This document shows positions 1-64,000 of a DNA stretch of 64,000 nucleotides, piece by piece. Both the position numbers and the translations under genes were made by a program. The notes beneath the pieces are model-generated. The model ran no database searches and was not told the origin of the DNA. It saw only the letters and a list, made by a program, of their open reading frames with translations. Where the stretch lies: positions 1,827,906 to 1,891,905 of the forward strand of contig JAVKHP010000001.1 in assembly GCA_031459855.1 (NCBI GenBank), read 5' to 3'. Every line of letters begins with the position of its first letter. Position 1 is the stretch's first letter. This DNA is from Armatimonadota bacterium (GTDB lineage: Bacteria; Sysuimicrobiota; Sysuimicrobiia; Sysuimicrobiales; Humicultoraceae).

Positions 1-572
1 CCAAGCGCGCGCGCTGCCAGCACGAACTCCTGGTGGCGGACGGCCAGCGTCTGCGCGCGGCTCAAACGCGCGAAGATCGGCACCAGCACGATCCCGATGG
101 CGACCATCGCCTGCACGTGGCCCGGGCCCAGCGCCGCGATCATCATCACGGCCAGCAGCAGGGCCGGGAACGCCAGCAGCCCGTCCATGACGCGCATGAC
201 CACGCTGTCGAGCGCTCCGCCGCGGAAGCCCGCCACGAGCCCCAGCGGTACGCCCGTCCCCGCGCCGATCAGCACCGCGGTGGCGCCCACGGCCATCGCC
301 ACGCGGCCGCCGTGCAGCAGCCGGCTGGCGACGTCGCGGCCCAGGCGGTCGGTGCCCAGCAGGTGGCCGCCGCCAGGCGGTGCGAGCCGCCCCGCCGGAT
401 CCACGGCCGTGGGATCGTAGGGCGCCAGCCAGGGCGCTCCCAGCGCCAGCACCACCAGCGTCGTCACCAGCGCCCCGCCGGCCACCAGCGGCGGGTTCAG
501 CCGGCGCCGGCGCGGGGGCGCGGGCCGGCCGCGTGCGAGCGGAAGGCGGAGCGCGGACGGCGGCGTGGTCAT
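1..572 (-). CDS. Dpp-type ABC transporter permease (DppC-like), partial
   Basis: Inner-membrane permease of a peptide/opine/oligosaccharide ABC importer. The gene runs off the left edge, so only the first 190 residues are visible. The start at 572 gives MTTPPSALRL, then a basic segment, a first hydrophobic helix (about residues 30-48) ending in APWLAPYDP, and the family hallmark LLGTDRLGRDVASRLL. Further helices follow, and the partial EAA loop is seen as RHQEFVLAARALG at the edge. It lies 70 bp downstream of the DppB-like gene in the same direction and is the last visible gene of the operon. The ATPase subunits would be beyond the window if they are linked. The substrate cannot be told from sequence. 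Confidence 0.9.
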   Translation of the reverse strand, partial: MTTPPSALRLPLARGRPAPPRRRRLNPPLVAGGALVTTLVVLALGAPWLAPYDPTAVDPAGRLAPPGGGHLLGTDRLGRDVASRLLHGGRVAMAVGATAVLIGAGTGVPLGLVAGFRGGALDSVVMRVMDGLLAFPALLLAVMMIAALGPGHVQAMVAIGIVLVPIFARLSRAQTLAVRHQEFVLAARAL

Positions 573-642
573 GCGTAGCTATTGGTGCAGGTGCTGGCAC
601 CACGCACGAGCGGGCAGCGGGCGGACGGTCGCGTGGTCACGC

Positions 643-1584
643 TCAGTCGTAGGTGATGCGCGGGTCGGCCGCCGCGTAGAGGAGGTCGACGGCCAGGTTG
701 AGCAGCGTGAACATCGTGGCGATGGTGAGCACGGCGCCCTGCACGATCAGCAGGTCCCGCGCGTAGATGCCCTGCAGCAGCAGCCGGCCCAGGCCCGGCA
801 GGCCGAAGACCTGTTCGATGACGATCGTGCCGCCCAGCAGGAAGCCCAGCTGCAGGCCCGCCACGGTGAGCACCGGGATCAGCGCGTTGCGCAGCACGTG
901 CCGCCGGAGCACGGTGACCTCGCCCAGGCCCTTGCTGCGGGCGGTGCGCACGTAGTCGCGCCGCAGTTCGTCGAGCACCGCCGCCCGCACCAGGCGCGTG
1001 AGCGCCGCCGCGCGCTCCAGGCCCAGGGCCAGCGCCGGCAGCGCCAGGTGCCGCAGCCACTGCGCCGGATCGCGCGCCAGCGCCGCGTAGCCCTGCAGCG
1101 GGAAGACGGGCCACGCCGCGGCGAAGCCCAACAGCAGGAGGATCCCCAACCAGAACGTCGGGATCGCCAGCCCCACCTGCGACCCCGCCAGTGCCGCCAG
1201 GTCGAGCGCCGACCATGCGCGTCGGGCCGCCGCGATGCCCACCGGGAGCGCAACGCCCAGGGCCACGGCCATCGCCGCCATCGCGACCGACACCGTGACG
1301 GGCAGCCGCTGGGCGAGCAACCGTGTCACGGGCTCGCGGTACGCGACCGAGGTGCCCAGGTCGACGCGGGCCAGCCGGCCCAGCCACTCGACGTAGCGCA
1401 CCACCAGCGGCCGGTCGAGCCCCAGCTCGCGCCGCAGCCGACTGAGCTCGTCGGGGCGGGCATCGACGCCCAACATGATGGTGGCCACGTCGCCCGGGAC
1501 CACCTGGAGCGCCAGGAACGTGGCGGTGGCGACCACGAGGACCGTGGGCACCACCGCCAGCAGCCGCCGGAGGACGAACGGCAT
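643..1584 (-). CDS. Dpp-type ABC transporter permease (DppB-like)
   Basis: 313-residue inner-membrane permease, the usual length for DppB/GsiC proteins. It opens with MPFVLRRLLAVVPTVLVVAT, a typical first helix, followed by VPGDVATIMLG and the LGLDRPLVVRYVEWLG segment common to this family. The cytoplasmic EAA loop reads LRRDYVRTARSKGLGE followed by RHVLRNALIPVLT. The protein ends in YAAADPRITYD, the standard DppB ending. It sits between the solute-binding protein gene (65 bp upstream) and the DppC-like permease and should pair with that permease to form the channel. The start is supported by GGGGA just upstream. Confidence 0.93.
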   Translation of the reverse strand: MPFVLRRLLAVVPTVLVVATATFLALQVVPGDVATIMLGVDARPDELSRLRRELGLDRPLVVRYVEWLGRLARVDLGTSVAYREPVTRLLAQRLPVTVSVAMAAMAVALGVALPVGIAAARRAWSALDLAALAGSQVGLAIPTFWLGILLLLGFAAAWPVFPLQGYAALARDPAQWLRHLALPALALGLERAAALTRLVRAAVLDELRRDYVRTARSKGLGEVTVLRRHVLRNALIPVLTVAGLQLGFLLGGTIVIEQVFGLPGLGRLLLQGIYARDLLIVQGAVLTIATMFTLLNLAVDLLYAAADPRITYD

Positions 1585-1649
1585 GGTCCCCGCGGGCTAC
1601 GCGGGGACGTGCACGGGCGCCGCGGGGGCGCGTCGGGCCGCCGGCTCCA

Positions 1650-3209
1650 TCACTTCGTCGTCTTCCGGAAGTCGAACGTGTCGATGGCGTAGAGCTGGCG
1701 GAAGTCGCGCACCGACCGCTGGGTGCCCATGTAGAGCACCGGCGTGCCCAACGGGATCAGCATCACGTCCTCGGTCATCTTCTTGAGCGCCTCGGCGTAG
1801 ATCCGCTTGCGGTGGTCGGGGTTGGTGGTCAGGCGGCCGGCGAGGATCAGGTCGGCCACGCGGGGGTTGTCGTAGCGCACGTAGTTGGGCGGTACCCTGC
1901 TGGGGTCGCCGAACCCCGCCAGCCGGCCGTCGGGGTCGAGCTTGCCCGTGTGGCCGATGATGGTCAGGTCGTACTCGCCGCCGGCGTAGATGCGCGACAG
2001 CCAGAAGCCCCACTCCACGACGCGCGTGCGGGCCACCACGCCCACGCGCCCCAGCATCGCCTGCACCAGCTGACCCGCCTCGATGTGCGCCTGGTAGGGC
2101 TGCGGGAGGGCCAGGTCCAGCGTCAGCCCGCTCCCGTACCCGGCCTCGGCCAGCAGCCGGCGCGCCTGGTCGGGGTTGTAGGGGTAGGGGTCGGGGATGT
2201 CCACGTAGTAGGGGCTGGTGACGTCCATGAAGACGTTGGAGACGAGCGACTCCCCGCCGTAGGCGGTCTTGAGGACCTGCTGGCGGTCGACGGCATGCCA
2301 CAGGGCCCGGCGCACGCGCACGTCGCGCAGTGCAGGACGGCTGTGGTTGGGCGCCAGCACGTTGATCAGGCTGGTGACCTGGCGCAGGACCCGCACGTTG
2401 GGGTTGGCGCGCACGCGCGGCAGGTCGAGGAACTGGATGGCGTCGATGGCGTCGAACTCGCCTGCGAGCAGCCCCGCCACCTTCACCGCCGATTCGGGCA
2501 CGAAGCGGATCAGCACCTCGCGCAGCCGCGGCTGGCCCTTGATCCAGTAGCCGTCGAAGCGCTGCAGCCGGATGAAGGCGTCGCGCTGCCACTCGGCCAC
2601 GGTGAACGGCCCGGTCCCCACCGGCCGCGTGCCGAAGTCGTGGCGGCGGGCGATGAGGTCGGCCGGCAGGATGGCGCCCCACCCGTGGGCCAGCGCGGCG
2701 AGGAACGGCGCGAAGCGCTCGGCCAGGGTGATGCGCACCGTGAGGGGATCGACCACCTCGATGGTGCGGATGCTGCCGAAGTCGCCGCGCTTGGGCGACC
2801 GCGTGGCCGGATCGAGGATGCGCTCGAACGTCGCCTTCACGTCGCCCGCATCCAGCGTCTTCCCGTGGTGGAACTTCACGCCCGCGCGCAGCCGGAACGT
2901 CCACACCAGGCCATCGGGCGAGACCGTCCACGACTCGGCCAGCGCCGGGACGAGCTTCCCCTCGTCGTCGGGCTCGACCAGCGTGTCGTAGAGGCTCTTG
3001 TTGACCTGGAACGCGAGGGTGGCCGCGGTCGCCTGGGGGTCCAGGGTGTCGGGCCCACCCGAGAGGGCGAAGACGAACCGGTCCCGCGGGGCCTGTGCGC
3101 CCGCCGGTGCGCCTCCGGTCAGGGCCGCGACCACCACCACGGCCAGCGCGACCGCTGCCAGGGGACCGTGCGCACGTCGCACCTGCACGCTCCTCGTCGT
3201 CTGCTGCAT
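1650..3209 (-). CDS. ABC transporter solute-binding protein, SBP_bac_5 family
   Basis: 519-residue extracytoplasmic binding protein of the peptide/nickel/opine family (DppA/OppA-like). The chosen ATG at 3209 follows GGGAGG and overlaps the upstream stop codon in TGATG, which implies translational coupling. Residues 1-40 form a signal peptide: basic n-region, hydrophobic core LAAVALAVVVVAAL, then an AGA cleavage region. Family motifs include GPDTLDPQ, a YDTLVEPDDEGKLVPALAESW segment, FRLRAGVKFHHGKTLDAGDV, and RRALWHAVDRQQVL near the middle. The ligand is unknown. The upstream sugar-isomerase-like gene makes a carbohydrate-derived ligand as likely as a peptide. Confidence 0.92.
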   Translation of the reverse strand: MQQTTRSVQVRRAHGPLAAVALAVVVVAALTGGAPAGAQAPRDRFVFALSGGPDTLDPQATAATLAFQVNKSLYDTLVEPDDEGKLVPALAESWTVSPDGLVWTFRLRAGVKFHHGKTLDAGDVKATFERILDPATRSPKRGDFGSIRTIEVVDPLTVRITLAERFAPFLAALAHGWGAILPADLIARRHDFGTRPVGTGPFTVAEWQRDAFIRLQRFDGYWIKGQPRLREVLIRFVPESAVKVAGLLAGEFDAIDAIQFLDLPRVRANPNVRVLRQVTSLINVLAPNHSRPALRDVRVRRALWHAVDRQQVLKTAYGGESLVSNVFMDVTSPYYVDIPDPYPYNPDQARRLLAEAGYGSGLTLDLALPQPYQAHIEAGQLVQAMLGRVGVVARTRVVEWGFWLSRIYAGGEYDLTIIGHTGKLDPDGRLAGFGDPSRVPPNYVRYDNPRVADLILAGRLTTNPDHRKRIYAEALKKMTEDVMLIPLGTPVLYMGTQRSVRDFRQLYAIDTFDFRKTTK

Positions 3210-4027
3210 CACCTGCGTGCCCTCCCTTCGGTGGCGTCGCGTCCCTGCGCGACGCCCAGCCCCGCCCGGGCGAGCGACCGATGGGCGGCGTCGACCGTCG
3301 CGGTCTCCATGACGACGGTCTGCACCCACGGGGGCAGGTCGCGCCCCAGGTCGACGGCCTGGCTGATCTCGCCGTCGCCCCAGGCGAGGTGGTCGTCACG
3401 CCGTCCGCGGTTGTCGTTGACGTGCACGTGCACCACGTCCCGGTCGGCGAGCAGAGCCCGCAGCACGTCGGGGCCGGCCAGGTAGGCGTGGGCCACGTCG
3501 AGGCACAGGCGCAGCGCCGGATGGGCCACCCGCTCGAACAGCTCGCGCAGCTCCTCGTAGCGCACCCCGTACGCGAACCCGATGCGGGGCGCACCATCGG
3601 CCAGCGCCACCGCCGGCATGTTCTCGAGATAGAGGTGGATGCCGGCGGCCGCCGCCGCGTCGGCGCACCGGCGCAGCGAGGCCACCGCGTGCGGCAGTCC
3701 GGTCTCGCGTGGGAAGACCTCCTGGTAGGGCGGGAGGCCCGGGTGCACGACCACGCCCCGCGCGCCCAGCCGCGCCGCCTCGTGGATCGTCGCGATCACC
3801 TGCGCCACCGACTCCTCACGAATGCCCGGGTTGGTGCTGGCGATGTTGATGCCGAGGATGGGAGCGTGCAGCGAGACCACGCGGCCATGGGGCCAGGGCA
3901 CGGGCGGCGGCCACGCGTGGGGCGGCTCACAGAGGATCTCGATGCCAACGTCCGCGGCCAGCAGGTCTGCGGCCGCCTCCTGGAGCGGCCGACGGACCGC
4001 CGCAAAACTGGAGATCGCCAGATCCAC
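3209..4027 (-). CDS. sugar phosphate isomerase/epimerase-like TIM-barrel protein
   Basis: 272-residue protein of the xylose isomerase-like/AP endonuclease 2 superfamily. Metal-binding strand ends can be seen: SLHAPILG, VVVHPG, LYLENMP (Glu), LCLDVAHAYLAG (Asp and His), VHVHVNDN and the C-terminal VVMETA. Members isomerise or epimerise keto- and aldo-sugars, inosose or hydroxypyruvate, and the exact substrate is not readable here. It is the first gene of the import operon. Its stop shares a base with the start of the binding-protein gene, so it probably acts on what the transporter brings in. The ATG at 4027 lacks a strong ribosome-binding site. Confidence 0.82.
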   Translation of the reverse strand: MDLAISSFAAVRRPLQEAAADLLAADVGIEILCEPPHAWPPPVPWPHGRVVSLHAPILGINIASTNPGIREESVAQVIATIHEAARLGARGVVVHPGLPPYQEVFPRETGLPHAVASLRRCADAAAAAGIHLYLENMPAVALADGAPRIGFAYGVRYEELRELFERVAHPALRLCLDVAHAYLAGPDVLRALLADRDVVHVHVNDNRGRRDDHLAWGDGEISQAVDLGRDLPPWVQTVVMETATVDAAHRSLARAGLGVAQGRDATEGRARR

Positions 4028-4346
4028 GTCTCACGCTCCTCACCCCGCCCGGTGCCTGGCGGGTCGGGTCGTCATGCAGCCCCACTGCAGCATGGTGCCG
4101 CCGCTGAGTGGCACCCTGCCGGGTGCGGGACGGTCCGCGTCATCATGGGGCGCAATTGCACACGCTCCGTAGACGCCGGTCCCCCGCCGACCCGGGTCCG
4201 GGAGTAATCATACCACCACGGCCCTGGTGGCCGAACGCGCCTTCCTGCACCCTGTGCACACCCCGTCTGCACCGGCGCCCGGGCGCGATGCATCCGAGGC
4301 ACAGGCCTCCGTGCGTCTGGTCGGGCGCCGTTCTCCGCGCGCCTGT
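4028..4346. other. 319 bp intergenic gap between the P1 peptidase and the import operon
   Basis: Both flanking genes run leftward. The gap holds a candidate extended -10 promoter for the import operon (see 4207-4215). No convincing open reading frame, hairpin with T-tract or RNA gene was found. Confidence 0.4.
4207..4215 (-). promoter_or_regulatory. candidate extended -10 promoter for the import operon
   Basis: Read on the minus strand the site is TGGTATGAT, an extended -10 (TGn followed by TATGAT, one mismatch from TATAAT). No good -35 lies 17 bp upstream (TTCGGC). Initiation here would give a leader of about 170 nt before the isomerase-like gene. Confidence 0.35.
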
Positions 4347-5303
4347 TCAGGCGGGCTGCAGGTCCGGGTAGCCCGGGACGCCGCCGAGGCCACGGGCTGC
4401 GCGCACGGCACGGCGCGTCGCTTCAGCGACCGCCTGCGCGCAGGCCTCGCCCAGGCCGACGAGGTCGCCGGTGGCGTGCACGCCCGTCGCCAGCGCGAAG
4501 ACCGTGTCGCCGTCGAACAACGTGTGCGAGGGCGCGATCGCCCGCGACAGGCCCGCGTGTCCCTGGACCGCGAGGCGCCAGCACTGCGCCTTGGTGAGCG
4601 TCGCGGACGTGGCCACCACGGCCAGGGTGGTGTTGGTGGCGAACACCGCGTCGGGCGGCCGGCGCAGCAGCGCACGCGCCGCGTCCGCGAAGCCCCCCTC
4701 GGGCGCGCGGGCGCCAGCCAGGATCGTCCCGTCTTCGGCGCGCACATCGCCCAGGGCGTTGACCACCACCAGCGCGCCCACGACCGTGCCGTCGTGCAGG
4801 CGCACGCTCCAGGTGCCCACACCGCCCTTCATCGCGTAGGCGGGCCCCAGGATCTTGCCCACGGTGGCGCCGGTGCCGGCGCCCACGCTGCCCTCGGCCA
4901 CCGGGCCGTCGGTGGCCTGCTGGCACGCGCGGTAGCCCATGGCCGCGTCGGGCCGGGCCCGCGGGTCGCCCAGGCCCAGGTCGAAGATCACGGCGCCGCA
5001 CACGATGGGCACCCGCGCCACGCGGGTGTCCAGGCCGCAGTCGCGCTCCTCCAGGTAGCGCATCACGCCGTCGGCCGCGGCCAGGCCGAACGCGCTGCCG
5101 CCCGCCAGCAGCACGCCGTGGATCCGCTGGACCAGGTTGCCCGGGTGCAGGACCGACAGGCCCAGCGTGCCCGGCGCGGCCCCGCGCGCCTCGCCTGCCG
5201 CCGTGGCGCCGCCTTCGCAGAGCACGACCGTGCAGCCCGTCAGGCCCACGAGGTCGGTCTCGTGGCCCACGCGGATGCCGGGCACGTCGGTGATGGACGT
5301 CAT
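4347..5303 (-). CDS. P1 family (S58, DmpA/NylC-like) self-processing peptidase
   Basis: 318 residues from the ATG giving MTSITDVPGIRVGHETD, the standard opening of this N-terminal-nucleophile family. The autoprocessing site is visible as FATNTTLAVVATSA: cleavage between Asn224 and Thr225 would free the Thr225 nucleophile, as in NylC. Other family segments are GNLVQRIHGVLLAGGSAFGL, a GSVGAGTGATVGK glycine-rich turn and MKGGVGTWSV. Members are aminopeptidases, beta-peptidases or oligo-amide hydrolases, so the substrate is open. The longer upstream frame lacks support and the start at 5303 fits the family. It is a single gene with 319 bp to the next gene downstream. Confidence 0.88.
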   Translation of the reverse strand: MTSITDVPGIRVGHETDLVGLTGCTVVLCEGGATAAGEARGAAPGTLGLSVLHPGNLVQRIHGVLLAGGSAFGLAAADGVMRYLEERDCGLDTRVARVPIVCGAVIFDLGLGDPRARPDAAMGYRACQQATDGPVAEGSVGAGTGATVGKILGPAYAMKGGVGTWSVRLHDGTVVGALVVVNALGDVRAEDGTILAGARAPEGGFADAARALLRRPPDAVFATNTTLAVVATSATLTKAQCWRLAVQGHAGLSRAIAPSHTLFDGDTVFALATGVHATGDLVGLGEACAQAVAEATRRAVRAARGLGGVPGYPDLQPA

Positions 5304-5445
5304 GCGGCGACGGCGTTGGACGTCATGGGGCACTGCAGGCCACGACGGTCGGGCACACGCCGCGACTCTTCGGGAGGGCGGGCGCGCACCCCTTCCCCAG
5401 ACCATCCTCCTGTAGCGCCCGCGCCGGATGCGACGCTGGGTGATC

Positions 5446-6819
5446 TCAGGGTCTTGCGCCCGACGGCGTGAAGGTCAACGACGCGATCTGGCCGATCCGT
5501 CCCGGCACGCCGAGGCGCAGACCGTTGACCGTGAGGTCGGCCGCCCCCGCGTTTCCCGTCCTGATGTGGATCACGCGACGGGCAGTCCACTGCCGGATCT
5601 CGCCGGCGCGCACGACGCCCTCGAAGACCCGAATGCCGTCGACTGTGACCCGCAGCCACGACCTGCCGGTGGCACTCAAGATCACGCTGACGCCCATGGT
5701 CGCGTGGCCGCGGGCGGGCAGGGCGCTCCGAGGTGTCTCCGCAACCTCGCCGGGTGCGCCGTTCGGGCGAGCCCCCACGTGCGCGGGGCCTGTCGGAGAC
5801 CGGGCCTGCGGGGGCAGTTCGGGGGAACCCGAGCGGCCCATAACGATCGACGGCGGCGCGGTAGCACCAGCGGCTGCGGGATCCGCGGCGTGCGTCGCCG
5901 GACCGCCTACCGCGATCGTGTCGCGGTCGGCGCCGGCGGGCGCGACCCCACGATCCAGGGCACCGGCCCCGTCTGTCGGTGGAGAGACAGCTCGATGCTG
6001 CGCGACGGCCAACGACCGGAGAGAACGCCCCGGCAGGTACGACGCGCCAGCGGCGGCGAGGAGCACAACTGCGCCCACCACCGCCCATCCCCTCGGGCGT
6101 CTGCGCTGCGGCCTGGACGGGCCGGGCAGAGCTCGTGCGTCCGGCAGGTGCCGCACCGCATCCGGGACGAGCCCCACACGCGCTGGTCCTGCGCGCAACA
6201 TGCCTGCACCCGCCGCCACGTCGGCGGCGGGCGGCGGCTTCCGGAGGGTCGGCCCGGTGCGCGCGCCGCCTCGGAGCACATGCCGGACAACGCACACGCT
6301 GCGTGCGCGTGCCCGCAGATGGCGGGGCAACCGGTAGAAGGCCAGGCACCGCGCCAGGTCGGTCTCCAGATCGCGGGCGGCTCGCTCGCCTTCTGCCACC
6401 CAGCGAGCGCGCCAGGCGCGGAAGCGGGCTGCGGCGGCCTCGCGGTCGCCCGCCAGGAAGATCCTGCGGGCCTCCTCCGTGCACCCCGCGTGCCTTCGAC
6501 CGTCCACGCTGCGCCGCATGACGGCCAGCCGGTGAGGGATGCTGTACTGGATAGCGACACCCGGGAACGTCGCTTCCACGGCGCGCACCACCGCTGGCGT
6601 GCCGTCACAACACACCAGCACAGGGGTAGCCGTGCCGGCCCGGAGTTCCTGGAGCAGGCTCGTCCAGGCAGGGGTGTCCACGCGTGCGACGCGACGCAGT
6701 CCCGCCACGGTGAGCGTGCCATCGGGAGCCACCGCGAGTGCGCACAACGTGTGGGAGGCCGTGTCCTCGGCGCTGGGCGGCACGCTGCCCAGCAGGAGCA
6801 CCATCGGGGTCTGCGGCAT
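5446..6819 (-). CDS. fusion of a mutator-type transposase-like domain, membrane helix and RodZ C-terminal-like (DUF4115) domain
   Basis: 457-residue protein. The ATG at 6819 follows AAGGAGGTG at good spacing. Residues about 25-195 resemble the catalytic half of IS256/Mutator transposases: LAVAPDGTLTVAGL, LVCCDGTPAVVRAVEATFPG, a His near residue 96 in the IPHRLAVMRR segment, then helices with W140 and a FYRLPRHLRARARS segment. The expected first Asp and the Glu near the end of the domain are not visible, so transposition activity is doubtful. Residues 244-262 form one membrane helix (GWAVVGAVVLLAAAGASYL). A Pro/Ala-rich linker follows. Residues 376-454 look like the extracytoplasmic RodZ domain: VSVILSATGRSWLRVTVDG, GEIRQWTARR, and a strand-rich end. 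By analogy with RodZ the N-terminus would be cytoplasmic. The function is unknown. Confidence 0.75.
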   Translation of the reverse strand: MPQTPMVLLLGSVPPSAEDTASHTLCALAVAPDGTLTVAGLRRVARVDTPAWTSLLQELRAGTATPVLVCCDGTPAVVRAVEATFPGVAIQYSIPHRLAVMRRSVDGRRHAGCTEEARRIFLAGDREAAAARFRAWRARWVAEGERAARDLETDLARCLAFYRLPRHLRARARSVCVVRHVLRGGARTGPTLRKPPPAADVAAGAGMLRAGPARVGLVPDAVRHLPDARALPGPSRPQRRRPRGWAVVGAVVLLAAAGASYLPGRSLRSLAVAQHRAVSPPTDGAGALDRGVAPAGADRDTIAVGGPATHAADPAAAGATAPPSIVMGRSGSPELPPQARSPTGPAHVGARPNGAPGEVAETPRSALPARGHATMGVSVILSATGRSWLRVTVDGIRVFEGVVRAGEIRQWTARRVIHIRTGNAGAADLTVNGLRLGVPGRIGQIASLTFTPSGARP

Positions 6820-6884
6820 ACGCGCAGCACCTCCTTCCGGCGGCGCGTCCGGGCCTCGCCGACCATCGGTACCCGCCGCTGGAG

Positions 6885-7070
6885 GCTTCGGGGAGTTTCT
6901 ACCCTTCTTTGGGGAGTTCTAGACGAGGATTTTCCCTAAGAGGCGGTCGCGGCTGTCCGCGAACTTCCCTAATAGTCCCCCAATCCACCGCTCGTCTCCC
7001 TGCTGCGCACCTGCACGTCGCGTTGGCTGCTGGCCACCCGCTAATCGTCCCAATCCGCCGCTCCTCTCCC
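6885..7070. repeat. AT-richer patch with short direct repeats upstream of the transposase-like fusion gene
   Basis: Several short repeats are packed here. GGGGAGTT occurs at 6890 and 6911, and TTCCCTAA at 6932 and 6965. A 29-31 bp imperfect repeat lies at 6970-7000 and 7042-7070, about 72 bp apart. Base composition is lower in GC than the surroundings. It could be a remnant of transposon ends or a regulatory region. Confidence 0.6.
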
Positions 7071-7105
7071 CGCGGGCAGATCCACCGAGCGTCCACGGTC
7101 CGACC

Positions 7106-8140
7106 CTACAGCCACGCCCGGATCAGGGCCAGGCTGACCACCGCGATCGCAACCGACGCCAGGAGGCCGATGCCGAGCGGGCGCAGTCCCACGCGGCGCA
7201 TGCCCTGCAGGTCGGCCGACAGCCCCACTGCGGCCATCACCATGACCACCAGGACGCGGCCCGCCAGCGAGGCGGTCCGGGCGACCGGCGGCGCCACCAG
7301 CCCGGCGGTGTTCGCCAGGGCAGCCGCAGCAAACCACAGGACGAACCAGGGGAAGATTCGCGCCAGGCGGACGCGAGGCCGTGCCACGCCCCCGGTGCGG
7401 CTGCGCCGCACGCTGGACGCGATGCCGAACGCGAGCGCCAGTGGTACCAGCAGCAGCGTTCGGGTGAGCTTCACCACGGTAGCGACCTGGCCGGCGGGCT
7501 CGCTGAACTGGAACGCAGCCGCCAGCACCGAGGAGGTGTCGTGGATGGCCGCGCCGGCCCAGGCGCCGAAGGCGGCGTCGGACAGGGCGAGCACATGGCC
7601 CAGCGCCGGGTAGACGACCACCGCCAGCATGTTGAAGAGGAAGATCGTTGTCACGGCGAAGGCGATCTCCTCTTGACGCGCTTCGATGATGGGCCCGATG
7701 GTCAGGATGGCTGTCGCGCCACAGATAGCGGTGCCCGCGCCGATCAGGCCGACGAGTCCCCCGGGTGCACGCAGCCATCGCCCGAACAGCGCGGTCAGCC
7801 CCAGCGCCAGCACCACGGTCGTACCCAGCACCGCCAGGGTACCGGTGCCGATGCGCAGCACCTGGGCGAAGCTGAGCGTGGTCCCGAAGAGCACGATGGC
7901 CACCCGCAGTAGCCTCTTGAGGACGAAGTCCAGGCCGGGGCGCCACGCCGGCCGCGGACCGCTGACGGTGCGCACCGTCAGTCCCACGGCGAGTGCCAGC
8001 ACCGGCGCGCCGACGAGCGGGACCCAGCCGCCGCCGGCCCAGGCGACTGTCGCCACCGCCGCCGTGACCAGCAGGCCGGATGCGAGGGGAGCCACCGCGG
8101 TGGGCAGCGTGCGGGTGACGGTAGGTCGCAGGTCGTGCAT
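7106..8140 (-). CDS. YeiH/UPF0324 family putative sulfate exporter
   Basis: 344-residue integral membrane protein with about ten hydrophobic segments. The start MHDLRPTV at 8140 has GGGGAGGT five bases upstream, so the longer upstream frame is not used. Family segments are LLRVAIVLFGTTLSF, GLIGAGTAICGATAILTIGP (the conserved CGxxAI region), AGAAIHDTSSVLAAAFQFSE, and KLTRTLLLVPLAL. The C-terminal VGLSADLQGMRRVGLRPL is also typical. Homologues are annotated as sulfate exporters mainly on context and the substrate is unproven. It is monocistronic by spacing, with 286 bp before the downstream gene. Confidence 0.88.
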   Translation of the reverse strand: MHDLRPTVTRTLPTAVAPLASGLLVTAAVATVAWAGGGWVPLVGAPVLALAVGLTVRTVSGPRPAWRPGLDFVLKRLLRVAIVLFGTTLSFAQVLRIGTGTLAVLGTTVVLALGLTALFGRWLRAPGGLVGLIGAGTAICGATAILTIGPIIEARQEEIAFAVTTIFLFNMLAVVVYPALGHVLALSDAAFGAWAGAAIHDTSSVLAAAFQFSEPAGQVATVVKLTRTLLLVPLALAFGIASSVRRSRTGGVARPRVRLARIFPWFVLWFAAAALANTAGLVAPPVARTASLAGRVLVVMVMAAVGLSADLQGMRRVGLRPLGIGLLASVAIAVVSLALIRAWL

Positions 8141-8510
8141 CGATACCTCCCCGGCGGACGCGGAATGTCGGGCGCGTGCACGAGGCCAGCAACGGCTGCC
8201 GCCGATTCGCACGAGCCCACGCTCTGGCATGACTACCGCGGCCAGGGGCACCGTCCCTGCGCGCTGGCCGGCCGGCATGCAGTATCGGCCTACGTTGACA
8301 CAGGACGCGCCGGCTGCCCATCGCAGCCCGGCCCACGGCGTCAGGCAGGCAGCACCGGTGCACCGGCGAGCCACGCACGCGGGTGGAGGCCGGCTCGCGC
8401 GGCATGGATACCCGGGTAGACGCACCGCCCGCAGGAGATCGCCCCGTGCACAGGAAACAAGAGGTCGTGTCGCGGTACCACCGGCACCGGGGACGCGCGC
8501 CGGGGAGGTC
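8141..8510. other. 370 bp divergent intergenic region between yeiH-like gene and glcD
   Basis: Promoters for both flanking genes should lie here. A perfect TTGACA hexamer is at 8295-8300 on the plus strand, but no matching -10 lies 16-18 bp downstream. No RNA gene or ORF with coding character was recognised. Confidence 0.35.
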
Positions 8511-10100
8511 ATGGACCGCACCGAGCTGATCCGCCGCCTGGAAGCCGTCGTCGGACGGCCGTACGTGCTCCACCGCACCGACGACGTGTCGGTGTACGAG
8601 CAGGATGCCCTGATGGTGGCGCGGGGCCGCCCGGACGCCGTGGTGCTGCCCGATAGCGCCGAGCAGGTGGCGGCGGTGGTGCGGATCGCCCGCGAGGCCG
8701 GCCTGCCGGTCGTCGCGCGGGGCGCCGGCACCGGGTTGGCCGGCGGCGCCATTCCCGTGCGGGGCGGCATCGTGGTGGCCCTCACCCGCATGACCCGCAT
8801 CCTCGAGATCGACGTCGCCAGCCGGCTCGCGGTCGTCGAGCCAGGCGTCGTGAATGCCGATCTGACCGCGGCGCTGGAGCCCCACGGCCTGTTCTACGCA
8901 CCCGACCCGGGCAGTCAGGTGGCGTCGACCATCGGCGGCAACGTCGCCACCAACGCCGGCGGGCCGCACTGCCTGGCCTATGGGGTCACCGGGAACAACG
9001 TGCTGGGCCTGGAGGTGGTGCTGTCCGACGGGACGCTCGCCTGGGTGGGCGGCCGCGCGCACGACGCACCGGGCTACGACCTCGTCGGCCTGCTGGTGGG
9101 CTCCGAGGGGACCCTTGGGATCGTGACCAAGATCGTCGTGCGCCTGGTCCAGAAGCGCGAGGCGGTGCGCACGCTGCTCGCGATCTACGACGCCATGGAC
9201 GCCGCGTGTGAGGCCACCTCCGCGGTCATCGCTGCCGGCATCGTGCCCGAAGCGCTGGAGGTCCTCGACGGGATCTCGATGCGGGCGGTGAACCGCACGC
9301 TGGGCGCCGGGTTCCCCGAGGACGCCGAGGCGGCGTTGTTGATCGAGGTCGAAGGGGTGGCCGAGGCCGTGCCGGTGCTGATCGAGCGGATCGAGGCGAT
9401 CTGCCGTCAGCACGGCGCCCGTCGCATCCAGACCGCCGCCACGGCCGAGGAGCGCGCCGGCCTCTGGAAGGGCCGCAAGCATGCCTACGGGGCGTTGGGC
9501 CGGCTGGGCCGGCGCGCCATGATGCTCGACGTGTGCGCGCCGCGCTCCCGCCTGGCCGAGGTGATGCGCCAGGTCCTGGCTGCCGGCCGGAAGTGGGAGG
9601 TGGGTGTCGCCAACTTCTTCCACGCTGGCGACGGGAACATGCATCCCACCCCGTTCTTCGACATCGCTGAAGACTCGCCCGAGTACGCGCGCGTGGTGGG
9701 GTTGACCGAGGACATCATGCGCGCCTGCGTGGACGCTGGCGGGACCATCACCGGCGAGCACGGCATCGGCCTGGAGAAGCGCGAGTACCTGGGCTGGATG
9801 TTCGGCGAGGCCGACATCGCCGCGATGAAGCGCATCAAGGCCGTCTTCGATCCGGACGGGCTGTGCAACCCCGAGAAGATCTTCCCGATCGGCCGGTCCC
9901 CGCACGCGATCCCCGCGCCGCGCGAGGTGGACGACGGCGCTGCGGCGCACACGGTCATCCGTGAGGCAGGGGGTGAGGCAGGGAGGGGCGGCGTTGCCGT
10001 GGCCGCCCCGGAGACCCTCGCCGCGGCCGTCCCGGAGAGCCCCGGCGCGACTGCCCCCGAGGTTGCGGGGCGGCCGGGTGGCGTTGCGCCGCCGGCATGA
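8511..10100 (+). CDS. glcD: FAD-linked oxidase, glycolate oxidase subunit GlcD-like
   Basis: 529-residue flavoprotein that oxidises glycolate or a related 2-hydroxy acid. The ATG at 8511 follows GGGGAGGTC. The FAD_binding_4 domain (about residues 40-215) shows VVARGAGTGLAGGAIPV and SQVASTIGGNVATNAGGPH. The C-terminal FAD-oxidase domain includes ANFFHAGDGNMHP and GGTITGEHGIGLEKREYLG, both with conserved His residues, and ends in FDPDGLCNPEKIFP. A Pro/Ala-rich tail of about 60 residues follows and is not part of the family fold. The gene overlaps glcF by ATGA and starts a glcD-glcF-glcE operon. Confidence 0.93.
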   Translation: MDRTELIRRLEAVVGRPYVLHRTDDVSVYEQDALMVARGRPDAVVLPDSAEQVAAVVRIAREAGLPVVARGAGTGLAGGAIPVRGGIVVALTRMTRILEIDVASRLAVVEPGVVNADLTAALEPHGLFYAPDPGSQVASTIGGNVATNAGGPHCLAYGVTGNNVLGLEVVLSDGTLAWVGGRAHDAPGYDLVGLLVGSEGTLGIVTKIVVRLVQKREAVRTLLAIYDAMDAACEATSAVIAAGIVPEALEVLDGISMRAVNRTLGAGFPEDAEAALLIEVEGVAEAVPVLIERIEAICRQHGARRIQTAATAEERAGLWKGRKHAYGALGRLGRRAMMLDVCAPRSRLAEVMRQVLAAGRKWEVGVANFFHAGDGNMHPTPFFDIAEDSPEYARVVGLTEDIMRACVDAGGTITGEHGIGLEKREYLGWMFGEADIAAMKRIKAVFDPDGLCNPEKIFPIGRSPHAIPAPREVDDGAAAHTVIREAGGEAGRGGVAVAAPETLAAAVPESPGATAPEVAGRPGGVAPPA

Positions 10101-11443
10101 GCGGCCCGTCCCACGCCCCCGCAGTGCCCGCGCGGCTCGGTCCGGCCGACCTCGCGCCGCCGGGTGGCGCCGCGTCGGGCGCTGCTGTCGCGCCGCGAGC
10201 TGCCGGGACTTCGGCGATGCCATGGATTCCCGAGGTCGAGACCTGCATCCACTGCGGCCTGTGTCTGAACCAGTGCCCCACCTACCGGGTCACCCGTCTG
10301 GAAGCCGAGTCCCCTCGCGGACGCATCTGGCTCGTGAAGGAGGCGGCGGCGGGACGGCTGGAGCCGGCGGCCATCGCCGACCACCTGTACCTGTGCCTGA
10401 TGTGTCGGGCGTGCGAGACCGCCTGCCCGTCGGGCGTCCAGTACGGGCGTATCGCGGAGGCCGCGCGGGCCGTGCTGGGCCCACCGGGCCCGCCCGTGCA
10501 GCGGGCGGTGGTCCGGTTCGTGCTGCGCCAGCTCATGCCCTACCCCGGGCGGCTGCGGCGCGCGGCCGCGGCCCTGCGCGCGGCACAGCGCACCGGCCTG
10601 CTGGCCTTCGCGCAGCGCGTGTTGCCCACGGGCCTGCGACAGCGTGCCGCGCTGGCCCCCGAGGTGCCGCCGCGGGGCTTCAGTCCCGAGGCCGAGGTGT
10701 TGCCCGCGCTGGGTGAGCGCCGGGCGCGTGTGGGGTTCCTGGCGGGCTGCGCCATGAGCCTGTTCTTCCCCGACGTGAACGACGCCACGGTGCGCGTGCT
10801 GCGGCGCAACGGGTGCGAGGTGGTGGTCCCCGCAGGCCAGGTGTGCTGCGGTGCGCTGAACAGCCACTACGGGGAAGCGCAGACCGCCCGGGCGATGGCC
10901 CGGCGGAACGTCGATGCCTTTCCCGACGACGTCGACGCCATCGTCACCAACGCCGCGGGGTGCGGGGCGGCCATGAAGGCCTACGGGCACCTGTTGGCCG
11001 ACGATGCCGTCTACGCGGCGCGAGCCGAGCGCTTTGCCGCCAGGGTGCGCGACGCCACCGAATGGCTGGTGCAACTCGGGCTGCGCACGCAGCCGCAGGC
11101 GGTCCCGGTCGTCGCCACCTACCAGGACCCCTGCCATCTGGCCCATGGCCAGCGCGTGCGGACCGAGCCGCGCGCGCTGCTGGCGGCAGCCGGCGTCCGC
11201 CTGGTGGAGATGCCCGCCGCCGACCGCTGCTGTGGCAGCGCCGGCATCTACAACCTGCTGCAGCCCGCCATGGCCGAGACGTTGTTGCGCGACAAGATGG
11301 AGGCGGTGCGGGCCACCGGCGCGCAGGTGGTGGTGGCGCCCAACCCCGGATGCATGCTGCAGCTGCAGTACGGCGCCCGCCGGTTTGGCGTCCCTGTGCG
11401 CGTCGCGCACCTGATGGACCTCCTCGACCAGGCGGGGGCGTGA
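10097..11443 (+). CDS. glcF: glycolate oxidase iron-sulfur subunit GlcF-like
   Basis: 448-residue 2[4Fe-4S] protein with two CCG domains. It passes electrons from the flavin subunits. The first cluster motif uses Cys50, 53, 56 and 60 (CIHCGLCLNQCP) and the second uses Cys100, 103, 106 and 110 (CLMCRACETACP). The cysteine-rich CCG motifs appear as VCCGALNSHYGE and RCCGSAGIYN. Residues 1-40 are a low-complexity extension. Met41 (position 10217) would give a family-like N-terminus, but the ATGA overlap with glcD supports 10097. The order D-F-E differs from the E. coli order glcD-glcE-glcF. Confidence 0.92.
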   Translation: MSGPSHAPAVPARLGPADLAPPGGAASGAAVAPRAAGTSAMPWIPEVETCIHCGLCLNQCPTYRVTRLEAESPRGRIWLVKEAAAGRLEPAAIADHLYLCLMCRACETACPSGVQYGRIAEAARAVLGPPGPPVQRAVVRFVLRQLMPYPGRLRRAAAALRAAQRTGLLAFAQRVLPTGLRQRAALAPEVPPRGFSPEAEVLPALGERRARVGFLAGCAMSLFFPDVNDATVRVLRRNGCEVVVPAGQVCCGALNSHYGEAQTARAMARRNVDAFPDDVDAIVTNAAGCGAAMKAYGHLLADDAVYAARAERFAARVRDATEWLVQLGLRTQPQAVPVVATYQDPCHLAHGQRVRTEPRALLAAAGVRLVEMPAADRCCGSAGIYNLLQPAMAETLLRDKMEAVRATGAQVVVAPNPGCMLQLQYGARRFGVPVRVAHLMDLLDQAGA

Positions 11444-11462
11444 GGCGGGCGAGGGTCCCCGG

Positions 11463-12776
11463 GTGCACGTGACGGTCGACGCCCTGGCGTCCCGGGTGCA
11501 GGCGCTGATCGGCGCCGACGCGGTGCTGACGGCCGGGCTGGCGCGCTACGCGGTCGACGGGCACGTGCCGCAGGTCGTCGTCCGGCCGCGCGACGCCGAT
11601 CAGGTCGCTGGGGTGTTGCGCCTCTGCGCCGAGGCTGGAGCCGCGGTCATCCCGTGGGGCGGGGGCACCGCGCAGGAGGTGGGCAACCCGCCCCGCGCCG
11701 CCAGCGTGGTGCTGCGCACCGACCGGCTGGCCCGCGTGCTCGACCACGACGCCGCGAACCTGACCGTCACCGCCGACGCCGGGATCACGTTGGAGGCGCT
11801 GGGTGAGACGCTGGCCGCGGCCGGCCAGTGGCTGCCCGTGGAGCCGCCCCGTGCGCCGCGCGCGACCCTGGGCGGCGTCGCCGCGCTCGACCTGGGCGGG
11901 CCGTGGCGAGGTCGGTTCGGTCCGGTGCGGGACCTGGTGATCGGAGTGCGCGCCGCCCTGCCGGACGGCAGCCTCGTCCGCTGGGGCGGGAAGACCGTGA
12001 AGAACGTGGCCGGCTACGACATGGCCAAGCTGTTCGTCGGGGCCATGGGCACGGTCGGCGTGCTCGTCGAGCTGACGCTGAAGGTCTTCCCCCTGCCCGA
12101 AGCGACGCGCACCGTGGCGCTGTGGGGCGAGCTCGACGCCCTCGTGGCCCTGGCGGGGCGCATCGCCGCATCGCCGCTGGTGCCGACGGGTCTGACGCTG
12201 CTCGACCGACCGGCGGCGGCGCTGCTGGGCGCCGCGGTGGGCGGGCTGCTGGGCGTCTCGTCGCCGGTGCTGCTGGTGCGCGCCGACGGCATCGCGCCCG
12301 CGGTGGCCCGGGCCGAGCGCGACGTGGCTGCCTGGGCCGCGCAGGCCGGCGTGCAGCACGAGGCGCTCGGGATCGAGGCCGCGCAACGCGTGTGGAGCGC
12401 GGTGCGCGACTTCGGCTGGGCGGGCGAGCTGGTGGCCGCGCGCCTGTCGGTACCCGTGGGACGGCTGCCGGGTGCGCTGGCCGCGCTGCGCGCCGGCCTC
12501 CCCGCGGCCGCGGGCCTGGTGGCGCACGTGGCAGCCGGCGTCGTCTGGGCCGCAGGGCCGCCTGCGGGGTTTGCGGCCACGACGCTGCACGGCCTGCGGC
12601 AGGTGGCGGTCGACCACCATGGCCACCTGCTGCTGGCCCGGCTGCCGGCGGCCCTGAAGGCCACCGGCGACGTGTGGGCCCCGGTTCCTCCGGCGCTGCC
12701 GGTGATGCGGGCGCTCAAGGCCGCGTTCGACCCTCACCAGATCCTCAACCCGGGCCGCTTCGTGGCGGGGTTGTAG
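11463..12776 (+). CDS. glcE: FAD-binding glycolate oxidase subunit GlcE-like
   Basis: 437-residue second flavin subunit of the glycolate oxidase complex. It has the FAD_binding_4 fold: VVIPWGGGTAQEVG-like phosphate loop near residues 60-75, RATLGGVAALDLGGPWRGRFG, and VRWGGKTVKNVAGYDMAKLFVGAMGT, the segment most typical of GlcE. It ends in AAFDPHQILNPGRF. The GTG at 11463 lies 19 bp after glcF with only a weak purine stretch before it, so translation may depend on the upstream gene. Together with glcD and glcF it makes a complete membrane-associated 2-hydroxy-acid oxidase. Confidence 0.9.
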   Translation: MHVTVDALASRVQALIGADAVLTAGLARYAVDGHVPQVVVRPRDADQVAGVLRLCAEAGAAVIPWGGGTAQEVGNPPRAASVVLRTDRLARVLDHDAANLTVTADAGITLEALGETLAAAGQWLPVEPPRAPRATLGGVAALDLGGPWRGRFGPVRDLVIGVRAALPDGSLVRWGGKTVKNVAGYDMAKLFVGAMGTVGVLVELTLKVFPLPEATRTVALWGELDALVALAGRIAASPLVPTGLTLLDRPAAALLGAAVGGLLGVSSPVLLVRADGIAPAVARAERDVAAWAAQAGVQHEALGIEAAQRVWSAVRDFGWAGELVAARLSVPVGRLPGALAALRAGLPAAAGLVAHVAAGVVWAAGPPAGFAATTLHGLRQVAVDHHGHLLLARLPAALKATGDVWAPVPPALPVMRALKAAFDPHQILNPGRFVAGL

Positions 12777-12832
12777 CCCGGCGTGGCCGTCGCATCGGAC
12801 CGCGCCGCCTGGCCCGGAGGAGGCATCGTCGC

Positions 12833-14986
12833 ATGGCACGCCTGCACCTGGCGCTGGCGATCCACAACCACCAGCCGGTAGGGAACTTCGACCACGTCTT
12901 CGAGGACGCGTACCGCCGGGCGTACGCGCCCATGGTCGCGGCCCTGGAGCGGCACCCCGCGGTGCGCCTGGCGCTGCACTACTCCGGTCCGGTGCTGGAC
13001 TGGTTGCGCGACCGCCAGCCCGGGTTGCTGGCGCGCCTGCGCGCGCTGGCCGCCCGCGGCCAGGTCGAGATCATGACCGGCGGGTACTACGAGCCGATCC
13101 TGCCCGTGATTCCCGACCCCGACAAGCGCGGCCAGATCCGCAAGATGACCGCGGCGGTGCGCGCGCTCTTCGGCGTGCGGGCCACCGGCCTGTGGCTGGC
13201 CGAGCGGGTCTGGGAGCCGCACCTGCCCCGACCGCTGGCGGCCGCGGGCGTGCGCTACACCATCGTGGACGATGCGCACTTCTTCCGGGTCGGGCTGCAG
13301 GAAGACGACCTCGTCGGCTACTTCGTCACCGAGGAGGCGGGCGCGCCGCTGGCCATCTTCCCCAGCCTCAAGGCACTGCGCTACCGCATCCCGTGGGCCA
13401 CGGTGCCCGACCTCATGGCGTGGCTGCGGGCCCAGGCCGACCGTACCCCGGCCGACGGCCGGCCGCGCCTGCTGGTCATGGGCGACGACGGCGAGAAGTT
13501 CGGGTTGTGGCCCGGGACGTCGCTCCTGTGCTGGGAGCGCGGCTGGATCGAGGAGTTCTTCGCCGCCGTGGAGGCGGCCAGCGCGTGGCTGGTCACGGTG
13601 CCGCCCGGCGCGTGGCTCGACCGCCACCCGCCGCGCGGCCGCGTCTACCTGCCCACCGCGGCCTACGATGAGATGACCGAGTGGGCGTTGCCGGCCCCGC
13701 GCGCGGCACAGCTGCCCGCCCTCAAGCACGAGCTGGCGGCGCAGGGGCGCGAGGACGTGCTGCCGTTCCTCCACGGCGGCTACTGGCGGCACTTCCTGGT
13801 GAAGTACCCTGAGATCAACACCATGCACAAGGCGATGCTGCGCGCCAGCCGCAAGGTCTGGCGCATGCCGCCAGGACCAGCGCGGGCCCGCGCGCTGGAC
13901 CACCTCTGGCAGGGGCAGTGCAACTGCCCCTACTGGCACGGCGTCTTCGGCGGCGTCTACCTCGGGCACATCCGGGCGGCCACCTACGCGCACCTCATCG
14001 CCGCCGAGGCCCTGGCGGACCGCCGGCGCGGCAGGTGGGTGCAGGCGCGTCGGCAGGACGCGGACGCCGACGGCTTGCCCGAGGTCGTGGTGACGACCGA
14101 CGCCCAGGTGCTCGTGCTCGACGCCGACGCCGGCGGCGGCGTCGTGGAGTGGGACGTGCGGGCAGCACGGGTCAACCTGGTCAACGTGATGACCCGGCGG
14201 GAAGAAGGCTACCACGCCCAGCTGCGCGAGGCCGCAGCGCGGGGCGAGGTGGTGCTCGCCCGGTCCGATGCGGTCGAGTCGATTCACACGACGCGGGTGC
14301 GGGTCAAGGAACCCGGGCTCGAACGCCATCTGCACTACGACTGGTACCGGCGCGCGGCGTTCCTCGACCACTTTCTCGAGCCCGGCGCCGATCCTGCGGC
14401 CGTGCTCGGGTGGACCGTGCGGGAACTCGGGGACTTCGTCGACCAGCCGTACCAGGTGACGGTGGCCCGGCGTCGTGCGGACGTCGCCGTGCGCCTGTGG
14501 CGGGACGGCCACGTGTGGGCCGGTGAGGTGCACACGCCGGTGCGCGTCGAGAAGACCTTGTGGGTGCCCGCGGGACGCCATGTGGTCACGGTGGCCTACC
14601 GGATCACCAACACGGGCGATCGCCCGATCGCCGCCGTGTTCGCGGTGGAGACCGTCTGGGGCGTAGACGGGCCCGACGCGGAGGTGACACCGGTCGGGGG
14701 CCAGGCGCCATCGGCGTCGGGGCGGGCGCACCGCGTCGGCGCCCCGGCGCTGCTGCCCGACGTCACGGGCTGGATCCTGCACGACCGGCCGCGGCCGCTG
14801 GACGTCGTCGTGACCGCGCCGCCTGGCGACCTGTGGGTCGTTCCCATCGAGGTGGTCTCGGCGTCTGAGGGCGGGTACGAGCGTACGTTCCAGGGCGCGA
14901 CGCTGTGGTCGGCGCGGCCATTGCTCCTGGCGCCGGGCGCCGTCTGGGAAGGCACGTTCCACGTCGAGGTGCGGCGCCGCAGCTGA
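12833..14986 (+). CDS. GH57 4-alpha-glucanotransferase / alpha-amylase-like protein
   Basis: 717-residue glycoside hydrolase of family 57 with the C-terminal DUF1925/DUF1926 type beta domains. It transfers or hydrolyses alpha-1,4-glucan chains in the cytoplasm (no signal peptide). Conserved regions in order are HNHQP (residues 11-15), GGYYEPIL (83-90), GLWLAERVWEP with the likely nucleophile Glu124, and MGDDGEKFG with the likely acid Asp218/219. Later WHGVFGGVYLGHIR is characteristic of 4-alpha-glucanotransferases of the Thermococcus type. The ATG follows GGAGGAGG at nine bases. It lies 56 bp after glcE, though its role fits the glycogen genes 10 kb away. Confidence 0.9.
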   Translation: MARLHLALAIHNHQPVGNFDHVFEDAYRRAYAPMVAALERHPAVRLALHYSGPVLDWLRDRQPGLLARLRALAARGQVEIMTGGYYEPILPVIPDPDKRGQIRKMTAAVRALFGVRATGLWLAERVWEPHLPRPLAAAGVRYTIVDDAHFFRVGLQEDDLVGYFVTEEAGAPLAIFPSLKALRYRIPWATVPDLMAWLRAQADRTPADGRPRLLVMGDDGEKFGLWPGTSLLCWERGWIEEFFAAVEAASAWLVTVPPGAWLDRHPPRGRVYLPTAAYDEMTEWALPAPRAAQLPALKHELAAQGREDVLPFLHGGYWRHFLVKYPEINTMHKAMLRASRKVWRMPPGPARARALDHLWQGQCNCPYWHGVFGGVYLGHIRAATYAHLIAAEALADRRRGRWVQARRQDADADGLPEVVVTTDAQVLVLDADAGGGVVEWDVRAARVNLVNVMTRREEGYHAQLREAAARGEVVLARSDAVESIHTTRVRVKEPGLERHLHYDWYRRAAFLDHFLEPGADPAAVLGWTVRELGDFVDQPYQVTVARRRADVAVRLWRDGHVWAGEVHTPVRVEKTLWVPAGRHVVTVAYRITNTGDRPIAAVFAVETVWGVDGPDAEVTPVGGQAPSASGRAHRVGAPALLPDVTGWILHDRPRPLDVVVTAPPGDLWVVPIEVVSASEGGYERTFQGATLWSARPLLLAPGAVWEGTFHVEVRRRS

Positions 14987-15035
14987 CTGCGCCGCCGTGC
15001 GGGTCTGTGCCCGGGGCACGTGGTGCTCGTTGCCC

Positions 15036-15180
15036 GGTGCCAGCGGGACGTACCGGCCGTCGTCCAGTGCCAGGAGAGGTGCCGACCGCCGCCCGAGTCG
15101 GGAGACGTACCGGCGGCCGTTCCGTGCTAGGGATGCCAGGGGACGTGGCCCCGGTGGCCCAGTGCCAGGCGCGCCGGACG
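15036..15180. repeat. degenerate repeats in the gap between GH57 gene and metal ATPase
   Basis: Three imperfect copies of a unit built on GACGTACCGG followed by CAGTGCCAGG begin near 15048, 15104 and 15143. The gap lies between convergent genes. No terminator with a T-tract was found. Confidence 0.5.
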
Positions 15181-15193
15181 GCGCTCGACGCCC

Positions 15194-17116
15194 CTACGCC
15201 GGGAGCGGACGTGCCGCCCGCAGCCCGTTGGCCACGGCCAGCAACTCGCTGACCTCGTGGACCACGATGGCCGCGACCACCGTGATGGCGCCCAGGAGCG
15301 CTGCGGGGATCAGCACGCTGAGGACCAGCAGCGAGAAGACGAGGTTCTGCAGGCTGATGGCCCGCACGACCCGCCCCAGGCGGATCGCTTCGGCCACTTT
15401 CACGAGATCGTCGGCCATGAGCGCGACGTCGGCCGCTTCGATGGCGGCGTCGGTGCCCGCAGCACCCATGGCGATGCCCACGGTGGCCGCGGCCAGGGCC
15501 GGCGCGTCGTTGATGCCGTCGCCGACCATCGCCACAGGGCCCAGGGCTTCCTCGAGCTGGCGGATGTGGGTGACCTTGTCCTCGGGCGAGAGCGAGGCGT
15601 ACACGCGGTCGATGCCCAGGTCCCTGGCGACGGCGTCGGCGGTGCGCGCGTGGTCGCCGGTGAGCATGACGACGGTCACCCCGAGCCGGTGCAACGCGGC
15701 GATGGCGGCGGCTGCGTCCGCCCGCGGCCGGTCGTGCAGGGCCAGCAGCCCCAGCGCCACGCCGTCGGCCGCCACGGCCACGACGGTCTTGCCCTGGGCC
15801 TGCAGCGCAGCGGCCGCGTCCACCAGCGGGCCGAGCGCCACGCCCTCCTGCTCCAGCGCGGCGGGAGTGCCCACCACCGCCACCCGTCCGTCGACCCTGG
15901 CGCGCGCGCCCAGCCCGGCCAGCGCCGTGAACTCGGCCGCCGCTGCCAGCGCCACGCCTTCCTCACCGGCACGGCGAACGATCGCCTTCCCCAGCGGATG
16001 CTCGGAGCGCTGCTCGACGCTGGCCGCCAGGGCCAGGACGTCGTCTCGCGCGACGCCGGGCGCGGGGATGACGTCGGTGAGCTGCGGGCGACCCTCGGTG
16101 AGGGTGCCGGTCTTGTCGAACGCCACCGCGCGGATACGCCCGAGGTTCTCGAGGTGGACGCCGCCTTTCACGAGGATCCCGTGCCGTCCCGCGCTCCCGA
16201 TCCCTGCGGCCACGGCCACGGGAGTGGACATGACCAGCGCGCAGGGCGCCGCCGCCACCAGCAGGACCACGGCGCGCAGCACCCACGGCCCTGCTGGTTG
16301 CCCGACCAGCGGCGGCACGACGGCGAGCAGCACCGCGGCCGCCAGGACCCCGGGCGAGTAGCGCCGCCCGAACCGCTCGATGACCCGTTGCAGCCGGCCC
16401 TTGCGCTCCTGCGCCTCTTCGACCAGGTGGACGATGCGGGCCAGGGTGTTGTCCTCGAAGGTGGCGGTCGCTTCGACCACCAGCGCCCCGTGCCGGTTGA
16501 TCGAGCCGGCGAAGACGCGGTCGCCCGGCCCCTTGTCCACGGGCGTGGACTCGCCCGTGACGGGCGACTCGTCCAGCGCCGAGGTGCCATCGCGGATGAT
16601 GCCGTCGGTGGCCACCACCTGCCCCGGCCGGACGACGAAGCGGTCGCCGCGCCGCAGCTGCGTCGCCGGCACCGTCTCCTCGCGCCCGTCGCGCAGGACG
16701 CACACGTCCTGCGGCGCCAGCGCCAGCAGCGAGCGGATCGCCGACCGGGTGCGGGCGTAGGCGTACTCCTCCAGTGCCTCGGCGGTCGCGTAGAGGAAGA
16801 CGAGGAGCGCGGCTTCGTCCCACAGCCCCAGCCCCGCTGCCCCGGCCGCCGCGGTGGCCATGAGCACCTCGATGCCGACCGCGCGCTCGTGCCGGAGCGC
16901 GTGCAGCCCTTCGCGCAGGAAGTGGTTGCCGCCCAGGGCCATGGCCAGCAGGTAGCCGACCGGCTCCAGACGGTGCAGCCCGGCGAGGTGTCCTAGGCTC
17001 CAGGTGACGGCGATGATCGCGCCGGCCAGGAGCGCGTCCCGCATGACGGGAAAGCGCCACCACGGGCCCGCGAACTCGCGGTGCGGTCCATGGGGATCGA
17101 CCGGAGAGGGCGGCAC
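15194..17116 (-). CDS. P1B-type heavy metal-transporting ATPase
   Basis: 640-residue metal efflux pump without an N-terminal metal-binding domain, the usual size for compact zinc/cadmium/cobalt pumps. Motifs in order are TGES (187-190), APCALVMSTP in the membrane (residues 290-299, replacing the usual CPC or SPC), DKTGTLTEG with phospho-Asp334, SEHPLG (the HP motif), MLTGDHARTA and GDGINDAPAL. The last helix carries HEVSELLAVANGLR, where ZntA-like pumps have HEG. The in-frame GTG at 17116 fits the family length. Met25 (17044) is the alternative start. The ion is probably a divalent cation, inferred from the STP after the cysteine and from the last helix. Confidence 0.88.
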   Translation of the reverse strand: MPPSPVDPHGPHREFAGPWWRFPVMRDALLAGAIIAVTWSLGHLAGLHRLEPVGYLLAMALGGNHFLREGLHALRHERAVGIEVLMATAAAGAAGLGLWDEAALLVFLYATAEALEEYAYARTRSAIRSLLALAPQDVCVLRDGREETVPATQLRRGDRFVVRPGQVVATDGIIRDGTSALDESPVTGESTPVDKGPGDRVFAGSINRHGALVVEATATFEDNTLARIVHLVEEAQERKGRLQRVIERFGRRYSPGVLAAAVLLAVVPPLVGQPAGPWVLRAVVLLVAAAPCALVMSTPVAVAAGIGSAGRHGILVKGGVHLENLGRIRAVAFDKTGTLTEGRPQLTDVIPAPGVARDDVLALAASVEQRSEHPLGKAIVRRAGEEGVALAAAAEFTALAGLGARARVDGRVAVVGTPAALEQEGVALGPLVDAAAALQAQGKTVVAVAADGVALGLLALHDRPRADAAAAIAALHRLGVTVVMLTGDHARTADAVARDLGIDRVYASLSPEDKVTHIRQLEEALGPVAMVGDGINDAPALAAATVGIAMGAAGTDAAIEAADVALMADDLVKVAEAIRLGRVVRAISLQNLVFSLLVLSVLIPAALLGAITVVAAIVVHEVSELLAVANGLRAARPLPA

Positions 17117-17307
17117 GAGCGTCCGATTAGGGGCGCAAGGCGCGCCCTCCTGCCGCGGTGACGACGTGTCGCTCGGATGAGCGGGCTGCGGGAGCAGCTG
17201 TGACGCGTGGCCGGCGGTTTGCGGCGCCCCGGCAAGCCGCACGCAGGTGGCTTGTGAATGGCCGGCCCGCCCACCATGCCCGCGAGGCCTGGGGCCTCTG
17301 GGGCCGG

Positions 17308-17862
17308 CTAGCCGAGCATCTCGTCGACGGTAAGCACGACCTCCGGGAACGCGAGCGGTGACAACTGCTGGCCCCGCGCGAAGGCTTGCGCGTTGCGATA
17401 CCCGGCCGGCGCCGGCTCCCGGTACACCTCGACGGCCTGTCCTTCCAGGTCCACCAGCCAGACCTCCAGGATCCCGGCCCGTGCATACAGTGGAACCTTC
17501 ACCTGCCGGTCGTATGCAGCCGAGGTGTCGGCCACCTCCACCAGCAAGAAGACATCCCGAGGGCCGGGCAGGTCCGGCGCGTAGGGCCGAGGGTGCAGCA
17601 GCGCCAGGTCGGGCTGCGGCTCGGAGTACCTGTCCAAGCGGATCGGGTTCTGCACGCTCACGTCCGCCCGCGCTCCCACCCTGGTCACCAACAGACGGGT
17701 AAGCCGGTTCACGCAGTCGAGATGGGAACCCCTTATGGCGGTCATGTCGACGATCTCGCCCTCGATCAGCTCTACGCGATCGTCCTCCGAGAGGATGCCC
17801 GCCTCGGCCATGCGGTGGTACTCGTCCACCGTGAAGCGGCGCCTTGCCCGTTGCACAGACAT
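17308..17862 (-). CDS. Uma2 family (DUF820) nuclease-like protein
   Basis: 184-residue protein of the Uma2 family, a PD-(D/E)XK fold found in many cyanobacterial and high-GC genomes with unproven nuclease activity. The opening FTVDEYHRMAEAGILSEDDRVELIEGEIVDM is the family signature (given here in part: YHRMAEAGIL, VELIEGEIV). The core Asp lies in QPDLALL, and the LLVEVADTS strand carries the conserved Glu. VKVPLYARAGILEVWLVDL then leads to the C-terminal VYREP region. The start follows GGAGG at good spacing. It appears to be a stand-alone gene upstream of the metal ATPase, 191 bp away, and its function is not known. Confidence 0.85.
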   Translation of the reverse strand: MSVQRARRRFTVDEYHRMAEAGILSEDDRVELIEGEIVDMTAIRGSHLDCVNRLTRLLVTRVGARADVSVQNPIRLDRYSEPQPDLALLHPRPYAPDLPGPRDVFLLVEVADTSAAYDRQVKVPLYARAGILEVWLVDLEGQAVEVYREPAPAGYRNAQAFARGQQLSPLAFPEVVLTVDEMLG

Positions 17863-17938
17863 CGACGACCTCCCGGTCCAACTGATCTATCGGCCGGCTA
17901 GCGCACACCTTTCTCCCCCGGTGCGCCGGTTCCTCGCT

Positions 17939-18017
17939 CTCAGATCCCTGTGGGGGGGGGCGGGCGTGGGCACCTCGTCCACCCGCACCCGCCGTTCCCG
18001 TACCTCAGATCCCTGTG
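17939..18017. repeat. 14 bp exact direct repeat, 65 bp apart
   Basis: CTCAGATCCCTGTG occurs at 17939-17952 and 18004-18017, upstream of the Uma2 gene. A run of nine G follows the first copy. No other feature was seen in this gap. Confidence 0.6.
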
Positions 18018-18096
18018 AGGGCGGTTGTGGGCCCGCAACCAGGGCCGCCCTCTCGCAGCGCCCGGTGACCTCTTGCGGTTTTTTGCGGTAACGCCT

Positions 18097-20172
18097 CTAG
18101 CGCCCGCCCCACAGCAGCCGGTAGATGCCATACGACCCCAGCACCCGGCGCACGTACGCGCGCGTCTCGGCGAAGTCGATCTTCTCCACGAGGTAGTCGG
18201 GGTCGGGGTCCAATCCGGCAAAGCGGCGGGCGTTCCCGGGCCCGGCGTTGTAGGCGGCCAGGGCCAGGCGCAGGTCGCCGTGGAACCGGTCGAGCTGCAT
18301 GCGCAGGTACCGTGCGCCCAGGGTCAGGTTCAGCGCGGGGTCCGTGAGGCGGGCCACGTCGATGGTGGGATCGCCCGCCAGGGTCCGCGCGGTCGAGGGG
18401 AGCAGCTGCGCGAGGCCCACGGCGCGGGCGGGCGACACGGCCACGGGATCGTAGCGGCTCTCCTCACGCACCAGGGCCAGCAGCAGGAGCGGATCGATCT
18501 GGGCGGCGGTGGCTGCGGCGGTCACCTCCTGCCAGAACGCGCGGGGGTAGGCCAGCCGCCAGACCGCCTCGTCGCGCATGCCCTCGGCCAGCAACGCTTC
18601 CGCCACGTCCACCGAGCGGCGCACGTCGCCCAGACGCGCGTACACCGTGGCGAGTAAGCGCATCACTCGCAGATCGCGGCGGACCTCCAGCGCGTCTTCG
18701 GCGGCCTCGGCGGCGTCCGCGTCGAAGCCCAGCCGGGCGAGTTCTTCGAACGCGGGCGCGGGGGCGTCGGGCGGGGCGTGTGGCAGCGTCGGGGGCAACA
18801 CGGGCGCGGGGTATCCCAGGCGCTCGCGAGCCCGCTGGCCGTAGTAGGTCAGCGGGTAGCGCTCCGCCGCCACGCGCAGAAGCGGGGTGGCGTCGCCGCC
18901 GCCCGCTTCGGCGGCTTTGGCGGCCCAGTACCAGGCGCGTGCGGCCTCCCCGCGGGACGGCGCTGCGGCGGCGGCCGCGCGGAACCGCGCGACGGCATCG
19001 GGCACGCGCCCCGCGCGCAGCGCGAGCCATCCCAGGCGCCAGCGGGCCTCGGCAGCCTCGTGCGCATCGGGCCGTGCGGCTGCCGCGCGGCGGTAGGCGG
19101 CCGCAGCGTCGGCCGTGCGGCCCTGCGCCTCCGCGCGCAGTCCCATCCCCAGCCACGCCAGCGCGGCGAACCGGCTGTGGGGCGCCGTAAGGAACAGCGT
19201 GGCAGTGGCGTCGCGCGCGGCGCGCGCGTCGCCTGCCCGCCGGGCCGCCACCGCCATCCAGTAGTACGCGCCTGGTCGATTCCAGCCCAACCGTGCTGCC
19301 CGGGCAAACGCGTCGTGGGCATCGCGTGCACCGCGCCACAGCCGCACCTCGCCCAGGCGGTACCATGCCTCGCCCGCCACGTCGGCACGCGCCGCGCGCG
19401 TGGCTGCCAGGAACTCACCCGCAGCCGCATCCCACTCCCCCTGCTGCAGCAGCAGCCGCCCGCGGTCGAGCCGCGCGTCCAGCGGGACGTCACCAGGTGC
19501 GAGCGGCCGGCCCGTCGCCTGCACAAAGACGTCGTTGGCGCGCCGTGCGGCCGCATGCGCGGGATCCATCCACGCCGCCCTGGCCAGCGCGCGCCGGGCG
19601 AGGTCGCCGCGCCCGGCCGCGACCGCCACCTCTCCCAGCGCCAGCCACCACTGCGGCGCCTGGGGATACAGCCGGACGGCCTCGTCGAGCAGGCCCAACG
19701 CATCGTCCGTCCGCCCGGCCGCCGCGCGCGCGGCTGCGGCGGCGGCCAGCGCCCGGGCGCGCACGCGACGGGCAGCGGGAGGCACCGCGCGCACCGCTGC
19801 GTCGCCGGCGGCGATGGCGTCTGCGACCCGTCCCGCCCGCGCAAGCGCCAGCGCCTCACGCACGCGCGCGTGCGCGGTCAGCGTGGGGTGCGCGGCCGCC
19901 TCACGGTAGGCGGCCGCCGCCTCGCCGTGTCGTTCGAAGCGCTCCAGGCACCAGCCCAGCAAGTAGGCCGCCCGCCGGGCCTGCATCCCGTTCCCTGTGG
20001 CCAGAGTCTGGAGGCTCATGAGGTGCTGGGGACAAGCGCCCGCGTCCGTGTGGACGCTGCGCGCCAGGGCATCGAGGTCGGAGACGGCCGCCGGCAGGAC
20101 CGCCGGCGGCACGAAGAGGTGCGCTGCCACCAGCACGGTGGCCGTGGCCACAGCCACACGTCTCGTCGTCAC
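18097..20172 (-). CDS. Slt70-like soluble lytic murein transglycosylase with TPR-like helical domain
   Basis: 691-residue exported enzyme that cleaves the MurNAc-GlcNAc bond of peptidoglycan to 1,6-anhydro products. Residues 1-30 form a signal peptide (TTRRVAVATATVLVAAHLFV). A long Ala-rich helical array with TPR-like repeats fills residues about 45-500. The catalytic SLT domain is at the C-terminus: ALVREESRYDPVAVSPARA with Glu571 as the likely acid, GLAQLLPSTARTLAGDP, DPALNLTLGARYL and LALAAYNAGPGNARRF. It ends with ETRAYVRRVLGSYGIYRLL. The domain order is that of Slt70/TPR-type transglycosylases. It fits with NagZ and NagA elsewhere in the window. Confidence 0.9.
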   Translation of the reverse strand: MTTRRVAVATATVLVAAHLFVPPAVLPAAVSDLDALARSVHTDAGACPQHLMSLQTLATGNGMQARRAAYLLGWCLERFERHGEAAAAYREAAAHPTLTAHARVREALALARAGRVADAIAAGDAAVRAVPPAARRVRARALAAAAAARAAAGRTDDALGLLDEAVRLYPQAPQWWLALGEVAVAAGRGDLARRALARAAWMDPAHAAARRANDVFVQATGRPLAPGDVPLDARLDRGRLLLQQGEWDAAAGEFLAATRAARADVAGEAWYRLGEVRLWRGARDAHDAFARAARLGWNRPGAYYWMAVAARRAGDARAARDATATLFLTAPHSRFAALAWLGMGLRAEAQGRTADAAAAYRRAAAARPDAHEAAEARWRLGWLALRAGRVPDAVARFRAAAAAAPSRGEAARAWYWAAKAAEAGGGDATPLLRVAAERYPLTYYGQRARERLGYPAPVLPPTLPHAPPDAPAPAFEELARLGFDADAAEAAEDALEVRRDLRVMRLLATVYARLGDVRRSVDVAEALLAEGMRDEAVWRLAYPRAFWQEVTAAATAAQIDPLLLLALVREESRYDPVAVSPARAVGLAQLLPSTARTLAGDPTIDVARLTDPALNLTLGARYLRMQLDRFHGDLRLALAAYNAGPGNARRFAGLDPDPDYLVEKIDFAETRAYVRRVLGSYGIYRLLWGGR

Positions 20173-20387
20173 GGGCGCGGTGTCGCTGCTCGGTACCGCG
20201 AGGCTCGCGCGGCGACCAGCACCACAGCCGCACGCCGCAACGGTATGGAGTCCTCGCCGCTCCCCTGGGACAGCAGGTGAGGGGGATGGACGACCACCGC
20301 CGCGCGCCTCCGCGTCATGGAGTCGTTGGGGCTTCCGACCACCACGTCGGTGAGGTGGCGGTCAGCGCCGTGCGCAAATTGTCGTCG

Positions 20388-21296
20388 TCATGCGAGGCGC
20401 GGCTTCGTCGCGCGGACCGTGACGCTGGCCAGCCCGGCAGCCCGGTAGGGGCGACGCGACACGACCCGGACCTCGGTGAAGCCGGCCCGGCGCAGCGCCT
20501 CGAGGTAGTCGCCCTCGGGGATGGCGCCTGCCAGACACGCGGTCCACGCGTCAATGGTCTCCAGCTCCGGGGAGAGCGGGCCAGTGCGGACGATGTCCGC
20601 CACCACCAGCCGCCCGCCGGGCTTGAGCACGCGGCAGGCCTCGGCGAAGGCGCGCGCCTTGTCGGGCACCAGGTTGATCACGCAGTTGCTGATCACCACG
20701 TCGGCGGACCCATCGGGCAGCGGCAGGTGTTCGATCTCGCCCAGCCGGAACTCGGCGTTGCTCACCGCCAGGCGCGCCGCGTGCGCCCGCGCCCGCGCGA
20801 TCATCTCGGGCGTCATGTCCACGCCGATGGCGCGGCCTGTAGGGCCCACGCGGCCCGCAGCCAGGAAGACGTCGAGGCCAGCACCGCTCCCCAGGTCGAC
20901 CACGACCTCGCCCGGCCGGAGGTCGGCCGCCTCCACCGGCGCGCCGCAGCCCAACGACTCCCGGGCCACCTCCGCCAGGGCAGCGCTGTGTTCCACCGCA
21001 CCCGCGGGGCCCATTGGCGCAGCCAGCGCGGTCTCGCCACAGCTGCCATCGGTCGGTGCGTCGCAGCAGCCGCTCGCGTCGGCTGCGCGGTCCGAGCCAG
21101 CCGTCCGTGCTGGGCCGTCGTGCACCGCAGTAGCGTCGTCCCGCAGCCCCGCGGCCTCGCCGCGCGGGCCGGGGGCGCAGCATGCCCCGCCGCGTCCCAC
21201 CAGCCGCGCGTAGCGCTCGCGCACCGCGAGCCGGATCGCGTCGTCGGGCAGCCTCGGCCCGACTGCCGGTGTGTCCTGCCGCGGTCCCTGCGTCAT
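20388..21296 (-). CDS. arsM: arsenite S-adenosylmethionine methyltransferase ArsM
   Basis: 302-residue methyltransferase that turns As(III) into methylated, volatile arsenicals. SAM-binding motif I is VVVDLGSGAGLDVFLAAG and motif II lies near IGVDMTPEMI. The three arsenic-binding cysteines of the family are at Cys117 (LGCGAP), Cys205 (ISNCVINLVPDK, the ArsM hallmark) and Cys254 (WTACLAGAIPEGDY). Extra cysteine pairs occur at GGACCAP (39-40) and SGCCDAPTDGSCG (77-86). The ATG at 21296 overlaps the ArsN stop as ATGA. It is the last gene of the arsR-arsN-arsM operon. Confidence 0.95.
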   Translation of the reverse strand: MTQGPRQDTPAVGPRLPDDAIRLAVRERYARLVGRGGACCAPGPRGEAAGLRDDATAVHDGPARTAGSDRAADASGCCDAPTDGSCGETALAAPMGPAGAVEHSAALAEVARESLGCGAPVEAADLRPGEVVVDLGSGAGLDVFLAAGRVGPTGRAIGVDMTPEMIARARAHAARLAVSNAEFRLGEIEHLPLPDGSADVVISNCVINLVPDKARAFAEACRVLKPGGRLVVADIVRTGPLSPELETIDAWTACLAGAIPEGDYLEALRRAGFTEVRVVSRRPYRAAGLASVTVRATKPRLA

Positions 21297-21820
21297 TTCC
21301 CCGTCACCTCCCCACCGGGCGATGTCTCGCCAAGTGGCCGCACCATCACGACCGACGATGCGCAGCACGCCAGGTGCCACTCCGCCGAGCGCTGCACCGA
21401 CGGGCGCACCGCCTCGCGCGTCGTGGGCCGAAACCCCAGGCGCGCGAAGTAGCCGGCGGCGGTGGTCGTCAGCAGGTACACCTCGGCGTGTCCGCGGGCG
21501 CGGGCCCGAGCGAGGAGGGCGGCGACCAGCGCACGGCCCAGGCCGCGGCCGCGGTGCGTCGGGGCCACCGCCACGGAGCGCAGGAGGCCCGCGTCCCCAT
21601 AGTCCTCCAGGCCCGCCGTCGCCACCAGCCGGCCGGCGTCGCGGACCACCAGGACGCCGTCGAGATGGTCGGCCACACCTTCGGCGGGCAGGCCGCTGGA
21701 TGCGAGCAGCGCGCAGATCTCGTCGAGGTCTTGCGGGCCGGCCGCGGCCAGCGTCCACCGGGCCTCGCCGACGCCCTCGGGGGCAATGATCGACACATTT
21801 CGATCCATGGGTGTTGGCAC
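21293..21820 (-). CDS. arsN2: ArsN-type GNAT N-acetyltransferase
   Basis: GNAT-fold acetyltransferase of the arsenic-linked ArsN2 type. Homologues acetylate arsenical compounds such as methionine sulfoximine analogues. Visible features are AAGPQDLDEICALLASSGLP, the GLEDYGDAGLLRSVAVAP strand, acetyl-CoA loop THRGRGLGRALV and LYLLTTTAAGYFARLGF-like strand (here VYLLTTTAAGYFARLGF). The start is uncertain: GTG at 21820 has GGGAGGG six bases upstream, ATG at 21826 abuts that site and ATG at 21808 is also in frame. It overlaps arsM by four bases, so the two are translated together. Confidence 0.85.
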   Translation of the reverse strand: MPTPMDRNVSIIAPEGVGEARWTLAAAGPQDLDEICALLASSGLPAEGVADHLDGVLVVRDAGRLVATAGLEDYGDAGLLRSVAVAPTHRGRGLGRALVAALLARARARGHAEVYLLTTTAAGYFARLGFRPTTREAVRPSVQRSAEWHLACCASSVVMVRPLGETSPGGEVTGK

Positions 21821-21972
21821 GGGCATCCCTCCCAGCGGGCGTCCACGGTCCCAGCTGCCCGGCGGTTCGTCCTCCTGACCGATATCCACGGCGTCGCGGG
21901 CGTCCGGCGCGGACGTCCGAGGATCGTTCCTCACCCCGGGTCCGCGGTGCCCCGGCAGACGAGGCTGGCCCC

Positions 21973-22320
21973 TCACAACAGGCGCACCAGGTCCTGCGCG
22001 ACGCGCTTGAGCGCGTCGCGCCGCAGCCCGTAGAACGCCCAGTGGCCGCGCCGCTCCACATCGACCAGCCCCGCTTCGCGCAGCACCCGCAGGTGGTGCG
22101 AGATCGTGGGCTGTCCCAGCGGAAACGCTTCCACGATGTCGCAGACACACAGCCTGTCGTGCCCCGCCAGCAGCTCCACGATGCCCAGGCGCACGGGATC
22201 GCCCAGCGCGGTCAGGACCGCGGCGCGGGCCTCCAGCGCGTCATGGTCGAGCGCCCCGGCGTGGGAGCGGCGGCCGCACGCGCAGCGCGGTCGGGCGGTA
22301 AGCGTCGTGGCCGGCGTCAT
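21973..22320 (-). CDS. arsR: ArsR/SmtB family transcriptional repressor
   Basis: 115-residue metalloid-sensing repressor. The winged helix-turn-helix reads TALGDPVRLGIVELL, then ISHHLRVLREAGLVDVERRG and AFYGL. The As(III)-binding pair is Cys58 and Cys60 in LCVCDIVEAF, the ArsR alpha3 site. A further CxC (Cys13, Cys15) near the N-terminus could be the third ligand. The ATG at 22320 lies exactly where transcription would begin from the promoter at 22327-22355, so the mRNA is probably leaderless. It should repress itself and the downstream arsN and arsM. Confidence 0.92.
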   Translation of the reverse strand: MTPATTLTARPRCACGRRSHAGALDHDALEARAAVLTALGDPVRLGIVELLAGHDRLCVCDIVEAFPLGQPTISHHLRVLREAGLVDVERRGHWAFYGLRRDALKRVAQDLVRLL

Positions 22321-22326
22321 GAGCCC

Positions 22327-22356
22327 AGGGTAGGCGATCTATCGAATATTGTCAAT
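22327..22356 (-). promoter_or_regulatory. ars promoter with ArsR-type operator
   Basis: On the minus strand there is TTGACA (22355-22350), a 17 bp spacer and TACCCT (22332-22327). The A of the arsR ATG is seven bases after the -10. An imperfect palindrome ATCGA-N6-TCAAT at 22341-22356 covers the -35 and is a likely ArsR operator. Confidence 0.65.
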
Positions 22357-22374
22357 ACATGGCAGGCACGCCCC

Positions 22375-23610
22375 TCATCCCTGCCCCCGGGTCGCGCCGC
22401 GGGGCAGGACGACCAGCCCGGAGGCGTCCACGAAGTAGCGCTGGGCGTCCCGGCGCGGATCGAGCCCGATGACCTCGCCCGCGGCGATGGTGTTGTAGCG
22501 GTCGACGATCACCCGCCGCAGGTGCGCGCCGGCGCCGACGCGCGTGTGGTCCATGACGATCGCCTCGTCGAGCACCGCGCCCGGCTCGATGCGCACGCCC
22601 CGGCCCACGATCGACCGCCGCACGGTGGCGTGCTCGATGCGGGCGCCCTCGCCGATCAGGGAGTCCACGATCTCCCCACCGATCACGTGGGCGGCGGGTC
22701 CGGCGTAGGCGGCGGTCAGGATGGGCCAGGCGGGGTTGTCCAGGTCGAAGACGGGCGATGCGCCCAGCAGGTCCATGTGGGCCTGCCAGTAGGCGGCCAG
22801 GGTGCCCACGTCGCGCCAGTAGCCGCGCTCCTCGTAGGGCTTGGTGCCCGGCACCTGGTTCGTGAGGAAGTCGTAGGCGAAGACCCGCGCCCGCGGGTAC
22901 AGCTCGGGGATGATGGTCCGGCCGAAGTCGTGGTCGGTGCTGCGGCGGGCGTCCTCCACCAGCGCCTCCACCAGCAGGTGCCGGTCGAAGATGTAGTTGC
23001 CCATGGACGAGAGGGCCATCGCCGGGTTCCCCGGCATCGGCGCCGGCTGCGCCGGCTTCTCCTCGAACCCGATGATGCGGCCGTCGGCGTCGGTCTCGAT
23101 GATGCCGAACTGCGAGGCCTGGGCGATGGGCACGGGCAGCGCGGCCACGGTGACCTGGGCGTCGCGCTCCAGGTGGGCCAGGAGCATCTGGTTGATGTCC
23201 ATGCGGTAGATGTGGTCGGCGCCGAAGATCACCACGATGTCGGGGTTGAAGTCCTGCAGCAGGTTCAGGTTCTGGTAGACGGCGTCGGCGGTCCCCCGGT
23301 ACCACTGCTCGCCCCAGCGCATCTGCGGCGGCACGGCGATCACGAAGTGATCGGGCAGCCCGCCGAACCGCCAGCCGATCCGCAGGTGCTCGATGAGGGA
23401 CTGGGACTTGTACTGCACCAGCGCGTAGACGGCGTGGATGCCCGAGTTCACGAAGTTCGACAGCACGAAGTCGATGATCCGGTACTTGCCGCCGAACGGG
23501 ACCGCCGGCTTGCTGCGTTCGGCGGTCAGCGGGTGCAGGCGCTCGCCGCGGCCGCCGGCCAGGATCACGCCCAGCAGCCGCAGGCGCGAGATCCGCGGGC
23601 GCCGGATCAC
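22375..23610 (-). CDS. glgC: glucose-1-phosphate adenylyltransferase
   Basis: 411-residue ADP-glucose pyrophosphorylase, the first committed enzyme of glycogen synthesis. Substrate motifs are LAGGRGERLHPLTAERSKPA and PFGGKYRIIDFVLSNFVNSG near the N-terminus, FGADHIYRMD, and FEEKP with the glucose-1-phosphate site. Left-handed beta-helix repeats follow (IVGRGVRIEPGAVLDEAIVM). The GTG at 23610 overlaps the branching-enzyme stop as GTGA and follows GGGAGGT. It is the second gene of a two-gene operon with the GH57 branching enzyme. No glycogen synthase is visible in the window. Confidence 0.95.
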   Translation of the reverse strand: MIRRPRISRLRLLGVILAGGRGERLHPLTAERSKPAVPFGGKYRIIDFVLSNFVNSGIHAVYALVQYKSQSLIEHLRIGWRFGGLPDHFVIAVPPQMRWGEQWYRGTADAVYQNLNLLQDFNPDIVVIFGADHIYRMDINQMLLAHLERDAQVTVAALPVPIAQASQFGIIETDADGRIIGFEEKPAQPAPMPGNPAMALSSMGNYIFDRHLLVEALVEDARRSTDHDFGRTIIPELYPRARVFAYDFLTNQVPGTKPYEERGYWRDVGTLAAYWQAHMDLLGASPVFDLDNPAWPILTAAYAGPAAHVIGGEIVDSLIGEGARIEHATVRRSIVGRGVRIEPGAVLDEAIVMDHTRVGAGAHLRRVIVDRYNTIAAGEVIGLDPRRDAQRYFVDASGLVVLPRGATRGQG

Positions 23611-25325
23611 GGGGTGCGGACCTCCCGCGCCGCACGCACGTGCTCGGCGACGTCGGGGAAGGGGAAGTCCTGCACCTCGCGCGCGGCCAGGAACGCCTCG
23701 TCGTCGGCGCCGAGCGGCTGCCCTTCGGCCGCGCGCCGCAGGAGCTGGGAGAGACGCACGAAGTGGGCGTAGTGCTCGGCGAAGCGGCCCTCGGCGTAGT
23801 TGCGGGCGGCGCCCGTGGTGATCAGGAACTGCCAGTCGGAGGCCTGCAGCACCAGCAGTTCGCGCGCCAGCTGCGCCAGCAGCCGCGACAGCAGCGGGTG
23901 TCCCTCCCACGCCACGCCGCCGGCCAGCGTCCAGAAGTCTTCCTCGACGGCGTAGAGCATGTCCCACGTCCAGGCGGTCTGGGGGTTCAGCCACATCCGG
24001 TGGTCGCCGCCGTCGCCCCACGAGCCCTCCAGGAGCGAGACCGTCTCCGCCGGCGGATGGCGGGCCAGGACCGCTGCGGGCGTGGTCACCGTGACGCCGT
24101 CGGCGGGCAGCCGCTCCAGCACCGCCCGCAGGAACTGCGGCCCCTCGAACCACCAGTGGCCGAACAGCTCGGCATCGTAGGGGTTGACCACCAGCGCGCC
24201 CTCGAACGCGTGGGCCGGCCCTGCCGCCAGCACACCGCCCACCAGCCCGGCGAAGTGCGTCGCGTGCGCGCGCGCCCGCGCCAGGGCCGCCGCAGGGTCG
24301 TAGCGCTCCTTGGCGCCGAGGTCGCCGCGCGGATCGGTCACCCGCCAGTACCGGATGCCACCGGGCGTGTGGCGCTTGTGGAACTCGAGGTAGGCGCCGT
24401 CGCCCGGGTAGCCCTGGTCGCGGCTCCAGACCTGCATCGTGGTCTGCGGATCGCGCAACAGGGCCACGGCGCCACCGGCACCCTCCCGCGACGCCACCAG
24501 GTAGGCGCGGTAGGGCGTGAGGTCGCGGCGAAAGGGCGGCGCCGCAGGCTCGCCGCCCAGGGCGCGCAGCGCGGGGTAGTAGTCGCGATAGGCAGTGCGG
24601 GCCTCCCCGCCCTGCAGCAGGTGGGCGTCGGCCACGAAGTACTCCAGCCCGTGTGCGGCGAGGAACTCCTCGAGCCCCCGGCGGTGGCGGCGCACGCGGC
24701 CCCGCAGCGGCCCCGCCGGCGGCGTCCACGTGTAGCGCGGTCTGTACCCGCACTCGGGCAGCCAGGCGCCGCGCGCGGGCTGGCCGAAGTGGCGCGCGTG
24801 GGCGGCGGCTCCCACGCGCACCTGGAGGTCGATGGACTCGTCGCGCCCCAACAGCGGCAGGTAGCCGTGGGTGGCCGCCGAGGTGATGAGCTCCACAGCC
24901 CCCGTCGCCGCCAGCCGCCGCAGCGCGCCGAGCAGGTCACCGTCCAGGCGCCGCAGGTGCGCCAGCGCCCGTCGGTAGACGTCTTCCCAGAAGTAGGTGA
25001 GGTCTGCCAGCGCGCCCTCGCCGGCGCGCTCGAACCGGGCGCGATCGGCCGCCACGGCGTCCAGGCGCTGCGCGAGGTACGTCTCGACCTCTGCGGCGCA
25101 CTGCGGGTGCGCCAGTTGCTCGCACAGCACCGGCGAGCAGCTGACGGTAACAGGGGTGGTGGGTCCGCGGGCGGCCAGTGCGTCGAGCTGCTCCAGCAGC
25201 CGCAGGTAGCAGCCGACGACAACCTCGGCCAGCCACTCGCTCCCATGCGGCCAGCGCCCGTGAGCCAGGACCAGCGGCAGATGCGCGTGGAGGATCAGGA
25301 GGAAGTACCCGCGCGACGGGGCCAT
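23607..25325 (-). CDS. GH57 1,4-alpha-glucan branching enzyme (DUF1957 type)
   Basis: 572-residue cytoplasmic branching enzyme of the AmyC/TK1436 type, which builds alpha-1,6 branches in glycogen. GH57 motifs are HAHLP (residues 13-17), ATHGYLPLL, GAWLPECGY with the likely nucleophile Glu191, and VVNPYDAELFGHWWFEGP with the likely acid Asp384. The C-terminal helical domain carries the W-rich stretch HRMWLNPQTAWTWDMLY that is specific to branching enzymes. The ATG follows GGAGG by five bases. It is the first gene of the operon with glgC. Confidence 0.93.
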   Translation of the reverse strand: MAPSRGYFLLILHAHLPLVLAHGRWPHGSEWLAEVVVGCYLRLLEQLDALAARGPTTPVTVSCSPVLCEQLAHPQCAAEVETYLAQRLDAVAADRARFERAGEGALADLTYFWEDVYRRALAHLRRLDGDLLGALRRLAATGAVELITSAATHGYLPLLGRDESIDLQVRVGAAAHARHFGQPARGAWLPECGYRPRYTWTPPAGPLRGRVRRHRRGLEEFLAAHGLEYFVADAHLLQGGEARTAYRDYYPALRALGGEPAAPPFRRDLTPYRAYLVASREGAGGAVALLRDPQTTMQVWSRDQGYPGDGAYLEFHKRHTPGGIRYWRVTDPRGDLGAKERYDPAAALARARAHATHFAGLVGGVLAAGPAHAFEGALVVNPYDAELFGHWWFEGPQFLRAVLERLPADGVTVTTPAAVLARHPPAETVSLLEGSWGDGGDHRMWLNPQTAWTWDMLYAVEEDFWTLAGGVAWEGHPLLSRLLAQLARELLVLQASDWQFLITTGAARNYAEGRFAEHYAHFVRLSQLLRRAAEGQPLGADDEAFLAAREVQDFPFPDVAEHVRAAREVRTP

Positions 25326-25440
25326 GGCGCCTCCGCCTGACTTGGCGTCTCGGGCGCGGAACTCCTCCCGCCGCTCCTTGCCCGGCGTCGCAGGCGTCCC
25401 GAAGACCGTGCGCCCTGGTCGCCCGCACGCCTGCCGGTCC

Positions 25441-25528
25441 CGTCACGCCGTCTGCGCGCGGAACCAGTGCCACCGGGCGCGGCCCCTCGGCTACCTGGAC
25501 CGTCACCCCGTGTGCGCCCGGAACCAGT
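25441..25528. repeat. 28 bp imperfect duplication of the epimerase gene's 3' end, 60 bp apart
   Basis: Copies at 25441-25468 and 25501-25528 match at 25 of 28 bases. The second contains the epimerase stop codon. The first, outside the gene, preserves the same reading (WFRAQTA then TGA against WFRAHTG then TGA). Confidence 0.7.
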
Positions 25529-26426
25529 CGACGGTGGCCGCGAGCCCTTCCTCCAGCGACACCGCCGGCGTCCATCCCAGGTGCGTCCGGGCAGCGTCCG
25601 CCGCCAGCACCACGTGTCGGACGTCACCCGGCCGCGGCGGGCCGTACACCGGTGGTGGGGCCCCCGGCACCTGCCGGGCCAGCGCGCCGTAGACCTGGTT
25701 GACGGTGGTGGCCACCGCGGTGCCGATGTTGAAGGCGCCGCGGGCACGGCGGTCGGTGGCCAGCAGGTTGGCCCGGACGACGTCCGCCACGTAGACGAAG
25801 TCGCGGGTCTGCTCTCCGTCGCCGTGGATCGTCGGCGCCCGACCGTCGAGCAGCGCGCGCGCGAAGATGGCCACCACGCCCGCTTCGCCGTGCGGGTCCT
25901 GGCGCGGGCCGTAGACGTTGGCGTAGCGCAGGCAGACGGCGGCGAGCCCGTGGAGCCGGCCGTAGGTCGCGATGTACTGCTCGGCACACCACTTGGCGCA
26001 CCCGTAGGGCGAGAGCGGTCGCACCGGCGTCGCCTCGTCGGCGGGCAAGCGCTCGGGGTCCCCGTACAGCGCGCCGCCGGTGGAGGCGAAGATCAGATGC
26101 TCGACGCCGAACTCGACGCACAGCGCCAGGACCCGCAGCGTGCCCAAAACGTTCACCTCGGCGTCGCCGAGCGGGTCCCGGACCGAGAGGCTCACCGACG
26201 CCTGGGCTGCGTGGTGGTTGACGACCTGCGGCCGTTCGCGCGCGAAGACCTCGCGCAGCGCCGGGTCACGGACGTCCACCTGGTAGAAGCGCGCGCCCGC
26301 CGGCACGAACGCACGGCGGCCGCCGACCAGCGAGTCGACGACGATCACCTCGTCGCCCCGGGCGAGGTACGCCTCGGCCACGTGGGAGCCGATGAAGCCG
26401 GCGCCGCCGGTTACCAGGACGCGCAT
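25503..26426 (-). CDS. NAD-dependent sugar epimerase/dehydratase, UDP-glucose 4-epimerase-like
   Basis: 307-residue extended-SDR enzyme acting on nucleotide sugars, most like bacterial GalE-type 4-epimerases. The NAD-binding loop is VTGGAGFIGSHVAEAY at the N-terminus. Also visible are HHAAQASVSLSVRDP, the catalytic Ser/Thr region ASTGGALYGDP and YGCAKWCAEQYI with the Tyr-x3-Lys pair. The C-terminal substrate region has RYANVYGPRQDPHGEAGVVAIF. The start at 26426 gives MRVLVTGG, the normal family opening, although no clear ribosome-binding site precedes it. The substrate could be UDP-glucose or another NDP-sugar. Confidence 0.9.
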   Translation of the reverse strand: MRVLVTGGAGFIGSHVAEAYLARGDEVIVVDSLVGGRRAFVPAGARFYQVDVRDPALREVFARERPQVVNHHAAQASVSLSVRDPLGDAEVNVLGTLRVLALCVEFGVEHLIFASTGGALYGDPERLPADEATPVRPLSPYGCAKWCAEQYIATYGRLHGLAAVCLRYANVYGPRQDPHGEAGVVAIFARALLDGRAPTIHGDGEQTRDFVYVADVVRANLLATDRRARGAFNIGTAVATTVNQVYGALARQVPGAPPPVYGPPRPGDVRHVVLAADAARTHLGWTPAVSLEEGLAATVDWFRAHTG

Positions 26427-26472
26427 GGGCGGACCGCGCCGGGTGCGGTAGAGTAAGAGGGGCGCCGCGCCG

Positions 26473-26805
26473 TCATCGGCGCCGACCCCGCGCCCAGGAG
26501 CGTGCGCGCCGGCGCGTCTGCTGGATGCGGTCGAGCACCCTAGCGGCAGCCACCAGCTCGGGCAGCGCGGCGACGTCCAGGCGCCACTTGAGCTCGCGCA
26601 GGAGCTCGCCGCGCGACATCTCAGCGGGCGCCCACGGCGGCGGCGAGGGCTGGTAGCGCCACCGGCGGGTCTGCTCCAGAGCGTAGAGCACCTCCCGCAG
26701 CAGGTCCCGCGGGATCGCCACGATCTCGTCGCGCAGCCGGCGGCGCAACTGCAGGAGGTGGCGGAGGTCGGTGCCGCTGAGACGTGTGCGCTCGATCGGA
26801 GACAT
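26473..26805 (-). CDS. small hypothetical protein, helical
   Basis: 110-residue protein that I do not recognise. It begins MSPIERTRLSGTDLRHLLQL and is mostly helical with regular hydrophobic spacing (LLREVLYALEQTRRWRYQP, LLRELKWRLDVAALPELVAA), ending in an Arg-rich tail. The amino-acid makeup looks coding, unlike the other frames here. No good ribosome-binding site is seen before 26805. It lies 46 bp upstream of the epimerase gene in the same direction and is divergent from the isomerase gene. Confidence 0.55.
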   Translation of the reverse strand: MSPIERTRLSGTDLRHLLQLRRRLRDEIVAIPRDLLREVLYALEQTRRWRYQPSPPPWAPAEMSRGELLRELKWRLDVAALPELVAAARVLDRIQQTRRRARSWARGRRR

Positions 26806-26913
26806 GTACGCGGCGGAAAGGGTTCGCGCTGCGACGGCCGGTCCCTCTTGCCGGTCGGGGGGAAGGACGGAGGCCCGTGCCTGGTGCAGGTCGTCGCCTG
26901 CGGCGGGCGACTC

Positions 26914-26955
26914 CTTGCTGACACGGACAGGACGCTTGCTGACGCTGGCAGGACG
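26914..26955. repeat. 21 bp tandem repeat, two copies
   Basis: CTTGCTGAC begins each 21 bp copy (26914-26934, 26935-26955), with 18 of 21 bases identical. It sits just before the isomerase gene's ribosome-binding site. Confidence 0.7.
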
Positions 26956-26970
26956 GAGGGCTCGAGGCGG

Positions 26971-28074
26971 ATGGTGGTCGAGGACGGTGGTGCGCCGATG
27001 ATCGACCTGGACGATCCGACGGCGCTTCGACGCGGCGATCCCGCCGGCATGCTGGCACTGGTGGAGGGCCTGGGGCCCATGGTGCTGGAGGGCTGGGAGG
27101 TGGGTGCGGCGGCTGCACCGCACCTCCGTGCACCCCGCGTGGTGGTCGTCGCGGGCCTGGGCGGCTCGGGGATCGGCGGCGACCTGCTCGAGGCGCTCCT
27201 TGCGCCGACCAGCCCGGTGCCCGTCCTCGTCGTGAAGGCCACCGCGCTGCCGGCCTGCGTCGACCGCGACGCGCTGGTGATTGCGTGTTCGTACTCCGGT
27301 AACACCGAGGAGACCCTGGCCGCCTTCGACGACGCGACCCGTCGCCAGGCGGCGGTGGTGGCGGTCACCTCCGGGGGTGCCCTGGCCGCGCGGGCGCGCG
27401 CCGCTGGCGTCCCCGTGGTGGCGGTCCGGCCCGGCCTGCCGCCCCGGGCGGCCCTCCCCCTGCTGTTCCTGCCGATGGTCCGTCTCGCGCACCACTTGGG
27501 GCTGACCCCCATTGGCGATGCCGACGTGCGGGAGGCCGCCGAGCTCCTGGGCCGGCTGGCCACCGAGTGGGGCCCGTCGGCCCCCACAGCGGGCAACCTG
27601 GCCAAGCAGCTCGCCACCCGGCTGTCCCGGGCGCTCCCGGTGGTCTACGCGGCCACCCCTGGCCTGGCCCCGGTGGCCTACCGGTGGAAGACCCAGCTCA
27701 ACGAGAACGCCAAGCGCTTTGCGGTCTGGAATCGCTTCCCCGAGGCGAGTCATAATGAAATAGAGGGGTGGCAGGCGCCGCCTGCGGAAGCCGCCGTGGT
27801 GGTGCTCAGGGACGCCGAGGACGGCGTGCGCGCGGCGCGCGAGATCGGCGCAGTGCGCGCGCTGCTGGCCCGGCGGGCCGGCCAGGTGGACGAGGTGTGG
27901 ACGCAGGGCACAGGCCGCCTGGCGCGGGTGTTCTCTCTGGTACTGCTCGGCGACTTCGTGAGCGTGTACGCCGCGCTGGCGCGGGGGGTGGACCCCACGC
28001 CCATCGCGGCGATCGCGGCGGTGAAACAGCAGGTGCAGGAAGCGCTGCCGTCGCAGGGAACCAGTGCCCTGTAG
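26971..28074 (+). CDS. bifunctional phosphoglucose/phosphomannose isomerase
   Basis: 367-residue SIS-domain enzyme that interconverts fructose-6-phosphate with glucose- and mannose-6-phosphate. The first SIS domain has VVVVAGLGGSGIGGDLL and CSYSGNTEETLAAFDDATRR with the sugar-phosphate-binding Ser/Thr. The second domain includes YRWKTQLNENAKRFAVWNRF (given here in two parts: YRWKTQLNENAKR and FAVWNRFPEASHNEIEGW), which holds the catalytic Glu and His of this family. The start could be ATG 26971 (after GGAGGG) or ATG 26998, whose MIDLDDPTALRRGDPAGML is closest to relatives. It replaces a classical Pgi, which is not seen in the window. Confidence 0.9.
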   Translation: MVVEDGGAPMIDLDDPTALRRGDPAGMLALVEGLGPMVLEGWEVGAAAAPHLRAPRVVVVAGLGGSGIGGDLLEALLAPTSPVPVLVVKATALPACVDRDALVIACSYSGNTEETLAAFDDATRRQAAVVAVTSGGALAARARAAGVPVVAVRPGLPPRAALPLLFLPMVRLAHHLGLTPIGDADVREAAELLGRLATEWGPSAPTAGNLAKQLATRLSRALPVVYAATPGLAPVAYRWKTQLNENAKRFAVWNRFPEASHNEIEGWQAPPAEAAVVVLRDAEDGVRAAREIGAVRALLARRAGQVDEVWTQGTGRLARVFSLVLLGDFVSVYAALARGVDPTPIAAIAAVKQQVQEALPSQGTSAL

Positions 28075-28119
28075 CGCAACTGCGCGCCGGGGCGGGCAGC
28101 ACAGGGAGCGGAGGCGATC

Positions 28120-29220
<1,101 letters not shown>

Positions 29221-29483
29221 CGCGGGCGGTGGTGCGCCGCGCGCCACCGCGCGGCGCAGCATGCGCAGTGCCGCACGCCGTCATCCGACGCGGGCAGTCG
29301 CGAGCGTCGCGCGGTGCCCGGGGCGGCCGCGGCGGTGCGCGCCTGCCCCCAGCCCAAGACGTTGCAGCCGTAGCGCCGCAGCAGCGTCCGGCACCGGCTC
29401 CACGGGTGCGGGCCGGTCATCACGGAGACACGACGATCGGCCCGCTGCAGCGCTCCCAGCACTGCGGGTGACAGCAGGCTGTC

Positions 29484-30389
29484 CTAGCCCGCCGCCGGCC
29501 GTCGCTCGCTGCGCTCGCTCCCCAACGCCGCACCGGCCATGTCGCCCAGCGGTCCGAGCAACTTGGTGAACTCCAGCGGGAAGATGAACTTGGTGGCCGG
29601 GCTTGCGCCCAGCGCCTTGAGGGTCTCCAGGTACTGGAGGGCCATGGTCTTGGCGTCCACGGTCTGCGCCACCTTGAAGATCGTGTCCAGCGCCAGCGCG
29701 AACCCCTCGGCCCGCAGGATCGCCGCCTGACGGTCGCCCTCCGCGCGCAGGATCGCCGCCTGCTTCTCGCCCTCGGCCACCTTGATGGCCGCCTCGCGCT
29801 TCCCGTCGGCCTCGGTGACCACCGCACGGCGCGTGCGCTCCGCCGACATCTGCCGGGTCATCGCCTCCTGCACGTCCTTGGGCGGCAGGATCTCGCGGAT
29901 CTCGACGGTGGTGACCTTCACGCCCCAGCGCTCGGTCACCTCGTCGAGCTTGGCGCGCAGTACCTGGTTGATCTGCTCGCGCCGGGCCAGCACGTCGTCG
30001 AGGATGATGTCGCCGATGACCGCGCGCAGGGTGGTGGTGGCCACACCGCGGGCCGCGCCCGCGAAGTCGGCCACCTGGATGACCGAGCTCTCGGGGTCGA
30101 CCACCTTGTAGTAGATGAGGAAGTCGATGTTGATGGGCGCGTTGTCGCGGGTGATGCATGTCTGGGAGGGGATCTCGATGAACTGCTCGCGCAGGTCCAC
30201 CCAGACGGCGCGGTCGACGATGGGGATGAGGAAGACGATGCCCGGGCCCTTGCGGCCGATGCTGCGGCCCAGCCGGAAGACCACGAGCCGCTGGTACTCG
30301 CGGACGATCTTGATGGCCGCGTTGAGGATCATCAGGCCGACGATGACGACGGCCGCGGCGTACGTCAGCAGTCCCACGATGTCTGGCAT
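29484..30389 (-). CDS. SPFH/stomatin-like membrane protein (slipin/HflC type)
   Basis: 301-residue membrane protein. The start at 30389 follows AGGAGGTG and gives MPDIVGLLTYAAAVVIVGLM, a single hydrophobic hairpin or helix. The band-7 domain has VVFRLGRSIGRKGPGIVFLI, VDLREQFIEIPSQ and ARGVATTTLRAVIGDIILDD. A long charged helix with QAAILRAEGDRQ repeats gives the coiled-coil that assembles SPFH rings. It ends with PLEFTKLLGPLGDMAGAALG. Proteins of this kind scaffold membrane domains and often pair with an NfeD protein, but none is visible next to it. Its role here is unknown. Confidence 0.9.
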   Translation of the reverse strand: MPDIVGLLTYAAAVVIVGLMILNAAIKIVREYQRLVVFRLGRSIGRKGPGIVFLIPIVDRAVWVDLREQFIEIPSQTCITRDNAPINIDFLIYYKVVDPESSVIQVADFAGAARGVATTTLRAVIGDIILDDVLARREQINQVLRAKLDEVTERWGVKVTTVEIREILPPKDVQEAMTRQMSAERTRRAVVTEADGKREAAIKVAEGEKQAAILRAEGDRQAAILRAEGFALALDTIFKVAQTVDAKTMALQYLETLKALGASPATKFIFPLEFTKLLGPLGDMAGAALGSERSERRPAAG

Positions 30390-30668
30390 GCGCCACCTCC
30401 TGGCGGCCTGGGGCGCCACCATAGTTCTGGCTGCTGGCAGGGTCTTCCTGCGTCGGGCGCTGTGCGGGCAGCACTCCCAGTAGGACGACGCGCGGCTCGC
30501 CGCCTGGTCGTCGGGATCGTAGCGGCGCGCCGGCGCCTGGGCACTCCCGAGGGCTCCCGAGCGGACGGCACGCTGCTGGCCCCCTGCCCCGGGCCGCGGG
30601 AAGGGAGCGTAACGCCGTCGGGCGCCGACCAGGGGGCCGGGGGATACGGCCCGAAGAGGGGAGCGGCG

Positions 30669-31616
30669 ATGTGGTACCTGGGCGTGGACTTGGGCGGGAC
30701 GAAGATCCTGACGGCGGTCGTAGACGAGACCGGCCAAGTGGCAGCCCGCGTGCGGGCGCCCACGCCGCAGACCGGGCCGGCCGCGGTGGTCGAGGCCATC
30801 GCCGCCACCGCCCAGCAGGCCCTCGAAGCGGCAGGCCTACCCCGCGGGGCCGTGCGCGCCGCCGGGGTCGGCGCGCCCGGCCCCGCCGATCCCGTCACCG
30901 GCACGGTGTTCAGCCCGCCCAACCTCCCTGGCTGGGGCGACGTGCCGCTGGCCGACCTGCTGCGCGCCCGGCTGGAGGTGCCCGTGGCCGTCGAGAACGA
31001 CGCCAACGCGGCGGCGCTGGGCGAACACTGGGTCGGGGCCGGGCGCGGCGTCGACGACCTGCTCTACATCACGGTGGGCACCGGCATCGGCGGCGGGCTC
31101 ATCCTGCGCGGCCAGCTCTACACCGGCACCTCGGGCTGCGCCGGTGAGGTCGGCCACATGGTGATCGTCCCCGACGGCCCGCGCTGCGCCTGCGGCCGGC
31201 AGGGATGCCTGGAAGCGGTGGCCTCGGGGCCCGCCATCGCGCGCGCGGCCCGCGCCGCGCTGGAGGCCGGCCGGCCCTCGGTCCTCTCGGCGGTGGCGGC
31301 CGAGGAGCTGGACGCGCACGCGGTGGCCCGGGCGGCGGTCGAAGGCGATCCGCTCGCGCGCGAGGTCTTCGCCCGCGCGGCCCGCTACCTGGGGCTGGCC
31401 GTGGCGAACCTGGTCAACCTGCTCAACCCCGCCATGGTCATCATCGGCGGCGGCGTGGCCCGTGCCGGCGACCTGCTGCTGGCTCCGGTGCGCCGCATCG
31501 TGGACGCCGAGGCCTTCGCGCGGCCTGCGGCGGCGGTCCGCATCGTGCCGGCGGCCCTTGGGGCGGATGCGGGTGCGCTGGGGGCTGTCGCCGCGGCACG
31601 CCAGCGCCTCGCCTAG
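30669..31616 (+). CDS. ROK family sugar kinase, probable glucokinase
   Basis: 315-residue ATP-dependent sugar kinase. The phosphate loop is LGVDLGGTKILTAVVD at the N-terminus. The catalytic base is in VAVENDANAAALGEHWVGAG. The ROK zinc site is GHMVIVPDGPRCACGRQGCLE, with the CxCGxxGCxE pattern and conserved His. A second glycine motif is VIIGGGVARAGDLLL. The ATG follows a GAGGGG stretch. Glucose is the likely substrate because of the neighbouring isomerase and glycogen genes, but N-acetylglucosamine cannot be excluded given NagZ and NagA downstream. Confidence 0.88.
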   Translation: MWYLGVDLGGTKILTAVVDETGQVAARVRAPTPQTGPAAVVEAIAATAQQALEAAGLPRGAVRAAGVGAPGPADPVTGTVFSPPNLPGWGDVPLADLLRARLEVPVAVENDANAAALGEHWVGAGRGVDDLLYITVGTGIGGGLILRGQLYTGTSGCAGEVGHMVIVPDGPRCACGRQGCLEAVASGPAIARAARAALEAGRPSVLSAVAAEELDAHAVARAAVEGDPLAREVFARAARYLGLAVANLVNLLNPAMVIIGGGVARAGDLLLAPVRRIVDAEAFARPAAAVRIVPAALGADAGALGAVAAARQRLA

Positions 31617-31650
31617 CGTCGTGGGCGCCGCGCCGACTGCCCTGGACGCG

Positions 31651-31757
31651 CGGACCCCACGGCGTCGGCTGCCGTCGGGGAATCCACAGGACGTTGTGGG
31701 AGCAATCTCGCAGATGCTCCTCGACGTACGGTCCCCACGGCGTCGGCGGCCGTCGGG
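31651..31757. repeat. 29 bp imperfect direct repeat between convergent genes, 78 bp apart
   Basis: Copies at 31651-31679 and 31729-31757 share 27 of 29 bases, centred on CCCCACGGCGTCGG. They fill the gap between the kinase gene and accC. No T-tract terminator was seen. Confidence 0.75.
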
Positions 31758-31762
31758 CGCCC

Positions 31763-33114
<1,352 letters not shown>

Positions 33115-33115
<1 letters not shown>

Positions 33116-33627
33116 CACCGGCCCCGGGCGGTGGGCTCGAGGGCAGGTTCGATGAGGAAGAGGGGCTGGCCGTACTCGACGGGGCTGGCGTTGTCCACCA
33201 GCACGCGGGCGAGGCGGCCGCCGACCTCGGCCTGGATCTCGTTGAAGAGCTTCATCGCCTCGATGATGCAGACCACCTGCCCGGGCGTCACGTGGTCGCC
33301 TTCCTTGACGAAGGGCGGCGCGTCCGGAGCCGGCGCACGGTAGAACGTGCCCACCATGGGCGCGACGATGGGCACCAGGTGATCCTCGGCGGCCGGGCCG
33401 GTGGCGCCGGCGGGCGTGGCAGTGGGCGTGCCGGCGGTCGCCGCAACGGCCCCGGGGCTCGCTGCGCTGCCGGCCGCCCCGGCGTCGGCGTGCACCACCG
33501 GCTGGCCCGCACCGGTGCGCACGCGCACCTTGAGCGAGGGGATGGCCACCTCCAGTTCCGCCACGCCGCCCTCGGTGGCGATGCGCACCACCTCGCGGAC
33601 CTGCTCGAAGTCGATGCGGTCGGTCAT
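33115..33627 (-). CDS. accB: acetyl-CoA carboxylase biotin carboxyl carrier protein
   Basis: 170-residue carrier subunit. The N-terminal region (FEQVREVVRIATEGG) is followed by an Ala/Pro/Thr-rich flexible linker (residues about 47-80) and the biotinyl domain. The biotinylated Lys126 is in CIIEAMKLFNEIQAEVGG. The thumb residues of AccB, VGTFYRAPAPDAPPFVKEGD, are present. The start overlaps the accA stop as ATGA and the stop overlaps accC. No biotin-protein ligase is visible nearby. Confidence 0.95.
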
Positions 33628-34616
33628 GGTCGCTCCTCATAATAGCCCATGCGCCGGTACTTGGCATACCGCCGGCGCACGAGCTCGTCGACCGGGAGGC
33701 CGTCCAGGGTCGCCAGGTGCCGGCGCACCGCGGCGCGCACCGCGTCGACCGCCCGCGCCGGGTCGGTGTGCGCGCCGCCCGGAGGTTCCGGGACGACCTC
33801 GTCCACGACCTCGAGGGCCAGCAGGTCCGCGGCCACCAGCCGCAGGGCACCGGCGGCCTCGCGCGCCCGGGTCGCGTCGTGCCAGAGGATGGCCGCGCAG
33901 CCTTCCGGCGGGATGACGGTGTAGATGGCGTGCTCGAGCATCAGCACCGCATCGCCCACGGCGATGGCCAGCGCGCCGCCGCTGCCGCCCTCGCCCGTGA
34001 CCGTCACCACGATGGGCACCCGCAGCCGGGTCATCTCCATGATGTTGCGCGCGATGGCCTCGGCCTGGCCACGCTCTTCGGCGGCATCGCCCGGGTACGC
34101 CGCCGGCGTGTCGACGAAGCTCAGGACCGGGTACCCGAACTTCTCGGCGAGCTTCATCACCCGCAGGGCCTTGCGGTAGCCCTCGGGGTAGGGCATGCCG
34201 AAGTTGTGGGCCAGGTTCTCCCGGGTGTCGCGGCCCTTGTGCGGCGCGATGGCCGCCACCGGGCGCCCCTCGAACCAGCCGAGGCCGCAGACAAGCGCCG
34301 GGTCGTCCCGGAACGCGCGGTCGCCGTGCAGTTCGGTGAAGTCGTCGACCAGCGCCGCCAGGAACTCGTGCGCCTTGGGCCGCTGGGGGTGGCGCGCCAG
34401 GGCCACGGCCTGCCAGGGCGTGCGCAGCGCGGCCAGCTCTTCGCGCAGCGCAGCGGCGCGCGCTTCCAGGGCCTCCACCAGGTCGGGCGCCGGCGGTCCT
34501 GTCTGCGCCGCGCGCTGGCGGTGCTGCGCGAGCTCGCGCGTCACCTCGCCCAACTGCGCTTCGAGCGCGGCTGCCCGCTCCTCGGCTTGGCGGTCGCGCT
34601 CGGGTAGGACCTTCAC
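33624..34616 (-). CDS. accA: acetyl-CoA carboxylase carboxyltransferase subunit alpha
   Basis: 330-residue carboxyltransferase alpha subunit. The GTG at 34616 overlaps the accD stop as GTGA. The N-terminal coiled-coil (RQAEERAAALEAQLGEVTRE) is followed by HPQRPKAHEFLAALVDDFTE and LHGDRAFRDDPALV. The oxyanion region is VTGEGGSGGALAIAVGD, and PAAYPGDAAEERGQAEAIARN is the family CoA/biotin-binding region. AYTVIPPEGCAAILW-like sequence (here IYTVIPPEGCAAILW) leads to the C-terminal domain. It forms the alpha2beta2 transferase with AccD. Confidence 0.95.
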   Translation of the reverse strand: MKVLPERDRQAEERAAALEAQLGEVTRELAQHRQRAAQTGPPAPDLVEALEARAAALREELAALRTPWQAVALARHPQRPKAHEFLAALVDDFTELHGDRAFRDDPALVCGLGWFEGRPVAAIAPHKGRDTRENLAHNFGMPYPEGYRKALRVMKLAEKFGYPVLSFVDTPAAYPGDAAEERGQAEAIARNIMEMTRLRVPIVVTVTGEGGSGGALAIAVGDAVLMLEHAIYTVIPPEGCAAILWHDATRAREAAGALRLVAADLLALEVVDEVVPEPPGGAHTDPARAVDAVRAAVRRHLATLDGLPVDELVRRRYAKYRRMGYYEERP

Positions 34617-35530
34617 GGTCCCGCGCCTCCCGGCCCCGCGTCCCCCGCTCCCGCGCCTTCCGTCCGTGCGCCTTCCGACGCCGCGGCAGCAGCCTCCACG
34701 CGGGGCGCGCCGAAGTAGCGCAGCAACCTGCGCAGCGTCTCCCGCAGCTGCGCTCGTGGGACCACCAGGTCGATCAGCCCGTGCTCCAGACAGAACTCGG
34801 CCGTCTGGAACTGCGCGGGCAGCTTGCGGCGGATCGTCTGCTCGATCACCCGGCGGCCCGCGAAGCCGATCAGCGCGCCCGGCTCGGCCAGGATCACGTC
34901 GCCCAGGAACGCGAAGCTGGCGGTCACGCCGCCGGTGGTGGGGTCGCACAGCACCGAGATGTAGGGGAGCCGCGCGTCATGGACACGCCCCACCGCCGCA
35001 CTGGTCTTGGCCAGCTGCATCAGCGACAGCGCGCCCTCCTGCATGCGCGCGCCCCCTGACGCCGCAAACGTCACCAGGGGCACCCGCGCGTCGACTGCGC
35101 GCTCGGCCAGGCGCGCGATCTTCTCGCCCACCACCGAGCCCATCGAGCCGCCCATGAAGAAGAAGTCCAGCGCGCCGACCGCGATCCGGTAGCCGTCGAT
35201 GGTGCCAAAGCCGGTCAGGGCCGCCTCAGGACGGCCCGTGGCCCGCCGGGCCTCGGCGAGCTTGGCCGCGTACCCGTCGAACCGCAGGGGATCGCCGCTG
35301 GTCAACCCGGCGTCGGTCTCCTGGAACGAGCCTGCATCGAGCACCTGGGCCAGGCGTTCGGGCGCGGCGAGGCGGTGGTGGTACCCGCAGGTCGGGCAGA
35401 CCTTGAGGTTGCGTTCCAGGTCCTTGGTGTAGGTAACGGCGCCGCACCGGGGACACTTCGTCCACAGCCCGGCCGGGAGGTCGCGCCGTTCGGTGGAGGT
35501 GTACTTCGGGCGGCGCAGCCAGTGCAGCAT
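34613..35530 (-). CDS. accD: acetyl-CoA carboxylase carboxyltransferase subunit beta
   Basis: 305-residue carboxyltransferase beta subunit and first gene of the acc operon. The zinc ribbon uses Cys26, 29, 45 and 48 (KCPRCGAVTYTKDLE then VCPTCGYH). The crotonase core has DFFFMGGSMGSVVGEKI, FAASGGARMQEGALSLMQ, SVLCDPTTGGVTASFA and GFAGRRVIEQTI. A Gly/Ala-rich tail of about 25 residues is extra. The start at 35530 (MLHWLRRPKY) is preceded by GAGG at six bases, and the longer frame upstream is not family-like. Confidence 0.95.
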   Translation of the reverse strand: MLHWLRRPKYTSTERRDLPAGLWTKCPRCGAVTYTKDLERNLKVCPTCGYHHRLAAPERLAQVLDAGSFQETDAGLTSGDPLRFDGYAAKLAEARRATGRPEAALTGFGTIDGYRIAVGALDFFFMGGSMGSVVGEKIARLAERAVDARVPLVTFAASGGARMQEGALSLMQLAKTSAAVGRVHDARLPYISVLCDPTTGGVTASFAFLGDVILAEPGALIGFAGRRVIEQTIRRKLPAQFQTAEFCLEHGLIDLVVPRAQLRETLRRLLRYFGAPRVEAAAAASEGARTEGAGAGDAGPGGAGP

Positions 35531-35589
35531 GTGCGCCTCGGTGGCTGGTACGGATCGGCGGGCGCACACGCGCCCGCGAGAACCATACC

Positions 35590-35595
35590 ATTATA
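35590..35595 (-). promoter_or_regulatory. candidate -10 element of the acc operon
   Basis: The minus strand reads TATAAT, a perfect -10, 60 bp upstream of the accD start in otherwise GC-rich DNA. No clear -35 is 17 bp upstream (ATCCAC), so an activator or extended contacts may be needed. Confidence 0.5.
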
Positions 35596-35599
35596 CCCT

Positions 35600-35682
35600 G
35601 CGCCGCCCGGTGGTGGATGATGTCGGAGCACGTGCAGTTCCTCCACAACCAGCCGCGCCGCCCGGAGCTGGATAATGCCGGA
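35600..35682. repeat. 28 bp imperfect direct repeat upstream of the acc promoter, 55 bp apart
   Basis: Copies at 35600-35627 and 35655-35682 match at 24 of 28 bases, both starting GCGCCGCCCGG. The first copy adjoins the acc -10. They may be a pair of regulator sites or a slippage duplication. Confidence 0.65.
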
Positions 35683-35817
35683 CGATACGCACCCTGCTCG
35701 GCGGGCTCAGGCGCCGCGCGTCGTCACGTTGGTGGCCGCGGCGCGGCACCTGACCGTGACGCGGTCAGTATGGGTGCGCCGCCAGCAGCAAGCGCTTGCG
35801 GGGCGCCCCGCGCCCCG

Positions 35818-36087
35818 TCACTTCCTGATCAGCGTGTGCAACTCCTGGACGTGCCGCTGAGGTTTGATGTCGGGGGGGAGATTCGGGCGGACGTACTTGG
35901 CGAACCACTCACTTGCCGCCTTGGATGACTCCCACACCTCGACGACCCGCCAACCGCCCTCGATCGGGTGTCCAAAGTGCATGATGAAGCCGGGAGCCTC
36001 CTTGAGCGCCTCGCCAAGGGCGCGGATGGTCTGTTCATAGCCTTCGGGCGTTTGGCCTGGGACATCACCTGTAATGACCACCGGCAT
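35818..36087 (-). CDS. small dimeric alpha/beta-barrel protein (monooxygenase-like fold)
   Basis: 89-residue protein starting MPVVITGDVPGQTPEGYEQT. The ATG at 36087 follows GGAGGTGATC at eight bases. The strand-helix pattern, the segment PGFIMHFGHPIEGGWRVVEVWE and the helix SSKAASEWFAKYVRP are typical of the antibiotic-biosynthesis-monooxygenase/Dabb-like ferredoxin-fold families. These can be enzymes or simple ligand-binding dimers, and no function can be assigned. It lies beside a decayed gene of similar size in a less GC-rich patch, which suggests a transferred pair. Confidence 0.75.
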   Translation of the reverse strand: MPVVITGDVPGQTPEGYEQTIRALGEALKEAPGFIMHFGHPIEGGWRVVEVWESSKAASEWFAKYVRPNLPPDIKPQRHVQELHTLIRK

Positions 36088-36193
36088 TGCGATCACCTCC
36101 ATCAGACGTTTGTCCGAACAGGCCAAGAAGCCGACGGATGGCATTCCGCTCCGGCTCTGCCGTTCGGACCGTGCGAGTCCACCCATCGAACGT

Positions 36194-36512
36194 TCAGGAT
36201 CGGGTCCTCGGGATCGGAGAAACGATCTTCTTGGCCTTCCCGATCGCCTCCATGTAGGTCTCGGGCGGCATGATCGGCGTGAATTTCGGTTCGTTTCCAG
36301 TAAACCAGGTCAGTGCGTACATGAGTTCTGCGATGTGGGCGGGACTATTGAGCTCGACCACCATGAAGAGACCTCATCTCGTGGGGGTCCCGTAGATCGC
36401 CTGAGGTCGGAAACGATCTACGATCTTCGCAAAGAACGGCCCCCGGCCCGTCGCCGCTATCGATGGTGTCGCCGCTTTCGATCGTGGCCCAAGTCTCTAC
36501 CATGTAGAGCAT
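36194..36512 (-). pseudogene. decayed small DUF3303-like alpha/beta protein gene
   Basis: A reading frame starts at 36512 with MLYMVETWATIESGDTIDSG. After about residue 26 the protein-like sequence continues only in another frame (FAKIVDRFRPQAIYGTPTR), which needs a one-base shift near 36430. A TGA at 36376-36374 then interrupts it before the same frame resumes with MVVELNSPAHIAELMYALTW and FTGNEPKFTPIMPPETYMEA, ending at 36194. Joined together the pieces make one protein of about 105 residues that resembles small ferredoxin-fold proteins such as DUF3303. The segment from ATG 36364 (56 residues, with GAGGT upstream) might still be translated alone. Confidence 0.65.
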
Positions 36513-36765
36513 CGCCTTTCCCCCCGGGGTCCCAGGCCGCTGATGCCGGCGCGTGGGTTGATGTTCGGAGCCAAGGTCGGGCGAGGAGCGCTGCCCTCCT
36601 TTCGTGGGTTCGTTTGCTACCGAACGAGCGCCGTCCCAGCCAGCGATCCGCTCGGACGCTGATTGGGTGCTATCCTACAACCGGCGCGAGGGCTGAGCAA
36701 CCCCCGGCAGTCCCCAGGGCCCCCCGGTGCCTGGGATCGTAGCTGTTCCCCGCGGGCGTCCCGCC

Positions 36766-37902
36766 CTATCCCACGACGTCGCGGAAGATCCGCAGGAAGT
36801 TGGCGCCCAGCAGCTTGATGATCTCGTTGTCGGAGTAGCCCGCCCACACCAGCGCGCGGGTCAGGTTGGGCCAGTCCCGCCACGACTGGTAGCCCTCGAC
36901 CCGTGCGCCCCAGCTGGTGCGGTGCTCGGGACGGAAGCCAAACCGCGCCATTTCGGCGTCCAGCAGCGCCTCCAGGGGCTGCGGAAACACCGCGCCCCAG
37001 TCGGTGCCGATGCCCACGTGGTCGATCCCCATGACCTCCACCGCGCGCTCGACGTGGGCCAGGAAGTGGTGGAGGGTGGCCGTGGGCTCCGCGGTGATGA
37101 AGAACGGCACGACCAGCACGCCGAAGTAGCCGTCGCGCGCGGCCAGCGCCCGGAGGATCTCGTCGGTCTTGCCCCGGTCGTGCGGGCTGAGCTCCCGCGA
37201 GAAGGCGTGGGTGATGGCGACGGGGCGCTGGGAGGCCTCGATCGCCTCCAGGGTGGTGCGCAGGCCGCAGTGGGACAGGTCGATCAGAATGCCCCGGGCG
37301 TTCATGTGGCGGACGAGGCGCAGGCCGAAGTGGGTGAGGCCGCCGTCGTGGCGCTCGGTGCACCCGGCGCCCACGAAGTTCTGGGCGTTGTAGGTGAGCT
37401 GCACGATGCGCACGCCCAGGTCGTAGAAGAAGTCCAGCAGGCTCAGGTCCTGTCCGATCGCCGTGGTGTTCTGGAAGTTGAGGATGATCCCGCGGCGGCC
37501 CTCGGCCTTGGCGCGCTCGATGTCGGCAGCGCGGGTGACCTTCAGCAGGCGGTCGCAGCCGTCGAACTTGCGCGTGATGCGCGCCAGGTCGCGGAGCGCC
37601 GCCTCGTAGCTGAAGGGGATGCGGCCGAAGGCACCCTGGGTGGCGCTGATGACGTCGACCCCGCTCGCGTCCCACCAGGCCCAGTACTCGGGCAGCTGAT
37701 CGGCGACCAGGGCCTCGGTGGCCATGCGATCCAGTTCGTCGAGGATGTCAGGTAGCGGCGTCTGCCGCGCGGCCAGCTCGTCGAGGCGAGCCAGCATCGC
37801 GGGCGAGAACACCGAGGGCTCACTGGACAGCGTGTCGATGACCAGGGCTTCCCGGTGGAGGGCGGCGGCGCGCGCCTCCTGTGCGGCGGTCAGCGTGAAC
37901 AT
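36766..37902 (-). CDS. renal dipeptidase-like (M19) protein with altered metal site
   Basis: 378-residue TIM-barrel protein of the membrane dipeptidase family. The start at 37902 follows GAGGAG. Kept family features are LIDLSHCGLRTTLEAIEASQ with His211, PVAITHAFSREL with His232, and VGIGTDWGAVFP with the conserved Asp. The usual N-terminal HxD metal ligands are absent: the position reads VIDTLSSEPS. The bridging Glu region reads GIILNFQNTTAIG. It may therefore bind metal differently or act on other substrates. The protein has no signal peptide. It is transcribed away from htrA, with 413 bp between them. Confidence 0.85.
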   Translation of the reverse strand: MFTLTAAQEARAAALHREALVIDTLSSEPSVFSPAMLARLDELAARQTPLPDILDELDRMATEALVADQLPEYWAWWDASGVDVISATQGAFGRIPFSYEAALRDLARITRKFDGCDRLLKVTRAADIERAKAEGRRGIILNFQNTTAIGQDLSLLDFFYDLGVRIVQLTYNAQNFVGAGCTERHDGGLTHFGLRLVRHMNARGILIDLSHCGLRTTLEAIEASQRPVAITHAFSRELSPHDRGKTDEILRALAARDGYFGVLVVPFFITAEPTATLHHFLAHVERAVEVMGIDHVGIGTDWGAVFPQPLEALLDAEMARFGFRPEHRTSWGARVEGYQSWRDWPNLTRALVWAGYSDNEIIKLLGANFLRIFRDVVG

Positions 37903-38315
37903 GGGTGCTCCTCGTGTGCGCGTGGTGTCGACGGAAGGAGTTCCGCTTGGCCGGCCCCGTCCCTGCCGGATCAGGGGTCCTGCGCCGCCATGGCGACCGG
38001 CGCGGTACTGCAACGACCGTTCGCGCGCGCCGTACGACCCCCACGGTCTCTTCGCTCCTGTGCCTCTGCGCCCGCCGTCGTCTGCGGCGACGACCCCGCG
38101 TGCTCCGCTGCACGACGTGGGCTCTCGTTGTTTCTTGAAAACTCCCCGGCAACGCACACGCGGTCATCGGCATTCGCCTGCACGACCTGCGCCCTTGTTA
38201 TAATGAGAACGCTGCTGGCGGCAGTCGTAGTGGCAGGGGACGTGGTGTCGGCGCATTTCCTCGTGTCAGGTCACCGCGCCGCACGGCAGCTGGGAGCAGA
38301 GGAGGCGCATCTGTC
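37903..38315. other. 413 bp divergent intergenic region between dipeptidase-like gene and htrA
   Basis: It holds an extended -10 promoter for htrA (38196-38204). The rest has weak purine tracts before each gene and no coding or RNA signal that I can support. Confidence 0.4.
38196..38204 (+). promoter_or_regulatory. extended -10 promoter upstream of htrA
   Basis: TGTTATAAT gives TGn plus a perfect TATAAT at 38199-38204. The -35 region is poor, as is common for extended -10 promoters. The leader to the GTG at 38316 would be about 105 nt. Confidence 0.55.
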
Positions 38316-39536
38316 GTGTTCATCACCGGACCATCGACCCCCCGACGGGTCAAGAACCGGAGCCTGCCGCTGCTGGTCGTGCTGACCGTCGCGGGCCTGC
38401 TGGGCGGCTACGTGGGGCCCCGTGCAGGCCTCGTGCTGGGACCGGCGGGTAGCGCCGGCGCGCAGCTGCCCGGCCTCGCGCCACCGCCTGCGGCCGTGCA
38501 GGCGCCGGCGCCTCCGGGGGTCGCGCAGCTCCCGCCGGGTGCGCCGCCGGCCGTCGTGCAGGCGCCGACCACCCGGGTGCTCGAGCGCGAGGAGTCGGCG
38601 ATCATCCGCGTGGTGCAGCAGGCGCGCCCCGCGGTGGTGAACATCAACGTGCGGGCCGCCGTGGCCACCCCGTTCGGCCTGTTCCCCCAGGAAGGACAGG
38701 GATCGGGCGTCATCGTCCGGCGGGACGGCCTCATCCTGACCAACAACCACGTGGTGCAGGGGGCTCAGGAGATCACCGTGACGCTGCTCTCGGGCCGGAC
38801 GCTGCGGGGGCGGGTCATCGGCGCCGATCGCTTCTCCGACCTGGCGGTGGTCCGCGTGGACGGCGGCGGGGCGCTCCCCGTGGTGGAGTTCGGCTCGTCC
38901 AGCGCCCTGCAGGTGGGGCAGACCGCCATCGCCATCGGCAACCCGTTCGGGCTGGGGAGCACGGTGACCGTGGGCGTGGTCAGCGCGCTGAACCGCAGCA
39001 TCCAGGCCGGCCCGGACTTCATCGTCGAGAACCTCATCCAGACCGACGCGGCCATCAACCCCGGGAACAGCGGCGGCGCGCTGCTCGACTCGAGCGGGCG
39101 TCTGATCGGCATCAACACCGCCATCATCCGCGACGCGCAGGGCATCGGGTTCGCGATCCCCATCGACCACGCCCGCGCCATCATGGAGCAGATCATCGAG
39201 CGTGGTCGCGTGGTGCGGCCGGCGCTGGGTGTCGAGATCCGCGGCGAGATCGACCCTGCCACCGCGCGGGCCTACGGGCTGGGCATCGACTACGGCGTGC
39301 TGGTGGTGCCGCAGCCCGGCAGCCCGGCCGAGCGCGCCGGCATGCGTGCCAACGACATCATCGTCGCCATCGACGGGCAGAAGGTGACCAACATCAGCGA
39401 GCTGCGGCGGGAGCTGTTCAAGAGGCGGCCCGGCGACGTGGTGCGCGTGGAGGTGTTCCGCGAGGGCCGGCGGCTCACGCTGACCGTGACGTTGACCGAG
39501 CTGCGCACCAGCGGGCTGGCGCGCCCCTGGGCCTAA
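38316..39536 (+). CDS. HtrA/DegP-like S1C serine protease with PDZ domain
   Basis: 406-residue envelope protease or chaperone. The N-terminus has one hydrophobic segment (LPLLVVLTVAGLLGG, residues 17-31), a signal anchor or signal peptide, followed by a Pro/Ala-rich linker. The triad is His145 (LTNNHVVQGA), Asp175 (RFSDLAVVRV) and Ser252 (INPGNSGGALLD). One PDZ domain follows (GVLVVPQPGSPAERAGMRAN). The GTG at 38316 is preceded by AGGAGG. It is seven bases upstream of nagZ and probably shares its transcript, linking envelope quality control with murein turnover. Confidence 0.93.
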   Translation: MFITGPSTPRRVKNRSLPLLVVLTVAGLLGGYVGPRAGLVLGPAGSAGAQLPGLAPPPAAVQAPAPPGVAQLPPGAPPAVVQAPTTRVLEREESAIIRVVQQARPAVVNINVRAAVATPFGLFPQEGQGSGVIVRRDGLILTNNHVVQGAQEITVTLLSGRTLRGRVIGADRFSDLAVVRVDGGGALPVVEFGSSSALQVGQTAIAIGNPFGLGSTVTVGVVSALNRSIQAGPDFIVENLIQTDAAINPGNSGGALLDSSGRLIGINTAIIRDAQGIGFAIPIDHARAIMEQIIERGRVVRPALGVEIRGEIDPATARAYGLGIDYGVLVVPQPGSPAERAGMRANDIIVAIDGQKVTNISELRRELFKRRPGDVVRVEVFREGRRLTLTVTLTELRTSGLARPWA

Positions 39537-39543
39537 CGGGCCG

Positions 39544-41151
39544 GTGCACGTCGTGCGCCCCGGCCTGACGGCGCGTCGGCAGGCCGGACGCTTCTGCCTG
39601 GTCGACTTCGACGGGCCCGAGCCCCCCGCGACCCTCGAACGTCGCATCGCCGACGCCCACATCGCCGGCGTCGTTCTCTTCCGGAAGAACGTGCGCAGCG
39701 CCAGACAGGTCGCGGCCCTTACCGCCTCCCTGCAGGGGACGGCGCGGGCGGCCGGCGCGCCGCCGCTGCTGGTGGCCATCGACCACGAGGGCGGGGCGGT
39801 CACGCGCTTCCCCCTGCGGCCCGACCCTGCTGGCCCGGCCATGACCCCGTTGCCCTCGGCCATGGCGCTGGGGGCCGCCGGCGATCCGGCCCTGGCGCGC
39901 GCGGCCGGCGCGGTGGCTGGCGCGGAGCTGCGTGCGCTGGGCGTGCACCTCAACTTCGCGCCCGTACTCGACGTCAACACCAATCCTGCCAACCCGGTCA
40001 TCGGCGCCCGCGCCTTCGGTGAGACCGCGGCGATGGTGACGGCGCTTGGGATCGCGTACCTCCAAGGGCTCCAGGCGGCGGGGGTCGGGGCCACGGCGAA
40101 GCACTTCCCCGGGCATGGCGACACCAGCGTCGACTCGCACCTGGGTCTGCCGCGCGTGGACCACGCCATCGTGCGCCTGGAGACGGTGGAGCTGGCACCG
40201 TTCGCCGCAGCAGTGCGTGCCGGCGTCGCAGCCATCATGACCGCCCACGTGGTCTACCCCGCCCTCGACCCCAGCGGGACGCCCGCCACCATGTCGGCGC
40301 CCATCCTCGCGGGGCTGCTGCGCGACCGGTTGGGGTACGGCGGGCTGGTGGTGTCCGACTCGCTGAGCATGCGGGCCATCGCCGACCACGTCGGGGTCGG
40401 CGAGGCGGCGGTGGCCGCCGTGGCTGCGGGCTGCGACCTGCTGCTGGCGCTCGGACCACCGGCCTTGCAGGACGACGTCCTCGAGCGCCTCGCGCTGGCG
40501 ATCGAGCGGGGGGTGCTCCCGGCGGCGCGGCTTGCGGCTGCGGCGGCGCGCCTGGCCGACGCCCTGCAGCGCCGGGGCGCCGGCACGGCGGGTACAGGAG
40601 CGCCCGCAGGCGGTCCCGGGCCTCCGGACCTCGCCGCGCACGTCGGCACGCCAGCCCACCTGGACGTCGCGCGGCGCATCGCCGAGGCCGCGGTGACGCT
40701 GGTCCGTGATCCCGCAGGCAGGCTGCCGCTCCGCGGAAGGGTCGCCGTCGTGGCGCTTGGGGGGCGCTCCGGTCCGGCGGAGCCTGTCGAGGGGTTCTGG
40801 CCCGAGCTCGATGCCTCCCTGCGGCGCCATGGCGCGGACGCAGTCGGGCGGCCGCCGGACGCCAAGGACCTGTCCGCGTTCGACCGGGTGGTCGCAGTCA
40901 CGTGGGGGCGCGGGACGCCCGAGGCCCGCACGGTCGAGGTCTGGCGGGCGTTGCACCGTCGCGTTGGCGACCGCCTGGTGGTCGTGGCCGCCGGCGATCC
41001 CTACGAGCTGGCTGCCGTGCCGCCCGACGCAGCCTGCGTGGCCACCTACGGCCCAGACCCCTTCAGCATCGACGCTGCGGCGCAGGTGCTGCTGGGGCGC
41101 CGTCGGGCCCGCGGGCGCCTGCCGGTCACGCTGCCCCGGGCCACGCCGTGA
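39544..41151 (+). CDS. nagZ: GH3 beta-N-acetylhexosaminidase NagZ-like
   Basis: 535-residue glycosidase that removes N-acetylglucosamine from anhydro-muropeptides. The GH3 N-terminal domain has VAIDHEGGAVTRF, the NagZ loop KHFPGHGDTSVDSHLGLP, which carries the His/Asp catalytic dyad, MTAHVVYPALDP and the nucleophile Asp in GGLVVSDSLSMRAI. A C-terminal GH3_C-like domain of about 170 residues follows, so it is longer than E. coli NagZ and closer to the two-domain Bacillus type. No signal peptide is seen, which points to a cytoplasmic enzyme. The GTG start lies close behind htrA. Confidence 0.9.
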   Translation: MHVVRPGLTARRQAGRFCLVDFDGPEPPATLERRIADAHIAGVVLFRKNVRSARQVAALTASLQGTARAAGAPPLLVAIDHEGGAVTRFPLRPDPAGPAMTPLPSAMALGAAGDPALARAAGAVAGAELRALGVHLNFAPVLDVNTNPANPVIGARAFGETAAMVTALGIAYLQGLQAAGVGATAKHFPGHGDTSVDSHLGLPRVDHAIVRLETVELAPFAAAVRAGVAAIMTAHVVYPALDPSGTPATMSAPILAGLLRDRLGYGGLVVSDSLSMRAIADHVGVGEAAVAAVAAGCDLLLALGPPALQDDVLERLALAIERGVLPAARLAAAAARLADALQRRGAGTAGTGAPAGGPGPPDLAAHVGTPAHLDVARRIAEAAVTLVRDPAGRLPLRGRVAVVALGGRSGPAEPVEGFWPELDASLRRHGADAVGRPPDAKDLSAFDRVVAVTWGRGTPEARTVEVWRALHRRVGDRLVVVAAGDPYELAAVPPDAACVATYGPDPFSIDAAAQVLLGRRRARGRLPVTLPRATP

Positions 41152-41158
41152 CCGCCCC

Positions 41159-41254
41159 GGTGGCGTCGTGCACACCTGCGGGCGGCCTTATCGGCGGCCG
41201 CCGTCGCCGCGCAGGGGAAACAGGCTCTCAGGTGGCGCCGTGAACACCCGCAGG
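41159..41254. repeat. 24 bp duplication of the nagA start region, 72 bp apart
   Basis: GGTGGCGTCGTG at 41159 and GGTGGCGCCGTG at 41231 begin copies that match at 20 of 24 bases. Each holds a ribosome-binding-like purine stretch and an in-frame GTG (41168 and 41240). Confidence 0.65.
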
Positions 41255-42490
41255 GATACCAGGACCGGGGACGGGCGGGCGGTCGAAGCCAGAGACCGCT
41301 GGACTGGCCCGTCAGAGCCGCGGTGTGCCTCCCCGGCTGGGCGCCGGTGGGCGATCCGGGCCGGGCGCTTGCTGCGGCCCGACGGGCTGAGCGGCCCGGG
41401 GATCGTGGAGATCGAGGACGACCGGATCGCCGCCGTCACCGAGGGCGACCGGCCCGGGCCGGCGCTCGATGCCTGTGAGGACCTGGTGGCACCCGGGTTC
41501 GTCGACCTTCAGGTCAACGGTGCTGCCGGCTGCGACTTTCTGCACCCCACGCCGGAGGGGTTCGCTGCCGCCTCCGCGCATCTGCTGCGCACGGGCACCG
41601 TCGCCTACCTGCCGACCCTCGTCTCGGCGCCGCACGACCAGCTGCAGCAGGCCCTGGCGTTCTTCGCCGCGCGCATGCACGACCCGGCGTGCGCGCCGCG
41701 CATCGCGGGCGTGCACCTCGAGGGCCCCTTCCTGTCACGCGCGCGCCCTGGCGCGCATCCCGTCGAGCATCTCCAGCCTCCTTCCATCTCATTCATCGGC
41801 CGCCTGCTCGACGAGTTTCAGGGGGTCGTGCGGCTGGTCACCCTGGCCCCGGAACTCGACGGCGCGCTGGAGGTCATCGACTTCCTCGCACGCCGCGGGG
41901 TCCTCGTCGCGGTGGGGCACACCGACGCGACGTTCGCTCAGGCCTGGGCGGCCTTTGAGCGAGGCGCGCGGCTGGCGACCCACCTGTTCAACGCGATGCG
42001 GCCGCTACACCATCGCGAGCCCGGCGTGGTGGGGGCGGCCCTGGCGCATCCCGAGGTCACCTGCACGGTCGTCGCCGACCTGGTGCACCTGCACCCGGCG
42101 GTGCTTGCCCACGTGATCGCGGCCAAGACGCCGGCGCGCGTGGCGCTCGTGACCGACGCGGTCGCGGCGGCAGGCACGGTGGGCGGCACGGCCACCCTGG
42201 GCGACCGCACGGTCGTCGTGCGCGACGGCGCGCCACGCCTGCCCGATGGGACGCTGGCCGGCAGCGTGCTCACCATGGACGCGGCCGTGCGGCACGTGTG
42301 CGCGCTCGGCGTCGACCTGGCCGACGCCTTGCGCATGGCCTCCGTCACGCCGGGGGCGTTGTTGGGGCGTTCTCCCGGTCTGGCCCCGGGCGCGCCCGCG
42401 GACCTGGTCGTGCTGGATGCCAGCCTGCGGGTTCGGGCGACGATCGTACGCGGACGCCTCATCTGGCAGTCCCCGCGGCAGTCCCCGTAA
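41240..42490 (+). CDS. nagA: N-acetylglucosamine-6-phosphate deacetylase
   Basis: 416-residue amidohydrolase that deacetylates GlcNAc-6-phosphate in amino-sugar recycling. Metal and catalytic motifs are LVAPGFVDLQVNGAAGCDF, GVHLEGPFLSRARPGAH (metal Glu), AVGHTDATFAQA (His), ATHLFNAMRPLHHREPG (His) and ALVTDAVAAAGT with the catalytic Asp. The C-terminal SVTPGALLG and GAPADLVVLD are typical. GTG at 41240 has AGGTGG six bases upstream. A second in-frame GTG at 41168 sits in a duplicated copy of that region and could be used. NagZ precedes it by 88 bp. Confidence 0.92.
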   Translation: MNTRRDTRTGDGRAVEARDRWTGPSEPRCASPAGRRWAIRAGRLLRPDGLSGPGIVEIEDDRIAAVTEGDRPGPALDACEDLVAPGFVDLQVNGAAGCDFLHPTPEGFAAASAHLLRTGTVAYLPTLVSAPHDQLQQALAFFAARMHDPACAPRIAGVHLEGPFLSRARPGAHPVEHLQPPSISFIGRLLDEFQGVVRLVTLAPELDGALEVIDFLARRGVLVAVGHTDATFAQAWAAFERGARLATHLFNAMRPLHHREPGVVGAALAHPEVTCTVVADLVHLHPAVLAHVIAAKTPARVALVTDAVAAAGTVGGTATLGDRTVVVRDGAPRLPDGTLAGSVLTMDAAVRHVCALGVDLADALRMASVTPGALLGRSPGLAPGAPADLVVLDASLRVRATIVRGRLIWQSPRQSP

Positions 42491-42527
42491 GGGTCGCGGC
42501 GGTCGTGAGTAGTCGTAAGTACAGGAA

Positions 42528-42561
42528 CGTCTGAAGCGCTAGGGCGTCTGGAGCGCCGGGG
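42528..42561. repeat. 17 bp tandem repeat, two copies
   Basis: CGTCTGAAGCGCTAGGG (42528-42544) is followed directly by CGTCTGGAGCGCCGGGG (42545-42561), 14 of 17 identical. A weaker third unit may follow. Confidence 0.7.
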
Positions 42562-42644
42562 CGTAGGGAGGGGAGCGGGGGGCGGCGAATCCCGGGGTGC
42601 CCGGCGGGGAGGAGACCGCATGTGGGGTCGCGCGTCCAGGTGAC

Positions 42645-42765
42645 GATGGGTCGACTGCGGTGATGGTCGACCTGGGGCGGCCGACTGTTGCGATGGTCGC
42701 CCGGAGCATGGTCGGCCGGGCGATGGTCGATCGTGGTATGGCCGATAGTCGCGCTGGTCGGCCGG
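42645..42765. repeat. degenerate ~16 bp tandem array with ATGGTCG core
   Basis: The core GATGGTCG or a close variant recurs near 42645, 42662, 42676, 42692, 42708, 42722, 42738 and 42754, so the spacing is 14-17 bp. The array ends about 40 bp before the xpt start. It could be operator-like, iteron-like or slippage-derived. Confidence 0.6.
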
Positions 42766-42803
42766 CGCGCAGATCGACCGGAGCGACGGGGGAGCCGGAG
42801 AGC

Positions 42804-43376
42804 ATGGAGGCGTTGAAACACCGGATCCGGACCGAGGGCCGCAACCTCGGGCGCGGCATCCTCAAAGTCGACGGCTTCATCAACCACCAGGTGGACCCCG
42901 CCCTCATGCACGCCTGCGGCCAGGAGCTGGCGCGCCGCTTCGCCGCGGCTGGCGCCACTAAAGTGCTGACCGCCGAGATCTCGGGCATCGCGCCGGCGTT
43001 CTGCACCGCCCTCGTCCTGGGCGTGCCCGTGATCTACGCCCGCAAGCAGCGGCCGGCGACGATGCCGCATGAGGTCTACCTGACCCTGGCGCCCTCCCAC
43101 ACCAAGGGTCTGCACGTCGAGCTGATCGTCTCGCCCGAGTTCCTGGCGCCTGGCGACCGCGTGCTGATCGTCGACGACTTCCTGGCCACGGGGCAGACGA
43201 TCCAGGGGCTCGCGCGCATCGTGCAGGCGGCGCGGGCACATCTGGTGGGGATCGGGGTGGTCATCGAGAAGACCTTCGAGGGCGGCCGCGCGCTGCTGGA
43301 GTCCCTGGGCGTGCCCATCGAGGCCCTGGCCCGCGTGGTGGACATGCGGGACGAGAAGATCGTGGTCGCCGACTGA
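42804..43376 (+). CDS. xpt: xanthine phosphoribosyltransferase
   Basis: 190-residue purine salvage enzyme that makes XMP from xanthine and PRPP, the exact length of Bacillus-type Xpt. It begins MEALKHRIRTEGRNLGRGIL, followed by LKVDGFINHQVDPALMHACG. The PRPP-binding motif is VLIVDDFLATGQTIQGL. VYLTLAPSHTKGLHVELIVS and IGVVIEKTFEGGRALLESLG are further family segments. The gene is only 15 bp before a DppB-like permease gene, so it probably heads the transporter operon. This is an unusual pairing. Confidence 0.93.
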   Translation: MEALKHRIRTEGRNLGRGILKVDGFINHQVDPALMHACGQELARRFAAAGATKVLTAEISGIAPAFCTALVLGVPVIYARKQRPATMPHEVYLTLAPSHTKGLHVELIVSPEFLAPGDRVLIVDDFLATGQTIQGLARIVQAARAHLVGIGVVIEKTFEGGRALLESLGVPIEALARVVDMRDEKIVVAD

Positions 43377-43391
43377 CGGAGGCCCCGCGCC

Positions 43392-44342
43392 GTGCAGCGC
43401 TACCTGGCCCGCCGCGCGCTTGTCACCCTGCCGATCCTGCTGGGAATCACGGTGTTGAGCTACCTCATCATGTCGCTTACGCCCGGGGACCCCGTGACGA
43501 TGCTCATCAACCCCAGCATGAGCGAGGCCGACATCGAGATCAAACGCCGCGCGCTGGGCCTCGACCAGCCCGTCTACGTGCGCTACGTCAAGTGGCTCGG
43601 CGAGCTGCTGCAGGGCAACCTGGGCTACTCGTTCAGCAGCGGCGCGCCCGTGGCCCGGCGGATCGGTGAGCGCCTCGGGCCCACGCTCCTGCTGACCGGG
43701 ACGGCGCTGACGCTGTCCTACCTCATCGCCGTGCCCACCGGCGTCCTGGTGGCGGTGCGGCGCTACACCTGGATCGACTACCTCGCCACGTTCCTGGCGT
43801 TCCTGGGCATCAGCCTGCCCACGTTCTTCCTGGGTCTGGCGGGTATCTACGTGTTCGCGCTGCGGCTGCGGTGGCTGCCCACTGGCGGCACGATGACCCT
43901 GGGTGGGGAGGGCGGCGTGCTGGACCTGCTCTGGCACCTGGTGCTGCCCGCCTCGGTGCTGGCCGTGGCCGGCGCCGGCGCGCTCATGCGCTACGTGCGG
44001 TCCAGCATGCTGGAGGTGCTGGGGCAGGACTACGTGCGCACCGCGCGTGCCAAAGGGCTGGCCGAGGGGCTGGTGCTGCGCCGGCATGCGCTGCGCAACG
44101 CCCTGATTCCGGTCGTCACCCTGGCCGGCCTGCAGCTGCCGGCCCTGCTGGCCGGCGCTGTGATCACCGAGCAGATCTTCGAGTGGCCGGGGATGGGGCG
44201 GCTCACCATCGAGGCCATCAACCAGCGCGACTACCCGGTGCTGATGGGTATCACGCTGATCACCGCGCTGCTGGTAGCCGCCGGCAACCTGCTGGCCGAC
44301 CTCACCTACGCCTACATCGACCCGCGCATTCACTACGACTGA
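43392..44342 (+). CDS. Dpp-type ABC transporter permease (DppB/GsiC-like)
   Basis: 316-residue inner-membrane permease. It begins at a GTG with GGAGG ten bases upstream and reads MQRYLARRALVTLPILLGIT. The family segments LTPGDPVTMLINP and ALGLDQPVYVRYVKWLGEL are present. The EAA loop reads LGQDYVRTARAKGLAEG then RHALRNALIPVVTL, and the protein ends YAYIDPRIHYD. It pairs with the DppC-like permease eight bases downstream. No ATPase genes are present in the operon, so the energising subunits must be elsewhere. Confidence 0.94.
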   Translation: MQRYLARRALVTLPILLGITVLSYLIMSLTPGDPVTMLINPSMSEADIEIKRRALGLDQPVYVRYVKWLGELLQGNLGYSFSSGAPVARRIGERLGPTLLLTGTALTLSYLIAVPTGVLVAVRRYTWIDYLATFLAFLGISLPTFFLGLAGIYVFALRLRWLPTGGTMTLGGEGGVLDLLWHLVLPASVLAVAGAGALMRYVRSSMLEVLGQDYVRTARAKGLAEGLVLRRHALRNALIPVVTLAGLQLPALLAGAVITEQIFEWPGMGRLTIEAINQRDYPVLMGITLITALLVAAGNLLADLTYAYIDPRIHYD

Positions 44343-44350
44343 GGCGCGCC

Positions 44351-45262
44351 ATGGCCGATGCGCTGCCCAAGGTCCGGTCGCTGGCTGCCGCTTCCCGGCG
44401 GGCGCCGCAGGCCCAGGGGTTCTGGCAGCTGGCGCTGCGCCGCTTCCTGCGCCACCGCATGGCGGTCGCCGGCCTGGGGGTGTTCACCGCCGTGGCGGTG
44501 ATGGCCCTGGCCGCGCCCGTCCTGGCGCCGCACAGTCCCACGGCGATCGACGCCACCGCGTTCCAGGCGGCCCCCTCGGCTCGCCATCCGCTGGGTACCG
44601 ACAGCGTGGGGCGCGACGTCCTCAGCCGGCTGATCTACGCGGCGCGGGTCTCCCTCTCCGTGGGCGTGCTGGCGGTGGGGATGTACGTGGTCATCGGCAC
44701 CGCGGTGGGCGCCATCGCGGGCTACGCCGGCGGCACGGTGGACCTGCTGCTCAGCCGCGTGATGGACGTGGTGCTCTCGTTCCCGCCGCTGATCATCATC
44801 CTGTTCGCCGTTAGCGTCTTCGGGCGCCCCAGCCTGTGGAACGTGATCGTGGTGCTGGGCCTGCTGGGCTGGCCACCGGTGGCGCGCCTGGTGCGCGGCC
44901 AGGTCCTGGCGCTGCGCCAGCAGGAGTTCGTGCTGGCGGCGCGGGCCTGCGGGGCCGACGACCGGCTCGTGGTGATCCGCCACCTGCTCCCCAACGCCAT
45001 GGCGCCGGTGCTGGTGGCGGCCACGTTCGGCACGGCCAACGCCATCCTGGTGGAGGCCGCGCTGTCGTTCCTGGGGCTGGGGGTGCAGCCGCCGACCCCG
45101 TCGTGGGGGAACATGCTGACCGACGCCCAGTCGCTGACGGTCCTCGAGCGGATGCCGTGGCTGTGGCTGCCGCCTGGCTTCATGATCCTGATCTCGGTGC
45201 TGGCCATCAACTTCGTGGGCGACGGGCTGCGGGACGCTCTCGACCCCGGCCTGCGCCTGTAG
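44351..45262 (+). CDS. Dpp-type ABC transporter permease (DppC-like)
   Basis: 303-residue inner-membrane permease. After a basic N-terminus the first helix is AVAGLGVFTAVAVMALAAPV, followed by LAPHSPTAIDA and the hallmark HPLGTDSVGRDVLSRLIYAA. The EAA loop is RQQEFVLAARACGADD then RHLLPNAMAPVLVA, and SFLGLGVQPPTPSWGNML is the usual final loop. The stop codon region is part of a 61-62 bp tandem repeat that continues into the gap. It should work with the preceding DppB-like permease and the following binding protein. Confidence 0.94.
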   Translation: MADALPKVRSLAAASRRAPQAQGFWQLALRRFLRHRMAVAGLGVFTAVAVMALAAPVLAPHSPTAIDATAFQAAPSARHPLGTDSVGRDVLSRLIYAARVSLSVGVLAVGMYVVIGTAVGAIAGYAGGTVDLLLSRVMDVVLSFPPLIIILFAVSVFGRPSLWNVIVVLGLLGWPPVARLVRGQVLALRQQEFVLAARACGADDRLVVIRHLLPNAMAPVLVAATFGTANAILVEAALSFLGLGVQPPTPSWGNMLTDAQSLTVLERMPWLWLPPGFMILISVLAINFVGDGLRDALDPGLRL

Positions 45263-45400
45263 GGATGTCGCGACCCTGGCGAGCGTGGAGGGCGCGCCGG
45301 CTCACCCCGGCCTGCGCCTGGAGCGATGTCGCGACTCCTGGCGGCCATGGAGGGCGCGCGGTGGATGCCCGGCCTGCGCCTGTGGCGATGTCGCCGGGAG
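45244..45400. repeat. 61-62 bp tandem repeat, about 2.5 copies, starting inside the dppC-like gene
   Basis: CCGGCCTGCGCCTG recurs near 45246, 45307 and 45369, each time followed by GATGTCGC. The first copy contains the last codons and stop of the permease gene, so the 3' end has been duplicated into the gap. Nothing else was recognised between here and the next gene apart from a run of nine G at 45422. Confidence 0.8.
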
Positions 45401-45563
45401 AAGGTGCCGGCGGTGCGGCCGTGGGGGGGGGCCCGTGGTCCGGCCCGGGCGCTCACCCGGGGACGGGCCGCGCCCGAGGGCTGGGGCCCCAGCGGGCGGG
45501 CGCAGGAGATCGGCATGCTGATCGCGTAGGGTGCTAGGACCCATCCAAAGGGGGGAATGACCT

Positions 45564-47183
45564 ATGGAGCGCAGACGCGCACGGCTGACAATCTCGGTCG
45601 TGCTAGGGCTGGTGGCGGCGTTGCTGCTGCCCGCCGGCGGGCTGGGAGGCCCGCGGTCGGAGCTCGTGGTCGTCTCGGGGATGTGGAGCCCGCCCAACAA
45701 CTTCAACCCCATCAACACCGACAGCTGGTACGGGTTCTACCCCATCCGGTTCATGTTCCTGCGCCTGCTCGAGGCGCGGATCGATCAGGGCCAGCTCAAG
45801 TTCTACCCGGCGCTGGCCAGCCGATGGGAGGTGGCCTCCGACAACCAGACGTTCACCTTCACGCTACATCCCCGCGCGGCCTGGCACGACGGCAAGCCCG
45901 TGACGGCCGACGACGTGCTGTTCACCCTCAACACCATCAGCGACCCGCGCACCGAGACCAACCGGGGCACCGACATCGCCACCATTGCCGGCACCGACGC
46001 CCGGGGCAAGCGCGCGGCGGGCGCGCAGCTGGGCGTGCGGATCCTCGGCCCCAACAAGCTCGAGATCAAGACCAAGGCGCCGGTGGACCCCAACCTGTTC
46101 TTCGAACAGCTCGGCACCGGGGTACCCATGCTGCCCCGACACGTGCTGGGCGACGTGCCGCCCGACCAGCTGAACCGCCACCCGTTCATGATGGCGCCCA
46201 CGGTGGGCAACGGCCCGTTCAAGTTCGTGCAGTACAAGACCGATCAGTTCATCGAGCTGCTGGCCAACGAGAACTTCCACCTGGGCGCCCCGAAGTACCG
46301 GCGGCTGTTCATCCGGATCATCCCGCCAGCGGTCATGCTGGCCCAGATCGAGCGGGGCGAGCTCGACCTCAGCGCGGGCCTGGGGATCGGCGAGGTGCTG
46401 ATCGAGGACTGGGACCGGGTCAAGCAGATGCCGCACGTGCGGGCGGTCTCGTTCGCTGCGCCGGCGTACCAGTACCTGCTCTACAACTTCCAGCGGCCCT
46501 ACCTCCAGGACAAGCGCATCCGGCGCGCCATCGCCCACGCCGTGAACCGTCCTTTGATCATCAACCAGTTGCTGCGGGGAGAGGCCGAGCTGGTGGAGGG
46601 GCCGATCGTGCCCATGAGCCCCTACCTCAACAAGAACGTGAAGCCCTGGCCCTACGACCCGGCGCGGGCGCGGGCCCTGCTGCAGGAGGCGGGGTGGGAC
46701 TTCGGCCGCACGCTCGTCCTGCGGGTCCCCACCGGCAACGTGATCCGCGAGCGCTCGGGGGACATCATCCGGGAGAACCTGGTGGCCGTCGGCATGCGGG
46801 TGGAGATCCAGAAGTCCGACTTCCCCACGCACATCGCGGCCCTGCGGCAGGCCAACTACGACCTGGCCCTGGTGGGGTGGGGCGGCACCCTGGATCCGGA
46901 CGTCTCCTCGCAGTTCCGGACCGGGGCGATCTACAACCTCACGCACCACTCCATCCCCCAGCTCGACCAGCTACTCGACGAGGGGAAGGCGACGGCCGAC
47001 CCGGCCAGGCGCCGCCAGATCTACTTCCGGTTCCAGGAGGTGTTCGCCGACGAGCTGCCCATCCTGGTGCTGTACTATCCCAACGCCCGCACCGTGGTGG
47101 CCAAGCGCATGAGCAACGTCCTGCCCAACCAGTCGGGCATCTACGACTTCCAGCCGTACATCTGGATCGCGTCGGTGCAGTAG
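45564..47183 (+). CDS. ABC transporter solute-binding protein, SBP_bac_5 family
   Basis: 539-residue extracytoplasmic binding protein for the second Dpp-type importer. The signal peptide is MERRRARLTISVVLGLVAAL plus LLPAGGLGG. Family features are FTLHPRAAWHDGKPVTADDV, VGNGPFKFVQYKTDQFIEL, KRIRRAIAHAVNRPLIINQL and the C-terminal ELPILVLYYPNA. A GGGGGGAA stretch precedes the ATG. The ligand may be a peptide, or murein peptides given the neighbouring NagZ, NagA and M20 peptidase, but this is inference. Confidence 0.92.
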   Translation: MERRRARLTISVVLGLVAALLLPAGGLGGPRSELVVVSGMWSPPNNFNPINTDSWYGFYPIRFMFLRLLEARIDQGQLKFYPALASRWEVASDNQTFTFTLHPRAAWHDGKPVTADDVLFTLNTISDPRTETNRGTDIATIAGTDARGKRAAGAQLGVRILGPNKLEIKTKAPVDPNLFFEQLGTGVPMLPRHVLGDVPPDQLNRHPFMMAPTVGNGPFKFVQYKTDQFIELLANENFHLGAPKYRRLFIRIIPPAVMLAQIERGELDLSAGLGIGEVLIEDWDRVKQMPHVRAVSFAAPAYQYLLYNFQRPYLQDKRIRRAIAHAVNRPLIINQLLRGEAELVEGPIVPMSPYLNKNVKPWPYDPARARALLQEAGWDFGRTLVLRVPTGNVIRERSGDIIRENLVAVGMRVEIQKSDFPTHIAALRQANYDLALVGWGGTLDPDVSSQFRTGAIYNLTHHSIPQLDQLLDEGKATADPARRRQIYFRFQEVFADELPILVLYYPNARTVVAKRMSNVLPNQSGIYDFQPYIWIASVQ

Positions 47184-47265
47184 CACAGCCGGCTGCTGGG
47201 GGGCGGCGCGCTTTGCGCGCGCCGCCCCCACACGTGTCCTGCGGCCCGGTCAGGGAGGGAACCCC

Positions 47266-48651
47266 GTGGACGACGTCCTGCGCTACCTCGACGCTCACTT
47301 CGACGCCCACCTCGCGCGCGTCCAGCAGTTCGTCCGCCAGCCCAGCATCAGCGGCGAGGGCACCGGCATGCGCGAGATGGCCGAGCTGGTGGCCGACAGC
47401 ATCCGCCGCCTGGACGGGAGGGCCGAGCTCGTGCCCACCGACGGCTGGCCGGTGGTCTACGGCGCGGTGGAGGCCGGGGCGCCCAAGACCCTGCTCCTCT
47501 ACGGCATGTACGATGTCCAGCCCGTGGAGGGCGAGCAGTGGCTGGTGCCGCCCTTCGCGGGCGAGGTGGTGGACCTGCCCGAGCTCGGGCCCAGCGTCGT
47601 GGCCCGCGGCGTCTACAACACCAAAGGGCCGCTCGCCGGGCTGTTGTTCGTGCTCGAGGCCATCCAGACCGTGCGCGGGCGCCTGCCGGTGAACGTCAAG
47701 TTCGTCGTGGAAGGGGAGGAGGAGCTCGGCAGCCCCCACCTGCCGCAGTTCGTCCATGCGACCCGCGACCGCCTGGGCGCCGACGCGACCTACTTCGCCT
47801 TCTACAACCAGGACCGCCACGGCAAGCCGATGCTGTGGCTGGGCGTCAAGGGCATCCAGTACTTCGAGATCGCCTGCCGCGGCGGGGCGTGGGGCGGTCC
47901 GCGCACCCGCGGCGTGCACGGCAGCAACGCGGTCTGGATCGGCAGCCCCGTCTGGCGGCTGCTGCGCGCGCTGGCCACCATGATGGACGACGACGAGCAG
48001 ATCCAGATCGAGGGCTTCTACGACGACGTGGCCCCGCCCAGCGCCGAGGACGAGGAGTTGCTGGCGGCCCTGGCCCGCACCTTCGACCCGGCCACGGAGC
48101 TGTGGATGTGGGACGCCGAGCGGTTCAAGTACGACCTGACCGGCGCTGCCCTGCTGCGCCGCTACCTCTACGACCCCACGCTGAACATCGACGGCATCTG
48201 GGGCGGCTACACGGGGCCCGGCACCAAGACCCTGCTGCCCCACGAGGTGCGCGTGAAGATGGACGTGCGCCTGGTGCCCGACATGCAGCCCGAGCGCGTG
48301 CGCCAGCGGATCCGCGCGCACCTCGAGCGCATCGGCCGCGGCGACCTGGAGGTGCACTTCTACGAAGGGTACCCGCCGGCCAAGACCAGCGTGCGCGCGC
48401 CGGTCGTCCAGGCGCTGGTCCGCGCCATCCGGGCGCTGGGCTTCGAACCCGAGATCTGGCCCCACATCGCCGGGTCGGCGCCGTTCTACCTGTTCCGCGA
48501 GGTGTTGGGCCAGCCGTTCGCCATGGGCGGCCTGGGCCATGGCGGCCGCCCCCACAGCCCCAACGAGTACGCCACCCTGGACGGGATGCGGCTGTTCGCG
48601 CGGTCGGTGGCGCGGTTCCTCTACGAGTACGCGGAGGACGCGGCGCGCTGA
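47266..48651 (+). CDS. M20 family metallopeptidase-like protein with altered metal ligands
   Basis: 461-residue protein of the M20 dipeptidase family, probably cytoplasmic. The GTG follows GGGAGGG. The normal fold markers are VRQPSISGEG, LLLYGMYDVQPVEGEQWLVP, ARGVYNTKGPLAGLLFVLEA, VVEGEEELGSPHL and the final GGLGHGGRPHSPNEY. The first ligand, His in HxD, is Met81 here (GMYDV), and the bridging Asp is Asn118 (VYNTKG). The Glu pair 151-152 is kept. Activity may be changed or use one metal. The gene follows the transporter by 82 bp and could process imported peptides. Confidence 0.87.
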   Translation: MDDVLRYLDAHFDAHLARVQQFVRQPSISGEGTGMREMAELVADSIRRLDGRAELVPTDGWPVVYGAVEAGAPKTLLLYGMYDVQPVEGEQWLVPPFAGEVVDLPELGPSVVARGVYNTKGPLAGLLFVLEAIQTVRGRLPVNVKFVVEGEEELGSPHLPQFVHATRDRLGADATYFAFYNQDRHGKPMLWLGVKGIQYFEIACRGGAWGGPRTRGVHGSNAVWIGSPVWRLLRALATMMDDDEQIQIEGFYDDVAPPSAEDEELLAALARTFDPATELWMWDAERFKYDLTGAALLRRYLYDPTLNIDGIWGGYTGPGTKTLLPHEVRVKMDVRLVPDMQPERVRQRIRAHLERIGRGDLEVHFYEGYPPAKTSVRAPVVQALVRAIRALGFEPEIWPHIAGSAPFYLFREVLGQPFAMGGLGHGGRPHSPNEYATLDGMRLFARSVARFLYEYAEDAAR

Positions 48652-48667
48652 CGGACGTCCACGCCGC

Positions 48668-48837
48668 GGCAGGCACGTGCGCCCCGCGGCGAGTCCAGGA
48701 CGGCAGGCACGTGCGCCCCGCAGCGCGTCGAGGGCGGAAGGCACGTGCGCGCCACAGCGAGTCCATGGCGGCAGCCACGCGTGCCCCACACGCGTCCACG
48801 GTAGCAGCCACGCGTGCCCCATGGTACGAGCTGACGG
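48668..48837. repeat. 34 bp minisatellite, five copies
   Basis: Units start at 48668, 48702, 48736, 48770 and about 48803, each containing GGCAGGCACGTGCGCCCC or a variant. The array fills the gap between convergent genes. The last two copies differ more than the first three. Confidence 0.85.
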
Positions 48838-48897
48838 CCCGGCGCCCCCTGCCCGCTGCGCTGCGCGGTCGGGCCCGATGGCCCGCCAGGCCAGCGG

Positions 48898-49761
48898 TCA
48901 TCCCAGCGCCAGCGCGATCAGGCCCGCCACCATGCTGCCCGCCGCGGCCAGCCGCCGCGGCGCGTCGCCTTCGGCCAGCACCCTGGTGCCCAGCACCGTG
49001 GCCACCAGGATGCTGATCTCACGCGCCGGCGCCACGTAGCTCACCGGCGTGAAGACCATGGCGGTCAGCACCAGGAAGTAGGCCAGCGGCGCCAGCAGCG
49101 CGATCCCCACGATCTCCACGCGATGGGCTGCCCAGTGCCCGCGCACCTCGTGCCACCGCGCCAGCGCCACCGGCGCCAGCAGCGCCGCGCAGCCCAGGTT
49201 CGAGCCCCAGTCGTACACCAGCGGCGGCACGCCCACCTGCGCCACGCCGTACTTGTCCCACAACGTGTAGGCGGCGATGGTGGCGCCTGTGAGCAGGCCG
49301 TAGCGCACCGCCCACGGGTTGGTGCCGGCGCGGGCCAGCACGCGCGTCCCGCCCGTGAGCACGAACACCCCGCCGACGATGAGCGCCGCGCCGACCAGTG
49401 CCAGGGGCGTCGGGCGCTCGCCCAGCACGGCCATCGCGGCCAGTGTCGCGAGCAGCGGCCCGGTGCCGCGCGCCAGTGGGTAGACCAGGGACAGGTCCCC
49501 CGTCTGGTAGCCCCGCTGCAGGCTCACGAAGTAGACCACGTGCAGGAGTGCCGACCCTGCCATGAAGGCCACGCCCGTGGCGCTCACCGACGCGCGCTGC
49601 ACGACCAGCAGCACCGCCACTGCCGGCGTGTAGAGCACGCCCGACAGCAGCGTGAACAGCCACACGAACGGCGCGCCGCCGCCCGCGCGCTTGGCCAGCA
49701 GGTTCCAGACCGCGTGGATCGCGGCCGCCGCCAGGATGAGCGCAAGCGCCACCGCGGTCAT
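48898..49761 (-). CDS. EamA/DMT superfamily transporter
   Basis: 287-residue inner-membrane protein with ten predicted helices in two EamA repeats. It begins MTAVALALILAAAAIHAVWN. Repeat features are VWNLLAKRAGGGAPFVWLF, GYQTGDLSLVYPLARGTGPL, the PTPLALVGAALIVGGVFVL helix and the second-half YGLLTGATIAAYTLWDKYG. Substrates of this superfamily are metabolites or amino acids and cannot be deduced here. The start has no strong ribosome-binding site. It lies 218 bp downstream of the fumarase beta gene in the same direction and may be the end of that gene set. Confidence 0.87.
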   Translation of the reverse strand: MTAVALALILAAAAIHAVWNLLAKRAGGGAPFVWLFTLLSGVLYTPAVAVLLVVQRASVSATGVAFMAGSALLHVVYFVSLQRGYQTGDLSLVYPLARGTGPLLATLAAMAVLGERPTPLALVGAALIVGGVFVLTGGTRVLARAGTNPWAVRYGLLTGATIAAYTLWDKYGVAQVGVPPLVYDWGSNLGCAALLAPVALARWHEVRGHWAAHRVEIVGIALLAPLAYFLVLTAMVFTPVSYVAPAREISILVATVLGTRVLAEGDAPRRLAAAGSMVAGLIALALG

Positions 49762-49844
49762 GCAGGCGGGCGCGCCCCGGGCGCGCGCCGGCATCGCGGG
49801 CTGCACCGGCGGCGTGCCCGGCGCCGGCACGTGGGCTGCGGGCC

Positions 49845-49959
49845 GTGGCAGGAGGCTGGCATGGCGCACGGCTGCGGGCGCGGGCTAATCCGGGTGCTGT
49901 TCGTCGGCCCGTGCGCCACGTGGCAGGATGCGGGCGCGGCGCACGGCTGCGGGCGCGGA
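49845..49959. repeat. 40 bp imperfect direct repeat, 75 bp apart
   Basis: Copies at 49845-49884 and 49920-49959 both begin GTGGCAGGA and end GGCTGCGGGCGCGG. They lie between the fumarase beta gene and the EamA transporter gene. Confidence 0.75.
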
Positions 49960-49978
49960 GACGGCCTCACCGGCAGGG

Positions 49979-50569
49979 TCATGCTCCCTGCCGGAGGTAC
50001 TGGCGCCGCCCCAGCTCGTAGACGTCCTGCCCGTAGATGTCGTTGGCGACGACGACCGGGAAGGCGTCGACCTCCAGCCGGTAGATTGCCTCCGGCCCAA
50101 GGTCGGGGAAGGCCACCACCGCGGCCGCGCGCACCCGCTGCCCAAGCAGTGCTGCGGTGCCTTCCACCGCCGCGAAGTAGACCGCGCGATGGCGGACGAG
50201 CGCCTCCCGCACGTCGGGTCCCCGGCGACCTTTCCCGATCATGCCCCGCAGGCCGGCCGCCAGCAGCGCCGGCGTGTAGGGATCCATGCGCGTGGCCGTG
50301 GTGGGCCCCGCGGCACCGATCGGCCGCCCCGGGCGCGGCGGGGTCGGCCCGCAGTAGTAGATGACCTGGCCCCGCAGGTCCACCGGCAGCGTCTCCCCGC
50401 GGGCCAGCAGGGCCGCCAGGCGCTCGTGCGCGGCGTCGCGCGCGGTGTAGACGACGCCAGAGAGGAGCACGTGGTCGCCGGCGTGCAGACGCGCGACGTC
50501 GTCGTCGCGCAGCGGCGTGGTCAGCGCGATGGTGGCGGGGTGGCCTGCGAAGATCTGCTCGCTGCTCAT
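49979..50569 (-). CDS. class I fumarate hydratase/mesaconase beta subunit
   Basis: 196-residue Fe-S hydro-lyase C-terminal domain protein (FumA C-terminal, TtdB-like). Family features are LSGVVYTARDAAHERL, YYCGPTPPRPGRPIGAAGPT and GPTTATRMDPYTPALLAAGL, then MIGKGRR and the substrate loop PDLGPEAIYRLEVDAFP. It starts at 50569, 23 bp after the alpha subunit gene. Two-subunit class I enzymes act on fumarate, mesaconate or tartrate. The neighbouring CoA transferase and CitE-like lyase favour mesaconate to citramalate. Confidence 0.9.
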   Translation of the reverse strand: MSSEQIFAGHPATIALTTPLRDDDVARLHAGDHVLLSGVVYTARDAAHERLAALLARGETLPVDLRGQVIYYCGPTPPRPGRPIGAAGPTTATRMDPYTPALLAAGLRGMIGKGRRGPDVREALVRHRAVYFAAVEGTAALLGQRVRAAAVVAFPDLGPEAIYRLEVDAFPVVVANDIYGQDVYELGRRQYLRQGA

Positions 50570-50592
50570 GGCGTCAGCGACGTCCGCCGCCC

Positions 50593-51435
50593 TCACAGTT
50601 CGATCGTCTTCGCCCGGTGCGAGTGGCAGTCCAGGTTGACCGCCACCGGGAAGCTCGCGATGTGGGTGGCGTGCCCCTCCACGTGCACCGCCAGCGCCGT
50701 CACACTGCCCCCGAACCCTGCCGGACCGATGCCCAGGGCATTGATGCGCTCCAGCAGGCGGGTCTCCAGCGCCGCCAGCTCCGGGTCGGGCGAGGGCTGC
50801 CCCACCGGCCGCAGCAGCGCCCGCTTGGCCAGCAGCGCCGCCTTCTCGAAGGTCCCGCCCAGGCCCACGCCCACCACCACCGGCGGGCTGGCGTTGGGTC
50901 CTGCCTGCTCGATGGTCTCCACGACGAACGCCTCCATGTCCTGGCGCCCCGCCGCGGGCGTCAGCATGGCCAGGCGGCTCGCGTTGTCGCAGCCCGCGCC
51001 CTTGGCGATGATCCCGATGCGCACCCGGTCGCCGGGCACGATGTCGAAGTACACGATCGCCGGCGTGTTGTCGCCCGTGTTCTCGCGGCGCAGCGGGTCG
51101 CGCACCACCGAGCGACGCAGGTAGCCCTCGGCGTAGCCCCGGCGCACCCCCTCCTGGATCGCCTCGGTCAGGCTGCCGCCGACCACCCGCACGTCCTGGC
51201 CCAGGTCGACGAAGACCACCGCCTGGCCGGTGTCCTGGCAGAGCGGGTACCACTGCTCCCGCGCCACCCGCGCGTTCTCCAGCAGCTGCTCCAGCACCCG
51301 TCGGCCCACCGGCGAGACCTCGGCGTCGCGCGCCCGCGCCAGGGCTGCCAGCATGTCGGGCTGCATCCGGTGGTTGATCTCGATGCACAGGTCGGCGACG
51401 GCCCGGGTGATGGTTGCGGTGGTGATGGTGCGCAT
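50593..51435 (-). CDS. class I fumarate hydratase/mesaconase alpha subunit
   Basis: 280-residue Fe-S hydro-lyase N-terminal domain protein (FumA N-terminal, TtdA-like). The three [4Fe-4S] ligands are Cys66 in WYPLCQDTGQAVVFVDLG, the Cys in IIAKGAGCDNASRLAML, and the Cys in AVNLDCHSHRAKTIEL near the end. LRRENTGDNTPAIVYFDIVP is also typical. It lies 23 bp after the PQQ-propeller gene and upstream of the beta subunit, so the enzyme is a split heterodimer. No other fumarase is visible in the window. Confidence 0.92.
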   Translation of the reverse strand: MRTITTATITRAVADLCIEINHRMQPDMLAALARARDAEVSPVGRRVLEQLLENARVAREQWYPLCQDTGQAVVFVDLGQDVRVVGGSLTEAIQEGVRRGYAEGYLRRSVVRDPLRRENTGDNTPAIVYFDIVPGDRVRIGIIAKGAGCDNASRLAMLTPAAGRQDMEAFVVETIEQAGPNASPPVVVGVGLGGTFEKAALLAKRALLRPVGQPSPDPELAALETRLLERINALGIGPAGFGGSVTALAVHVEGHATHIASFPVAVNLDCHSHRAKTIEL

Positions 51436-51458
51436 CGCAGCCTGCACAGCGTCCACCG

Positions 51459-52955
51459 CTACCGGGGCTTCCCCGTCGCGTACCGCGTCACCGCGGCCAG
51501 GAACGCCACGAGCGATGCCTCCGGCCCCTCCGCCAGCCGTCGGCGTGCACGGTCGAGGGGGAAGAGCGTCTCGATGCCGCCCACGTTCCGCACGCACGGC
51601 TCCCCGGCGGGATCCCAGGTACCGCCGAGCGTGCGCACGATGACCTCGCCAAGGTAGCAGCCGAGGCCGTAGGCGAACCGATCGTCCGCGCTGCGCGCGC
51701 CCGGCGGATCGAAGCGCTCGCCGATGAAGCGCTCGAGGGCCGCGACGCTGTCCGCCGAGTAGTCGAGGGCGAGGGCGGGCGCCAGGTCGCGCATGAGCGC
51801 CACGAAGGTCGCGGCGTCCCAGGCGCAGCGGGCCGGGCGCGGTCGGTCGGGCTCTGCTGTCGACAGCAGGTAGACCCGGCAGTCCGAGCCGCTGCCGACG
51901 CACACGGCGTTGCCGACCACGCAGGCCGAGGTCCAGACCGACGTCGGCGCGGTGAACGCCCAGAGCTGGCGGCCGGTCTGCAACGCCCACGCGGTGAACG
52001 TCCCGTCAGAGCACCCTGCCAGCAGGACGTCGCCGGCCACGGTGGGTGCGCTGAAGGTGTGGGGTTCGGTCTCGGTGGTCCGACGCACCCGCCAGCGTTC
52101 TGCCCCGGTGTCGGCGTCGAGGACCCGCAGGACGCCGTCCTTGCCGCCGAGCGCCACCACGCCTGCGGCCACGGCCGGCGAGGCGTCCAGCAGGGCGCGC
52201 GCGGTCTCGCAGGCCCACAGCCGTTCGCCCGTGGCCAGGGCCAGCGCGTAGAGCCGACCGTCGTTGCTGCCGATGTACACGACCTCGGTGTCGCGCGTCG
52301 GGCTCACCCCGATGGCGGGGGTCGACAGCACCTCCCCGCCGGTCGCAAACGTCCAGCGCACCTGCCCCGACGCGGCGTCGACGGCGTAGACGCGCCCGTC
52401 GCGGCTGCCGCAGACCACCACCCCGCGTGCCACGGCGGGCGACGAGTAGAAGCCGCCGCTGGCGCGGACGCGCCAGCGCTCGTGCCCGGTCGCCCGCGCG
52501 AGGGCGTACAGGCACCCGCCGCGCTGGCCGGGGCGAGCGCCCCCGCTGCCCACGTAGACGACGTCGTCTGCCACCGCGGGCGACGATGCGATCGGCAGCC
52601 CCGCCTCGAACCGCCAGCGGACGTCGCCGGTGGCGAGATCGAAGGCGTAGCAGCCGCCGTCCTCGCCCCCGATGTACACCGTGTCGGCCACCACCGCTGG
52701 GGACGACGACGTGCCGTGCGGTAGCGTGCGCCGCCAGCGCACCCGGCCCGCCGCGAAGTCGATGGCGTAGACGTGACGGTCGCGGCCGCCGAAGCACACG
52801 AGATCGCCGGCGACCGCTGGCGCGGAGAACACGGTCCCGTGGGTCTCGAACGCCCAGCGGGCCCCGACCAGGCGCAACGGGTTCGGGGCGCGGTAGGTGC
52901 CGTCGCGGGCCGTGTTGGCGCGGAACATCGCCGGTACTGCCGAAGCGTCAGCCAT
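51459..52955 (-). CDS. PQQ-type beta-propeller protein with an extra C-terminal domain
   Basis: 498-residue protein. Residues about 30-370 hold about eight PQQ/BamB-like blades, each with a VYAIDFAAGRVRWRRT-like motif and FSAPAVAGDLVCFGG-like strands. No signal peptide is visible, which is unusual for this fold. Residues about 385-495 form a separate helical/alpha-beta domain (LALDYSADSVAALERFIGER, FAYGLGCYLGEVIVRTLGG, GIETLFPLDRARRRLAEG) that resembles DUF3806-like domains. Blade tryptophans are conserved but no enzyme active site is apparent. It sits between citE-like and fumarase genes in the same direction and its role there is unknown. Confidence 0.83.
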   Translation of the reverse strand: MADASAVPAMFRANTARDGTYRAPNPLRLVGARWAFETHGTVFSAPAVAGDLVCFGGRDRHVYAIDFAAGRVRWRRTLPHGTSSSPAVVADTVYIGGEDGGCYAFDLATGDVRWRFEAGLPIASSPAVADDVVYVGSGGARPGQRGGCLYALARATGHERWRVRASGGFYSSPAVARGVVVCGSRDGRVYAVDAASGQVRWTFATGGEVLSTPAIGVSPTRDTEVVYIGSNDGRLYALALATGERLWACETARALLDASPAVAAGVVALGGKDGVLRVLDADTGAERWRVRRTTETEPHTFSAPTVAGDVLLAGCSDGTFTAWALQTGRQLWAFTAPTSVWTSACVVGNAVCVGSGSDCRVYLLSTAEPDRPRPARCAWDAATFVALMRDLAPALALDYSADSVAALERFIGERFDPPGARSADDRFAYGLGCYLGEVIVRTLGGTWDPAGEPCVRNVGGIETLFPLDRARRRLAEGPEASLVAFLAAVTRYATGKPR

Positions 52956-53076
52956 TGCACAGTCCCCTCGCGCGGCGTCGGGTGCATCCTGGAGACAGGC
53001 AATCCCACAGGTCGCCCCGCCAGCGCTGGCTCCCCTCTGGTGCGGGGCGTCGGTCAGGTCTTGGGCACGACGTGCC

Positions 53077-54000
53077 CTATCCCTCCTCGTCTTCGCCCTG
53101 GCCGACCCCGTCCCCGTCCTCGCCTACCCCCAGCGCCTGCGCCGTCGCCACGATGCGCTGGGCCACGCGGACGGTCATCGCGTCGGCCATCTCGCCGTCG
53201 ACCACCCAGGCGCCGGCGGTCTCGCGTGTGGCCGCCTCCAGCACCCGCTTCGCCCAGGCCACGCGGTCCGGCGACGGCGTGAAGACGCGGTTGAGGACCT
53301 CGACCTGCTCGGGGTGGATGGCGGCCTTGCCGGCGAAGCCCAGGTCGGCGGCGTCGCGGGCGTCGTCCTCGAGGCCGACCAGGTCGCCCAGGCGGAACCA
53401 CGGGGTGTCGATGGCGACGACGCCGGCGGCGGCTGCGGCGACGGCGATCACCGACCGCGGGTAGAGCAGCGACGCGGGCGTGCGCTGCCCGCCGGTTTCG
53501 ACCAGCAGGTCGCCGGCCCCGAAGAACAGGCCGATCACCGCCGGGCAGCAGGTGGCGATCTCGACGGCGCGCACCAACCCCCGCGCGGTCTCGACGTGCG
53601 GGAGCAGGCCGACCCTGGTGCCCTCGAGGGCGCGCGCGACGGCCAGCACGTCGTCGGGGCCCGCGACCTTGGGGATGACGACCACGTCCGGCAGCGGGTC
53701 GGCGGCGCGCAGCGCGGCCAGGTCGTCGCGCCCCCAGGGCGAGGCCAGCGCGTTGATGCGCACCAGCCGCTCGCGCGGGGCCAGCGGCAGGTCCCGCAGC
53801 GCCTCGCGGACGCCGGCGCGCGCCTCGGCCTTGCGGGCCGGGGCCACGCCGTCTTCCAGATCGAGGATGACCCCGTCGCAGGGCACGGTGGCCGCCTTCC
53901 GCAGCTTCAGCGGCTGGTCGGCGGGCACGAAAAGCAGGCTGCGGCGGGGGCGGGCGACGCCAGGCCCGCTGTGATCCTGCGACGGGTGTCCAGGGCGCAT
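53077..54000 (-). CDS. CitE-like HpcH/HpaI family lyase, possible citramalyl-CoA lyase
   Basis: 307-residue TIM-barrel lyase. It reads RPRRSLLFVPADQPLKLRKA, then GVILDLEDGVAPARKAEAR with the metal-binding Asp/Glu region, RLVRINALASPWGRDDL, VVVIPKVAGPDD, LLPHVETARGLV with Glu, and FFGAGDLLVETG with Asp. AAIHPEQVEVLNRVF is the usual C-terminal segment. CitE-type enzymes split malyl-, methylmalyl- or citramalyl-CoA. The ATG at 54000 is two bases after the stop of the CoA transferase gene, so the transferase probably makes its CoA ester substrate. Confidence 0.88.
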   Translation of the reverse strand: MRPGHPSQDHSGPGVARPRRSLLFVPADQPLKLRKAATVPCDGVILDLEDGVAPARKAEARAGVREALRDLPLAPRERLVRINALASPWGRDDLAALRAADPLPDVVVIPKVAGPDDVLAVARALEGTRVGLLPHVETARGLVRAVEIATCCPAVIGLFFGAGDLLVETGGQRTPASLLYPRSVIAVAAAAAGVVAIDTPWFRLGDLVGLEDDARDAADLGFAGKAAIHPEQVEVLNRVFTPSPDRVAWAKRVLEAATRETAGAWVVDGEMADAMTVRVAQRIVATAQALGVGEDGDGVGQGEDEEG

Positions 54001-54002
54001 CG

Positions 54003-55199
54003 TCAGATCACCCCTTCGTCGCGCAGGCGCGCGATCTCCTCGCGGGAGAGCCCGAGCAGGTCGCCGTAGACGACATCGTTGTGCGCGCCCAGCGGCGGGC
54101 CGGCGAACGCCACCTGCCCCGGCGTACGGGAGAACTTGGGGATCACGGCCGGCATGGGCACGGCGCCCAGGTCGTCGTCGGGGACGGTCACGATGTCCTC
54201 GCGTGCCCGGTAGTGCGGGTCCTCCAGGATGCGGCGCGCGTCGTACACCGGGCCGGCGACGGCCTCGGCGTCGGTCAGCCGCCTGAGGACCTCGTCCAGC
54301 GGCCGCGCGCGCATCCACGCCTGGATGATGGCGTCCAGGGCGTCGATGTGGGCGATGCGCGCGGCGTTGGTGGCAAAGCGCGGGTCGGTGACGAGGTCGG
54401 GCCGGTCCATGGCGCGGGCGAGCCGCTCGAACGTACGCTGGCTCGTGGCCGAGACGGCCACCCACGCGCCGTCGCCGGCCTGGTAGAGGTTGCGCGGCGC
54501 GGCGCCCGGGAAGCGGTTGCCGGTGCGCTGCTGGACCTCGCCCAGCAGCGCGTACTGGGGCACGAGAGGAATCAGCAGGCGGAACAGCGGCTCGTAGAGG
54601 CTGAGGTCGATGACCTGTCCTCGTCCGCCGCCGTGGTCGCGGTGGTGGAGCGCCGCCAGCGCGGCGGCGGCGCCGAGCAGGCCGCACACCGCGTCGGCAA
54701 GCGGCATGGGCGGCAGCAGGGGCGGGCCGTCGGGAAATCCCGACAGCGCCACGTACCCGCTCATGGCCTCGGCGATCGTGCCGAACCCCGGCCGATCGCG
54801 GTAGGGCCCGGTCTGGCCGAAGCCGGAGATGCGGACGATCACGAGCCGGGGGTTGGCGGCCTCGAGGGCCTCGGGCCCCAGGCCCCAGCGCTCGAGGGTG
54901 CCCGGCCGGAAGTTCTCGACCAGGACGTCGGCCCGCGCGGCCAGCGCCCGCAGCAGCGCTTGCCCGCGCGGGACGCGCAGGTCCAGGGTGATCGACTCCT
55001 TGTTGCGCGAGAGGACCTTCCACCACAGCGAGACGCCGTCTTTCGTGGGGCCCCAGGCCCGCAGCGGATCGCCGCTGCCCGGTTGCTCGACCTTGACGAC
55101 CCGGGCGCCGAAGTCGGCGAGCACTGCGGTGGTGGTGCCCCCCGAGACGATGGTCGAGAGGTCCAGCACCAGCAGGCCGTGCAGCGGCGGTGTGGTCAT
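54003..55199 (-). CDS. CaiB/BaiF (class III) CoA-transferase
   Basis: 398-residue class III CoA-transferase. It begins MTTPPLHGLLVLDLSTIVSG. Family features are LADFGARVVKVEQPGSGDPL, the NKESITLDLRVPRGQALL segment, VLVENFRPGTLERWGLG and MPLADAVCGLLGAAAALAAL, where Asp169 is the catalytic residue, the same number as in CaiB. GGAG precedes the start. It is the first gene of the leftward set with citE-like, PQQ-propeller and fumarase genes. Succinyl-CoA:citramalate transfer is one plausible activity given this context. Confidence 0.92.
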   Translation of the reverse strand: MTTPPLHGLLVLDLSTIVSGGTTTAVLADFGARVVKVEQPGSGDPLRAWGPTKDGVSLWWKVLSRNKESITLDLRVPRGQALLRALAARADVLVENFRPGTLERWGLGPEALEAANPRLVIVRISGFGQTGPYRDRPGFGTIAEAMSGYVALSGFPDGPPLLPPMPLADAVCGLLGAAAALAALHHRDHGGGRGQVIDLSLYEPLFRLLIPLVPQYALLGEVQQRTGNRFPGAAPRNLYQAGDGAWVAVSATSQRTFERLARAMDRPDLVTDPRFATNAARIAHIDALDAIIQAWMRARPLDEVLRRLTDAEAVAGPVYDARRILEDPHYRAREDIVTVPDDDLGAVPMPAVIPKFSRTPGQVAFAGPPLGAHNDVVYGDLLGLSREEIARLRDEGVI

Positions 55200-55326
55200 A
55201 CGGGCTCCGTGGCGCGCACCGGTTTGCAGAGCATGGTTCTGCCGGCCGCGCGCGCACTCCTGGCGCCCCGGCCTGGCGATGCGCAGGGGTCGTCGCGCGC
55301 CGCTGCGAACTTCCTCACCGGATCCG

Positions 55327-56553
55327 ATGCGTACTGCGCTCGTAGACGGGGACGTCCAGGACAGCGGGCGGCGCGCGGCACGGCTGGCCGCGCTCTATGC
55401 CACGGCCCTGATCCTCACCCACGCCACGGTCGACGCCGGCGCAGGCGCCAAACCGGCGCTGGTCCAGTTCTTCCGGGCGCACCTCGGCCTGTCGTACACG
55501 GTGCTGGGCGTGATCGTCACGGCCTCGGCGCTGGGCGGCGCCATCGCCCAGGTGCTGTTCGGCCTGCTGGCCGACGCCCACCGGCGGCCGTGGACGGCGG
55601 CCGCCGGCGGCGCCCTGGCGGCGTTCGGCTTGAGCCTCACGGGGTTCGTTACCAGCGCGGTGACGGCCGCGGTGGCGCTGGGACTCGTGGCGCTCGGCTC
55701 GGCGGCCTTCCACCCGGAGGCCTTGCGCACGATGCACCGGCTGGGTGGCGAGCGCCGCGCGACGGCCATGTCGTACTTCACCGTGGGCGGCAGCGTGGGG
55801 TGGGCGCTGGGGCCGGCGCTGGTGGGCGCCATCGCCGGGACGTTCGGCCTGGCCGCGATGCGGTGGTGGGTGGTCGGGGCCCTGCCGGTGCCCGTGGCGT
55901 TGTGGCTGGCCAGCGTGCGGGTGCTGCCGCAAGCGGCGACGCGTCCCGCAGCCGACGCCGCCGCGGGCGCCGACCGGTGGGGCGACTACCGCACGCTCTT
56001 CGCGGTGGTGCTGCTGCGGGCCGCCGCGCACCAGTCGTTGACGGTGTTCTACCCGGCCTACCTGATCGACGTGGCCGGGACCAGCCGCACTGTGGCGTCG
56101 CTGTCGCTGTCGCTGCTGCTGGTCTCGGGCATCGTGGCTGGCCCGGTGATCGGCCGCCTGGCCGACCGGTGGAGCCGCCGCGGCGTGCTGGTGGCCACCG
56201 TGATCCTCTTCGCGCTGCTCACCCTGGTCCTGCCGGCCCTGCGCGGCCCCGTGATGTACGCGGTGCTGTTCCTGGTCGGGGGCGCGTCGATGGGCGCGGT
56301 GCCGATCACGCTGGTGATGTCGCAGGAGTACCTGCCCCGCCGCACGGGGCTGGGCGGCGGCCTGGTGCTGGCGGCGTCGGGCACCGCCTCGCTGGTGGCG
56401 ACCCCCTTCGGGGCGCTGGCGGATGCGGCGGGGCTCGCCGCGGTGATCTACGCCTGCGCCGCGGTGGCGGGGTTGGCGGCGGTGATCGCGCTGCGGCTGC
56501 CGGGTGATGCGCCCGCCGCACGCGCGCGGCTCGCCGGAGAGCTGACGGGGTAG
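55327..56553 (+). CDS. MFS transporter, fosmidomycin-resistance (Fsr)-like
   Basis: 408-residue twelve-helix transporter. After a short hydrophilic start it reads ALYATALILTHATVDAGAGA, then LGLSYTVLGVIVTASALGGA and the GLLADAHRRPW loop (family motif A). ALGSAAFHPEALRTMHRLGG and AMSYFTVGGSVGWALGPALV are segments characteristic of the Fsr group. The second half has IGRLADRWSRRGVLVATVIL and PLPRRTGLGGGLVLAASG-like sequence (here LPRRTGLGGGLVLAASG). It is divergent from the CoA-transferase gene and may export or import an organic acid or drug. The start at 55327 follows GTGAGGAAG-like purines only weakly. Confidence 0.88.
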   Translation: MRTALVDGDVQDSGRRAARLAALYATALILTHATVDAGAGAKPALVQFFRAHLGLSYTVLGVIVTASALGGAIAQVLFGLLADAHRRPWTAAAGGALAAFGLSLTGFVTSAVTAAVALGLVALGSAAFHPEALRTMHRLGGERRATAMSYFTVGGSVGWALGPALVGAIAGTFGLAAMRWWVVGALPVPVALWLASVRVLPQAATRPAADAAAGADRWGDYRTLFAVVLLRAAAHQSLTVFYPAYLIDVAGTSRTVASLSLSLLLVSGIVAGPVIGRLADRWSRRGVLVATVILFALLTLVLPALRGPVMYAVLFLVGGASMGAVPITLVMSQEYLPRRTGLGGGLVLAASGTASLVATPFGALADAAGLAAVIYACAAVAGLAAVIALRLPGDAPAARARLAGELTG

Positions 56554-56650
56554 CGGCGCAGGAACGGTTGCTCCGGCTGGCCAACACCACGTATCGTGAA
56601 CGTGCACGGGCGCGTGACAGCGTGAAGAACGGCGCGGAGGTGAGGACACG

Positions 56651-57193
56651 GTGGACCTGCAGGGGCTGCGGGTGGCGGTCCTGGCCGAGGAGCTCTACGA
56701 GGACCTTGAACTGTGGTACCCGGTGCTGCGGTTGCGCGAGGCCGGGGCCACGGTGACGATCGTCGGCCCCCGGGCCGGCGAAGTCTACAAGAGCAAGCAC
56801 GGCTACCCCGCGAAGGCGGACTTGGGCATGGACGAAGCGCGGCCGGCCGACTTCGACGGCGTGGTCATCCCCGGCGGCTACGCGCCCGACCGCATGCGCC
56901 GGCACCGCGCGATGCTCGAGTTCGTGCGCGCGCTGCACGAGGCGGGCAAGCCGGTGGCGTTCATCTGCCATGCGGGCTGGGTGCCGATCTCGGCGGGGAT
57001 CGTGCGCGGCCGCACCGTGACCAGCGTGTCGGCCATCAAGGACGACCTGGTGAACGCCGGCGCCACGTGGGTCGACCAGGAGGTCGTCGTCGACGGGAAC
57101 CTGGTCTCGTCGCGCACGCCGCCCGACCTGCCCGCGTTCTGCCGCGAGGTGATCCGTCTGCTGGCGCAGCGGCGGGTGGCCGCGGGGCGCTGA
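56651..57193 (+). CDS. DJ-1/PfpI family protein
   Basis: 180-residue PfpI-type protein (intracellular protease, glyoxalase or protein deglycase family). The nucleophile elbow is VAFICHAGWVPISAGI with Cys106 followed by His107. The conserved acidic residue is in AVLAEELYEDLELWYP (Glu near residue 15-20). VVIPGGYAPDRMRRH is the family PGG loop. The GTG start follows GGAGGTGAGG. It ends two bases before the convergent cupin gene. Function is probably stress-related detoxification of reactive carbonyls. Confidence 0.9.
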   Translation: MDLQGLRVAVLAEELYEDLELWYPVLRLREAGATVTIVGPRAGEVYKSKHGYPAKADLGMDEARPADFDGVVIPGGYAPDRMRRHRAMLEFVRALHEAGKPVAFICHAGWVPISAGIVRGRTVTSVSAIKDDLVNAGATWVDQEVVVDGNLVSSRTPPDLPAFCREVIRLLAQRRVAAGR

Positions 57194-57195
57194 CG

Positions 57196-57504
57196 TCAGT
57201 ACACCGGCGGCGCGTAGACGTTCACCGTCACCAGCGGCGTCCGCCCGGTGTTGCGGATCTCGTGCGGCTCGCCGGCTTCGATGAGCAGGAGGGTGCCGGC
57301 GGCCAGCGCCACGCGCCGCCCCCGGACGACCGCCTCGCCCCGTCCAGCGATCACGTAGAGCCACTGGTCGGACGTGTCGTGGACGTTGTCCGCGCCGCCG
57401 GTACCCTGCCCGGGCGCGAGGACCATGGTCGCTGCCTGGGACCGGGGTGTGCCGCCGACAAGACGGAAGAAGCCGGAGGCGGCCGCGGCATGGACCAGTT
57501 TCAT
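57196..57504 (-). CDS. small cupin-domain protein
   Basis: 102-residue single-domain cupin. The barrel has VHDTSDQWLYVIAGRGEAVV, in which the conserved His and Glu positions are His and Gln-Trp, and the second motif AGTLLLIEAGEPHEIRNTG with His. MKLVHAAAASGFFRLVGGTP is the N-terminus. No strong ribosome-binding site precedes 57504, so the start is moderately certain. Such proteins can be sugar- or metal-binding sensors or isomerases. It is convergent with the PfpI gene and 53 bp downstream of the intein-containing gene. Confidence 0.8.
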   Translation of the reverse strand: MKLVHAAAASGFFRLVGGTPRSQAATMVLAPGQGTGGADNVHDTSDQWLYVIAGRGEAVVRGRRVALAAGTLLLIEAGEPHEIRNTGRTPLVTVNVYAPPVY

Positions 57505-57557
57505 CGAGCGAGCCCGCGCCCCCGGGGCGACGGCATCGGCATCCGTGCGTACCCGAC

Positions 57558-59951
57558 CTATCCCCAGCCCCAGGCCGCCCGCGGCACCCGCCGCCAGCGT
57601 ACGTCGAAGCGCCACAGCCCCGCCGCCCGTGCGTAGGCCAGGGCCTGCTCCAGCTCGGCGCGCGTGATCCGCCGGTTGATCTCTTTGAACTTCTCTTCGG
57701 TCTTGGCCCGCCAGGCGGGGTAGTACTGGTCCATGATGTTCACATAGGTGTCGCGCGAGAGCCCGGCCAGGTAGTTCATGATCTCGCGGGTGTCGTCCAG
57801 CGCCCCCGGCATCACCAGGTGGCGCACCAGCAGCCCGCGCACCGCCAGGCCGTCCTCGGTGACCTTCAGCTCGCCCACCTGCTCGTGCATCATGCGGATC
57901 ACCCGCCGGGCGGCCTCGGGATAGTCGGGGGCCAGCAGGTAGCGGCGGCTGCGCTCGCGGTCCCACAGCTTGAAGTCGGGCATGTAGATGTCCACGACGC
58001 CGTCCATCAGCCGGATGCTGTGCTCGCTGTCGTACGCGCCGGTGTTGTAGACCAGCGGCAGCCGCAGGCCGCCCTCGACGGCGAGGAGCACGCCTTCCAG
58101 GATCTGCGGCACGACGTGCTCGGGGGTGACGAAGTTGATGTTGTGGCAGCCCTCGGCCTGCAGCTGCAGCATCATGCGGGCCAGGTCGCGGGGGGTGACC
58201 TCGACGCCCTCGCCGATCTGGCTGGTTTCATAGTTCTGACAGTTCCCGATCGCCACGCCGTGGACGAGGAAGGAATGCGCATCATCTGCGACTTCAAGAT
58301 TGTAGACGGGGCCGTCGTAAGGAATGCGGGAGATGCGTCGGATGGGGACCCAAAACCCGTGTTCAGTCCGGAAGTGGCGCACGCGCTCGTCCGGCCCGAT
58401 GCCTTCCCATGCCGCGCGACGGCACTTGACGTAGTAGAGGGTCTCGCGCTGCCGCACGCGACGACCTTGAAGGGTTTGGAAGCGAGACCGCGGTGTGGCG
58501 TAGAAGTATGGGAACACGCCAACGCGCAGAAACAACGTCATCAGACCCAGCGCGAGGTCCTCGGACACGGTGCTCGCCGCGATGTAGTGGGTATGCCAGC
58601 ACCCGTCGCCCGCGAGGTACGCTTCGAGGAACGCACGCACGATGGCTTTCGGTGCAGTCGCCAGCGGAGGTGGCACGCGCTTCTGCGCGGCCCTGTGACC
58701 GCAAAGGCTCGCAAACAGTAACGCCAGCGCACTGTTGCCAACCTCCACGGTGATCGTCGTCGAACGCGTCCGCACGGACGGCGTCACGCCGAAGACCGTC
58801 TGCAATAGTGTTCGGACGTGGTGTACCTTGTCCGGTTCATGGAGGCCAAAAGAGAAGATCAACCGATGCGAGTTGGGCCGGCTCCGCGCCGAGGTCACGT
58901 GGCCCTCCGCACAGTAGTAGCCCAACAGCCGGGCTACTCCTTCGTCCAGTTGCAGACGACACGGCACGCCCGGGCCCTTCTCGGTCTTGAAGCGTACGCG
59001 GCCCCCGCGCTCGACGAGCACATTGGGTAGATGCTCGCTGTCGTGCAATGCCAGACCGCGACGAAGTCGTCCTCGCAGGGTCCGGACGTAGGCCGGATGG
59101 TAGCCCAACGTGAGGCCCACAGCGCGGGACGTAAGGCGTGGGGAAGCGGTGGATCCCAGCAGTGCGCGCAGGAGGGCGACCGGCACCCGACGCGTCGCAG
59201 GGACGCGAACACTGGTCCGATGGTGCTCAAGCAGTGTCCTGGTGTCAATCTCGGGCACAGCGCCGTCCGCCGGCAGGCTCGGGATGAACAGGAGATGCCG
59301 CTCGGTCAGGTCTGCGGCCAGTACCTTGCGCGGCGCCGCGCCTGGAGCAGGCGCGGCGAAGATCGCGTGGTTCGCCGTCACAGTGATCGCGGGCAGGCCG
59401 TAGGGCTTGACGACGACCATCTCTCCGCGGTGCGCGTGCCGGAAGACCTTTGCGACGGGCGCCAGACGCCCTTCGTGCGTGTACACACGCAGTGAGTCGA
59501 CGAAACGCACCGACCCGTCAGGAAGCGTGACCTCACGACCCGTTGCCGAGTCGAAGATCTCTCCGATCGGCAGGGCGCCTCGATCGGTGAGGACGCGCAC
59601 GTCGGGACTCAAGCAGAAGACGCAGCGCAGGTTGCACCACGCGAAGAAGATCGTCCCCGACCCGTTCCAGCCCCGCAGGACGTCCTCCTCGCCAAAGTGG
59701 TGGAAGAACGACGACACCCGCGCGTAGCGCCCGGTCTTGCACACGGCGAAGCGGTTGGCGAGACGGTCGACCCCGCAGTCGCGCGGGCACAGCCGGCAGT
59801 CGCGCAGCGCCTCCAGCGCCTCCTCGACCTTGGCGCGCAGCCGGCCCTCCTCGTAGGTGCGGACGTACGCCGGGACGAAGTCGGCCGCGCGGATGACGAA
59901 CCGCCCGTGGCCGTGGACCTCGGGCGGCATCCCGCGGCTCACCAGGACCAT
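57558..59951 (-). CDS. PflX-like (COG1313) radical SAM protein interrupted by an intein
   Basis: 797-residue precursor. The ATG at 59951 follows a GGGGGG stretch at eight bases. An in-frame TTG at 59984 is less likely. N-extein residues 1-112 carry CRLCPRDCGVDR and VCKTG cysteines, then FFAWCNLRCVF. The intein covers residues 113-570. The C-extein begins with Cys571 (CQNYETSQIGEG). After splicing the 339-residue product would have the intact CxxxCxxC cluster motif as CNLRCVFCQNYE. Downstream are PRDLARMMLQLQAEGCHNIN, FVTPEHVVPQILEG, VYNTGAYDS and LVRHLVMPGALDDTREIMNY, all typical of PflX-like activating-enzyme homologues of unknown target. Confidence 0.92.
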   Translation of the reverse strand: MVLVSRGMPPEVHGHGRFVIRAADFVPAYVRTYEEGRLRAKVEEALEALRDCRLCPRDCGVDRLANRFAVCKTGRYARVSSFFHHFGEEDVLRGWNGSGTIFFAWCNLRCVFCLSPDVRVLTDRGALPIGEIFDSATGREVTLPDGSVRFVDSLRVYTHEGRLAPVAKVFRHAHRGEMVVVKPYGLPAITVTANHAIFAAPAPGAAPRKVLAADLTERHLLFIPSLPADGAVPEIDTRTLLEHHRTSVRVPATRRVPVALLRALLGSTASPRLTSRAVGLTLGYHPAYVRTLRGRLRRGLALHDSEHLPNVLVERGGRVRFKTEKGPGVPCRLQLDEGVARLLGYYCAEGHVTSARSRPNSHRLIFSFGLHEPDKVHHVRTLLQTVFGVTPSVRTRSTTITVEVGNSALALLFASLCGHRAAQKRVPPPLATAPKAIVRAFLEAYLAGDGCWHTHYIAASTVSEDLALGLMTLFLRVGVFPYFYATPRSRFQTLQGRRVRQRETLYYVKCRRAAWEGIGPDERVRHFRTEHGFWVPIRRISRIPYDGPVYNLEVADDAHSFLVHGVAIGNCQNYETSQIGEGVEVTPRDLARMMLQLQAEGCHNINFVTPEHVVPQILEGVLLAVEGGLRLPLVYNTGAYDSEHSIRLMDGVVDIYMPDFKLWDRERSRRYLLAPDYPEAARRVIRMMHEQVGELKVTEDGLAVRGLLVRHLVMPGALDDTREIMNYLAGLSRDTYVNIMDQYYPAWRAKTEEKFKEINRRITRAELEQALAYARAAGLWRFDVRWRRVPRAAWGWG
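58242..59615 (-). other. intein with LAGLIDADG homing endonuclease domain
   Basis: 458-residue protein intron read in frame with the radical SAM gene. Block A starts CLSPDVRVLTDRGALPIGE with Cys1 of the intein. Block B is ITVTANHAIFA with the conserved Thr and His (precursor His195). LAGLIDADG-like motifs are RLLGYYCAEGHVTS (precursor 341-354) and AFLEAYLAGDGCW (440-452). Block F/G is YNLEVADDAHSFLVHGVAIG followed by Asn570 and Cys571. The penultimate His is Gly here. The GC content is visibly lower than that of the host gene, a sign of later insertion. A helix-turn-helix-like stretch (TSRAVGLTLGYHPAYVRTLR) may aid DNA binding. Confidence 0.92.
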
Positions 59952-59983
59952 CGCGCGCTTCCCCCCAGGGCCATGTCCCTTCA

Positions 59984-59989
59984 ATTATA
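59984..59989 (-). promoter_or_regulatory. candidate -10 element of the radical SAM gene
   Basis: The minus strand reads TATAAT, 33 bases upstream of the ATG at 59951. No good -35 was found at 16-18 bp. Confidence 0.4.
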
Positions 59990-60036
59990 GCCGTCCGGGT
60001 GTGACCACCCGAGCGCGCGCAGTACCCGCGCGAGCG

Positions 60037-60061
60037 CCCGCGGACCCGGGGCGGCCGCGGG
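60037..60061 (-). terminator. GC-rich hairpin after the S9 peptidase gene
   Basis: CCCGCGG and CCGCGGG form a 7 bp perfect stem with an 11-base loop, starting nine bases after the stop codon of the S9 peptidase gene. No T-tract follows, so it may only protect the mRNA end or need other factors. Confidence 0.25.
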
Positions 60062-60069
60062 AACCCGGG

Positions 60070-62133
60070 TCAGCTGATCCCTGCGCCCGGCGCCTCGCCA
60101 GCGGTGGCCCCGGGCACCGCGGCCGGCACCGCCGTGGGCGCCCCCGCCGTCGGTGCCCACCCCAGGTAGTCCTCCAGCGCCCGCAGCACCTTGCCCAGGG
60201 CATCGCGCCAGGTGGCCCGGTGGGTGAACAGGTGCGTCTCGCCGGGGTAGTAGTGGCTCTCGACGGTCTTCCCGTGGGCAACGCAGTCGGCGACGATGAG
60301 GTCGAGCTGCTCGAAGGGGACGGCCTCGTCCCGGGTACCGTGGAAGTTGACCAGGGGGGCGCGGAGCTGTGCGACCCAGTGGCGCGGGGAGGCTTGGTGC
60401 CAGACATCGGGGCGCTGCTCGCGCGTGCCGCGGGCGCGGCCCAGGAAGTAGTCGTAGGCCGGACGGAACGCGCCCTTCGCCCATGCCATCCACCGGTCGA
60501 AGTCCCAGATGCCAGCGACGTTGATCCCCAGCGCGAACGTCTCGGGAAAGCGTGTCAGCGCCGCGAGGGTGAGCCACCCGCCGTACGACAGCCCCCAGAT
60601 GCCGACCCGCTGGGGGTCGACGAAGGGCAGGGTCTTGAGCCACTCACCGGCGCGCACACAGTCCTCACACTCGACCGTGGCCAGGCCGCCCGCGTTGCCC
60701 TGCTCGAACGCCTTGCCGTAGCCGATGCCGCCCCGGTAGTTCACCAGGTACGAGACGACGCCGAGCTCGGCCAGCCACAGCGACACCGCGTAGAAGAACG
60801 CGTAGGCCTCCAGCGGCGGGAAGCCTTCGCGCATCTGCCGCATGCCGCCACCGTGCACGTAGACCAGCGCCGGATAGCGCCGGCCCGGCTCGAGCGTGCG
60901 CGGCGTCAGCAGGTAACCCGGGATCTGCCAGCCGCCCGGCCCCGGGGTGTGCACCAGACGCGGCCGCGCGAAGCGCGCGGGGTCACACCCCTCGGGCATC
61001 GCACGCACGAGGCGGCGCAGCCCGGTGCCGTCGCGGGCGACCACCCACAGCTCGGGCGCGTGCTCCACGGTGCTGTGCTTGAAGACCAGGCGGTCGCCCG
61101 CGGGGGACCACGCGGGCTCGACGCTGGTGCCATGCGCGGTCACCAGTTGACGCAGCCGGCCCGTGGCGAGGTCGACGGCGTACAGATGCCGCAGCCCCAG
61201 GTCGGCGCGATTCGACGAGAACGCGACCTCGCGGCCGTCGGGGCTGACACGCGGGTGGTCGTAGGCGTGCCCGACGTCTTCGCCGATTCCGCCGGTGAGG
61301 GCCCGCAGCGCGCCGGTGTCGGTGTCGAGCAGGTAGAGATGCCACCACCCCTCGTGCCGGAGCACGAGCACGGCTCCCCGCCCATCGGGCAGGGCCTGCG
61401 CCGCAAACGCCGCCCCCAGTCCCTCGGGCTCGTCCTCGCGATGCACGACCCGGAGCTCGCTGCGCGCGGGCAGGTCCAGCACGCACCACTCCCGCACCGT
61501 GTAGGCCACCGACGGTCGGGCGAAGAGCAACCGGTCCGGCCGCAGCCACGTGACCGGCCCTTCCAGGGTCTCGGCGCGCGACCGCCACAGCAGCTGGCCG
61601 GTCGGTGTGACGACCGCGAGATCCCACCACCCTGCGTCCTCGACGGTGACGGCCAGGGCCGAGCCGTCGGGCGCCCACACGACGGCCGGCTGGTGGTCGA
61701 GCGCCCGCACGCGCCCGGGGGTCGGCAGCTCGCGCAGGGCGGGGATCGCCTCGTCCCACACCCACAGCCGCTGGCCGGCGACGAACGCCAGCAGCCCCGT
61801 CGGCGCCCAGGCGACCTCACTGACGGGCTGGGACGGGCTGACGTAGCGCTCGCGCGGCTGCCAGCGCCGGTCGGGGTCGCGCACCGCGACGACGACGCGC
61901 CCGCCCTGCACGTAGGCCACGCGGCCGTCGCGGCCCCACGCGAACGCCACCACGGGGTCCTGGCCCTGGGAGATCTGGGTGACCTCGCCCGTGGCCACGT
62001 CCACCACCCGCAGCGTGTAGTGGCCCCCGTCGTCGTTGATGTAGCCCACGCAGGTACCGTCGGGTGCCCACGCGTGGGCCGCGGTGAACTGGATCGCCAG
62101 GACGTCGTCGAGCGTGATGGCCGGTCTGGACAT
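60070..62133 (-). CDS. S9 family prolyl oligopeptidase-like peptidase
   Basis: 687-residue serine peptidase. The first 400 residues form a beta-propeller with WAPDGTCVGYINDD-like and VSPDGREVAFSSNRADLG-like blades. The alpha/beta hydrolase domain follows, with YPALVYVHGGGMRQ, the nucleophile Ser516 in GIWGLSYGGW, Asp in FHGTRDEAVPF and His in GETHLFTHR. No signal peptide is evident, so it probably cleaves short peptides in the cytoplasm. The start at 62133 has GAGGAG upstream, and that region is partly duplicated 60 bp further upstream. A Pro/Ala-rich tail ends the protein. Confidence 0.9.
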   Translation of the reverse strand: MSRPAITLDDVLAIQFTAAHAWAPDGTCVGYINDDGGHYTLRVVDVATGEVTQISQGQDPVVAFAWGRDGRVAYVQGGRVVVAVRDPDRRWQPRERYVSPSQPVSEVAWAPTGLLAFVAGQRLWVWDEAIPALRELPTPGRVRALDHQPAVVWAPDGSALAVTVEDAGWWDLAVVTPTGQLLWRSRAETLEGPVTWLRPDRLLFARPSVAYTVREWCVLDLPARSELRVVHREDEPEGLGAAFAAQALPDGRGAVLVLRHEGWWHLYLLDTDTGALRALTGGIGEDVGHAYDHPRVSPDGREVAFSSNRADLGLRHLYAVDLATGRLRQLVTAHGTSVEPAWSPAGDRLVFKHSTVEHAPELWVVARDGTGLRRLVRAMPEGCDPARFARPRLVHTPGPGGWQIPGYLLTPRTLEPGRRYPALVYVHGGGMRQMREGFPPLEAYAFFYAVSLWLAELGVVSYLVNYRGGIGYGKAFEQGNAGGLATVECEDCVRAGEWLKTLPFVDPQRVGIWGLSYGGWLTLAALTRFPETFALGINVAGIWDFDRWMAWAKGAFRPAYDYFLGRARGTREQRPDVWHQASPRHWVAQLRAPLVNFHGTRDEAVPFEQLDLIVADCVAHGKTVESHYYPGETHLFTHRATWRDALGKVLRALEDYLGWAPTAGAPTAVPAAVPGATAGEAPGAGIS

Positions 62134-62136
62134 GGT

Positions 62137-62214
62137 CGGCAGTCTCCTCACGTATGGCGGGCGGCGTACCTCGTCGAGGCCGCGCGCGACGTCGACCGGC
62201 AGTCTTCCCACGTA
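62137..62214. repeat. 18 bp duplication of the S9 gene's ribosome-binding region, 60 bp apart
   Basis: Copies at 62137-62154 and 62197-62214 match at 16 of 18 bases. The first holds the S9 ribosome-binding site on the minus strand. The remainder of the gap up to coxB holds only the coxB promoter candidate. Confidence 0.6.
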
Positions 62215-62364
62215 CAGTCGGACGTGCCGGGCGAGGTGCAGGGTGGACGTGCGCCGCCGGGATCGCACGGGAAAGTTCCCCTCCCGGGGTGGGCTTCCTG
62301 CCGCCTCCGGCGGTGGACACCGATCCCTGACCAATGTCAGTGGTCGGCGCCGCGCCCTCGCCCC

Positions 62365-62370
62365 TAGAAT
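62365..62370 (+). promoter_or_regulatory. candidate -10 element giving a near-leaderless coxB mRNA
   Basis: TAGAAT at 62365-62370 places the transcription start near 62377, about four bases before the coxB ATG at 62381. No ribosome-binding site precedes that ATG, which agrees with leaderless translation. The -35 region is poor. Confidence 0.4.
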
Positions 62371-62380
62371 GCTGCCCGAT

Positions 62381-63124
62381 ATGCCGCTCACCGACCGCTG
62401 GCTGGCCCTGGGCCTGTGGGTGGTGCTGTCGGCGGCCGGGATCGCGGCCGCCCGCATCGACTTCTTCCCACCCGCCGGCGCCCGCGAGGCGCAGGTGGCC
62501 GATGCGGCGTTCCGCCTGCTGATGCGTCTGGCCGCGCCCGTCTTCGCCCTGGTCGTGACCGTGCTGGTCGTGGCGCTCGCGCGCCGGCGCGGGCACGGCG
62601 ATCCGCCGCCCGACGCCGTCGTCGGCCCCGAGCACCCTGCCGTGCCACGGGCATGGTTCGGGCTGACCGCGGCCCTGGCGGCCTACGTCATCTACAACCC
62701 GGGCCTGGTCGGCATCCACGAGATGCGCGGCGACCCGCAGGCCGACGTGGTGGTCCGGGTGGACGCCACGAGCTGGTACTGGGAGGTGACCTACCCCGAA
62801 TCGGGCGTCCGCAGCCGCGAGGTGGTGCTGCCCGCAGGCCGCCGGGTGCGCGTCGAGATCACCTCGCGTGACGTGCTCCACAGCTTCTGGATCCCGGCGT
62901 TTCGCACCAAGGTGGACGCGGTCCCGGGCCTCCGAACGGTGTTGCTGGTCACACCCACCACCGTTGCGACCTCTGAGACGCACCACGCGTACCGCCTGCA
63001 GTGCGCCGAACTGTGCGGCACCGGCCACGATACGATGCGCGCGACGGTCCGCGTCGTCGACGAGGCGACCTTCCGGCGCTGGCTGCAGGAGCAGCGGCGC
63101 ACGGCGCGCCCCGGGAGGCCGTAG
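62381..63124 (+). CDS. coxB: cytochrome c oxidase subunit II
   Basis: 247-residue electron-entry subunit of a haem-copper oxidase. Two membrane helices (residues about 8-25 and 50-68) are followed by a cupredoxin domain. The CuA ligands are all present: His167 in DVLHSFWIPAF, then Cys208, Glu210, Cys212, His216 and Met219 in QCAELCGTGHDTMR. SWYWEVTYPE is the aromatic electron-entry region. No extra haem c domain is visible. The start could also be ATG 62369. The gene is two bases before coxA. Confidence 0.93.
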   Translation: MPLTDRWLALGLWVVLSAAGIAAARIDFFPPAGAREAQVADAAFRLLMRLAAPVFALVVTVLVVALARRRGHGDPPPDAVVGPEHPAVPRAWFGLTAALAAYVIYNPGLVGIHEMRGDPQADVVVRVDATSWYWEVTYPESGVRSREVVLPAGRRVRVEITSRDVLHSFWIPAFRTKVDAVPGLRTVLLVTPTTVATSETHHAYRLQCAELCGTGHDTMRATVRVVDEATFRRWLQEQRRTARPGRP

Positions 63125-63126
63125 CG

Positions 63127-64000
63127 ATGCGGTTCGTGCTGCGGGGTCTGACATGGGGTGCGCTCGGCTACCTGGGTGGCGGGCCGGGGCTGGCGGCGCT
63201 GGTCCGGTGGCTGGGCGGGCCGGCCTGGCGCCTGGAGACCGTCCTCACCGTCGGCTACCCGTTCGCCCTGGCGGGCTGGCTGGCGGGGATCGGGCTGTGG
63301 GACGCGTGGGCCCGGGGGTGGTTTGGCCTGGCCGTGCGTCCGGTGCACGCGCCGGGGTGGCGCCGCTACTTCACCTTCTGCACCGACCACAAGGTGATCG
63401 GGCTCCAGTACCTGGTGACCTTCGTAGGCCTGTTCCTCCTGGCCGGAGCCATGGCCCTGCTGATGCGGGTGGAACTCGCCTGGCCGGGCCGCAGCGTCGT
63501 CGGCCCGGCGGCCTTCAACCAGATCATGAGCCTCCACGGGATCGTGATGATCGCCGTGGCGGTGGCGGTGGTGCTGGGCGGGCTGGGCAACTACCTGGTG
63601 CCGCTCATGATCGGGGCGCCCGACATGGCCTTCCCCCGGGTGAACGCCCTGAGCTACTGGCTGGTCCCGCCGGTGGCGCTGCTGCTGCTGGGGGCGCAGC
63701 TGGTGGGCGGGTTCAACACCGGATGGACCGCCTACCCCCCGCTGTCGGAGATCAACCCGGCGGGCCAGGCGCTGTTCATCCTGGCGGTGGTCACCTTCGG
63801 GCTGTCGTCGATTCTGGGCGGCATCAACTTCGTCGTGACCATCGCGCGCCTGCGCGCGCCGGGCATGACGTGGGGGCGCCTGCCCATCTTCGTCTGGTCG
63901 GTCTTCGCGGCGTCCCTGCTCTCGTTCACGTTCACCCAGTACCTGGCGGCCGCGCTGCTCATGGTGCTGCTCGACCGCCAGGTCGGCATGGCCTTCTTCC
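63127..64000 (+). CDS. coxA: cytochrome c oxidase subunit I, partial
   Basis: The first 291 residues are visible and the gene runs off the right edge. An N-terminal extension of about 85 residues with two hydrophobic stretches precedes YFTFCTDHKVIGLQYLVTFV, the usual subunit I opening. The low-spin haem His is in NQIMSLHGIVMIAVAVAV, followed by GGLGNYLVPLMIGAPDMAFP and RVNALSYWLVPPVALLLLGA. LGGINFVVTIARLRAPGMTW is another standard loop. The CuB histidines lie beyond the edge. It catalyses proton-pumping reduction of oxygen to water with subunit II. Confidence 0.93.
   Translation, partial: MRFVLRGLTWGALGYLGGGPGLAALVRWLGGPAWRLETVLTVGYPFALAGWLAGIGLWDAWARGWFGLAVRPVHAPGWRRYFTFCTDHKVIGLQYLVTFVGLFLLAGAMALLMRVELAWPGRSVVGPAAFNQIMSLHGIVMIAVAVAVVLGGLGNYLVPLMIGAPDMAFPRVNALSYWLVPPVALLLLGAQLVGGFNTGWTAYPPLSEINPAGQALFILAVVTFGLSSILGGINFVVTIARLRAPGMTWGRLPIFVWSVFAASLLSFTFTQYLAAALLMVLLDRQVGMAFF

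Follow-up and report, generated by a model that had tools for sequence, protein, structure and literature searches.

How does a protein come to join part of a transposase, through a membrane helix, to part of RodZ? One gene in a 64,000-nucleotide stretch of an Armatimonadota genome (the window; genome G000 of our survey) raises the question, and an initial annotation answered it with a transposase that lost catalysis and was captured as the cytoplasmic part of a cell-shape or envelope-linked protein. The explanation that we favor, and consider probable with real room for doubt, is that the product is a bitopic membrane protein in which a domesticated, catalytically dead IS256-family core, cytoplasmic in location, is fused to a RodZ-type ectodomain; the core would then be a predicted scaffold or binding module.

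The gene and its product

The frame occupies 5446–6819 on the minus strand, the strand of all features below (457 codons plus stop; ATG at 6819–6817), with a Shine-Dalgarno-like GGAAGGAGG at 6830–6838 (complement strand), 10 nt upstream of the ATG. The uninterrupted frame and strong ribosome site first described are thus both present; the strand had not been given. A scan for promoters and terminators found no site resembling either for this gene. GC3 is coding-like at both ends of the gene (0.80–0.88), and the codon-position GC signal is weaker and flatter in the linker between them.

The domain order is also as annotated. An RNase H-like core of the IS256/Mutator type takes up approximately residues 6–190 (6250–6804; Pfam, NCBIfam, alignment and model); hydropathy places a single membrane helix at residues 244–262 (6034–6090); a Pro/Ala-rich linker, recognized by composition, runs through residues 263–380 (5680–6033); and a DUF4115-like RodZ_C domain, found with Pfam and by comparison with other RodZ_C sequences, follows at residues 381–449 (5473–5679). 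Pfam Transposase_mut matches residues 22–174 with 56.9 bits (E 2.2e-15; curated cut-off 21), and RodZ_C matches residues 381–449 with 58.9 bits (E 5e-16; curated cut-off 23.9). The NCBIfam model transpos_IS256 scores 61 bits over residues 24–174; its cut-off of 150 applies to whole proteins, and a protein that holds part of a transposase only would be expected to fall short of it. That the three elements reside in one protein we regard as close to certain. Net charge is +6 in the 15 residues before the helix and +3 after it, so that the likelier topology, judged from charge, is N-in/C-out, with the core in the cytoplasm and RodZ_C outside.

Fold and catalytic residues of the core

The RNase H-like fold on which the annotation had staked its claim is found in the predicted structure. 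A model of residues 1–205 was built from an alignment that included 11 IS256 cores (17–21% identity), themselves obtained by single-protein scans of viral contigs. It has a mean pLDDT of 76 and a pTM of 0.73, shows strands and helices in RNase H order, including the helical insertion expected of IS256, and is poorly predicted after residue 175. Over residues 1–196 its best match in the PDB is the ISCth4 transposase (Foldseek E 9e-9; VIA-align Z 16.6, rmsd 4.4, 195 residues), and retroviral integrase cores follow more weakly, at Z about 10; the IS256 sequences in the alignment bias the model towards this fold. The Pfam matches and the sequence-only matches to the PDB are independent of that alignment, and a profile of the core clade finds the ISCth4 entry (6xg8) with E 1e-17, the single sequence with E 3e-4. 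A single-sequence fold of the whole protein was set aside (mean pLDDT 39).

The proposed loss of first Asp and final Glu is borne out when the core is aligned with true IS256 transposases and with those relatives in which both residues persist: two of the three residues of the D-D-E triad are replaced, the first Asp by Leu at codon 10 (6790–6792) and the Glu by Arg at codon 179 (6283–6285). The second Asp is kept at codon 72 (6604–6606), as is the His of the IS256 C-x2-H motif at codon 96 (6532–6534), its Cys being lost. From the known DDE mechanism, such a core is unlikely to carry out transposition chemistry. The IS256 N-terminal DNA-binding region is also absent: the Transposase_mut match begins at profile position 181 of 379, compared with coverage of positions 28–371 in a true IS256 transposase of the phylum. 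Nor does the gene look like a mobile element, being single copy in its genome and bracketed by no terminal inverted repeats.

A clade of probably captured cores

Where did such a core come from? In 43 genomes of the phylum, eight loci score 250–327 bits against a profile of the core, and every other match scores 124 or less. The profile was built from those same eight sequences, which makes their scores high by construction; it is the clean gap to true transposases, together with the tree, that points to a separate clade. In that tree the eight cores (the window core, five that we call group A, and the paralogues G002_B and G004_C) form one clade against 18 transposases, with 100/100 support. 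Within the phylum the clade is confined to five genera, all in the window's own family; five further genomes of the family (G006–G010) do not have it. The window core sits inside this clade and shares its lack of the DNA-binding region.

Group A (G001–G005) has kept D-D-E; it has neither the IS256 N-terminal region nor RodZ_C, and in all five proteins a hydrophobic 19-mer lies 0–3 residues from the C-terminal end, whereas the window protein has lost two catalytic residues and carries its helix internally, with linker and RodZ_C behind it. In four of the five genomes (G002–G005) the group-A gene is convergent with an adjoining UPF0102/yraN gene, followed by RNase HII (rnhB), signal peptidase (lepB), L19 (rplS), TrmD, RimM, a KH protein and SRP54/ffh; these families were scanned in G004, RimM in G003. 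The G001 gene lies elsewhere, outside the yraN-rnhB-ffh setting, and the window genome's own yraN is in a different setting with no core-clade gene beside it. Among group-A cores dN/dS is 0.2–0.4, with dS near saturation.

The group-A loci (L033 7344–8573, L034 14000–15136, L035 7215–8432, L036 7149–8546 and L037 7174–8637) have a long linker ahead of the C-terminal helix. Of the paralogues, G002_B (L038 3–1379) runs off the end of its contig and has Ala for the Glu; G004_C (L039 6858–7721) has no membrane helix, with Ser for the second Asp and Arg for the Glu, and the frame after it reads, by reading only, like threonine synthase. In G028, locus L054 holds two divergent partial IS256-like frames (564–1370, minus; 1408–2175, plus).

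Profile scans of viral contigs, with the core clade or with IS256 alignments of the phylum, found no relatives, and the best plasmid matches listed by tblastn with a group-A protein were ordinary IS256 transposases of at most 33% identity. PADLOC has no match for the window gene and so lends no support to a defense role. The core has very probably been captured by the host. Here the initial annotation needs one amendment: the fusion and the loss of catalysis stand, and the timing probably does not, as group A, host-fixed and tail-anchored with D-D-E and without RodZ_C, suggests that capture probably preceded the fusion.

The RodZ half

The RodZ_C domain was compared with those of 40 other proteins of the phylum and with one from a Chloroflexi contig; a scan of genome contigs found only a distant RodZ_C. 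By pattern, reading or Pfam HTH_25, 39 of the 40 carry the RodZ HTH, in keeping with the premise that this is the usual cytoplasmic domain; the one in which none was seen (L027, G031) is truncated at the edge of its contig. Two genomes of another family, G025 and G026, have a second HTH-RodZ_C paralogue (L079 2019–3107; L080 2481–3581), whose branch in the RodZ_C tree is long. The window protein has the single membrane helix, linker and RodZ_C of RodZ and no N-terminal HTH_25, which the RodZ of its own genome does have. Among the 43 phylum genomes, it alone joins a transposase core to RodZ_C.

The source of the domain is harder to place. By tree path it is nearest to RodZ_C of G004 and G003, with a highest identity of 52% (G003), but the tree, of 87 columns, gives the window copy a loose position and does not single out a donor. 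It does exclude recent copying from the genome's own rodZ: that RodZ, the only match elsewhere in the genome to the whole protein, pairs with G006. As for G002_B, the single RodZ_C found in G002 belongs to its normal RodZ, which leaves that truncated paralogue without a visible RodZ_C partner.

A role in cell shape, as first proposed, goes further than the evidence supports. In Escherichia coli the HTH of RodZ binds MreB (PMC6946637; also PMC4047632). The window protein has no HTH and is not expected to bind MreB by that route, and its genome has an ordinary, intact RodZ elsewhere, and MreB.

Alternative explanations

The genomic slot bears on whether the gene is functional at all. It is flanked by a Cons_hypoth698 (YeiH-type) gene on one side and a Peptidase_S58 gene on the other. 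In G001 these two and the genes that follow are arranged and oriented alike, and the space between the two contains no relative of the window gene. The matching G001 slot (L191 4226–7225, a 3-kb gap) has other frames, including a Phd/YefM antitoxin paired with a PIN-domain frame. The slot is thus variable in content, and the window gene could be a transient resident.

One alternative to a functional fusion supposes that a degenerate core paralogue was joined in frame, by chance, to a RodZ fragment, and that the product is drifting without function. A single-copy gene, seen as a fusion in one genome and sitting where the syntenic G001 has no relative, would fit this, as would the loss of two catalytic residues, the losses in both other paralogues and the weaker codon bias of the linker. 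Of the checks first suggested, the search of related genomes found the fusion in none but the window genome, and dN/dS of the window core against its relatives is about 0.43–0.63 with dS saturated, which is weaker evidence of constraint than that for group A and would fit relaxed selection too. A drifting gene would not be expected, however, to keep 457 codons open behind a strong ribosome site, to retain GC3 of coding type at its two ends, and to have two domains each nearly complete for the part present; moreover, third codon positions diverge more than first and second positions between window and group A. Decay is in our judgment unlikely.

A second alternative, to which we give still less credence, is that the core continues to bind nucleic acid, so that the fusion tethers DNA (or RNA) to the envelope. 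An RNase H-type fold close to the ISCth4 transposase, the retention of Asp72 and His96, and a basic stretch ahead of the membrane helix are all consistent with this; the absence of the IS256 DNA-binding region throughout the core clade argues against it. Finally, a misassembly or sequencing artefact that joins two genes, for which the restriction of the fusion to one genome might speak, is very improbable: the frame runs unbroken well inside a contig of 3.15 Mb, and so is not a contig-edge join, its flanks are collinear with G001, neither half is near-identical to any other copy in the genome that could have furnished a chimera, and no related genome searched has two separate genes at the site.

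A proposed mechanism

On the reading that we prefer, a domesticated core fused to a RodZ-type ectodomain, events might have run as follows. In the ancestral group-A protein, the C-terminal membrane helix would hold the RNase H-fold core against the membrane's inner face; the lineage of the window would have gained a RodZ-like ectodomain behind a membrane helix, which would turn the C-terminus towards the cell wall; the core, freed from catalysis, could then offer nucleic acid or protein a binding site or scaffold; and its placement at sites of cell-wall synthesis or division would come from the ectodomain. This mechanism for the core is tentative.

The behavior of E. coli RodZ bears on the last step. 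The protein still reaches the division site when most of its cytoplasmic part is removed, and its disordered periplasmic part self-associates (PMC6946637). Its periplasmic domain is nonetheless largely dispensable for rod shape (PMC6946637), which makes a targeting role for the window ectodomain uncertain.

A broader perspective, somewhat more doubtful again, supposes that one bacterial lineage made a host enzyme of an IS256 core, tail-anchored in the membrane, with D-D-E intact, under constraint and encoded beside yraN-rnhB; the window copy would be a dead member of this family wired to the envelope through a RodZ ectodomain, a module of nucleic-acid fold coupled to wall synthesis or division.

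Comparison with known systems

It is in eukaryotes that the capture of transposases by their hosts is best documented, and our search of the open literature found no described membrane-anchored transposase domestication in bacteria. The domain order likewise appears new, as the annotation had supposed, within the limited set of domain libraries and open literature searched.

Each known relative resembles the window protein in part. IS256/Mutator transposases such as ISCth4 (PDB 6xg8) and ISTth4 share its RNase H-like core, second Asp, motif His and helical segment between second Asp and Glu; it differs from them in having no N-terminal DNA-binding region, first Asp or Glu, in possessing a membrane helix and RodZ_C, and in being a single copy in which no terminal inverted repeats are seen. 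RodZ is built in the same order, from cytoplasmic domain through single membrane helix and Pro/Ala linker to RodZ_C, but its HTH is replaced here by the transposase core. The tail-anchored group-A proteins, for which we found no name, belong to the same core clade and share the single membrane helix and the missing DNA-binding region, whereas they keep D-D-E, have a long linker before the helix and end there.

A clade that mixes D-D-E intact and lost, with and without an envelope domain, makes it possible to ask directly what a captured core does after it has ceased to move DNA, and by what steps it acquired a membrane tail and an ectodomain. SETMAR of primates, a SET domain fused to an inactive transposase, offers a parallel by analogy only: it too joins a host domain to a transposase that has lost activity, but the transposase is of another superfamily and the protein is not membrane-bound (PMC8704517).
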